Part shown: positions 1-36,689 of the stretch, one piece after another
How the letters are laid out: every line of letters starts with the position of its first letter
Numbering within the stretch: position 1 is the first letter of the stretch
Assembly: GCA_029865885.1 (NCBI GenBank)
Contig: JARXAK010000108.1
Coordinates: 1 to 36,689, forward strand
Direction of reading: 5' to 3'
DNA from: Rhizobium sp.
GTDB lineage: Bacteria > Pseudomonadota > Alphaproteobacteria > Rhizobiales > Rhizobiaceae
Length of the DNA: 36,689 bases
Made by a program: the position numbers and the translations under genes
The notes under the pieces: generated by a model
What the model saw: the letters and a program-made list of their open reading frames with translations, nothing else
Told to the model about the DNA's origin: nothing
The model's database searches: none

Positions 1-440
<440 letters not shown>

Positions 441-637
441 CTAGCCGAGATGACCCGCAACAGCAAGGAATCCGGGGATTCAGCCTGTGGATTAAGCGCC
501 TGTGACCGCCATCACGGCAAACGACCGGAGCGGCGGTCTATGGCGAAAAGCGGTGGACGTTTTTTCAATCCCACTTATAAATGTCGCCGACCAATTATGC
601 CCGCGTCCGGCGCGGGACCAGCACGAAGGATCTCGTC

Positions 638-1834
638 ATGACCTTGTACCGCTCCACCCGACTTCTGCTCGCAAGCGCTGCGCTCACGGCCTTCACCGGT
701 CCGGCCTTCGCGCTCGACGGTCAGGATTTGCTCAGGAAGATCAATGCTGCCTTCGCCACCGGCGGCACGGCGATCACCGCCGACAGCGTCGAAGTCTCCG
801 GCGCCGACGTGGTGCTCAAGGGCGTGAAACTTGGCGTTCAGGGAGAGACGGCTGAAAAACCGCTGGCCCTTCAGGAACTGACGCTTCAGGGGGTCACCGA
901 AGAAGAAGGTGGTGCCTACTTCATCGAGCGCGTCGAGTTTCCAGAGGTCAATGTCACCGAAGAGAAGTCGAGCTTCAAGGTGCAGGATCTCTATCTTGCC
1001 GGCGTCTATGTGCCCGGCGACGCGAATGCCGAGGGCATCGATTCGCTGATGTTCTACGAAGAGGCCCATAGCGGCCCTGTTGACGTTACCGTCGACGGCA
1101 AGTCGGTCTTCTCGATGACGGAAGCCGTCGGCACGATGGGCCTGTCCGAAGACGAGACCACGATCACCTTCGAAGGAACCGTCACCGGCGTGAAGGCCGA
1201 CCTCAGCACGGTCGAAGACCCGCAGGCCAAGGAATCGATCCAGGCGCTGGGCCTGACCTCGCTCGACGGCAACATGACCATGTCCGGCAGCTGGGAAGTC
1301 GAGAGCGGCACGATCGACATCGAGGACTACTCGATCGATTTTGCCAATGTCGGCAAGCTATCCCTCGCCTTCTCGATGTCCGGCTATACGCTTGACCTCG
1401 TCAAGCAGATGCAGGAACAGGCCCGCATGATGCAGGCCCAGCCGCAGAACGAGCAGGCCCAGCAGGCCGCTGGCCTTGCCATGCTCGGCCTCGTGCAGCA
1501 GCTGTCGCTGGTCGATGCCCAGATCCGCTTCGAAGATGCCGGCATCACCAAGCGTGGCCTCGATTACGCCGGCAAGAGCCAGGGCACGGATGGCGCCCAG
1601 ATGGGCCAGATGGTCAAGGGCATGGTGCCGATCCTGCTCGCCCAGGCCAAGCTCGGCGCGCTGCAGAACGAAGTCTCGGCGGCTGTGAACAGCTATATCG
1701 ACAATCCGAAGGCGCTTACGATCGCGGCAGCACCTGCCAATCCGGTCGCCTTCCCGATGATCATGGGTGCTGCCATGGGCGCGCCGGAAACCATTCCGGG
1801 CCTGATCGGGCTGAAGGTGACGGCGAACGACTGA
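638..1834 (+). CDS. secreted or periplasmic protein of unknown function (398 aa)
   Basis: I do not recognise a named family. The ATG at 638 is chosen because AAGGA lies 7 nt upstream (626-630) and because it puts a clean signal peptide at the N-terminus: a basic start, a hydrophobic stretch LLLASAALTAF, and an AFA cleavage site near residue 25. An upstream in-frame ATG at 581 would bury the signal. The mature part is acidic, rich in Gly, Thr and Val and looks like mostly beta-strand. A Gln/Met/Ala-rich helical segment follows around residues 250-285. There are no membrane segments apart from the signal. It stands alone between parC and the chemoreceptor gene, with its own terminator at 1856-1885. 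It is probably a periplasmic protein; any role is unknown. Confidence 0.8.
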   Translation: MTLYRSTRLLLASAALTAFTGPAFALDGQDLLRKINAAFATGGTAITADSVEVSGADVVLKGVKLGVQGETAEKPLALQELTLQGVTEEEGGAYFIERVEFPEVNVTEEKSSFKVQDLYLAGVYVPGDANAEGIDSLMFYEEAHSGPVDVTVDGKSVFSMTEAVGTMGLSEDETTITFEGTVTGVKADLSTVEDPQAKESIQALGLTSLDGNMTMSGSWEVESGTIDIEDYSIDFANVGKLSLAFSMSGYTLDLVKQMQEQARMMQAQPQNEQAQQAAGLAMLGLVQQLSLVDAQIRFEDAGITKRGLDYAGKSQGTDGAQMGQMVKGMVPILLAQAKLGALQNEVSAAVNSYIDNPKALTIAAAPANPVAFPMIMGAAMGAPETIPGLIGLKVTAND

Positions 1835-1855
1835 TCCTGCAGGATTGGAAAGAAC

Positions 1856-1885
1856 GAGGCCCGGTCACGCAGGTGGCCGGGCCTC
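1856..1885 (+). terminator. intrinsic terminator between convergent genes
   Basis: A 13-bp stem (one T-G wobble) closes on a 4-nt loop: GAGGCCCGGTCAC, then GCAG, then GTGGCCGGGCCTC. It is followed by TTTCATT on the plus strand. It lies 21 nt after the secreted-protein stop codon and 45 nt before the end of the convergent chemoreceptor gene, so it may serve both. Confidence 0.8.
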
Positions 1886-1930
1886 TTTCATTGGCAGGGA
1901 CGGTGTCTGAAGGTCCGGCGCATCGCGGGC

Positions 1931-4042
1931 TCAGGCCGCCCCGCGCGGCAGCCCCCCATCAGCTCCAGGCGCCTGGGTTTCCGTCAGCTGGAACACGCCG
2001 ACCAGCTCGCGCAATAGGGTGGCCTGATCCTCGAAGCCGGCGACTGCGGTCTGATTGCGCTCGACAAGTGCGGCATTGTGCTGGGTATCGCGGTCCATGC
2101 CGGCAACGGCGTCATTGACGCTGACAATCGCCGCCTGCTGTTCGCCGGCAGCAGCGGCGATCGCTTCCATGTGCTGCTGGATTATCTGAACCTCCTGCTC
2201 GATCTCACCCAGAGCCGCGCCGGTCTCGCGGACGAAGCGGGCACCACCAGCCACTTCGTCGCCCGACGAACGGATCAGGCTCTTGATCTCCTGGGCGGCA
2301 TTCGCCGACCTTTGCGCCAGTTCACGCACCTCATGAGCAACGACGGCAAAGCCCTTGCCGGCGTCACCTGCGCGGGCTGCCTCGACACCGGCGTTCAGCG
2401 CCAGCAGATTGGTCTGGAAAGCGATCTCGTCGATGACCCCGATGATGCTCGCAATGCTGCGTGACGACTGCTCGATGCGCGCCATGGCCTGGACCGCACT
2501 GGTGACAAGATCGCCGGTCTTCTCCATCCTGTGATTGACGGAGCGAACGGCGGTGCGGGCCTCGATGGTGCGGTCTGCCGATTGGCGGACATTGTGGGCA
2601 ATCTGTTCAAGGGCTGCCGCCGATTCCTCCAGAGCGGCCGCCTGAGCCGTGCTTCGCTCGGCAAGTTCCGCCGCTTCAGCACTGATCTCACGGCTGCCCT
2701 CGTCAATGGCACGGCTCACCGCATCAATCGCGTTCATCAGTTGACGCAAGCCCGCGACCGTCTGATTGAGGTCACCGCGCAAGCCCTCGAACTCCGCCGA
2801 GAAGGCAGTGTCCAGCGATATGGTCAGATCACCATCAGCAAGCCTCTGCAGCCCTTCTGCAAGACCTGCCGTCGCCTTTTCCAGACGTGCCCGCGCCTGG
2901 CTCTCAGCCTCTTCCTGCAGCCTTATGCCCTCGGCGGCGGCGGCGGCACGCGCCGCTTCTGCCTCGTCCTCCAGCCGCACACGCTCGATCGCCGAGTGCC
3001 GGAAAACCTCCAAGGCGCGGACCATGGAGCCGATCTCGTTCGGCTGATCCAGATGGGCGACGGACCGGTCGATCTCGCCATCGGCCAGACGGCGCATGGC
3101 ATCGGTGATCACAGTGATGGGCCGGCTGATCGAGCGTCCGAGCAGCCAGACCGCAAACAGAATGAGGCTCGCCAGCGCAGCGACCACGATGAGAGCGAGC
3201 TGTTCGTTGCGGGCGCGAACGCTGTCCGTCTCGGTCTGCGCCCTTGCCAGGCTCTCGCTCACCTGCTGCGTCAAGGCTTGCAGACCGGCCTCGACATCGG
3301 CTCCGGCTGCCATCAGCGCGCCACGCGCCGCAGCTTCCTGCAGACTTCCCTCGCCAAACAGCCGGAAGGCGATCACATACATGTCGAGCGCCTCCGCCAC
3401 CCGCATGCGCTTCGGCCCCGGTGGGTAGGTCTTCTTGAGCGTGGCCTTGAAATTCGGAAGTTCTGCCTGGAAGGCATCAAGCGTTGCGGGAGCACCCCAG
3501 AGCATGAAATCCTTCTCGTGCTTGCGCAGCGTCAGCATGCTGACCTTCAGATCGGCATTGTCCACGTCGAGCGTGAGCTTTTCCACCTTGTCGACCGCAG
3601 TCTGCATGGCGCCCCTCAATCCCGAGACCGGCTTGAAACCCAGTTGCTGCCGCGCCGCAAAGAGGGCTTCGAAGGCGGCGGAATAGGCTGCAATACGGTC
3701 CGCCAGCTGACCGCTGCCCTGCAGGTTGCGACCGGCCAGGGCCGGGTCCACCTGCCGCAATCCGTCCAACGCCGTCTGGATCGCCAAACGGTAATCCCCT
3801 GCGATCACCTCCGAGGGCGCCCCGAGAAACCGCTCGGCAGACATCGCCGCACGCTGCCGCTCGAGATCGATGGCTTCGATCGCGCGGCGCAGCTCCAGAT
3901 ACTGCACCTCCTGGCGGCGGAAGTCGGAATAGGCCCGCATCTGTCCAAGATACAAAAGCCCCATAACGGCCACGCCCGCCAGGGCCAGAACGCCCAGCAA
4001 GAAGGCCCGATGCGCAATATTAAAGCGTTGAATGAAATACAT
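1931..4042 (-). CDS. methyl-accepting chemotaxis protein, HBM-type sensor (703 aa)
   Basis: This is a transmembrane chemoreceptor that signals through CheW/CheA. Membrane segments lie near residues 12-32 and 285-305 and flank a helical periplasmic domain of about 250 residues. That domain contains [15 protein letters not shown], the hallmark of the helical bimodular (HBM) sensor. A HAMP segment follows ([20 protein letters not shown]), then a linker with a second HAMP-like segment ([15 protein letters not shown]). The signalling domain has the hairpin tip [20 protein letters not shown]. No CheR/CheB-binding pentapeptide is visible at the C-terminus. The ATG at 4042 is preferred over a TTG at 4054 because GGGGG sits 5 nt upstream. 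HBM receptors in other bacteria sense organic acids, but the ligand cannot be read here. Confidence 0.92.
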
Positions 4043-4191
4043 AAAAACCCCCAAGGATACGCAGGTGCGACCTTGATGGGCGGCAGGATCTTAACAAGAC
4101 CTAAAAGTTATATGACACTACAATGAAATCAGCAGCAGCGATGGATCGACGCCCGAAAATGCGTTCGACTGGCACCCGAAGGCCACAACGA

Positions 4192-4223
4192 AACGAGGCG
4201 CCGTGAGCTCACGGCGCCTCGTT
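4192..4223 (-). terminator. terminator of aspS: perfect 32-nt palindrome
   Basis: Positions 4192-4207 and 4208-4223 are exact reverse complements (AACGAGGCGCCGTGAG and its complement), giving a 16-bp arm. It starts 27 nt beyond the aspS stop codon. On the minus strand it is followed by TTCGTTG, so the U-tract is weak. The stem is strong enough to act as a terminator or 3' end stabiliser. Confidence 0.75.
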
Positions 4224-4250
4224 GAAGCCATTCCGGATCCTCGAACCCGA

Positions 4251-6041
4251 TCAGTCCTTCTTCGGCTGCGACACGACGCGCAGTGCGAGTTCGCGAAGCT
4301 GCGTCGGGGTGGCCGGCGACGGGGCGTTCATCAGCAGGTCCTGGGCCTGCTGGTTCATCGGGAAGAGCGAGATCTCGCGCAGGTTCTTCGCGCCGACCAA
4401 GAGCATGACCACGCGGTCGATGCCGAAGGCGCAGCCGCCATGCGGAGGCGCACCGTACTGGAAGGCACGGTACATGCCGCCGAAGCGTTCCTCGACGTCG
4501 TCCTTCGACAGGCCGACCAGTTCAAACGCCTTGACCATCAGTTCCGGCGACTGGTTACGGATCGAGCCCGAGGCGATTTCGAAGCCGTTGCAGACGGCGT
4601 CATACTGATAGGCCTTGAGCGTCAGCGGATCCTGCGTTTCCAGCGCCTCCAGGCCGCCCTGCGGCATCGAGAAGGGGTTGTGGGCGAAGTCGATCTTCTT
4701 TTCTTCCTCGTTGTATTCGTAGAAGGGGAAGTCGACGATCCAGCACATTTCGAAACGGTCGCGATCGACGAGGTTCAGTTCCTCGCCGGCGCGGGTGCGG
4801 GCTTCACCGGCAAACTTGTAGAACTTGGCCGGATCGCCGGCAACGAAGAAGGCAGCGTCGCCCGCTTCGAGACCGAGCTGCTGACGGATCGCTTCCGTGC
4901 GCTCTTCGCCGATGTTCTTGGCGAGCGGGCCGGAGCCGGCGATCTTGCCGTCCTCTTCCTTCCAGAAGATATAGCCGAGGCCCGGCTGACCGGTGCCTTG
5001 AGCCCAGGCATTCATGCGGTCGCAGAAGGCTCTGGAACCGCCGGTCTTGGCCGGAATTGCCCAGATCTCGACCTTCGGGTTCGACGCAATCATGCCGGCG
5101 AAGACCTTGAAGCCCGAGTCGCGGAAATGATCGGTGACGCCCTGCATGACGATCGGGTTGCGCAGATCCGGCTTGTCGGAGCCATATTTGCGGATCGCGA
5201 CATCATAAGGAATGCGCGGCCATTCCTTGGTGACCGGCTTGCCTTCGGCGAACTGCTCGAAGACCGAGGTCATCATCGGCTCCATCGTCTGCCAGATGTC
5301 TTCCTGGGTGACGAAGCTCATCTCCACGTCGAGCTGGTAGAATTCGCCCGGCAGACGGTCGGCGCGCGGGTCTTCGTCGCGGAAGCAGGGCGCGATCTGG
5401 AAGTAGCGGTCGAAGCCGGCGACCATCAACAACTGCTTGTACTGCTGCGGCGCCTGGGGCAGCGCGAAGAACTTGCCTTCGTGGATGCGGCTCGGCACCA
5501 GGAAGTCACGCGCGCCTTCCGGCGACGAGGCCGTCAGGATCGGCGTCGTGTATTCGGCAAAGCCGGCAGCGGCCATGCCCGTGCGCATCGACGAGATGAT
5601 CTGGGTGCGCTTGACGATGTTCTTGTGCAGAGTATCGCGACGCAGGTCGAGGAAGCGATACTTCAGGCGCACGTCTTCGGGATAATCCGGCTCGCCGAAG
5701 ACCGGCAGCGGCAATTCCTTGGCAGCCGAGAGAACCTCGATTTCCTGGGCATAAAGCTCGATTTCGCCGGTTGCCATCGCCTTGTTGGTGGTCTCTTCCG
5801 AGCGCGCCTTGACGAGACCATCGATGCGGATGACCCATTCGCCACGCACGGTTTCGGCCAGCTTGAAAGCCGGGCTATCCGGATCGGCAACGACCTGGGT
5901 GATGCCATAGTGATCGCGCAGGTCGATGAAGAGCACGCCGCCATGGTCACGGACACGATGGACCCAACCCGAGAGGCGGACGGTCTGACCGACGTCGGAC
6001 TTGCGAAGAGCGGCACAGGTGTGGCTGCGGTAACGATGCAT
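4251..6041 (-). CDS. aspS: aspartate-tRNA ligase (596 aa)
   Basis: AspRS charges tRNA with aspartate in the cytoplasm. The length is typical of bacterial AspRS carrying the inserted GAD domain. Visible parts are the N-terminal OB-fold anticodon-binding domain (residues 1-105, including [19 protein letters not shown]), class II motif 2 around [10 protein letters not shown] (220-229) and motif 3 [13 protein letters not shown] (GIDR ends at 543). The ATG at 6041 gives the usual rhizobial start [18 protein letters not shown]; an upstream in-frame start at 6143 adds a non-conserved leader and is rejected. His33 in RDHGG matches the histidine reported in AspRS enzymes that also charge tRNA-Asn. Together with the usual alphaproteobacterial reliance on GatCAB, this makes a non-discriminating enzyme plausible; that is inference. 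Confidence 0.97.
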
Positions 6042-6452
6042 GATCAGGTATCCCGAATGTGACGGTCGAAAAGGCACCTCGAAACGGGCGCGCGACCGAT
6101 AGAAAATCGGGCGGAAAAGCGCATGGTGTGGCTGATTTGTCAAGGCTGGGTGGTGGTGGGGCAGAGCCGAGGTAGTATCTCAGGTTAGGTGGAGGGCCTG
6201 GCCAACAGAGAAGGCTGCGGCGAATTGCAGGCAATTTAAGCGCAAAAGACGAGAGGGACCCGAAAAGATCGGTCCGCTGATGAGCGTTCTTGCCCCTGGC
6301 GGACCTCACACTGCCTCTTAAGCTGAAGCAGATCGCTGACAAAGTGGATTTACCTACTGCGTTTTTGTGTTGCTTAAATTGTGTACCGGTGTGCGTTGGG
6401 CGAAATATCCTGCATCTCTCGCGAGGATTGCATCTCATCAAATGGGGGTAAA
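6042..6452. other. intergenic region between aspS and the defence-like genes
   Basis: This 411-bp divergent spacer holds the aspS promoter region on its left and the promoter region of the 6453 gene on its right. I see no convincing ORF, tRNA or long repeat. From about 6340 the sequence becomes visibly AT-richer, which may mark the left edge of acquired DNA. Confidence 0.5.
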
Positions 6453-7106
6453 ATGCTGGACGACAAAAACCGCCGCCTGATAATGGATCGGCTTGGCGGG
6501 GCGGTGGATGCCCTTGTAGCAGACTTATACTCAGGAAAAACCGACGGCGTCAGTGTTGTGCAGGAGGCTGAGATCACGTCACGCTTGTGCCAGCGGCTTG
6601 AAGACAAACTGGATAACTCGCCGGCAGGGGACTATGTGTTTCGAGTGATCGCTCAGTCACTGCCGGATCGCGGACCCAACTCGATGGAGAAGCTTTTCGG
6701 CGCTGACATCTTCTTGTCGATATCGCTTGATGGGCCAGGTGGCTTTGACAAAGGGATTTTCATCCAGGCGAAATATGACCGCAACATCGACCGCAACGAA
6801 CTGAAAGGTGCTTGCCGCCGCATGGAGGCAATAGCAGATCGTCAGGGCGTCTACGTCTGGGTATATGAACCCAATGGCGTGAAGGTACTGTCATCGCACC
6901 AAGTGAGACAGATGAAGCATAATTCTCTGGCCGGAATCCAACCACGTACGACGACGGGTTTCACAGGGCGTATCTTGGATTGTTATGCAGGCAGTCGAGC
7001 TTGGGGAATTCCTTCTACTGGCAACCGGCGAAAGATGGTTGCTGAACGCCTCCGCGAAGTGAGAGCGAGCAATCTCCTGGACATAAAACTAAAAAAAATG
7101 GATTGA
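6453..7106 (+). CDS. PD-(D/E)XK nuclease-like protein, candidate defence effector (217 aa)
   Basis: I do not recognise a named family. The sequence fits the restriction-endonuclease-like fold: Glu40 in an early helix (QEAEITSRLCQRLEDKL), then GAD (83-85), then FIQAK with Gln105 and Lys107. That is the E...D...QxK arrangement of Mrr-type and other PD-(D/E)XK nucleases. A helix and a strand follow (ACRRMEAIADRQGVYVWVY), as usual in that fold. The ATG at 6453 is chosen because GGGGGTAAA directly precedes it; an upstream start at 6381 lacks such a site. The gene is AT-richer than its flanks and sits 43 nt before the HEPN-type gene in the same orientation, so the two probably form an operon. Nuclease activity is inferred from motif spacing only. 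Confidence 0.6.
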   Translation: MLDDKNRRLIMDRLGGAVDALVADLYSGKTDGVSVVQEAEITSRLCQRLEDKLDNSPAGDYVFRVIAQSLPDRGPNSMEKLFGADIFLSISLDGPGGFDKGIFIQAKYDRNIDRNELKGACRRMEAIADRQGVYVWVYEPNGVKVLSSHQVRQMKHNSLAGIQPRTTTGFTGRILDCYAGSRAWGIPSTGNRRKMVAERLREVRASNLLDIKLKKMD

Positions 7107-7149
7107 GGCTAACGACGAAAACGCCCGGTCGCTGTGACGGATTGATATC

Positions 7150-8178
7150 ATGCTTGTCGATATTTTTGCTCGCCGATACGAAGGAAGCCAGCTTCGTGAT
7201 GCGTTCGAGGAGCGGGACAGCCGCATGCTTGTCCAGTCTTTCCGTATCTTGGCAGAGGACCTATCGCCCTACTACATCGATGGCAATGAAAATCCTGCAT
7301 CGGTCAGCTACTGGACGACGCTTGAAAGCAGCCTGTCACGCGAGCTTGGCGTGAAAGAACTCTCCAGACACTGGTCATCTTATACAACCAACGGAAGATT
7401 TCAGACGTTCAAAAACACACTGCTAACGGTCTGCGAAACGTGGCTGACCCAGGTCCCTACCGGCTCACCGGATACCTATATAAAGGAACGCTTGAGCCTC
7501 ATAGAACTTGGCTTCCGGGCGAAGGAAACCGAAATTGCAGCAATGTATGCGAGGGACATATCGGACGGCGAGAAGCTATTTGCCTCGCTTAAGCGCCCGG
7601 GACTGAGATTGCCCGGAAATCCAGAAGACGGTGCCCGCGCTCGACGCGCTGTGCGAACAAAGGTATTTGAAACTGCGGTAGACGAATTAAACACTCGCTT
7701 CCGCCAAGCCAAATATCCTTTGAATTACCATAACGGCTTCATTCAAATAGTGACCGACGATCTCGTACAGATCGAGGTTGAGACGCCATTCTGGGCTCTT
7801 CTTGCAGCACCGCAATGGAAAAACGTAGATGTCGACATGAAAGAGGCGCTAGACCTCCGCGACAGTGACGGCAGGGACCCTGCATTTTATGCGGCGCGGG
7901 CGCTGGAAAGCACGATCAAGATCATCTCCGACACCAAAGGATGGACGCACGGCAAAGAGAAGGGGGCTCACAACTATATTGATAATCTCGGCTCGAAGAC
8001 AAATGCCTTCTTAATTCCCTGGGAAAGCGCCTTGATCAAAGACTTCTTCACCCACGTTCGAAATCCATTCGGGCATGGGGCGGGAAGCTCAACCATGCCG
8101 TCGCTGACAAGACCGCAAACAGAATGGGCAATCGAGTTCAGTATGAGCTGGATAAAGAGCCTCATAAGGCGCATGTGA
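7150..8178 (+). CDS. HEPN/abortive-infection (AbiJ-like) protein (342 aa)
   Basis: The C-terminal third resembles the Abi C-terminal/HEPN fold. A helix (ARALESTIKIISDTKG) is followed by KGAHNYIDNLG and then HVRNPFGHGAG, in which R304 and H309 form the R-x4-H motif of HEPN ribonucleases. The N-terminal part (MLVDIFARRYEGSQLRDAFEE, then a long helical region) looks like an AbiJ-type N-terminal sensor domain, though I am less sure of that. There is no signal or membrane segment, so it should act in the cytoplasm, probably as an RNA-targeting toxin in phage defence. The ATG at 7150 lacks a strong ribosome site; translation may depend on the gene upstream, 43 nt away. Base composition is lower in GC than the core genes, which suggests transfer. 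Confidence 0.65.
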   Translation: MLVDIFARRYEGSQLRDAFEERDSRMLVQSFRILAEDLSPYYIDGNENPASVSYWTTLESSLSRELGVKELSRHWSSYTTNGRFQTFKNTLLTVCETWLTQVPTGSPDTYIKERLSLIELGFRAKETEIAAMYARDISDGEKLFASLKRPGLRLPGNPEDGARARRAVRTKVFETAVDELNTRFRQAKYPLNYHNGFIQIVTDDLVQIEVETPFWALLAAPQWKNVDVDMKEALDLRDSDGRDPAFYAARALESTIKIISDTKGWTHGKEKGAHNYIDNLGSKTNAFLIPWESALIKDFFTHVRNPFGHGAGSSTMPSLTRPQTEWAIEFSMSWIKSLIRRM

Positions 8179-8221
8179 GCGACTGCCTCAGTACAATAAA
8201 AAGCATGCGATCAACGACAAC

Positions 8222-8247
8222 CGCAATGTCTCCTGTTGGCGCAAACC
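8222..8247. repeat. 26-bp exact direct repeat, copy 1
   Basis: The sequence beginning CGCAATGTCTCCTG is identical over 26 bp to 9199-9224. In both places it sits just beyond the 3' end of a truncated tetR fragment (copies A and B). The sequence to its left differs between the two copies, so 8222 is a junction. Confidence 0.85.
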
Positions 8248-8264
8248 AGTCCACCCCACCCCCC

Positions 8265-8451
8265 TCACCCCGGCAAAAGCACACTCGCCAGATCCAGCGG
8301 CGCTGCAAACGGCTCGTGACCCGTGCCGCCGTCGCGCTTTCGCTTACCGTCTATCATCAGATGCGCGTGGCCGTGGATCTGGGACCAGACGAGCTGTTCG
8401 ACGGCAGCCCTGCCCTCCGGCGTGTCACGCTTCAGGCGTTTCGCCACCGGC
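8265..8451 (-). pseudogene. tetR 3'-end fragment, copy A
   Basis: The minus strand encodes the last ~60 residues of a TetR-family protein, from PVAKRLKRDTPEGRAAVEQL to ASVLLPG and a stop at 8265-8267. It aligns without gaps to 17175-17361 of the intact tetR at about 85% identity by eye. Homology stops abruptly at 8451 within the codons for LPVA. The DNA-binding domain, the middle of the gene and any promoter are missing, so it cannot be functional. It lies between the HEPN-type gene and the mazEF cassette. Confidence 0.85.
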
Positions 8452-8480
8452 CAATTGCGGTCATTGACCGTCGACGAAAT

Positions 8481-8505
8481 GGTCGCGAAAAACCTAACAT
8501 TCGCG
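8481..8505 (+). repeat. 25-bp inverted repeat, left arm, flanking mazEF
   Basis: This arm starts GGTCGCGAAAAACC and matches the reverse complement of 9147-9171 at 23 of 25 positions (differences at the 7th and 12th bases). The pair encloses the toxin-antitoxin genes. No matching target-site duplication is visible next to the arms. Confidence 0.85.
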
Positions 8506-8532
8506 CTGTTCGTGACCAGAGCCAAAATCATT

Positions 8533-8571
8533 AGGTAGCGCGCAACCAATGTGCTAAGGTAGCGCGCAACC
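8533..8571 (+). promoter_or_regulatory. paired operator upstream of mazE
   Basis: AGGTAGCGCGCAACC occurs twice, at 8533-8547 and 8557-8571, with start points 24 bp apart. Each copy is a near-palindrome (GGT-A-GCG/CGC-A-ACC). The second copy ends 4 nt before the ribosome site of mazE. The layout fits autoregulation by the MazE-MazF complex; binding is inferred. Confidence 0.65.
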
Positions 8572-8585
8572 TGATGGAGGATGCG

Positions 8586-8810
8586 ATGCCGAGACCCAAG
8601 AGCGCCGATGACGGCCTGACCAAGTTTCAACGCTACCGGCAACAGCAGCAGCACCGGGGCATGAAGCAACTGCGCATTTGGGTGCCGGACCCTCACAGGC
8701 CCGAATTTGCCGCCGAGGCCAAGCGGCAAGGTCTGCTCTTGCGCGGCCTTCCCGAGGAGGCCGAAGCACTGGATTTCATCGCGGCTGCTACTGAATGGCC
8801 GGAATCGTGA
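8586..8810 (+). CDS. antitoxin MazE family protein, DUF3018 type (74 aa)
   Basis: This is the antitoxin of a type II pair; it should bind and inhibit the downstream MazF-like RNase. The start MPRPKSADDGLTKFQRYRQ, followed by KQLRIWVPDP and a C-terminal EEAEALDFIAAATEWPE, is characteristic of DUF3018 antitoxins found next to PemK/MazF toxins. The ATG at 8586 is chosen over one at 8574 because GGAGG (8576-8580) lies 5 nt before it. The toxin gene starts within its last codons (16-nt overlap). The N-terminal part probably binds the paired operator at 8533-8571. Confidence 0.88.
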   Translation: MPRPKSADDGLTKFQRYRQQQQHRGMKQLRIWVPDPHRPEFAAEAKRQGLLLRGLPEEAEALDFIAAATEWPES

Positions 8811-9133
8811 AAAGAGGCGATCTCATCACGGTTTCGGCGCAGGGCGATTATGGAAAACCGCGCCCGGCGATCGTCATTCAATCTGATTATCTCAATGCGG
8901 CAGACAGCGTGCTGGTCGTTTTGCTCACCAGCACCATGGCTGATGCCCCGCTTTATCGGCTCACTGTCGAGCCAACGGCGGGGAACGGCCTCAACGTGGT
9001 TTCACAGGTCATGGTGGATAAGGTTATGGCCTATCCGCGCGCCAAATGCGGCCCGGTGATCGGTCATCTTTCCGGTGCCAATATGCTGGCTCTCAACAAC
9101 ATGCTTTCGGTAATGATCGGCCTTGCCGACTGA
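8795..9133 (+). CDS. type II toxin, PemK/MazF family (112 aa)
   Basis: MazF-type toxins are sequence-specific endoribonucleases that cleave mRNA and stop growth when the antitoxin is lost. The family signature is clear: KRGDLITVSAQGDYGKPRPA near the N-terminus (beta-strand and RNA-binding loop), then VLLTSTMADAPLYRLTVEP and QVMVDKVMAYP. The length is normal and no key segment is missing. It overlaps mazE by 16 nt, typical of coupled translation. A GTG at 8807 giving VKRGDL is an alternative start that matches many relatives. The pair lies between the 25-bp inverted repeats and between tetR fragments A and B. Confidence 0.92.
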   Translation: MAGIVKRGDLITVSAQGDYGKPRPAIVIQSDYLNAADSVLVVLLTSTMADAPLYRLTVEPTAGNGLNVVSQVMVDKVMAYPRAKCGPVIGHLSGANMLALNNMLSVMIGLAD

Positions 9134-9146
9134 CGGCGATATTTGT

Positions 9147-9171
9147 CGCGAATGTTAGGATTTTTGCGACC
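9147..9171 (-). repeat. 25-bp inverted repeat, right arm, flanking mazEF
   Basis: This is the partner of 8481-8505 (23 of 25 positions match in reverse complement). It begins 13 nt after the mazF stop codon. The next 50 bp contain two further weakly similar units (see the findings). Confidence 0.85.
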
Positions 9172-9198
9172 TCGCACAATAGGGAGTTTTGCGGCAGT

Positions 9199-9224
9199 CG
9201 CAATGTCTCCTGTTGGCGCAAACC
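9199..9224. repeat. 26-bp exact direct repeat, copy 2
   Basis: Identical to 8222-8247. It lies 7 bp beyond the stop codon of tetR fragment B, whereas copy 1 lies 17 bp beyond fragment A; copy A carries about 10 extra bases in between. Confidence 0.85.
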
Positions 9225-9231
9225 GCCCCCC

Positions 9232-9470
9232 TCACTCCGGCAAAAGCACACTCGCCAGATCCAGCGGCGGCGCAAACGGCCCGTGACCCGTTCCGCCCTG
9301 CCGCTTTTGCCTGCCGTCGATCATCAGATGGGCGTGGCCGTCGATCGTCGACCAGACGAGCTGTTCGACGGCCGCCCTGCCCTCCGGCGTTTCGCGCTTC
9401 AGGCGTCGTGCCACCGGCAACGAGATTTCCTCAAGCACCGCATGGGCGGCATTTGCTGACGGGCCCGAGC
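9232..9470 (-). pseudogene. tetR 3'-end fragment, copy B
   Basis: The minus strand encodes the last ~78 residues of the TetR protein, from GPSANAAHAVLEEISLPVA to ASVLLPE and a stop at 9232-9234. It is collinear with 17175-17413 of the intact gene and extends about 50 bp further into the gene than copy A. Upstream of 9470 on the coding strand the similarity ends. There is no DNA-binding domain and no promoter. It separates the mazEF cassette from the nitroreductase-marR cassette. Confidence 0.85.
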
Positions 9471-9633
9471 ATGCAGATCCGCCGATGATCGGAATCGGCC
9501 CAAAACCGACGACCAGCATCAGCGGATAGCCTTAGCTCGGCTTCACCGAACCAGCTGTCAGCGCTTGCTACAGCCGCGCAACCGGGAGCAGCTGCCTCCG
9601 AGACGCATTGTCCAAATCAACCGTTATTTGACT

Positions 9634-9673
9634 TTGGTTCGATGTCGCACTATATAGTTCGATATCGGACCAA
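9634..9673 (+). promoter_or_regulatory. promoter/operator of the nitroreductase-marR operon
   Basis: Two 14-bp arms, TTGGTTCGATGTCG (9634-9647) and CGATATCGGACCAA (9660-9673), are inverted repeats with 12 of 14 matches around a TATATAG core. The same stretch also reads as a direct repeat TTCGATRTCG at 9638 and 9658, 20 bp apart (two helical turns). It abuts the ribosome site of the first gene. It probably binds the MarR protein encoded second in the operon; that link is inference. Confidence 0.6.
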
Positions 9674-9684
9674 AGGAGATGGCG

Positions 9685-10833
9685 ATGAAATTGACACGGC
9701 GCAAGATGATTTTCCTTGTTGGCGGCGGGGCTGTTCTGGCAGCCGGTGGGGCCTTCGGATACGCGGCGACACGCATGCCGCAAACGGCTTACCTCCCTTG
9801 GCAACGCGCGGGCGGCTATGAGGACCCGCGGATGCGGGCCCTGTCATGGGCGCTTCTTGCCCCGAACCCGCACAATCGCCAGCCGTGGCTGGCGGATGTG
9901 TCCGAGGACGGTGCGATCACGCTGCATACGGATACTGACCGCCTCTTGCCACACACCGATCCCTTCAACCGGCAGATCGTGATCGGTCTGGGGTGTTTTC
10001 TGGAAGTGCTGCGGATGGCCGCAGCAGAAGATGGCTATCGCGCCGCCATGACGCTTTTTCCGCAGGGCAGCAGCGCCACGGCGCTTGACCAACGCCCCAT
10101 CGCGCGCATCACCCTGACAGCGGATCCGACGGTTAAGCGCGATCCCCTCTTCGCAAATGTGCCTGCCCGGCGCTCCAACAAGGAACCGTTCGACATGAGC
10201 CGCCCGCTCGCACCCGACATGCTGACGCAGATGGCTGCGGCAGCCAGCAACGGCACGCGGTTCGGAGGCACCATCGACCCGGCGGAAACGGCCAAATTGC
10301 GCGCGTTGACGCGTGAAGCGCTTCGCATCGAGGTCGAGACGCCGCACACCTATCAGGAGAGCGTCGATCTGTTCCGCATAGGACGCCGGGAAGTGGATGC
10401 AAACCCTGATGGCATCGACTTTTCGGGACCACTGTTTGAAACGATGCACCTGACAGGTATGTTCAGCCGTGACATGGCGTCCGACCCGACGAGTTTCGCC
10501 TTCAAGTCCGGCATGGACGCGATCTATGCGAATGCCGATACCGCGATGGGACATGTCTGGCTGGTCACCGCCGACAACAGCCGCGAAACGCAGATCGCCA
10601 CGGGCGCGGACTGGCTGCGCGTCAACCTTGCGGCAACGGCTCTGGGCCTCGGGTTCCAGCCCCTCAGCCAGGCCTTGCAGGAGTTTCCGGAGATGGCTGG
10701 GCCTTACGGCCAAGTGCATGAACGCCTTGCACCGGACGGGGGCACGGTTCAAATGCTGTCGCGCATCGGCTATGGTCCGGTTGTCGGAAACAGCCCGCGT
10801 TGGCCTTTGGAGAGCAGGATCATGAATGTCTGA
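9685..10833 (+). CDS. Tat-exported nitroreductase-family protein (382 aa)
   Basis: Nitroreductase-fold proteins bind FMN and reduce nitro- or other electron-poor compounds; this one resembles the longer Acg-like branch. The N-terminus MKLTRRKMIFLVGGGAVLA has the twin-arginine motif and hydrophobic stretch of a Tat signal, so it should be exported folded. Family segments include LSWALLAPNPHNRQPW (FMN phosphate site), VPARRSNKEPFDMSRPL and a C-terminal LRVNLAATALGLGFQPLSQ. The second ATG (9685) is preferred over 9679 because AAGGAG touches 9679 but is 6 nt from 9685. It overlaps the marR start by 8 nt. The physiological substrate is unknown. Confidence 0.82.
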   Translation: MKLTRRKMIFLVGGGAVLAAGGAFGYAATRMPQTAYLPWQRAGGYEDPRMRALSWALLAPNPHNRQPWLADVSEDGAITLHTDTDRLLPHTDPFNRQIVIGLGCFLEVLRMAAAEDGYRAAMTLFPQGSSATALDQRPIARITLTADPTVKRDPLFANVPARRSNKEPFDMSRPLAPDMLTQMAAAASNGTRFGGTIDPAETAKLRALTREALRIEVETPHTYQESVDLFRIGRREVDANPDGIDFSGPLFETMHLTGMFSRDMASDPTSFAFKSGMDAIYANADTAMGHVWLVTADNSRETQIATGADWLRVNLAATALGLGFQPLSQALQEFPEMAGPYGQVHERLAPDGGTVQMLSRIGYGPVVGNSPRWPLESRIMNV

Positions 10834-11281
10834 AAGCGCAATGCCCGACTACTTCCGGCTCTTCAACGAAATCGGCATCATCGGGCAGCTTTCACGCAGC
10901 CTGCTGGAGGCCCGGTTGCCGCCGGGCTTCGTCGCAGCGCAATTTTATGTGTTGAATCATTTGGTCCGCGTGGGCGATGGCCGCACGCCTCTTGCCATAG
11001 CCCGCGCCTTTCAGGTGCCCAAGACATCGATGACGCACTCGCTGGCCGTTCTGGAACAGGCGGGCCTGATCGAGATCCGCAAGAACCCTGGGGATGGCCG
11101 ATCAAAACTGGTTCACATCACGGATGCAGGGCGACAGTTCCGGCAGGATGCGATCGACGCACTCGCACCCGATCTCAAACGGATCGCAGCCGCCATTCCC
11201 CCCGACCACGTTGCGCGCTTGCTGCCGGATCTCGAAGTGTTGCGGAAATTCCTCGATACAGACCGTGACGCCTCACCATAG
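10826..11281 (+). CDS. MarR-family transcriptional regulator (151 aa)
   Basis: A small dimeric winged-helix repressor. The helix-turn-helix is visible as PLAIARAFQVPKTSMTHSLA with the wing following (GLIEIRKNPGDGRSKLVHIT), flanked by N- and C-terminal dimerisation helices; the length is normal. It overlaps the nitroreductase gene by 8 nt, so the two are translationally coupled. The likely target is the doubled palindromic site at 9634-9673 in front of the operon. MarR proteins often respond to phenolic or oxidising compounds, which fits control of a reductase, but the effector cannot be read here. Confidence 0.9.
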   Translation: MSESAMPDYFRLFNEIGIIGQLSRSLLEARLPPGFVAAQFYVLNHLVRVGDGRTPLAIARAFQVPKTSMTHSLAVLEQAGLIEIRKNPGDGRSKLVHITDAGRQFRQDAIDALAPDLKRIAAAIPPDHVARLLPDLEVLRKFLDTDRDASP

Positions 11282-11453
11282 GCTGCGGCGCTTTCAATAG
11301 GCTGGGGGCAAGCCATGAATGCAAGGTTCCTGGCGAAATTGCCGATTGCGCGGCCCTGTAGGCCCCGCCTCCCACACGTTCAGCCTGCAAGTGAATGACG
11401 CCGCTCCAGGATGCGTTTGGCAAATCCTGCATGTGTGGTGAGTCCGCTTGAGA
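11282..11453. other. non-coding stretch after marR
   Basis: I see no gene here. Short ORFs in several frames lack ribosome sites or family resemblance. The stretch joins the end of marR to tetR fragment C. Confidence 0.4.
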
Positions 11454-11677
11454 GGCCGCTTGCCGGCGAACAACAGATGCGCATGGCCATGGACCTGCGA
11501 CCAGACCAGCGGCTCGACAGCCGCCCTGCCCTCCGGCGTGTCCAGCTTCATGCGTCTTGCCACCGGAGCCGAAATTTCCTCGATCTCCGCATGGGCGGCA
11601 TTGGCGGGCGGCTCGCGGCAAAGGCGAGATAACCGCGCGAGACGACGCGCAGCTGTTCGACGGGATCGCCTGACGCT
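11454..11677 (-). pseudogene. tetR internal fragment, copy C, with 67-bp deletion
   Basis: The minus strand matches the middle and part of the C-terminal region of the intact tetR (about 17255-17537). Recognisable peptides are EQLRVVSRGYLAFA, then, in another frame, MARRMKLDTPEGRAAVEPL and HGHAHLLFAGK. Between the shared CACCGG (11561) and CAGCTGTTC (11650) copy C is 67 bp shorter than the intact gene, a frameshifting deletion. The extreme 3' end, present in copies A and B, is absent. It is the most decayed of the fragments and separates the nitroreductase-marR cassette from the autotransporter. Confidence 0.8.
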
Positions 11678-11722
11678 GATGTTGTTACCAAAACGTTACA
11701 CATTTGGCTTGCTTTTAACAAA

Positions 11723-11740
11723 CCCCTCAGAATTGAGGGG
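11723..11740 (-). terminator. hairpin upstream of the autotransporter
   Basis: A perfect 7-bp stem, CCCCTCA and TGAGGGG, encloses a 4-nt loop. On the minus strand it is followed by TTTGTTAAAA, so it could terminate transcription coming leftward. On the plus strand no T-run follows. It lies in an AT-rich stretch 60 bp before the autotransporter start and might instead be a leader structure. Confidence 0.4.
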
Positions 11741-11800
11741 AGGTAGCTAGCGCAGAACTTGAATATCTGCTCATATCCAGATGAGTAAATATGCGGGCGA

Positions 11801-14800
11801 ATGAGTACACTTGCCAATGCGCACGTCAGGCTCCGCTCAAATCAGATGGAACTTTGTGACTTGATGACGCTCTCAGCAACAGCAACCATTGGTTCGTCAC
11901 TTGCTAGACAGTCTCAAAGGAGCATTTTCTCAAGAAGATTGCATTCCACCACGGCTCTAGCAACAGGAATGCTGGCCACAATCTTAGTAATTACTCCATC
12001 ACATTCTCGCGCAGAAGTAGTTGCGCTTGGCAACAACGAAGTGGCTTCTACACCGGTCACACTCACGGCGACCAGGAGCCAATTCGACGTGGCAACTGGC
12101 GGCACCGCGACGCAGAGCGGTGCGATTGGCGAGGATTCACCCGGCCGTCCGCTGGAAAAGATCGGCGCCGGAACCCTGTTGCTGACAGGCACCAATACCT
12201 ACACTGGAACAACGACAATCAGCGGCGGAACCCTGGGCGTGTCCGGAAACAGTATCCCAGACCTGGGCGCCGTTATCCTGAGCAATGCGTCTGGCGTTCA
12301 GCTTATTGTCTCGGGGACGGAAACGATCGGGTCGCTGAGCGGCGGCGGCCCCATCGGGGGCAACGTGGTGATCGAGAACCAGGGCTCAATCCCAGGCCGG
12401 TTGATCACCGGCGGCGACAATAGCGCAACGACGTTTTCAGGCACGATCTCCGGCGCCGGCGGCCTGACCAAGATCGGCAGCGGCATCTTCACCTTATCGG
12501 GCACCACAGGGATGACGAGCCTGGGCTTTCAGGCACGTCTTTCAAGCAACAGCTACACCGGCGAGACGCGGGTCGAAGCAGGCACGCTCAAGCTCGATGC
12601 CAATGGCGCACTTCCGAGCCAATCCGGCATTGTCGTCCTGAACGGTGCGACTTTGGATTTGGGAACGAGCCAGCAGACGACCCGTTCGATCGGCGGCGTT
12701 GCAGCCGGCGGCATCCTGACCGGGGCTGCCAGCAGCGGTCTTACTCTGATCGCGGATGCGGATCAGAGTATCGCCGGCGCATCCTTCACCGGGAGCGGCA
12801 TACTGACCAAGCAAGGAACCGGCACGCTGACAATCGCCGGCGACATGACCTATTCTGGCTTCATCTTCATCGAGGCAGGCAAAATCGCCCTCACCGGCAA
12901 TAACACGCTGACGAGAACCATCCAGGGAAGCGGCACACTCGGCCTCGGTTCAAGCGGTGCGGCAGGCGGCGCCACAGGGAGCATCAGCGGCAACGGGCTG
13001 ACCATCGAATATGCTGATGGCATCACCATCGCGTCGTCGATCAGCAGCGCGTCCAGTGTCAACAACGTCAAGCTCAAGGTTGCGAACGGCACCGCAACCC
13101 AGTCCGGCTTCATGTCGGGCGGGCTCGAAAAGATCGGTGCGGGCACGCTCGTCCTGACCGGAAGTGTGGGCGGTCAGACCGCGATGACGATCCGGGAGGG
13201 CGCCCTCAATGTCCGGGGTGCAGCCTCGCTCGGCCCGGCTGCGGGCGCGACACAGGTTCTCTCCGGTGCAGCCCTGCAGATCCAGGGCGGCTTCTCAACC
13301 AATGTCGCACCGTTGACGCTGAACGGCCAAGGGATCGCCAACGATGGCGCCCTGCGCAACATATCCGGTTTCAACTCCTATAACGGCGCCATCTCGCTGG
13401 GGAGCGCCACCCGGATCAATTCGGACAGTGGCCGACTTGATATCGTCGACATCATCTCGGGCACCAATACAAACCTGACCTTTGGCGGTGCCGGCGATAT
13501 CAGCGTCAACAACGCGATCAGGATCGGCACGGGCTCATTGACCAAGGACGGGGCGGGAACCCTGCTCCTAAATGGCGTGAATACCTACACTGGCACCACC
13601 AGCATCAATGGCGGCCAGATGTATGCCACCAGCGGCAACGCGATCTCCGACACGGGGGCTGTTGTGCTGGCCGATGCCGCTGGCGTGATTTTCGGGGTCT
13701 CGTCCGCAGAAACGATCGGCTCGCTCAGTGGTGGCGGAATGACGGGCGGCCATGTCTTTCTCGACACCCGCCTGACCACGGGCGGGAACAACACCAGCAC
13801 CACCTATGCAGGCAGGATAACAGGCGTCAGTGGCTTGACGAAGGTCGGCACAGGTACGCTCACGCTATCGCGGGTCACGGAATATTCCGGCGACACCATC
13901 ATCAGCGGCGGCGTCCTGCAGCTCGGCGACGGAGGCACCACTGGTGGGCTGAACAGCAGCACCAACGTCATCAACAACGCGACGATCACCTTCAATCGCT
14001 CTGATGATTTCACGATTTCGAACATCATCTCCGGCACCGGCGGCCTGACAAAGCAGGGCGCGGGCATTCTGACACTGACGGGTGCAAACACCTACACGGG
14101 CGCAACCCGCATTGAAGGCGGAACCCTGAAACTCGGCGCCGGGGGATCGCTCAGCAGCGCGTCGCTGATCACGGTCTCCGCCGGCGCGACGTTCGACTTT
14201 GGCAGTCTTGCCAATCCGACCATCGGATCGCTCGGCGGAACTGGCGGCTCCCTCACGGGTGGCTCGGGCAATCTGACCATTCAGATGGCCAGCGACAGCA
14301 CCGAAACCTATTCCGGGACCAACCCGTTCGGCGGCTTCAGCAGCCTCATCATCGGCGGCAACGGCACGCTCAATCTGACCGGCGATATCAACAGCACCAA
14401 GAACATCGCGATCAACGGCGGCACATTGAGCCTGTCGGGCAACAACACGCTGACGGGCGGCATCACCGTGAACGGCAAGCTCGTGCTCGGTTCGAGCGGC
14501 GCGGCGGGCGGGACGGGCAATCGCATCACGACGACCGGCTCGGTCATCGACTATGCCAACACCGTCAACAACGCGACACCGATCACCATCAACTCGAACA
14601 CGACCCAATTCCAGGTTCTGACCGGCTCGGCGACGCAAAGCGGCGCCATCGACGAATTGGGCGGGGCACGCCCGTTCGAGAAAATCGGCGCCGGCACGCT
14701 GACGCTTTCCGCCACCAACACCTATACCGGCACCACCCTTGTCAGCGCTGGCAAACTGCTGGTCAACGGGTCGCTCTCCTCGTCCGGCGTGACCGTGGCA

Positions 14801-16315
14801 AATGGAGCCGTCTTTGGCGGCAATGCCTCGATATCAAGCCTCACCTTGCAAAGCGGGGCATCTCTCTCTCCGGGCAACTCGATTGGGACGATCAACATAT
14901 CGGGTAACTTGACCCTGAATTCTGGGTCGACAACCATCATCGAAATCCAACAGGCGCAATCCGACCGGATTGTCGTCGGCGGGACTGCTGCAGTTGCCGG
15001 CACGCTGCAACTGGTCGCCTTGGGTGGTCCATACAGCTTCGGAACGCCCTATACGTTTCTCACGGCCACCGGCGGCCTTACCGGCACCTTCGGCACGGTT
15101 TCGACCAATGGCACTTTTGGTCTGGGCGTCACGTCCAACGTGACCTATAACGGCACCAGCGCATCGGTGACCCTGTCAGCAGGCTCGCTCAGCCAGGTCG
15201 CGAGCAACCTTTCAGCCAACACACCGTCGAACGTCCTGGCCGTTGCAACCGCCATCGACAGAGCCGTGGCCAATGGCGCCAATTCCTCGGCCTTCTTCCA
15301 GGTCTACAATCAGCCGACACAGGAGACGCTGAGAAACGCCGTGAATTCTCTGTCCGGCGAAGTGCATGCCACGGCAAGCGCCATGAGCTTCAAGGTCTCC
15401 GACCAGTTCCTCCGCATCATGTTGAGCCCGCCGGGCACCTCGCAAAAGATAAAGGTCGAGACCGACGAGGGCACGGCCTTCTGGAGCGCTGGCTTCGGTC
15501 AGGCCGGCAGGACGGATGGCGATGCCGCCACCGGCTCTTCGCGGCAGAGCCATTCCGATTGGAATATCGCCTTCGGCATGGATGCGCCGGTCTATGACGA
15601 TACGATCGTCGGCTTTGCCGTATCCGCAGGCTCGTCCCAGTCCTCCCTCGCCTCCAACCTCGGAAGCGCGGATGCCGACGTCCTGCAGGTGGGCGTCTAC
15701 GGCACAACAAAATTCGATCGCCTGTCCTTGGGCTTGGCCGGATCCTGGTCGAACCTGAATGTCGATACCAGCCGCGCCGTACCCACCCTGGGTTCGGGTA
15801 TGGTCGAGGCCGACTATCGGACCAACACCTGGAGCGGCCGCGCCGAAGCCGCCTATGCGGCCGTGGCATTGACGGAGAGCTTCACGGTGTCCCCGTTTGC
15901 CGCCCTTCAGGCCCATCTTGCCCATACGCCGGACTTCGTTGAATCGGTAAACGGAGGAAGCGCCGCCCATGCGCTGTCGGTGAACGACAACGACAATCGT
16001 TTCGTTCGCAGCGAAGTGGGTGCGCGCATCGATCTGACCTCGATCGGCGCAGACGGTGCAGGCGTGGTGTACGCCACTGCCGCCTGGGCACATTACTTCG
16101 TAAACGATGCCAGCGTCTCGGCAGCCCTTGTCGGTCTGAGCGGCTCGAATTTCACCGTCGAGGGGGCTCAATACTCGCAAAACAGCGCTCTCCTGGGCCT
16201 CGGCGCGAACATCGCCCTCACCCCCAGCATGACCTTCGCAGCAGAACTCAACGCGGAGATCGGCGCTCGTCAGGCGATGTACGGCGGCAATGCGAAGCTT
16301 CGGGTGTCGTTCTAG
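11801..16315 (+). CDS. autotransporter with PATR beta-helix passenger (1504 aa)
   Basis: A type Va autotransporter: the passenger is exposed on the surface through its own C-terminal outer-membrane barrel. An extended N-terminal signal ends at SHSRA (about residue 71). The passenger is a long beta-helix with about nine passenger-associated repeats of the form K-x-G-x-GTL-x-L-x-G-x-NTYTG-x-T-x-I-x-GG-x-L, for example near residues 121-146. The barrel occupies roughly the last 275 residues (from GTAFWSAGFGQAGRTDGD) and ends in LRVSF with the terminal Phe typical of barrel assembly. The start is uncertain: ATG 11801 has no strong ribosome site, and 11846 or 11864 are alternatives. The first 250 bp are AT-richer than the rest. 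Adhesion is the usual role; no protease motif is seen. Confidence 0.9.
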   Translation: MSTLANAHVRLRSNQMELCDLMTLSATATIGSSLARQSQRSIFSRRLHSTTALATGMLATILVITPSHSRAEVVALGNNEVASTPVTLTATRSQFDVATGGTATQSGAIGEDSPGRPLEKIGAGTLLLTGTNTYTGTTTISGGTLGVSGNSIPDLGAVILSNASGVQLIVSGTETIGSLSGGGPIGGNVVIENQGSIPGRLITGGDNSATTFSGTISGAGGLTKIGSGIFTLSGTTGMTSLGFQARLSSNSYTGETRVEAGTLKLDANGALPSQSGIVVLNGATLDLGTSQQTTRSIGGVAAGGILTGAASSGLTLIADADQSIAGASFTGSGILTKQGTGTLTIAGDMTYSGFIFIEAGKIALTGNNTLTRTIQGSGTLGLGSSGAAGGATGSISGNGLTIEYADGITIASSISSASSVNNVKLKVANGTATQSGFMSGGLEKIGAGTLVLTGSVGGQTAMTIREGALNVRGAASLGPAAGATQVLSGAALQIQGGFSTNVAPLTLNGQGIANDGALRNISGFNSYNGAISLGSATRINSDSGRLDIVDIISGTNTNLTFGGAGDISVNNAIRIGTGSLTKDGAGTLLLNGVNTYTGTTSINGGQMYATSGNAISDTGAVVLADAAGVIFGVSSAETIGSLSGGGMTGGHVFLDTRLTTGGNNTSTTYAGRITGVSGLTKVGTGTLTLSRVTEYSGDTIISGGVLQLGDGGTTGGLNSSTNVINNATITFNRSDDFTISNIISGTGGLTKQGAGILTLTGANTYTGATRIEGGTLKLGAGGSLSSASLITVSAGATFDFGSLANPTIGSLGGTGGSLTGGSGNLTIQMASDSTETYSGTNPFGGFSSLIIGGNGTLNLTGDINSTKNIAINGGTLSLSGNNTLTGGITVNGKLVLGSSGAAGGTGNRITTTGSVIDYANTVNNATPITINSNTTQFQVLTGSATQSGAIDELGGARPFEKIGAGTLTLSATNTYTGTTLVSAGKLLVNGSLSSSGVTVANGAVFGGNASISSLTLQSGASLSPGNSIGTINISGNLTLNSGSTTIIEIQQAQSDRIVVGGTAAVAGTLQLVALGGPYSFGTPYTFLTATGGLTGTFGTVSTNGTFGLGVTSNVTYNGTSASVTLSAGSLSQVASNLSANTPSNVLAVATAIDRAVANGANSSAFFQVYNQPTQETLRNAVNSLSGEVHATASAMSFKVSDQFLRIMLSPPGTSQKIKVETDEGTAFWSAGFGQAGRTDGDAATGSSRQSHSDWNIAFGMDAPVYDDTIVGFAVSAGSSQSSLASNLGSADADVLQVGVYGTTKFDRLSLGLAGSWSNLNVDTSRAVPTLGSGMVEADYRTNTWSGRAEAAYAAVALTESFTVSPFAALQAHLAHTPDFVESVNGGSAAHALSVNDNDNRFVRSEVGARIDLTSIGADGAGVVYATAAWAHYFVNDASVSAALVGLSGSNFTVEGAQYSQNSALLGLGANIALTPSMTFAAELNAEIGARQAMYGGNAKLRVSF

Positions 16316-16353
16316 ACCGCCGTTTCCACGGCACCGCCTGCCAGTTGAATTCT

Positions 16354-17007
16354 ATGGATAAAAGCATGCGGAGTGCAGGCAAGACCATGATGAACCGAGC
16401 AATCGCCTCCCCCGTGAAGCTCGCGGCAATTTCCGCGCTTTTGGCAATGATCGCCGTTGCGCCGAGCTTTGCGCAGAAGTCCGCACGAGAGGTCAAGGCG
16501 CCAGAGGCAGCTCAAGCGGCGACGACCCCCGTCCCCGCTGATCCCGACATGACGACGGCAGCTTTCGGTGATTGGGTCTTGCGGTGCATTCGGGTCAAGC
16601 CGGAGGAGACCGACGAACGCCTGTGCGAGGTCAGCCAAAGCTTGATGATCGAGGGTGGCCAGGGCACCATTGCCCAGCTTGCAATCGGTCGGCGAGTGGA
16701 GGGGCAGCCTTTGTTGCTGACGGCCGTATTGCCAAACAACGTTGGCTTTCCGTCCCTGGTGCGCCTGCTCGTCGAAGAAAACGACCCGGAACCGCTGGAG
16801 CTGGCCTGGACACGCTGCATCCCAGGCGCCTGCGTCGCCCAGATCGAGGTGAGCGCGTCGGCACTGGAACGGCTGACGGGCCGCGATTCCGGCGGTCAAC
16901 TGGGTTTCAAAGATTCAAACGCGAATGATGTTGTCCTGCCGATATCGCTGCGTGGGCTCGCCCAAGCCATCGACGCACTGTCCCTCGGCAACGTAAACGA
17001 CGGCTGA
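16354..17007 (+). CDS. invasion-associated locus B (IalB) family protein (217 aa)
   Basis: A periplasmic/secreted protein of the IalB family (named after the Bartonella erythrocyte-invasion factor but widespread in Rhizobiales, where its role is unclear). A signal peptide is visible (LAAISALLAMIAVAPSFA before QK). The family core follows: AAFGDWVLRCIR, ERLCEVSQSLMIEGG, LLTAVLPNNVGF, and LAWTRCIPGACVAQIEV with its Cys pair. The gene begins 38 bp after the autotransporter stop and probably shares its transcript. The start is not certain: ATGs at 16366, 16387 and 16390 are alternatives that keep the signal peptide. Confidence 0.85.
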   Translation: MDKSMRSAGKTMMNRAIASPVKLAAISALLAMIAVAPSFAQKSAREVKAPEAAQAATTPVPADPDMTTAAFGDWVLRCIRVKPEETDERLCEVSQSLMIEGGQGTIAQLAIGRRVEGQPLLLTAVLPNNVGFPSLVRLLVEENDPEPLELAWTRCIPGACVAQIEVSASALERLTGRDSGGQLGFKDSNANDVVLPISLRGLAQAIDALSLGNVNDG

Positions 17008-17174
17008 TGAAGTGCGTGCAATGACCTGGAGGGTGTTCGCTCAATACGAAACACCTGTTTCATGGTGCTGGACTGAAGGTTTTACTGACGTTGGAATGAT
17101 CAGTTTGCTTTTGGGCAATCGATAACAGTTGCCGGGCGGCAAGATTGACGGCGCGAAGCAGACCCGCTCGCCCC

Positions 17175-17777
17175 TCAATCCGGCAGCAACACACTTGCCA
17201 GATCGAGCGGCGCGACGAAGGGCTCATAACCACTGCCGCCCTCCCGCTGCAGCTTGCCGTCGATCATCAGATGCGCATGGCCGTGGATCTGGGACCAGAC
17301 GAGCTGTTCGACGGCGGCCCTGCCCTCCGGCGTGTCGCGCTTCAGGCGTCGTGCCACCGGCAACGAGATTTCCTCGAGCACGGCATGCGCCGCGTTTGCC
17401 GGGGGGCCGAGCGCCGGGTCTTCCCAGTCGAGGCGGTTGGCGGTGAACATCAAGCGGAAGAGATGCGGCCGGCCCGTCGCAAAGGCTAGGTAACCGCGGG
17501 CGGCGGCGCGCAGCTGTTCTGCCGGATCATCCGACGCTTCCGCCATGGCGGAGCGCATGGAGGTAGCAAAGAGGCGGAACCCCTCTGTGGCGAAGGCGGT
17601 CAGCAGATGCCTGAGCGTCGGGAAGTGATGTTCGGGGGCGGCATGGGACACGCCGACGCGAGCGGCGAGCTTGCGCAGCGTCAGGCCTTCGAGGCCGTGC
17701 TCTTCCAGCATTTCGAGCCCGGTGTCGATCAGCGCCTGGCGCAGGTCGCCGTGGTGATAGGATTTCTGTCTTGCCAT
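17175..17777 (-). CDS. TetR/AcrR-family repressor (200 aa), the intact copy
   Basis: A dimeric repressor. The N-terminal helix-turn-helix domain is complete (HHGDLRQALIDTGLEMLEEH, then LTLRKLAARVGVSHAAPEHH), followed by a TetR C-terminal ligand domain of the WHG-like type ending ASVLLPD. It is divergent from the membrane-protein operon at 17877, and two 15-bp inverted sites lie between them, so it probably represses itself and that operon. Its 3' region (17175-17537) is the parent-like sequence of the three headless fragments A, B and C further left. They differ from it by about 15%, so they are not fresh duplicates. Confidence 0.93.
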   Translation of the reverse strand: MARQKSYHHGDLRQALIDTGLEMLEEHGLEGLTLRKLAARVGVSHAAPEHHFPTLRHLLTAFATEGFRLFATSMRSAMAEASDDPAEQLRAAARGYLAFATGRPHLFRLMFTANRLDWEDPALGPPANAAHAVLEEISLPVARRLKRDTPEGRAAVEQLVWSQIHGHAHLMIDGKLQREGGSGYEPFVAPLDLASVLLPD

Positions 17778-17818
17778 GCCCCTTCATAACCGCTCGAAAC
17801 CGGGCCGTCAAAATCAAT

Positions 17819-17865
17819 CTTGACATTGCCAAGTTTTGCCGCATGCTTATCTTGCCACCGTCAAG
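17819..17865 (+). promoter_or_regulatory. divergent promoter with two TetR-type operator sites
   Basis: CTTGACATTGCCAAG (17819-17833) and CTTGCCACCGTCAAG (17851-17865) are each near-palindromes, and they are reverse complements of each other at 12 of 15 positions. The first contains TTGACA (17820-17825), a consensus -35 box for the rightward operon. Binding of the product of 17175-17777 here would block both directions. This is inference from position and symmetry. Confidence 0.65.
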
Positions 17866-17876
17866 ATGAGGTCTGC

Positions 17877-18308
17877 ATGTCCGCCGACACAGTGTTTTCG
17901 ATCACCAGCAGCACCGCCATGGCCGGCTGGTTGCTGCTCATCCTCGCGCCGCGATGGGAGGCACTCATCGCCTTCATCCGCCTCGGGCTGATCGGGGCAC
18001 TGTCGCTGACCTATGCCGTGCTGATCCTCGTCTATTTCTTCCGCGTCGAGGGCGGCGGGTTCGGCTCGATCGCGGAAGTCCGGGCGCTGTTCGTGAGCGA
18101 TCCGGTGCTGGTGGCCGGCTGGGTGCATTACCTCGCCTTCGATCTCTTCATCGGCACCTGGATTGCCGTCGAGGCCGACAAGCGTAGCTACAACCGGCTG
18201 CTGCAGGCACCGATCCTGGTCGCCACCTTCATGTTCGGCCCGCTTGGCCTCCTCCTCTTTTATCTCACCCGCGCCACAGAGGCGGCGCTCAGCACCCGAA
18301 AGGCCTGA
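17877..18308 (+). CDS. ABA4-like (DUF4281) integral membrane protein (143 aa)
   Basis: A four-helix membrane protein of the family named after plant ABA4, which is needed for neoxanthin synthesis; bacterial members have no established role. Diagnostic parts are GWVHYLAFDLFIGTWIAVEAD in the middle and TFMFGPLGLLLFYLTRA near the C-terminus. GAGG (17868-17871) lies 5 nt before the ATG at 17877. It is the first gene of an operon with the 18312 gene (3 nt between them) and sits behind the TetR operator pair. Confidence 0.85.
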   Translation: MSADTVFSITSSTAMAGWLLLILAPRWEALIAFIRLGLIGALSLTYAVLILVYFFRVEGGGFGSIAEVRALFVSDPVLVAGWVHYLAFDLFIGTWIAVEADKRSYNRLLQAPILVATFMFGPLGLLLFYLTRATEAALSTRKA

Positions 18309-18311
18309 CCG

Positions 18312-19157
18312 ATGACCATGCTCTTCAATGACAGCACCGTGCTCTCCCCGTCGCCGGACCTCGCCTCAGCCGAGCAGAGGACGCGCCGTGTGCTGATCGT
18401 CGGGATCGGCCTGTCAGTGGCGCTGGCCGTTCCGAGCCTCATTGCGCTTGGCCTCGACGACCGGCTGATCAACGGCATCAGCGTCTGGAGCAAACCGCTG
18501 AAATTCCAGGCCTCGCTGGCCATCATGCTTGCCACCCTGCTCATTCTTCTACCGCTGATAGAGGAGCGCACGCGGGCCGGGCTCGGCGTCTTTCTGGCAA
18601 GCCTTGTGGCCGCAATCACGGCAAACGGCGAAGTCTTCTACATCACCCTGCAGGCCGCCCGTGGCCGGGCCTCGCATTTCAACGATAGCACGCCCTTCGA
18701 GGCGATGGCCTATAGCGTGATGGGCGCGGGGGCCGCCCTGCTCGTGCTGTCAAGCCTGGTGATCGGCATCTACATCCTGCGCCGCCCACGCCGTGGCGCG
18801 TCTTCCGGGATTCGCCTCGGCGCCGGCTGGGGTCTTGTGCTCGGCAGCATCGCCACGCTCATGACAGCCTTTCCGCTGGCCAGCGGCGAGATCGGCGGTC
18901 CCGGCCATTGGGTTGGCGGGGTGAGAACGGATCTGGGCGGTGTGCCGCTGTTCGGCTGGTCGCGCACCGGCGGCGATCTGCGCGTGCCGCATTTCTTCGC
19001 CACCCATATCATGCAGGCGCTGCCGATCCTCGGCCTTGGCCTCGACCAATTTGCACCCCGCTTCGCCAAACCCGGCATTGCGCTCGGCGCCGTGCTGTCG
19101 ATTGCCGTGGTCATCGCCACCTTCGTCCAGGCCGTCCAGGGGCGCCCATTCCTCTGA
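18312..19157 (+). CDS. multi-pass membrane protein of unknown function (281 aa)
   Basis: I do not recognise a named family. About seven hydrophobic segments are visible (for example VLIVGIGLSVALAVPSLIAL, FQASLAIMLATLLILLPLI, LVLSSLVIGIYIL and GIALGAVLSIAVVIATFV). Conserved-looking polar stretches lie between them: SVWSKPLKFQ, ANGEVFYITLQAARGRASHFN and VPHFFATHIMQALPILG, the last containing two histidines in or near the membrane. Histidines in such positions can bind a metal or haem, but that is speculation. It follows the ABA4-like gene by 3 nt and should be co-regulated by TetR. Confidence 0.75.
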   Translation: MTMLFNDSTVLSPSPDLASAEQRTRRVLIVGIGLSVALAVPSLIALGLDDRLINGISVWSKPLKFQASLAIMLATLLILLPLIEERTRAGLGVFLASLVAAITANGEVFYITLQAARGRASHFNDSTPFEAMAYSVMGAGAALLVLSSLVIGIYILRRPRRGASSGIRLGAGWGLVLGSIATLMTAFPLASGEIGGPGHWVGGVRTDLGGVPLFGWSRTGGDLRVPHFFATHIMQALPILGLGLDQFAPRFAKPGIALGAVLSIAVVIATFVQAVQGRPFL

Positions 19158-19286
19158 CGATCAAATCGGGGCAGATGGCGACGGGCCGCGATTTTGGCCT
19201 GTCGCCGTCTGCCGATCGGGTCTAGTTATGCGGACCTGCCACGGCACCGACTCACCCACCCCTCGCCGCGGCCCGCAGGCCCCTTC

Positions 19287-20525
19287 ATGCATGATATCCG
19301 CCCCCTCATTCCCCTCCTCATCACCGCCGGCATCCTGATCGGCGGCAACGGTTTGCAGGGGACCTTCATCGCGCTGCGCGGCATCGAGGAGGGTTTCAGC
19401 ACGTCTGTCATCGGCATGGTGGGCACGGGTTATTTCATCGGCTTCGTGCTCGGCTGCGTTTACATCACCAAGATCATGCGGGCGATCGGCCACATCAGAG
19501 CCTTTTCGGCGCTTGCCGCCATCGCGTCCGCCGCCTCGATCATGATGGTGCTGGTGATCGACCCGATCTCCTGGTTCCTGATGCGCCTTGTGCAGGGCAT
19601 CTGCTTTGCCGGGCTGTTTGCCGTCGTCGAAAGCTGGCTCAACGCCCGCGTCACCAATGCGACGCGGGCGCGCACGCTCTCCGTCTATCGTTTCGTCGAC
19701 CTCGGCTCAGTGACGGCGGCGCAATACATGATCCCGCTCTTCGGCGTGTCCGGCTTCGACCTCTTCGCCATCATCGCCATGGCGCTGTCGCTCTCCCTCG
19801 TGCCGATCTCCTTTGCCGACAAGTCGAGCCCCGAGCCGCCACAGGATGTGAAATTCGACATCAAGGTTCTCTGGTCCGTCTCGCCGCTCGCGACCGTCGG
19901 CTGCATCGTCATCGGGCTCACCAATTCGAGCTTCCGCTCGCTCGGGCCGATCTATGCCGATGGCATCGGCCTGTCGGTGACGTCGATTGCCAGCTTCATG
20001 AGCATCGGCATCTTTGCCGGCATCGTGCTGCAATATCCGCTCGGCCACTACTCGGACAAACTCGACCGCCGCGTCATCATCCTTGTCTCGACAATCGGGG
20101 CGCTGCTCGCCTCGATCTACCTCGCCTTCCTGGCAGGTGATGGAGAGCTTGCCAACTTCATCGGCATCTTCGCCTTCGGCGCCTTTGCCCTGCCGCTTTA
20201 TTCGCTGTGTTCGGCCCATGCCAATGACCATGCCGCCCCCGGCCAGCATGCGCTGGTTTCGGCGGGAACCCTGTTCTTCTGGTCGATCGGCGCTGTCGTC
20301 GGGCCGCTGATTGCCTCCTTCCTGATGCAGGCCTTCGGGCCGCATGCGTTGTTTGCCTATACGATCGTGGTCTTGACCTTCTTCGTTGCCTATACGCTCG
20401 CCCGTATCCGGGCCCGCGATGCCGTGCCGACGGAAAAGCGGCGGATGCGCTTCCGCAGCCTGCTGCGCACCTCGACCTTCTTCAGCAAGCTCGCGACCCC
20501 GCCGAACGAGAAGGATGGCGGCTAG
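19287..20525 (+). CDS. MFS transporter, YcaD-like (412 aa)
   Basis: A 12-helix major facilitator superfamily permease of the inner membrane. The start MHDIRPLIPLLITAGILIGG followed by LQGTFIALRGIEEGFS, then FLMRLVQGICFAGLFAVVESWLNARV, matches the YcaD/UMF-like branch. The second half contains GLTNSSFRSLGPIYADGIGL and the loop LGHYSDKLDRRVII. The ATG at 19287 is chosen because it removes a leader with no hydrophobic character; no strong ribosome site is visible. The substrate is unknown. It precedes the multicopper oxidase gene by about 100 bp in the same direction; whether they share a transcript is unclear. Confidence 0.85.
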   Translation: MHDIRPLIPLLITAGILIGGNGLQGTFIALRGIEEGFSTSVIGMVGTGYFIGFVLGCVYITKIMRAIGHIRAFSALAAIASAASIMMVLVIDPISWFLMRLVQGICFAGLFAVVESWLNARVTNATRARTLSVYRFVDLGSVTAAQYMIPLFGVSGFDLFAIIAMALSLSLVPISFADKSSPEPPQDVKFDIKVLWSVSPLATVGCIVIGLTNSSFRSLGPIYADGIGLSVTSIASFMSIGIFAGIVLQYPLGHYSDKLDRRVIILVSTIGALLASIYLAFLAGDGELANFIGIFAFGAFALPLYSLCSAHANDHAAPGQHALVSAGTLFFWSIGAVVGPLIASFLMQAFGPHALFAYTIVVLTFFVAYTLARIRARDAVPTEKRRMRFRSLLRTSTFFSKLATPPNEKDGG

Positions 20526-20624
20526 ATCGGCGTCCGCGCTGCCTGCGACAGCATGGCCGGCCCGCGCTGTTGCTGATCGCGCGCCTCAACTTTACAAACG
20601 GGAAATCCATGGAGAGTTCCAACC

Positions 20625-22034
20625 GTGACCATTGTTTCCCGCCGCACCCTTCTCAAATCCGCCGCCGTGCTCGGCGCCTATGGCGCGGGCCTTGCCGTGA
20701 TGCCGCGCCTGAGCCAGGCGCTCGCGGCGACAGACCCGATCGAAATCGAGGCGCTGAACGGCGATGTCATGCTCGACGGAAAGCAGGCGACGCGCGGGGT
20801 GATGCGCTATGCACTTGCGGGGCAGACGGCTAGCGACCCCTCCCCGCCGATCCTGCGCACCAGACGGGGCGAAGCCTTCAAGGCGCGGCTCGTTAACCGG
20901 CTGGACGAGCCGACCACGATCCACTGGCACGGCATCCGGTTGCCGAACAATCAAGACGGCGTGCCCTTCGTCACCCAGCCTTACGTCTATACCGGCGACC
21001 GCTTCGATTATGCCTTCTCGCCGCCGGATGCCGGCACCTTCTGGTATCACCCGCATTGCAACACGCTGACCCAGATGGGCCGCGGGCTTGCCGGCGTGCT
21101 GGTGGTGGAAGACGAGCGTGATCCCGCCTTCGATGGCGAACTGGTGCTGAATCTCAGGGACTTCCGGCTCGGCGGCGACAGCCAGTTCATCGAGCAGTTC
21201 AAGCCACGCGATGCGGCGAAGACCGGGACCTTCGGCACGCTCAGAACCGCCAACTGGCAGCCCGAACCGGTTTATGACGTACCGGCCGGCGGCCTTGTGC
21301 GTGTCCGCATCCTCGCGGCGGACGTCACCCGCATCTACAATCTCAAGCTCGCTGGCGCCGAGGCTCAGATCATCGCCATTGATGGGCATCCGGTGCCGGA
21401 GCGGATAGCCCTCGACATGGCCGTCGTCTCGCCCGGCCAGCGGCTGGATCTCGCGGTCCGCGTCGCCGACAGCGAGGGCGCGGAGATGGTGCTCGAAGAC
21501 ATAAGGCCCTCGACGCCGAAGGTGGTTGCCCGGTTCCGCGCCATCGGCACCTCGCTGAAACGCAATCTCGGCGATCTCGGCCCGCTTGCGCAAAATGCCG
21601 GCGTCGACGCCGATCTCTCCAACGCAACCCAGATCCCGCTCATCCTCAGCGCCACTGCGGAAAATGCGGCGCGCGATTCGATCTGCGGGTCGCTCGGTTA
21701 CTCCTTCTGGGCGATCAACAAGGTGCCCTATCCCGGCGACACGCCCGATCCGACCGCACCGATTGCCGAGCTGAAACTGGGCCAAACCTATCTCCTGAAC
21801 GTCGAGAACGTCACGCCACATGCGCATCCGATCCATCTGCATGGCATGAACTTCAAGGCCGTCTCTTCGAACAAACGCGATGTGCAGCCTCTCGTCTCGG
21901 ACACCTATCTTGTGCTGCCGGATGAAAAGGTCCAGCTTGCGCTGGTGGCCGACAATCCGGGCGACTGGGTGTTCCACTGCCACATCATCGAACACCAAAA
22001 GACCGGCATGACCGGCTATTTCCGGGTGACCTGA
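20625..22034 (+). CDS. Tat-exported multicopper oxidase (469 aa)
   Basis: A periplasmic copper enzyme that oxidises phenols or metal ions and reduces O2 to water. All four copper-ligand blocks are present: HWHG (100-103), HPH (142-144), HPIHLHG (401-407) and HCHIIEHQKTGM (451-462), which has the type 1 Cys452 and axial Met462. The N-terminus SRRTLLKSAAVLGAYGAGLA is a Tat signal, as expected for a folded copper enzyme. The start is GTG at 20625, with GGAGAG at 20611-20616. No Met-rich insert like that of CueO is seen, so a copper-resistance role is not indicated. The MBL hydrolase gene follows after 2 nt. Confidence 0.93.
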   Translation: MTIVSRRTLLKSAAVLGAYGAGLAVMPRLSQALAATDPIEIEALNGDVMLDGKQATRGVMRYALAGQTASDPSPPILRTRRGEAFKARLVNRLDEPTTIHWHGIRLPNNQDGVPFVTQPYVYTGDRFDYAFSPPDAGTFWYHPHCNTLTQMGRGLAGVLVVEDERDPAFDGELVLNLRDFRLGGDSQFIEQFKPRDAAKTGTFGTLRTANWQPEPVYDVPAGGLVRVRILAADVTRIYNLKLAGAEAQIIAIDGHPVPERIALDMAVVSPGQRLDLAVRVADSEGAEMVLEDIRPSTPKVVARFRAIGTSLKRNLGDLGPLAQNAGVDADLSNATQIPLILSATAENAARDSICGSLGYSFWAINKVPYPGDTPDPTAPIAELKLGQTYLLNVENVTPHAHPIHLHGMNFKAVSSNKRDVQPLVSDTYLVLPDEKVQLALVADNPGDWVFHCHIIEHQKTGMTGYFRVT

Positions 22035-22036
22035 GC

Positions 22037-22924
22037 ATGAGCCTTGCCGAGACGCTGCGCATCCACCAGCCCTATCCTGATATCTTCGCCTATTACGACG
22101 GGCGCATCGAGGGGAAGCGGCTGCATTCGGACAAGCCCAATTGGCTTGACGATGGCGCCTACAGTCTAGGCGTTGCGAGCTATGCGATCGTCTCGGGAAC
22201 AGACGCGCTCGTCTACGACACGCATATCTCGGTGGACCATGCCAAGGCCATCCGGGCGCATCTCGAAGGCCTCGGCGTGACCGCGATCAAGGTGGTGATG
22301 AGCCACTGGCATACCGACCACGTTGCCGGCAATGGCGGCTTTGCGGACTGCCCCATTCTGGCGAACTGGCTTTCTCTTGAAACGCTGCAGGCAAAACGCC
22401 AGGTCCTCGAGGCCAAGGACCCGCCGATCAATCCGGTCGTCATGCCGACCGAGACCTTCGAGGGCGAGACGGTGCTTGAGGTCGGCGACATCACGGTCAG
22501 GCTTATGCAGTTCGACATTCACAGCGCCGACGGGACGGTTCTCCTTTTGCCGCATCTCGGCGTGCTGCTGGCCGGAGACACGCTGGAGGACACCGTCACC
22601 TACATCTCCGAGCCCGAGAACACGCAGCAGCACATCGCCGAACTCGAACGTCTGGCCAAGCTCGATTTCGTCAGGATCCTGCCCAACCACGGCGACGAGC
22701 AGGTGATTGCCTCCGGCGGCTATCCGCCATCGCTGGTGACGGCCACGCGCGACTATCTCACCCGACTGCTGGCCCGTCTGGATGATCCGGACCTCGATCA
22801 AGAGAGCCTTGAAAGCTTCATCGCGCCGGAACTGGCCGCGGGCACGCTCACCTATTTCGCACCCTATGAGGCCGTCCACAGCCAGAACATTGCCGTCCTG
22901 AAGGGTGCGCCTGCCGACGAATAA
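22037..22924 (+). CDS. MBL-fold metallo-hydrolase (295 aa)
   Basis: A zinc (or iron) hydrolase of the metallo-beta-lactamase superfamily. The metal motif MSHWHTDHVAG gives His90, His92, Asp94 and His95. FDIHSADGTVLLLP supplies the next ligand region, LLAGDTLEDTVTY the bridging Asp, and LPNHGDE a late His. There is no signal peptide, so it is cytoplasmic, unlike the exported oxidase encoded upstream. It starts 2 nt after the multicopper oxidase stop, so the two are almost certainly co-translated. The substrate is unknown; the pairing suggests processing of an oxidised product, which is inference. Confidence 0.88.
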   Translation: MSLAETLRIHQPYPDIFAYYDGRIEGKRLHSDKPNWLDDGAYSLGVASYAIVSGTDALVYDTHISVDHAKAIRAHLEGLGVTAIKVVMSHWHTDHVAGNGGFADCPILANWLSLETLQAKRQVLEAKDPPINPVVMPTETFEGETVLEVGDITVRLMQFDIHSADGTVLLLPHLGVLLAGDTLEDTVTYISEPENTQQHIAELERLAKLDFVRILPNHGDEQVIASGGYPPSLVTATRDYLTRLLARLDDPDLDQESLESFIAPELAAGTLTYFAPYEAVHSQNIAVLKGAPADE

Positions 22925-22977
22925 GGGACTTCACACCTCCTTGAGGCTTCACAGGTCCGCTTTCCCCGCCGGTCATA

Positions 22978-23025
22978 TTGACAAGGAAGGCCAGAAGGGA
23001 AACTAAGGTTGATCCTGTAGTTTCC
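22978..23025 (+). promoter_or_regulatory. putative rnd promoter with short inverted repeat
   Basis: TTGACA (22978-22983) lies 17 bp before AACTAA (23001-23006), a poor -10 match. The inverted repeat GGAAACTA (22998-23005) and TAGTTTCC (23018-23025) covers the expected start-site region and could fold in the 5' leader 15 nt before the rnd ATG. It is weak evidence for regulation. Confidence 0.35.
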
Positions 23026-23039
23026 ATGACCGAGCCGAA

Positions 23040-24185
23040 ATGATCGATACCACTGCCGCGCTCGAAGAGGCCTGCCGCCTCCTCGCCCAATCCGATTTCA
23101 TCACGATCGACACGGAATTTCTCCGCGAAACGACCTTCTGGCCGGAACTCTGCCTCATCCAGATGGCGAGCCCGGACCATGAATACATCGTCGACCCGAT
23201 GGCCAAGGGCATCGACCTCAAGCCCTTCTTCGAACTCATGGCGAATTCCGCTGTCGTGAAGGTCTTCCATGCGGCCCGCCAGGACATCGAAATCATCTTC
23301 CATCTCGGCGATCTCATCCCGCATCCGATCTTCGACACGCAGGTTGCGGCCATGGTCTGCGGCTTCGGCGACAGCGTCTCCTATGACCAGCTCGTGCAGA
23401 AGGTGAAGAACGTCCATATCGACAAGACCTCGCGCTTTACCGACTGGAGCCGCCGTCCGCTGTCCGACAAGCAGCTCGATTATGCGCTGGCCGATGTCAC
23501 CCATCTGCGCGACGTCTATCTGAAGCTGAAGGGCCAGCTGGATGCCGAAGGCCGCGCCGAATGGCTGACCGAGGAAATGGCAATCCTCGAATCCCGCGAG
23601 ACCTATGACCTGCCGCCGGAACAGGCCTGGCAGCGGCTGAAGATGCGGCTGCGCAAGCCGACCGAACTCGCCGTCATGCAGTATGTTGCCGCCTGGCGCG
23701 AGCGCGAGGCGCGTGCCCGCAACGTGCCGCGTTCGCGGGTGTTGAAGGACGATGCGATCTATGAGATCGCCCAGCAGCAGCCGAAGGACGTGGAAGCGCT
23801 CGGGCGGCTTCGCACCATCCCGAAGGGCTGGGAGCGCTCGAGCTCGGGTACCGCGATCCTCGAACAGGTGAATGCGGCTCTTGCGCTGCCGAAGTCGGAG
23901 ATGCCACATCTGGAACGCCACACCCATGCGCCTGAAGGCACGCAATCGGCCGTCGAACTCTTGAAGGTGCTGCTGCGTCTCACCTCGGAGAAGCATGGCG
24001 TAGCCTCGAAGGTGATCGCCAACAGCGACGACCTCGAAAAGATCGCAGCCGAAGGCGAAAAGGCGGAAGTGGCAGCCCTGCAGGGCTGGCGCAAGGAGCT
24101 GTTCGGCGACCTCGCGCTGAAGCTGATTTCCGGCGGCGTCGGCCTGCGCTTCGTCGGCAAGCGCGTCGAAGCGGTGGAGTTCTGA
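23040..24185 (+). CDS. rnd: ribonuclease D (381 aa)
   Basis: A 3'-5' exoribonuclease that trims tRNA precursors and other stable RNA. The DEDDy catalytic set is visible: Asp24 and Glu26 (FITIDTEF), Asp82 (HAARQDIEII), and Tyr148 with Asp152 (LDYALADVTHLRDVY). An HRDC-type helical domain follows at about residues 205-290 (KPTELAVMQYVAAWREREAR), then a helical C-terminus. The length is normal. It heads a close-packed run with the GNAT, Rsm22-like, DUF2891 and aconitase X genes. Confidence 0.95.
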   Translation: MIDTTAALEEACRLLAQSDFITIDTEFLRETTFWPELCLIQMASPDHEYIVDPMAKGIDLKPFFELMANSAVVKVFHAARQDIEIIFHLGDLIPHPIFDTQVAAMVCGFGDSVSYDQLVQKVKNVHIDKTSRFTDWSRRPLSDKQLDYALADVTHLRDVYLKLKGQLDAEGRAEWLTEEMAILESRETYDLPPEQAWQRLKMRLRKPTELAVMQYVAAWREREARARNVPRSRVLKDDAIYEIAQQQPKDVEALGRLRTIPKGWERSSSGTAILEQVNAALALPKSEMPHLERHTHAPEGTQSAVELLKVLLRLTSEKHGVASKVIANSDDLEKIAAEGEKAEVAALQGWRKELFGDLALKLISGGVGLRFVGKRVEAVEF

Positions 24186-24188
24186 TCC

Positions 24189-24686
24189 GTGACGGCGCTA
24201 TCCCTGCGCCGTGCAACGGAGGCCGATATCCCGTTCATCATGGAGACCGAGCGCAAGCCGGGCTATGACCAGTTCATCGGCCGCTACAGTGTGGACGAAC
24301 ACCGGGCGCAGCTGGCCAACCCGGCTTTTGCCTATCTGATCGGCGAAAATGCCGAAGGTTCGGCGCTCGGCTTCGTCATTCTCATGGATCTCAACCGGCG
24401 TGACGGCAATGCCTGCGTCAAGCGTATCGCCGTTGCCAGCCCGGAAAAGGGCGTGGGCACACCACTGCTCGCCGGTGCCGTCGATTTTGCCTTCCTCGAA
24501 ACCAATGCGCATCGCCTCTGGCTCGACGTGGTGAGCGGCAATCTCAGAGCGCAGACCGTCTATCGCAAGGTCGGCTTCATTCAGGAAGGCGTGCTGCGCG
24601 AGGCGGCGCTTCTGCCCGATGGCAGCCGCTCAGATTTCTTTCTCATGTCCATACTCCGCCCCGAATGGGCGGCGCGGCGCGGCTGA
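24189..24686 (+). CDS. GNAT-family N-acetyltransferase (165 aa)
   Basis: Transfers an acetyl group from acetyl-CoA to an amine. The GNAT fold is recognisable: RRATEADIPFIMETERKP at the start, the strand IAVASPEKGVGTPLL with the coenzyme A loop, and the C-terminal motif NLRAQTVYRKVGFIQEGVLR typical of the RimJ/RimL-like branch. The loop reads EKGVG rather than the usual Q/R-x-x-G-x-G/A. It uses a GTG start 3 nt after the rnd stop; its own stop codon overlaps the ribosome site of the next gene. The neighbouring Rsm22-like methyltransferase makes a ribosomal or RNA-linked target thinkable, but nothing here proves it. Confidence 0.85.
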   Translation: MTALSLRRATEADIPFIMETERKPGYDQFIGRYSVDEHRAQLANPAFAYLIGENAEGSALGFVILMDLNRRDGNACVKRIAVASPEKGVGTPLLAGAVDFAFLETNAHRLWLDVVSGNLRAQTVYRKVGFIQEGVLREAALLPDGSRSDFFLMSILRPEWAARRG

Positions 24687-24694
24687 GGGACACA

Positions 24695-25672
24695 ATGGAA
24701 CTTCCAGCCCCGCTCCGCTCCGCCGTCGACCAGATGCTCCAGGGCGAGCCCTTGGAACGGCTCGCCAAGGCCAGCGCCATTCTCTCGGATCGCTACCGGC
24801 GCGAGGTGCGCGACGGGCGCTTTCATATCGATGATGCGCTGGCCGCCAAGGCCTATCTTGCGACCCGCCTGCCCGCCACCTTTGCCGCCGTTCGCGCGGC
24901 ACTGGCCATGGTCGAGGATGCGGCACCGGACTTTCAGCCGGAGACCCTGATCGATCTCGGCTGTGGCCCCGGCACGGCACTGTGGGCGGCGGCGGATACG
25001 TGGAGCAGTCTGGCATCTGCCGAGATGGTTGAGGCGAGTGGCGCGATCCGCAGCGTCGGCGCAAAACTCGCCGCCTCCGGCAGCGTCAAGAGCCACTGGC
25101 AGGCGGGTGACGTAACGGCCAAGATCCCGGCGCTGGGGCCAGCTGATCTCGTGACGCTTGCCTATGTTCTGGACGAACTTCCGCCGGCAACCATCGGAAC
25201 CGTCACGGAAAAACTCTGGGCGCTGACCAAGGGTATGCTTGTTGTCATCGAGCCGGGCACACCTGCTGGATGGCAGCGCATTCTTGCCGTTCGCGATAGA
25301 CTGCGATCCCTCGGCGCCCATCTTGTCGCCCCCTGCATGCATTCTGACGACTGTCCGATCGTGGCACCGGACTGGTGCCACTTCTCCCGCCGTGTGGCGC
25401 GCTCGCGCGTGCACCGGATGGCCAAGGGCGCCGAGGTGCCGTGGGAAGACGAGAAATACATCTTCATCGCCGCTTCGCGCGAACCTGTCACGATCAGCGG
25501 CGACCGGGTGCTGTCTCCGCCGCGCGTCAATGGCGGTGTCGGGCGGGTCAAGCTCTGTCGCACCGATGGCACGGCTGCCGAGCTGACGCTCAGCAAACGC
25601 GATGGCGAGGCCTTCAAGGACATCAGGCGGGCCGACTGGGGCGACCGGCTGGAATTGGGAGATAAGGGATGA
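24695..25672 (+). CDS. Rsm22-family methyltransferase-like protein (325 aa)
   Basis: This matches the family named for mitochondrial ribosomal small-subunit protein Rsm22 (METTL17 in animals), which has a SAM-type Rossmann fold and helps small-subunit assembly. The SAM loop LIDLGCGPGTALWAA is intact, followed by LVTLAYVLDELPP. The cysteines in CMHSDDCPIVAPDWCHF match the iron-sulphur ligands described in METTL17. The ATG at 24695 has GAGGGA 5 nt upstream, overlapping the stop of the GNAT gene; the upstream start at 24665 is rejected. It overlaps the next gene by 4 nt (ATGA). Confidence 0.87.
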   Translation: MELPAPLRSAVDQMLQGEPLERLAKASAILSDRYRREVRDGRFHIDDALAAKAYLATRLPATFAAVRAALAMVEDAAPDFQPETLIDLGCGPGTALWAAADTWSSLASAEMVEASGAIRSVGAKLAASGSVKSHWQAGDVTAKIPALGPADLVTLAYVLDELPPATIGTVTEKLWALTKGMLVVIEPGTPAGWQRILAVRDRLRSLGAHLVAPCMHSDDCPIVAPDWCHFSRRVARSRVHRMAKGAEVPWEDEKYIFIAASREPVTISGDRVLSPPRVNGGVGRVKLCRTDGTAAELTLSKRDGEAFKDIRRADWGDRLELGDKG

Positions 25673-26682
25673 CCACGCGGCTGACATCCGAGCTTGCCTC
25701 TCGCCTTGCGACGATCGCGCTCGGGCATGTCACCCGTGAATATCCCAATCATATTCTGCATGGGCTCGACGGGCCTGATGACGCCAGGACACCGTCCGAG
25801 CTTCATCCGGTCTTCTACGGTAGCTATGACTGGCATTCCTGCGTGCATGGCTACTGGATGCTGGCGCGCCTGCTGCGCCTCCACCCCGAAATGCCGGAAA
25901 GGCCGGCGATCCGCGAACTCTTCGCCACAATGCTGGTGCCGGACAGGATCGCTGGCGAATGCGCCTATTTCGACCGGCCGATGGCGCGCGGTTACGAGCG
26001 TCCCTATGGTTGGGGCTGGTTGCTGAAGCTTGCCGCCGAATTGCATGGGCACGAGGATCCCGCCTGGGGTGCTGCGCTGTCGCCGCTGACGGAGCGGATC
26101 GCCCGGCGTTTCCACGACTTCCTGCCGCTTGCCACCTATCCGGTGCGGGTGGGCACGCATTTCAACACCGCCTTTGCGCTGAGGCTCGCCGCCGACTATG
26201 CCGAAACCGTCGCAGACGACAGCCTCTTCGAACTGCTGCGCGCCACGGCGCAACGCTGGTACGGCTCTGACACCGCCTGCCCCGCCTGGGGCGAACCTTC
26301 AGGCGACGATTTCCTGTCTCCAGCGCTGATCGAGGCGGAATGTTTGCGCCGGCTCATGCCCGCCACCGATTTCGCCCGCTGGTTCGACGGCTTCCTGCCT
26401 GACATCGCAGCCAGCCAGCCGCGCACGCTGTTTGCACCCGCCGCCGTCTCCGATCGCTCGGATGGCAAGATCGCCCATCTCGATGGCCTGAGCCTCAGCC
26501 GCGCCTGGTGCTGGGCCTCTCTGGCTGGCACCCTGCCGGACACGGACCCGCGCCGACCTGTGATGATCGAGGCGGCGCATGGGCATCTGGAAGCCGGGAT
26601 CGCGCATGTGGCTGGTGACTATATGGGCGAACACTGGCTGGCGAGTTTTGCGGTCCTGGCGCTTACGGAGAGTGATCGATGA
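25669..26682 (+). CDS. DUF2891 family protein (337 aa)
   Basis: A cytoplasmic protein of a conserved family without assigned function. Family marks are HPVFYGSYDWHSCVHGYWML near residue 50, ERPYGWGWLLKLAAELH, TYPVRVGTHFNTAFALRLA and a late HWLASFAVLAL. The helix-rich pattern with paired aromatic/His segments resembles an alpha/alpha toroid as in glycan-active enzymes, but that is only an impression. Its start overlaps the Rsm22-like stop (ATGA), and its end overlaps the aconitase X start by 4 nt, so all three are translationally coupled. Confidence 0.85.
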   Translation: MTTRLTSELASRLATIALGHVTREYPNHILHGLDGPDDARTPSELHPVFYGSYDWHSCVHGYWMLARLLRLHPEMPERPAIRELFATMLVPDRIAGECAYFDRPMARGYERPYGWGWLLKLAAELHGHEDPAWGAALSPLTERIARRFHDFLPLATYPVRVGTHFNTAFALRLAADYAETVADDSLFELLRATAQRWYGSDTACPAWGEPSGDDFLSPALIEAECLRRLMPATDFARWFDGFLPDIAASQPRTLFAPAAVSDRSDGKIAHLDGLSLSRAWCWASLAGTLPDTDPRRPVMIEAAHGHLEAGIAHVAGDYMGEHWLASFAVLALTESDR

Positions 26683-28382
26683 GCAGCCTTCATGACACCG
26701 TCGACATCACGGGCCGTGTGCTCGTTTCAGGCTCTGCCGAGGGCGAGGTGTTGTTTACCGATACGGCGCTCAGCTTCTGGGGCGGTGCGGACGCCGTAAC
26801 CGGCGAGATCATCGACCGGCATCACCCGTTGAGCGGCAAGCGGCTGACGGGCCGCGTGCTGGCGCTCCCGACCAGCCGCGGCTCCTGCACCGGCAGCGGC
26901 GTGATCCTCGAACTGATCCTCAACGGACAAGGTCCCGCCGCGATCGTGCTCGAACATCCCGAAGCGATCATCACGCTCGGCGTCATTGTCGCGGAGGAGG
27001 TGTTCGGGCGGTCGATTCCGGTGATTGCGGTCGGCAAGCAAGCGTTTGCCGCATTGAAGACAGCCAAGCGTATCCGGATCAGCGACGCCGTTGCAGGCAT
27101 TGGCTCAGACATCGCGCTGACGGACAAGGACCAGGCCATCCTCTCCGGAGAGCGGGGCGAAGCGGCTGCCGTCGCCATGCGGATCGTGCTGCGAATGGCG
27201 GCGCTCGAAGGCGCGAAAGAGCTGATCGACATCACGCGCGCCCATATCGACGGCTGCATCTATACCGGTCCTGGAGGCCTCGCCTTTGCCGAAAAGCTGC
27301 GCGATCTCGGCGGTCGCGTCGTGGTGCCGACGACGCTGAATGCGATTTCGGTCGATCACCGGCGCTGGCAGGCGCAGGGTGTTCCGGAAGCGCTGGGGCG
27401 TCCGGCAGCAGCTGTGGCGGACGCCTATGTGGCGATGGGGGCACAAGCGACCTTTACCTGCGCGCCCTATCTGCTCGACGACCGGCCCGCGCGCGACGAG
27501 CAGATCGTCTGGGCGGAATCGAATGCCGTTGTCTATGCCAACAGCGTGCTCGGCGCCCGGACGATGAAATATCCTGATTATCTGGACATCGCGATCGCGC
27601 TGACGGGACGGGCACCCAAGGCGGGCTGTCATCTGCCGGAGGAGCGCGCGCCGCAGGTGCGAGTCACCGTGCCGCAGCTTGAAAACGTGGATGACAGCCT
27701 CTGGCCGCTCATCGGCTATCTGATCGGGACGGTTTCGCCCGATGCCATTCCGTTGGTCGAGGGGGTGTCCAGGCACCGCCCTGATACGGATGCGCTGAAG
27801 GCCTTCGGGGCCGCGTTTGCGACTACATCCGCCGCGCCGATGTTCCACATCGCTGGTGTCACGCCGGAGGCCCTCGACCCCAAGGCCTTTGAAGCCCTCG
27901 ATCTGCCGACCATCTCACTCACCCATCAGGACCTGCTGCGGGCCTGGCAAGAACTGAACGGCGCTGAAGCCGGCCCGGTACAGCTGGTCTCGCTCGGCAA
28001 CCCGCATTTCTCGGCCACCGAACTCGCCGCCCTCGCGACGCTCTGTCGGAACAAGACACGGGCTCCGCAAGTGCCCCTCGTCGTCACCTGCGGGCGCGCC
28101 GAGATGGCCAAGGCGGAAGCCTCGGGTGATGTCGCACTCCTCACCGCCTTTGGCGTCACCCTCGTCAACGACACCTGCTGGTGCATGGTGACCGAGCCGA
28201 TCATTCCGGTCGATGCTGAGGTCATCATGACCAATTCCGGCAAATACGCCCATTACGGCCCCGGCCTCACCGGACGGACCATGCGCTTCGGCAGTCTCGC
28301 GGCCTGTGTCGAGGCCGCCGTGACGGGTGAGGATCGCGGCACTCTGCCGGGATGGCTCGGTGGGCCTGTGGGTAACCGCTGA
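26679..28382 (+). CDS. aconitase X, fused small and large domains (567 aa)
   Basis: AcnX proteins are aconitase-superfamily hydro-lyases; characterised bacterial members dehydrate cis-3-hydroxy-L-proline, while archaeal ones act on phosphomevalonate. The N-terminal ~130 residues are the swivelling small domain (DUF126-like: GEVLFTDTALSFWGG, LPTSRGSCTGSGVILELI). The rest is the DUF521-type large domain (HIDGCIYTGPGGLAFAEKL, GAQATFTCAPYLLDD, WAESNAVVYANSVLGARTM, VNDTCWCM, TNSGKYAHYGPGL). Single-chain fusion is the bacterial arrangement. No proline racemase, transporter or pyrroline reductase gene is next to it, so the substrate here is not settled. Confidence 0.9.
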   Translation: MSSLHDTVDITGRVLVSGSAEGEVLFTDTALSFWGGADAVTGEIIDRHHPLSGKRLTGRVLALPTSRGSCTGSGVILELILNGQGPAAIVLEHPEAIITLGVIVAEEVFGRSIPVIAVGKQAFAALKTAKRIRISDAVAGIGSDIALTDKDQAILSGERGEAAAVAMRIVLRMAALEGAKELIDITRAHIDGCIYTGPGGLAFAEKLRDLGGRVVVPTTLNAISVDHRRWQAQGVPEALGRPAAAVADAYVAMGAQATFTCAPYLLDDRPARDEQIVWAESNAVVYANSVLGARTMKYPDYLDIAIALTGRAPKAGCHLPEERAPQVRVTVPQLENVDDSLWPLIGYLIGTVSPDAIPLVEGVSRHRPDTDALKAFGAAFATTSAAPMFHIAGVTPEALDPKAFEALDLPTISLTHQDLLRAWQELNGAEAGPVQLVSLGNPHFSATELAALATLCRNKTRAPQVPLVVTCGRAEMAKAEASGDVALLTAFGVTLVNDTCWCMVTEPIIPVDAEVIMTNSGKYAHYGPGLTGRTMRFGSLAACVEAAVTGEDRGTLPGWLGGPVGNR

Positions 28383-28383
28383 C

Positions 28384-28400
28384 TTCATCGAAACTTCACC
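28384..28400 (+). promoter_or_regulatory. weak Pho-box-like repeat upstream of the phytase-like gene
   Basis: TTCATC (28384-28389) and TTCACC (28395-28400) repeat with an 11-bp period, the spacing of PhoB sites. The leading CTG of a typical Pho box is missing. It lies about 70 bp before the ATG of a phytase-like secreted protein. Weak evidence. Confidence 0.25.
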
Positions 28401-28471
28401 TGATCGCAATCGGTGCGACATGAAGCCTCAATAGCACTCTGGCGTTTCCTCCTTTCCAACAAGGTGACGCC

Positions 28472-29830
28472 ATGACCAAAGCTCTTCTGACGTCTGCTGC
28501 TCTCTTCATCCTCTTCGTCTCCCAAGCCTCGGCCGAGGAGAAGGCCTTCCCGGCCAAGCTCGTCAGCCACGCCATCCTGCCGGCCAATACCATCATCGCC
28601 GCCCCTGCCGATGCGCCCGCCTATCTCAAGACCTCCGGCAAGTTCTCGACCGCCGACCGCAAGCGTGCGGACACGCTCGGCAGCGTGCCCGGCAAGGACG
28701 GCGTGCGCCTGACGGGCCTCTCGCTGCCCTTCGACGGCCAGCCGCTGCAGGGTTTCTCCGGCATCAAGGCCATGGCCGACGGCAGTTTCTGGAGCCTTTC
28801 GGACAATGGTTTCGGCTCGAAGACGAATTCGACCGACGCCATGCTGATGCTGCATCACCTGACCTTCGACTGGGATGCCGGCTCCGTAAAGGTCGAAAAG
28901 ACCCTGTTCCTGACCGATCCCGACAGGAAGGCTCCCTTCCCGATCGCCATGGAAGGGTCTGACAAGCGCTATCTGACGGGTGCGGACTTCGACGTCGAAT
29001 CCATCCAGCCGGTGGCTGACGGTTTCTGGGTCGGCGAAGAACTTGGTCCCTACATCCTGAAGTTCTCGACCGAGGGCGTGCTGACCGATGTCATCGCCAC
29101 CAAGGCCGGCGAGATCGACGTGAAGTCGCCCGACAATCCGACCATCGTCGTCCCGGCCAATCCGGCCGCCAAGATGCCGGCCTTCAACCTCAAGCGCTCC
29201 GGCGGCTATGAAGGCCTTGCCCTGTCGAAGGACGGCACGAAGCTCTATGGCCTGCTCGAAGGCCCGCTTTATCTAGAAGACGGCTCGGTCGAAAAGGCCG
29301 ATGGCCTCACCGCGCTGCGGATCATCGAACTCGATGCCGCCTCCAAGGCCTGGACCGGCAAGACCTGGCTTTATCCGCTTTCCGAAGGCGGCGAGGCCAT
29401 CGGCGATTTCAACATGATCGACGAGACGACGGCCCTGGTCATCGAACGCGACAACGGCGCGGGTGTCGTTGAAAAGGCCTGTGCCGATCCGAAGGCGCCG
29501 GCTGCCGACTGTTTCGCCGTTCCGGCCAAACACAAGCGCATCTACAAGATCGAGATGACGGAAGAGAATGCCGGTAAGGCCGTGCGCAAGATCGGCTATA
29601 TCGACCTGATGAAGATCGAAGACCCGGACAACAAGAAGCGCCAGGGCGGCGGCGAAGGTTTTTACGACATGCCGTTCGTCACCATCGAGAATGTCGATGT
29701 GGTCGATCCGACCCACATCATTGTCGGCAACGACAACAACCTGCCCTTCTCGGCCGGCCGTGCGCTCGACAAGGCTGACGACAACGAGTTCGTCCTGCTG
29801 GAAGTCGGCGATTTCCTCGCCGCGAAGTAA
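28472..29830 (+). CDS. secreted esterase-like/phytase-like protein (452 aa)
   Basis: This belongs to the family annotated as esterase-like activity of phytase (PF13449), predicted beta-propeller proteins. A signal peptide is clear (MTKALLTSAALFILFVSQASA, cut near residue 22). Family segments are GFSGIKAMADGSFWSLSDNG, FWVGEELGPYILKF, GGYEGLALSKDGTKLYGLLE and NVDVVDPTHIIVGNDNNLPF. AAGGTG lies 5 nt before the ATG. It is a single-gene unit ending in the terminator at 29851. Real phytase activity is not shown for most members. The nearby polyphosphate genes make a phosphate link attractive but unproven. Confidence 0.85.
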   Translation: MTKALLTSAALFILFVSQASAEEKAFPAKLVSHAILPANTIIAAPADAPAYLKTSGKFSTADRKRADTLGSVPGKDGVRLTGLSLPFDGQPLQGFSGIKAMADGSFWSLSDNGFGSKTNSTDAMLMLHHLTFDWDAGSVKVEKTLFLTDPDRKAPFPIAMEGSDKRYLTGADFDVESIQPVADGFWVGEELGPYILKFSTEGVLTDVIATKAGEIDVKSPDNPTIVVPANPAAKMPAFNLKRSGGYEGLALSKDGTKLYGLLEGPLYLEDGSVEKADGLTALRIIELDAASKAWTGKTWLYPLSEGGEAIGDFNMIDETTALVIERDNGAGVVEKACADPKAPAADCFAVPAKHKRIYKIEMTEENAGKAVRKIGYIDLMKIEDPDNKKRQGGGEGFYDMPFVTIENVDVVDPTHIIVGNDNNLPFSAGRALDKADDNEFVLLEVGDFLAAK

Positions 29831-29850
29831 GCACGACGCCCGAAACACAC

Positions 29851-29873
29851 AGAGCGGGCCTCGGGCCCGCTCT
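29851..29873. terminator. bidirectional terminator between the phytase-like gene and ppx
   Basis: A perfect 10-bp stem, AGAGCGGGCC and GGCCCGCTCT, closes on TCG. CATTTCGTTT follows on the plus strand and GTGTGTTTCG on the minus strand. The two genes converge on it. Confidence 0.8.
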
Positions 29874-29900
29874 CATTTCGTTTGGCAAAAGGTGTTCGCC

Positions 29901-31421
29901 CTATTCGAACACGAAGGCCAGGCGCTTGCCCGTCAGCTTCGACAGCTGCATCAGGCGGCCGTCCAGCCGCTCGCCGGCAAAGTCCTCGTAGGACTTCGGC
30001 ACAACGAATTCGAGATCGAGTTCGGGATTATCCGAGCGGCGGAAACTCAGATTGTGCACCACGCCCGGCATCGAGGCCGAGAAGAGATAGACGACGCGCA
30101 GCATGCCGCCGACGAGCTTTGCCCGGTCGAGCAGCCGCTCGGTGGCGATGGCCGCCAGGGGGCCGGTCTGGCCATCGTCATGCAGGCCTTCGAAGCGGTA
30201 GTAGTTGGTGAGCGCGATGAAGGCGCGGCCCGGATGGGTGATGCCGACGAAGGAGGAGTGGGCAATCACGTTCAACGCCTGCAGCCCGCGATAGTCGGGG
30301 TGAGCGCGCCAGCTGATATCGGCGAGCAGGCAGGCGGCCTGGCGGTAGCGGCTTTCCTCTTCGGTTTCCTCGATATCGAAGAAGGGCATCATCTGGCCCG
30401 TCCAGTCGGCGAGTTCGCGGGCATGTTCGGGCGAGCGGGCACGCAGGATCGCCAGCTCGTCGGCGGCCTCGATCAGCGGATCGAGGGCCTGTTCCTCGTC
30501 GAGAAGCAACGAATAGAGATAGCCCTCACGCACACCTTGGGCCGAAAAGCAGACGCTCTTCGGCTGCATGATCTCGATCACCTCGCGCATGGCGACGGCG
30601 CCGAAGGGAATGAGATTGCGGCGGCTCTTGGAGATGGTCGACCAGGCCGGATCACGGCTGTTGGCGCCCGAGATGATCTCTTCCAGGAAGAAGGCGATCT
30701 CGTCATAGGGCAGCTCATAGCCCTGCATCATGTGCAGCGGATATTTGCGGATCTCCATATGCAGCTTGGCGATGTTGCGCCAGGTTCCGCCGACCGCATA
30801 AAAGGTGCGCCCCTGCCCCTTCCTGAGGAGTGCTGCGTCACCGACCAGCTTCTTGGCAAGCGCGCGGGCCTTGGGCAACGAGCCCTCGACGCTTTCCGAC
30901 AATCTCAAGCCGCCGAGCGGTAGCGTGATGCCCTTGCCGAAGCTCTGGCCGGTGATGTCGATGAGTTCGAGCGAACCGCCGCCGAGGTCGCCGGCGATGC
31001 CATCGGCATCATGGAAACCACTGAGTACACCAAGGGCGGAGTATTTCGCCTCTTCCTCGCCGGTCAGGACCTGCACCTCGTGGCCGAGGATCTCCTCGGC
31101 GCGGGCAATGAAATCCGGACCGTTCGAGGCTTCGCGGGCAGCGGCGGTCGCCAGCACATACATACGGGTCGCCTGGGCCTGGTGCGACAGGGCGCGGAAG
31201 CGGCGGAGTGCTGTGAGCGCGCGTTCGACACCCTCTTCGTCCATCCGGCCGGTGGTGGCGACACCCCTGCCAAGGCCGCAAAGGACCTTCTCGTTGAACA
31301 GAACCGTCGGCGCGCGGGAAAGCCCCTCATAGATCACGAGACGGATCGAGTTGGAGCCGATGTCGACAACGGAGACAGGGGCGATACCGGGAAGGCGCCC
31401 CTGCGCTTCAGATCTTGTCAT
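29901..31421 (-). CDS. ppx: exopolyphosphatase, Ppx/GppA family (506 aa)
   Basis: Releases phosphate from the ends of polyphosphate chains; related enzymes hydrolyse pppGpp. The ASKHA phosphatase motifs are present: VVDIGSNSIRLVIYEG near residue 20, TAAAREASNGPDFI, and the second phosphate loop IAGDLGGGSLELIDI. The C-terminal half has the HD-like helical segment (RQAACLLADISWRAHPDYRG). The gene starts 12 nt after the ppk stop, so the two are an operon with opposing activities, a common alphaproteobacterial arrangement. Confidence 0.93.
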   Translation of the reverse strand: MTRSEAQGRLPGIAPVSVVDIGSNSIRLVIYEGLSRAPTVLFNEKVLCGLGRGVATTGRMDEEGVERALTALRRFRALSHQAQATRMYVLATAAAREASNGPDFIARAEEILGHEVQVLTGEEEAKYSALGVLSGFHDADGIAGDLGGGSLELIDITGQSFGKGITLPLGGLRLSESVEGSLPKARALAKKLVGDAALLRKGQGRTFYAVGGTWRNIAKLHMEIRKYPLHMMQGYELPYDEIAFFLEEIISGANSRDPAWSTISKSRRNLIPFGAVAMREVIEIMQPKSVCFSAQGVREGYLYSLLLDEEQALDPLIEAADELAILRARSPEHARELADWTGQMMPFFDIEETEEESRYRQAACLLADISWRAHPDYRGLQALNVIAHSSFVGITHPGRAFIALTNYYRFEGLHDDGQTGPLAAIATERLLDRAKLVGGMLRVVYLFSASMPGVVHNLSFRRSDNPELDLEFVVPKSYEDFAGERLDGRLMQLSKLTGKRLAFVFE

Positions 31422-31433
31422 GAGGTACCAGTG

Positions 31434-33626
31434 TTATCTTTTCCTGCCGGAAATCAGGCCGGCGATCAGTTTCGGTGCACTCGACTTCAACGCTTCCCCG
31501 CGCCCCGACAGGCTCGGATTGGTCATGAAATAGTGCTGCGCGTTGAAAGGTTCCTCACCCTGCCGTACTTCGATGCGGCGTGACGTGCCGTCGGGCAATA
31601 TCTCGTAGCTCTGCTGATTGTCAATCAGGTTGCCCAGCATGATCTGGGACAGGACCTGCTCATGCACAGTGGGGTTAATGAGCGGCACCAAAGTCTCGAC
31701 GCGGCGGTCGAGATTGCGCGGCATCATGTCGGCCGAGCCGATATAGACGAGCGCCTTTTCCGACGGCAGACGGTGACCATTGCCAAAGCAGAAGATGCGG
31801 CTGTGCTCAAGGAAGCGGCCGACGATCGACTTCACCCGAATATTGTCCGAGAGCCCTGGGACGCGCGGACGCAGGCAGCAGATACCGCGAATGACGAGAT
31901 CGATTTCGACGCCTGCGCCACTTGCGGCATAAAGCGCATCGATGATCTCCGGATCGACCAGCGAATTCATCTTCATCCAGATCGCCGCCGGCCGTCCGGC
32001 CTTGGCGTGTTCGATCTCCTCGTGGATGTGCTTGAGGATACGCGGGCGCAGCGTATGCGGCGATACGGCCAGCTTCATCCCCGCCTCCGGCTCACCATAG
32101 CCGGTGATGAAGTTGAAGATGTTCGCCATGTCGTGAGCGATCTTCGGGTTGCAGGTGAAGAAGGACAGGTCGGTGTAGATCTTCGCCGTGATCGGGTGAT
32201 AATTGCCCGTGCCGAGGTGGCAATAGGTCCTGAGCTTGCCGTCTTCGCGGCGCACGACCATCGACATCTTGGCATGGGTCTTGAGTTCGATGAAGCCGAA
32301 CACGACCTGCACGCCGGCACGCTCCAGGTCGCGGGCCCAGCGGATGTTCGCCTCTTCGTCGAAACGGGCCTTCAGCTCAACGAGCGCCGTCACCGACTTG
32401 CCGGCTTCGGCAGCATCGATCAATGCGCGCACGATCGGGCTGTCATTCGAGGTGCGATAAAGCGTCTGCTTGATCGCCAGCACATCCGGATCGCGGGCGG
32501 CCTGCAGCAGGAACTGCACGACGACGTCAAAGCTCTCATAGGGGTGGTGGACGATCATGTCCTTTTCGCGGATCGCGGCCAGGCAATCGCCGGCATGTTC
32601 GCGGACGCGTTCCGGGAAACGGGCATTGTACTGCTCGAAGCGCAGGTCGTCGCGCGGGGCCTTGGTGATCTCGGAGATCGTGTTGAGGGCGAGCAGGCCG
32701 GGCAAGACCGCGACGCGGTTATCAGCGACAGCGAGTTCGTGCACCACGAACTGGCGTAGCGCCACCGGCATCTCGCTGTCGACCTCGATGCGGATGACGG
32801 AACCGCGGCGACGACGCTTCAGCGCCGTCTCGAAGAAGCGCACGAGATCTTCGGCCTCTTCCTCCACTTCGATATCGCTGTCCCGGATAATGCGGAAGGT
32901 GCCGAAGCCCTTGACCTCATAACCCGGATAGAGCCGGTTGATGAACAGCCCGACCATATCCTCAAGCGTGATGTAGCGGATGGTGACGCCCTCGTCCGGC
33001 AGGCGGATGAAGCGGTCGAGGGTGGGCGGAAGACGCAGCAGCGCCGTCATCGGCTCGCCGGTGCGGCTCGAGCAGAGCTGCAGGCCCATGGAGAAGCCGA
33101 GATTGGGGATGAAGGGGAATGGATGGGCCGGATCGATCGAAAGCGGGGTCAGGACCGGGAAGATCGATTCCTCGAAGGTCGTTTCAAGCCAGCTCCGATC
33201 CACATCGGACAAGGCGGCCGGACGCACGATCAGGATCTCTTCCTGCGCGAGATATTGCTGCAGCACCGCAAGCGAGGCCTGCTGTTCCATCTGCAGATTG
33301 TCGATTTCCTTCAGGATGTCGTCGAGCTGCTCGGCGGGAGTCTTGCCGTCTGGGCTCTTGATGACGATGCCCTGGCGCACCTGCCCCTCCAGGCCGGCGA
33401 CGCGCACCATGAAGAACTCATCGAGATTGGCAGCCGAGATCGACAGGAAGCGGACGCGCTCCAGGAGCGGATGGGCGGTGTTCAGCGTTTCCTCAAGGAC
33501 ACGGCGGTTGAACTGCAGCCAGGAAAACTCGCGGTTGATGAAGCGCAGCGGGCTGGTCAGCAGGTCCTCGGCGGGCGCGACCTCCAGACCGGTTTCGCCA
33601 TCCGTGCCGTGTACTGCGCTGTCCAT
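31434..33626 (-). CDS. ppk1: polyphosphate kinase 1 (730 aa)
   Basis: Makes polyphosphate from ATP at the membrane or in granules. The four-domain family is clear: N-terminal [18 protein letters not shown] and [17 protein letters not shown], a head domain, and two phospholipase-D-like C-terminal domains. The phosphorylated histidine is His451 in [11 protein letters not shown] and the second active-site histidine is His608 in [29 protein letters not shown] also matches. It precedes ppx by 12 nt and follows hdaA by about 60 bp; a Pho-box-like sequence lies in that gap. Confidence 0.97.
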
Positions 33627-33655
33627 GATTCGCCCCTTCGTTATCGTTGGTGCCG

Positions 33656-33676
33656 ATTATAACAGTTTGACGACAG
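33656..33676 (-). promoter_or_regulatory. Pho-box-like repeat and -10 upstream of ppk1
   Basis: On the minus strand CTGTCGT-CAAA-CTGTTAT (33676 down to 33659) matches the Pho-box pattern of two CTGTCAT units 11 bp apart at 12 of 14 positions. A consensus TATAAT (33661-33656) overlaps the second unit, closer than usual for PhoB activation, where a -10 lies about 10 bp further downstream. It sits 30 nt before the ppk1 ATG. Control by phosphate starvation is inferred. Confidence 0.5.
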
Positions 33677-33687
33677 ATCTGTGACGA

Positions 33688-34401
33688 CTACTCGCGGGCG
33701 TCTGCCGCCTCCAGCGTTTCGAGAACCTCTGCGGCCAGGCTGCGGTTGATCTTCGCGCGGCGCGCCAGCGCCAGCTTGTCCATGCGATCAACGACCAGCT
33801 GGGCGGCCGAAAAGGAACGCTCCATGCGGCTGACGATATAACCGACGATCTTGTCATCGATGTAAAGCTGCCGGTCGGCAAAGAGTTTGGTGATCAGGTG
33901 TCCGAGAAGCTCCTCGTCCGGCGCGCCGATCTCGACCACGGTTGCGGCCTTGAGCCGAGACCTCAGGTCAGGCAGGGCGACATTCCAGGACGGCGGAAAG
34001 CTGCGCGAGGTGATGAGCAGCGTCGTGCCATGCTGGCGCACGGCATTGATGACGTGGAACAGCTCGACCTCATCGAAGCCGCTGCGATCGGCATCTTCGA
34101 AGAGCACCGGACCGTCGGCTGCCGCTTGCGATGCCCCCTCGCCCGATTGCGGCACGATGTCTGTCGCGCCGCTGGTATCGCGGAAAATCTGGGCGAGATG
34201 CGACTTGCCCGAGCCTTCCGGACCGGTGAGGATCACCACAGGCGACGGCCAGTGGGGCCAGGCGTCGACGATCGACACGGCCGCGGCCATGCGTTCGGAG
34301 ACCAGCAGGTCGTCCCGTCCGGTCGCTGAACCATGCTCGAAGGCGAGCGGCAATTGTTCGGCGGCTCCGCGCTTTTCGGGAGCCATCTTGGCGTCAGTCA
34401 T
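33688..34401 (-). CDS. hdaA: DnaA-related regulatory inactivator HdaA (237 aa)
   Basis: Hda-type proteins bind the sliding clamp and stimulate ATP hydrolysis by DnaA, preventing re-initiation of replication. The clamp-binding motif QLPLAF lies at residues 16-21. A Walker A loop GPEGSGKSH starts at residue 60, and a Walker B-like VLFEDAD lies at about 99-105. The AAA+ lid region follows. The protein lacks the DnaA DNA-binding domain, as expected. Its ATG directly follows the perM stop codon with no gap, so the two are translationally coupled. Confidence 0.92.
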   Translation of the reverse strand: MTDAKMAPEKRGAAEQLPLAFEHGSATGRDDLLVSERMAAAVSIVDAWPHWPSPVVILTGPEGSGKSHLAQIFRDTSGATDIVPQSGEGASQAAADGPVLFEDADRSGFDEVELFHVINAVRQHGTTLLITSRSFPPSWNVALPDLRSRLKAATVVEIGAPDEELLGHLITKLFADRQLYIDDKIVGYIVSRMERSFSAAQLVVDRMDKLALARRAKINRSLAAEVLETLEAADARE

Positions 34402-35556
34402 TCATGCCTCTGGCACGTCTCTGGGGCTTGGGGGTGCAATCTCGCCGACGGCAGGGGAAGACGGCGCAATCGCGACCGCCGTTCCGTAATAGAGATCGCT
34501 TTCAAGATAGCGCGAGATGGCGAAACGAACAAGCACGCCGACGGCTGCCGCCGCCGGCACCGCCACAAGTACGCCGACGAAGCCGAAGAGTGCACCGAAG
34601 GCGAAGAGGGCGAACATCAGCCAGACCGGATGCAGGCCGACGCTTTTGCCGACCAGTTTCGGCTGAAGAATGTTGCCTTCAAGGAACTGCCCCAGGAAGA
34701 AGATGCCGGCGATCACGCCGACCCAGATGAAATCCGGCCAGAACTGCACCAGCGCCACGCCGAGCGCCAGGAGCAGACCGACGGTCGAGCCGACATAGGG
34801 AATGAAGCTGATCATGCCGGTGAAGAAGCCGATCAGCAGACCGAAATTGAGGCCGGCAACCGAGAGCGCAATCGCATAGAAAATGCCGAGGATCAGGCAG
34901 AGCGAGCCCTGGCCGCGGACGAAGCCGGCGATCGTATTGTCGAGCTCGGTTGCCAGCTGGCGCACGGTGGCCAACTGGTTGCGCGGCACCCAGCTGTCGA
35001 CCTTCTCGATCATGTGGTCCCAGTCGAGCAGCAGGTAGAAGGCGACGACGGGGGTGACGACGAGCAGCGAGGCGATGTCGAGCAGCGCCTTGCCGGAATT
35101 CCAGATCTGCTCGATCAGCGTACCGATGAAGCCGACACCTTCGCTCAGATAGCGGGAGAAATTCTCCCGGATCGTGCCCATCTGGCCATCGACCCAATCC
35201 GGCAACCAGGAGGCATTCGAGGTGGCGATGAAACTTTGCAGCTGCGTCACATATTCGGGCACACGCTGGATGAAATCGTTGAGCTGGCTGGCCAGCACCG
35301 GAATGATGATCATCAGCGACAGCACGAAGACGACGACGAAGGAAACCAGAATGACGACCGTCGCCATCAGGCGGCTCAAGCCGATGCGTTCCAGCCGGTC
35401 GGCGACCGGGTCGAGGAAATAGGCGAGCGCCATGCCGGCGATGAAGGGCAAGAGGATCGAGGAAAACAGCATCAGGAAGGCGATGAAGATGCCCAGCGTC
35501 ACAAGCCAGAAGATGACCTGGCGGCGCAGGCCGATTCCACTGATATAGCGAGCCAT
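34402..35556 (-). CDS. AI-2E/PerM family transporter (384 aa)
   Basis: An inner-membrane protein of the AI-2E family, whose members are assigned to autoinducer-2 export or ion/permease roles. About seven to eight hydrophobic helices are visible, with the family segments FIAGMALAYFLDPVADRLER, LVVTPVVAFYLLLDWDHM, RGQGSLCLILGIFYAIAL and GFFTGMISFIPYVGSTVGLL. The ATG at 35556 (MARYISGIGLRRQ) is preferred; the in-frame leader up to 35718 looks like non-coding DNA. It is divergent from purM, and hdaA follows directly. Synteny purM / perM-hdaA-ppk-ppx is familiar from Rhizobiales. Confidence 0.9.
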   Translation of the reverse strand: MARYISGIGLRRQVIFWLVTLGIFIAFLMLFSSILLPFIAGMALAYFLDPVADRLERIGLSRLMATVVILVSFVVVFVLSLMIIIPVLASQLNDFIQRVPEYVTQLQSFIATSNASWLPDWVDGQMGTIRENFSRYLSEGVGFIGTLIEQIWNSGKALLDIASLLVVTPVVAFYLLLDWDHMIEKVDSWVPRNQLATVRQLATELDNTIAGFVRGQGSLCLILGIFYAIALSVAGLNFGLLIGFFTGMISFIPYVGSTVGLLLALGVALVQFWPDFIWVGVIAGIFFLGQFLEGNILQPKLVGKSVGLHPVWLMFALFAFGALFGFVGVLVAVPAAAAVGVLVRFAISRYLESDLYYGTAVAIAPSSPAVGEIAPPSPRDVPEA

Positions 35557-35795
35557 GTGCGTCTCCGTTTTGAAGTTCCAGCCCTGCGCAGGCCCATCAT
35601 CGATGTTGCGGCGCCGCACTAGGAGATAGGTTACCGGCAAAGCATTGGTCAAGAACTCCAGCCCGATCCTTCGCGACAAGTGCCGGTCGGGACCGAGAAT
35701 GGCCGGGAAATCGTGCACTTCACCGGCTCCCTGCTTGCATCCGAGGGCTCTTCATGCCATGGCCAGCCCAAATTCTCGCAGGATCGGAGGCAGGC

Positions 35796-36689
35796 ATGAG
35801 CCAGGCTGGCAAGAACGGGTTGACCTATAGCGATGCAGGCGTCGATATCGATGCGGGCAACCTGATGGTCGAGAAGATCAAGCCGGCTGTGAAGTCGACG
35901 CGTCGTCCCGGTGCGGATGGCGAGATCGGCGGCTTCGGCGGGCTCTTTGACCTGAAGGCCGCCGGTTTCAAGGACCCGATCCTCGTTGCGGCCAATGACG
36001 GCGTCGGCACCAAGCTGAAGATCGCGATCGACGCCAATATTCATGACACCGTCGGCATCGATCTGGTTGCCATGTGCGTCAACGATCTGGTCGTCCAGGG
36101 CGCCGAGCCGCTGCTCTTCCTCGACTATTTCGCCACCGGCAAGCTCGACCCGGACCAGGGTGCCGCGATCGTTCAGGGCATCGCCGCCGGCTGCCGCGAA
36201 GCGGGTTGCGCGCTGATCGGTGGCGAGACCGCCGAAATGCCGGGCATGTATTCCAAGGGCGACTATGACCTCGCGGGCTTTGCCGTCGGTGCCGCAGAGC
36301 GTGGCGAGTTGCTGCCATCAGGCGATATCGCCGAAGGCGACGTGATCCTCGGGCTGTCGTCCTCGGGCGTGCATTCCAACGGCTTCTCGCTGGTGCGCAA
36401 GATCGTCGAACTCTCGGGCCTCGCCTGGGATGCGCCCGCACCCTTCGCCGAGGGCCAGTCGCTGGGTGCAGCACTGCTGACGCCGACCCGCATCTATGTG
36501 AAGCCGCTTCTGAAGGCGATCAAGGAAACCAAGGCGCTGAAGGCGCTCGCCCATATCACCGGCGGCGGCTTCCCGGAAAACATTCCGCGCGTGCTGCCGA
36601 AGCATCTCGCTGCCGAGATCGATCTCTCCTCCTTCCAGGTTCCCTCCGTCTTTTCCTGGCTCGCCAAGACCGGTGGCGTTGCCCAGAAC
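35796..36689 (+). CDS. purM: phosphoribosylformylglycinamidine cyclo-ligase, N-terminal part (3' end outside window)
   Basis: AIR synthetase, step five of purine synthesis, closing the imidazole ring with ATP. The 298 codons in the window start [20 protein letters not shown]. They contain the family segments [71 protein letters not shown] and [13 protein letters not shown]. The ATG at 35796 has GGAGG (35786-35790) 5 nt upstream. The reading frame is open at the right edge, with perhaps 60 residues missing. The 239-bp spacer to perM must hold both promoters, but I see no clear boxes or riboswitch in it. Confidence 0.97.

Follow-up and report, generated by a model that had tools for sequence, protein, structure and literature searches.

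Serial tetR 3′-end fragments among the cargo of a tetR-aspS insertion hotspot in Rhizobium

When prophage 21 or e14 resides in icd, a displaced, alternative 3′ end of the host gene is left beyond the insert, and both an integrase and a fixed crossover are required. Orphan Rhs/CDI fragments are toxin tips accompanied by immunity genes. How integrase-free hotspots add cargo, as opposed to merely swapping it, is not settled.

Two described systems come closest. In the type VI secretion (T6SS) effector arrays of Vibrio cholerae, an incoming module settles next to a conserved anchor and shifts the 3′ end of the old gene and its neighbor downstream, generating a series (Kirchberger et al., 2017, PMC5361080). 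That study proposes a process akin to homology-facilitated illegitimate recombination, finds most of the intermediates in other strains, and mentions orphan Rhs/CDI 3′ regions. Many hotspots lack integrases and show fast cargo turnover between fixed core genes together with a recombination signal in the flanking genes; Oliveira et al. (2017, PMC5635113) propose that the core genes on either side undergo double recombination.

We analyzed a window of 36,689 nucleotides (the whole stretch of DNA under study) from Rhizobium sp., in which three 3′ fragments of a tetR gene, which we call tails, lie in series behind one intact copy, with distinct cargo between them. As in the T6SS arrays of PMC5361080, serial displaced 3′ fragments occur at a conserved anchor. 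In those arrays the effector itself is displaced and immunity genes are kept, whereas here the regulator gene is a mere border, several tails are broken by a frameshift or stop codon, and the cargo is unrelated, comprising defense, toxin-antitoxin, enzyme, transporter, and autotransporter genes. As in the hotspots of PMC5635113, the two core genes stay the same and the cargo between them differs; growth that leaves gene ends behind is not known to be part of that account. Strings of 3′-end fragments behind one intact gene also characterize orphan Rhs/CDI regions, but the fragments at our locus are ends of a regulator gene. Unlike the prophages in icd, neither an integrase nor a fixed crossover was found at tetR. 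Our literature search, whose coverage left out most subscription journals, returned no account of the tetR-aspS locus or of core-gene tail arrays.

Variable cargo between tetR and aspS

The borders of the interval and the cargo genes of the window are as follows, in order from tetR to aspS.

17175..17777, minus strand: intact tetR, 200 amino acids, TetR_N and TetR_C_33 domains (Pfam, blastn); left border of the hotspot
16345..17007, plus strand: cargo 4, IalB-family protein (Pfam)
11801..16315, plus strand: cargo 4, autotransporter of 1504 amino acids (Pfam)
10826..11281, plus strand: cargo 3, MarR regulator (Pfam)
9679..10833, plus strand: cargo 3, nitroreductase-like protein, Pfam score under the cut-off (19.9 versus 23.5 bits)
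8795..9133, plus strand: cargo 2, MazF/PemK toxin (Pfam), with a putative short antitoxin-like ORF, read from the sequence, immediately upstream
7150..8178, plus strand: cargo 1, AbiJ_NTD4 protein (Pfam)
6381..7106, plus strand: cargo 1, partner ORF with no Pfam family and no PADLOC match
4251..6143, minus strand: aspS, aspartyl-tRNA synthetase, conserved right border of the hotspot; the listed ORF starts at an upstream TTG

An earlier reading of this DNA from its sequence only had named these cargo units. Its descriptions held, with two reservations: the nitroreductase fell below threshold, and the ORF at 6381–7106, read as a nuclease, belongs to no Pfam family. PADLOC gave no match for the AbiJ protein, its partner ORF, or MazF of the window. 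A palindrome at 9632–9675, with overlapping 26-nt arms that are 88% complementary, adjoins the nitroreductase gene upstream and is possibly a regulator site.

TetR proteins 84–94% identical to that of the window occur in Rhizobium rosettiformans, R. wuzhouense, Peteryoungia aggregata, P. algae, and Agrobacterium albertimagni, among others. aspS lies downstream of tetR in 29 of 30 named loci, in the window, and in four further genus loci with an intact gene. Our sample comprises one genome per species, draft assemblies, and short tails. We excluded from the interval counts L065, where aspS is out of reach, and L066, at 43% identity, and defined 24 close loci: the 23 genus genomes with at least 84% TetR identity, and L053. 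G024 (62% TetR identity, 9.6 kb gap, no tail) has the same genus code and was not scored as a close copy. Several genomes carry both a locus and a genome label (L036 = G003; L040 = G009; L038 = G040; L041 = G045; L047 = G035; L059 = G024); W denotes the window, W_A, W_B, and W_C its tails, and L036_t and the like the tail of the locus named.

The distance from the tetR stop to the aspS start is 141–164 bp in four of the ten distant relatives (L057, 164; L058, 155; L062, 141; L064, 149). Since the remaining six (L055, L056, L059, L060, L061, and L063) have gaps of 1.1–9.6 kb, the hotspot extends past the close group, all 24 loci of which have gaps of 1,014 to 11,133 bp. The interval ORFs of relatives sort into many unrelated clusters, and cargo mostly differs between genomes. 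Among the contents are a C-5 methylase with a partner, DUF4238 and DUF1349 proteins, LysE, a trypsin-like protease, AraC with a short-chain dehydrogenase, MFS with MarR, and, behind the G018 tail, LysR. An Exo_endo_phos protein belongs to a cluster that spans four genomes, with one member Pfam-scanned.

Some of this cargo has features of its own. In Rhizobium sp. Root274 the cargo is a single-gene, PARIS-like AriA-AriB fusion (L042:10697–12310). PDC-S39, a candidate defense protein, lies in the gap of two distant genomes (L040:11689–13584 and L063:10699–12585). The 9.6 kb gap of L059 (Ciceribacter) holds several ORFs of one cluster, which also takes in a gap ORF of L060 and L061.

We scanned 39 interval ORFs with Pfam (nine from the window and 30 from relatives, with small ORFs and several cluster mates outside the scan). 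None encoded a tyrosine or serine integrase, and two encoded insertion sequence transposases: IS110 in L038 and an IS3-like rve protein in L068. There is no tRNA or tmRNA in the window, so none at the hotspot border, and an Rfam scan of the window gave zero matches at the gathering threshold. The tetR-aspS interval is an insertion hotspot in which no integrase was detected. This agrees with the sequence-only reading in so far as it had proposed a tetR-anchored cargo hotspot that does not depend on a tRNA and had expected variable cargo beyond the 3′ end of tetR in relatives, where we found gaps of 1.0–11.1 kb with mostly different contents.

Tails in the window and in related genomes

The tails of the window are the following.

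8265..8451, minus strand: tail A, the last 187 nt of tetR including the stop; it meets the mazEF unit on its 5′ side at the same nucleotide as in two other species, L036 and L040
9232..9470, minus strand: tail B, the last ~238 nt of tetR including the stop (blastn, alignment)
11455..11677, minus strand: tail C, decayed, in two blocks (11455–11611 and 11604–11677), with a 67-nt internal deletion and the last 74 nt missing

A blastn search of the whole genome with the intact gene identified five matching places, all on the contig of the window: the gene itself, 9232–9470 (84%), 8270–8451 (86%), 11455–11611 (82%), and 11604–11677 (78%). Chance is excluded as an explanation, since the matches have E values of 3e-67 to 4e-10 in one genome and equivalent tails lie beside the orthologous gene in other species. 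The AbiJ_NTD4 gene is to the left of A, MazF/PemK between A and B, the nitroreductase and MarR genes between B and C, and the autotransporter and IalB genes between C and the intact gene. Whole-genome blastn, alignment, and Pfam thus confirmed three minus-strand tails between cargo units, as first read from the sequence. Tails A and B end at the same stop codon as the intact gene, again as read, and are followed by a short G-rich sequence; all three tails lack the DNA-binding domain. Copy C is a real fragment, but it is more decayed than had been claimed.

Isolated tetR 3′ fragments are also present in L036, L038, L040, L041, L047, and one G018 contig. Counting the window, tails therefore occur in seven of the 24 genus genomes that carry a tail or a close copy of the gene, namely in six of the 23 loci with a close intact gene and in the G018 contig, where ~2.2 kb upstream of the tail the contig ends before any tetR. 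Every tail is in the orientation of the intact gene and lacks the DNA-binding domain. Where both flanks are known, each tail lies between two cargo units: mazEF and MarR-MFS in L036, mazEF and PDC-S39 in L040, SnoaL and DUF4238 in L041, IS110 and ORFs without a Pfam match (where scanned) in L038, and SnoaL and other ORFs, including an inverted mazEF, in L047. Several of these tails are broken, by an in-frame TGA (L041), a frameshifting length change (L036), or deletions and loss of the stop (L047). The ten distant loci contained no tails. We treated hits with E values of 0.001–0.007 in L050, L052, L056, L059, L070 (two), and W (one) as chance; these were mostly short, <76% identical, or on the opposite strand.

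As a control, we scanned 60 stretches elsewhere in three genus genomes (40 in G028, 16 in G009, and four in G003; 1.2 Mb with overlaps, 1,054 ORFs). The scan yielded 46 partial local matches, seven of them labeled as tails at 70.5–78.2% identity. Since all seven lay within another ORF, the 1.2 Mb contained no isolated tail. The same type of scan with the tetR ORF gave tail matches of 83.5–98.2% in W (A and B), L038, L040, L041, and L047, and picked up the L036 tail through a false ORF. No ORF covered the tails of L038, L040, L041, and L047; those of W overlapped mechanical ORFs of 137 and 154 amino acids.

The duplication is one-sided: duplicated aspS heads (5′ ends) gave no hits in 31 intervals, and a scan for copies of the region preceding tetR matched at two places, both short and both in L059. 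Relatives also display intermediate stages: the order is tetR, mazEF, tail, other cargo in L036 and L040, and of the 23 genus genomes whose close gene copy is intact, 17 have a cargo gap of at least 1 kb with no detectable tail.

In gene coordinates, the tails start at ~240 (C), 366 (B), 417 (A, L036, and L040), 426 (L041), 451 (L047), 491 (L038), and ~505 (G018). The L047 start corresponds, by eye, to a 25-nt deletion relative to L041, with which it shares SnoaL cargo and a nearby junction. These positions bear on the possibility that the array is a stack of integrative elements that used the 3′ end of tetR as attachment site, carried a replacement tail as in icd, and have since lost their integrases. 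As such elements would predict, all tails lie downstream in the same orientation, the end of the gene is missing only from C, and the starts of two cargo-tail classes are near each other (417 and 426). Against this stand at least six different start points, from ~240 to ~505, with no fixed crossover, and the lack of a tyrosine or serine integrase among the 39 scanned ORFs. In addition, the gene was unmatched in 50,697 phage records and in an IMG/VR pattern scan, and plasmids gave solely distant, partial matches of 10–24%. We regard such a stack as improbable. An element that targets the 3′ end of the gene, one of the routes offered in the sequence-only reading, is disfavored because the tails start at different nucleotides.

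Ancestry of the tails and possible mobility of the cassettes

The tails could instead descend from a tandem array of tetR paralogues that decayed and was later split by cargo insertions. Serial order and shared orientation fit such an origin. In a DNA-level ranking of seven tails that excluded W_C and L071_t, two (L036_t and L038_t) were closest to the intact gene of their own host, and AU tests are compatible with host-tail pairing, none of six host pairs being rejected (p 0.216–0.715). The other five (W_A, W_B, L040_t, L041_t, and L047_t) were closer to the intact gene of another genome, as was W_C in a separate comparison (81.1% to L040 versus 78.9% to W). Also against a tandem array, none of the 35 intervals searched contained a second full-length tetR copy, the four distant relatives with 141–164 bp gaps have one gene, and one cargo-tail junction is followed by cargo that changes from species to species. 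We therefore give a tandem origin very little credence.

Protein-level comparison with 106 partly redundant references ranked the host gene 15th for W_A, 7th for W_B, 29th for L040_t, and 8th for L041_t; L038_t tied for first. The best match of W_A was a metagenomic intact TetR (P0001). Four tails share one base not present in 25 aligned intact genes, and P0001 has the corresponding lysine. As the intact metagenomic proteins P0001 and P0011 both have lysine at this place, we dropped the idea of a separate lineage of tails. A tree of tails and genes (31 rows, 193 columns; W_C, L038_t, and L071_t left out) had no starred branch, the 193 columns being too few, and the AU tests rejected none of eight groupings.

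One tail is mosaic. The first 83 columns of L036_t are 98.8% identical to the gene of its own host, and the last 110 are closest to L048 (90.9%) and include five of the six extra nucleotides of the L048 clade. The permutation p value was 0.003 for L036_t and 0.020–0.106 for the other five tails (nominal, six tails tested). Along tetR and aspS, permutation tests gave p = 0.020 for the last 193 columns of tetR and 0.396 and 0.218 for two 5′ tetR windows, and p = 0.010 for the aspS window nearest the cargo and 0.03–0.05 for two inner aspS windows (nominal, 11 windows). The signal at the tetR end and on the cargo side of aspS is suggestive of recombination. We used permutation because in a pairwise mosaic search, whose p values we set aside, intact genes gave values as strong as tails. 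Sister-pair divergence profiles along tetR and aspS were too noisy to use, given one genome per species.

We also compared segments of eight intact genes (W, L036, L037, L038, L040, L041, L047, and L067). Over the first 194 nt, W, L036, L037, L038, L047, and L067 are mutually nearest, and over the next 222 columns L053 is nearest to L038 and L067. For the last ~66 nt, five of the eight switch to a nearest gene outside the 194-nt group, with differences of one to a few nucleotides: W to L046, L036 to L043, L037 and L067 to L068, and L038 to L070. L047 is nearest L037, within the group, and L040 and L041 had no stable neighbor or no clear change.

Two cargo units of the window adjoin repeats.

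8222..8247, minus strand: dispersed repeat terminus TTTGCGCCAACAGGAGACATTGCG, directly after tail A, at the start of the AbiJ cassette
8481..8505, no strand: arm 1 of the inverted repeat of the mazEF unit (repeat search)
9140..9232, minus strand: dispersed repeat block, directly after tail B, at the left end of the mazEF unit
9147..9171, no strand: arm 2 of the inverted repeat of the mazEF unit (repeat search)

The dispersed repeat, ~60–100 bp long (GCGCCAACAGGAGACATTGCGGCTGCCGCAAAACTCCC...), matches 30 Rhizobiaceae plasmid records, with no listed gene beneath it in the annotated ones shown.

The repeats raise the possibility that mobile cassettes with inverted-repeat ends, such as the mazEF and AbiJ units with their TTTGCGCCAA... 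ends, transposed beside tetR and that the tails are by-products, through adjacent deletions or a very long target duplication. The mazEF unit (8440–9232 in the window), bounded by inverted repeats, is present in eight of 63 genus genomes (including L097, L098, L099, L100, and L101). It lies away from tetR in four (G017, G036, G043, and G040), three with similar flanks, and is inverted inside the hotspot in one, and is thus a possible mobile toxin-antitoxin cassette. An AbiJ cassette 91% identical to that of the window lies at another locus in G008 and begins at the same repeat terminus. In W (twice), L036 (10613), L040 (10608), L047 (11215), and, diverged, L050 (10629), this terminus comes after a tetR or tail stop, and it may be the end of a transposable unit; IS110 in the L038 cargo also fits transposition. 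However, the terminus was not found in L038, in L041, or between B and C in the window, and Pfam and PADLOC detected zero transposases in the mazEF and AbiJ units of the window. We know of no target duplication of 190–240 nt for such elements. Transposition with tails as by-products is, in our judgment, unlikely.

A tblastn search with TetR around five off-site copies of mazEF and AbiJ (~1.5 kb to either side; for G008, 18 kb) detected no tail, indicating that cargo can move without a tail and that most new cargo in the genus left none. The sequence-only reading, in which each event brings a foreign tail, is thus only partly right: it is contradicted by the 17 of 23 loci that have cargo and no tail and by these tail-free cassettes.

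The mazEF-tail junction at 417 coincides to the nucleotide in W, L036, and L040, and the cargo behind it is AbiJ, MarR-MFS, and PDC-S39, respectively. Most simply, the junction would reflect one event common to the three species. The mazEF unit is 92.7% identical between W and L036, 92.9% between W and L040, and 91.1% between L036 and L040; the corresponding values are 90.8, 85.5, and 85.5% for the 5′ part of tetR and 92.1, 90.6, and 92.4% for aspS. The identity of the unit is clearly above that of 5′ tetR in two of three pairs but near that of aspS in all three; the comparison is suggestive of exchange of the unit between lineages.

Proposed recombination in tetR and the record that tails would leave

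On balance, we lean toward homologous recombination that uses tetR as its anchor. Now and then the second junction would be illegitimate and displace the old tail, which could later serve as a second homology arm. DNA from a related strain would enter by homologous recombination with one crossover within tetR. If the second crossover fell in aspS, the old cargo would be swapped out with no trace; such a clean swap fits the commonest state, cargo without a tail. If instead the second junction were illegitimate and inside the resident tetR, the resident 3′ end and the old cargo would be pushed downstream, giving the order intact tetR, new cargo, old tail, old cargo, aspS. Repeated displacement would generate a serial array like that of the window. 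An existing tail would provide a second homology arm, so that cargo before or behind it could be exchanged separately; this second homologous site would account both for a single cargo-tail junction ahead of three kinds of cargo and for the change of affinity within L036_t.

What we observe of this mechanism is the hotspot, the recurrence of tails with differing starts, the foreign affinity of five of seven tails, the one mosaic tail, the shared junction, and the lack of aspS heads in the intervals searched. What we infer is that crossovers took place, in which order events followed one another, that junctions were illegitimate, and how DNA came in, be it by competence, conjugation, transduction, or gene transfer agents. 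Several observations count against displacement, the AU tests among them. Tail C should have been displaced last, yet it has decayed furthest. The L038 tail matches the gene of its own host at 98% identity and could be a plain local duplication around IS110. Finally, the mazEF-tail junction coincides with the end of a unit bounded by inverted repeats, and this fits transposition as well.

A bolder and more doubtful extension is that tails act as portable homology arms. Because gene and tail both match the single tetR of a recipient, cargo with its tail could be added by an ordinary double crossover, and an additive, integron-like array might form without a dedicated enzyme.

Any genome collection can be screened for this signature, in which cargo units are separated by isolated 3′ fragments of a border gene. 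Leftover tails would record additions, hinting at the sequence in which cargo came in, showing where the junctions are, and predicting what cargo is able to move next. Should tails work as homology arms, ordered arrays can arise through plain recombination, and once a tail exists, recombination at such a locus would, if the portable-arm reading is true, be additive rather than replacing.
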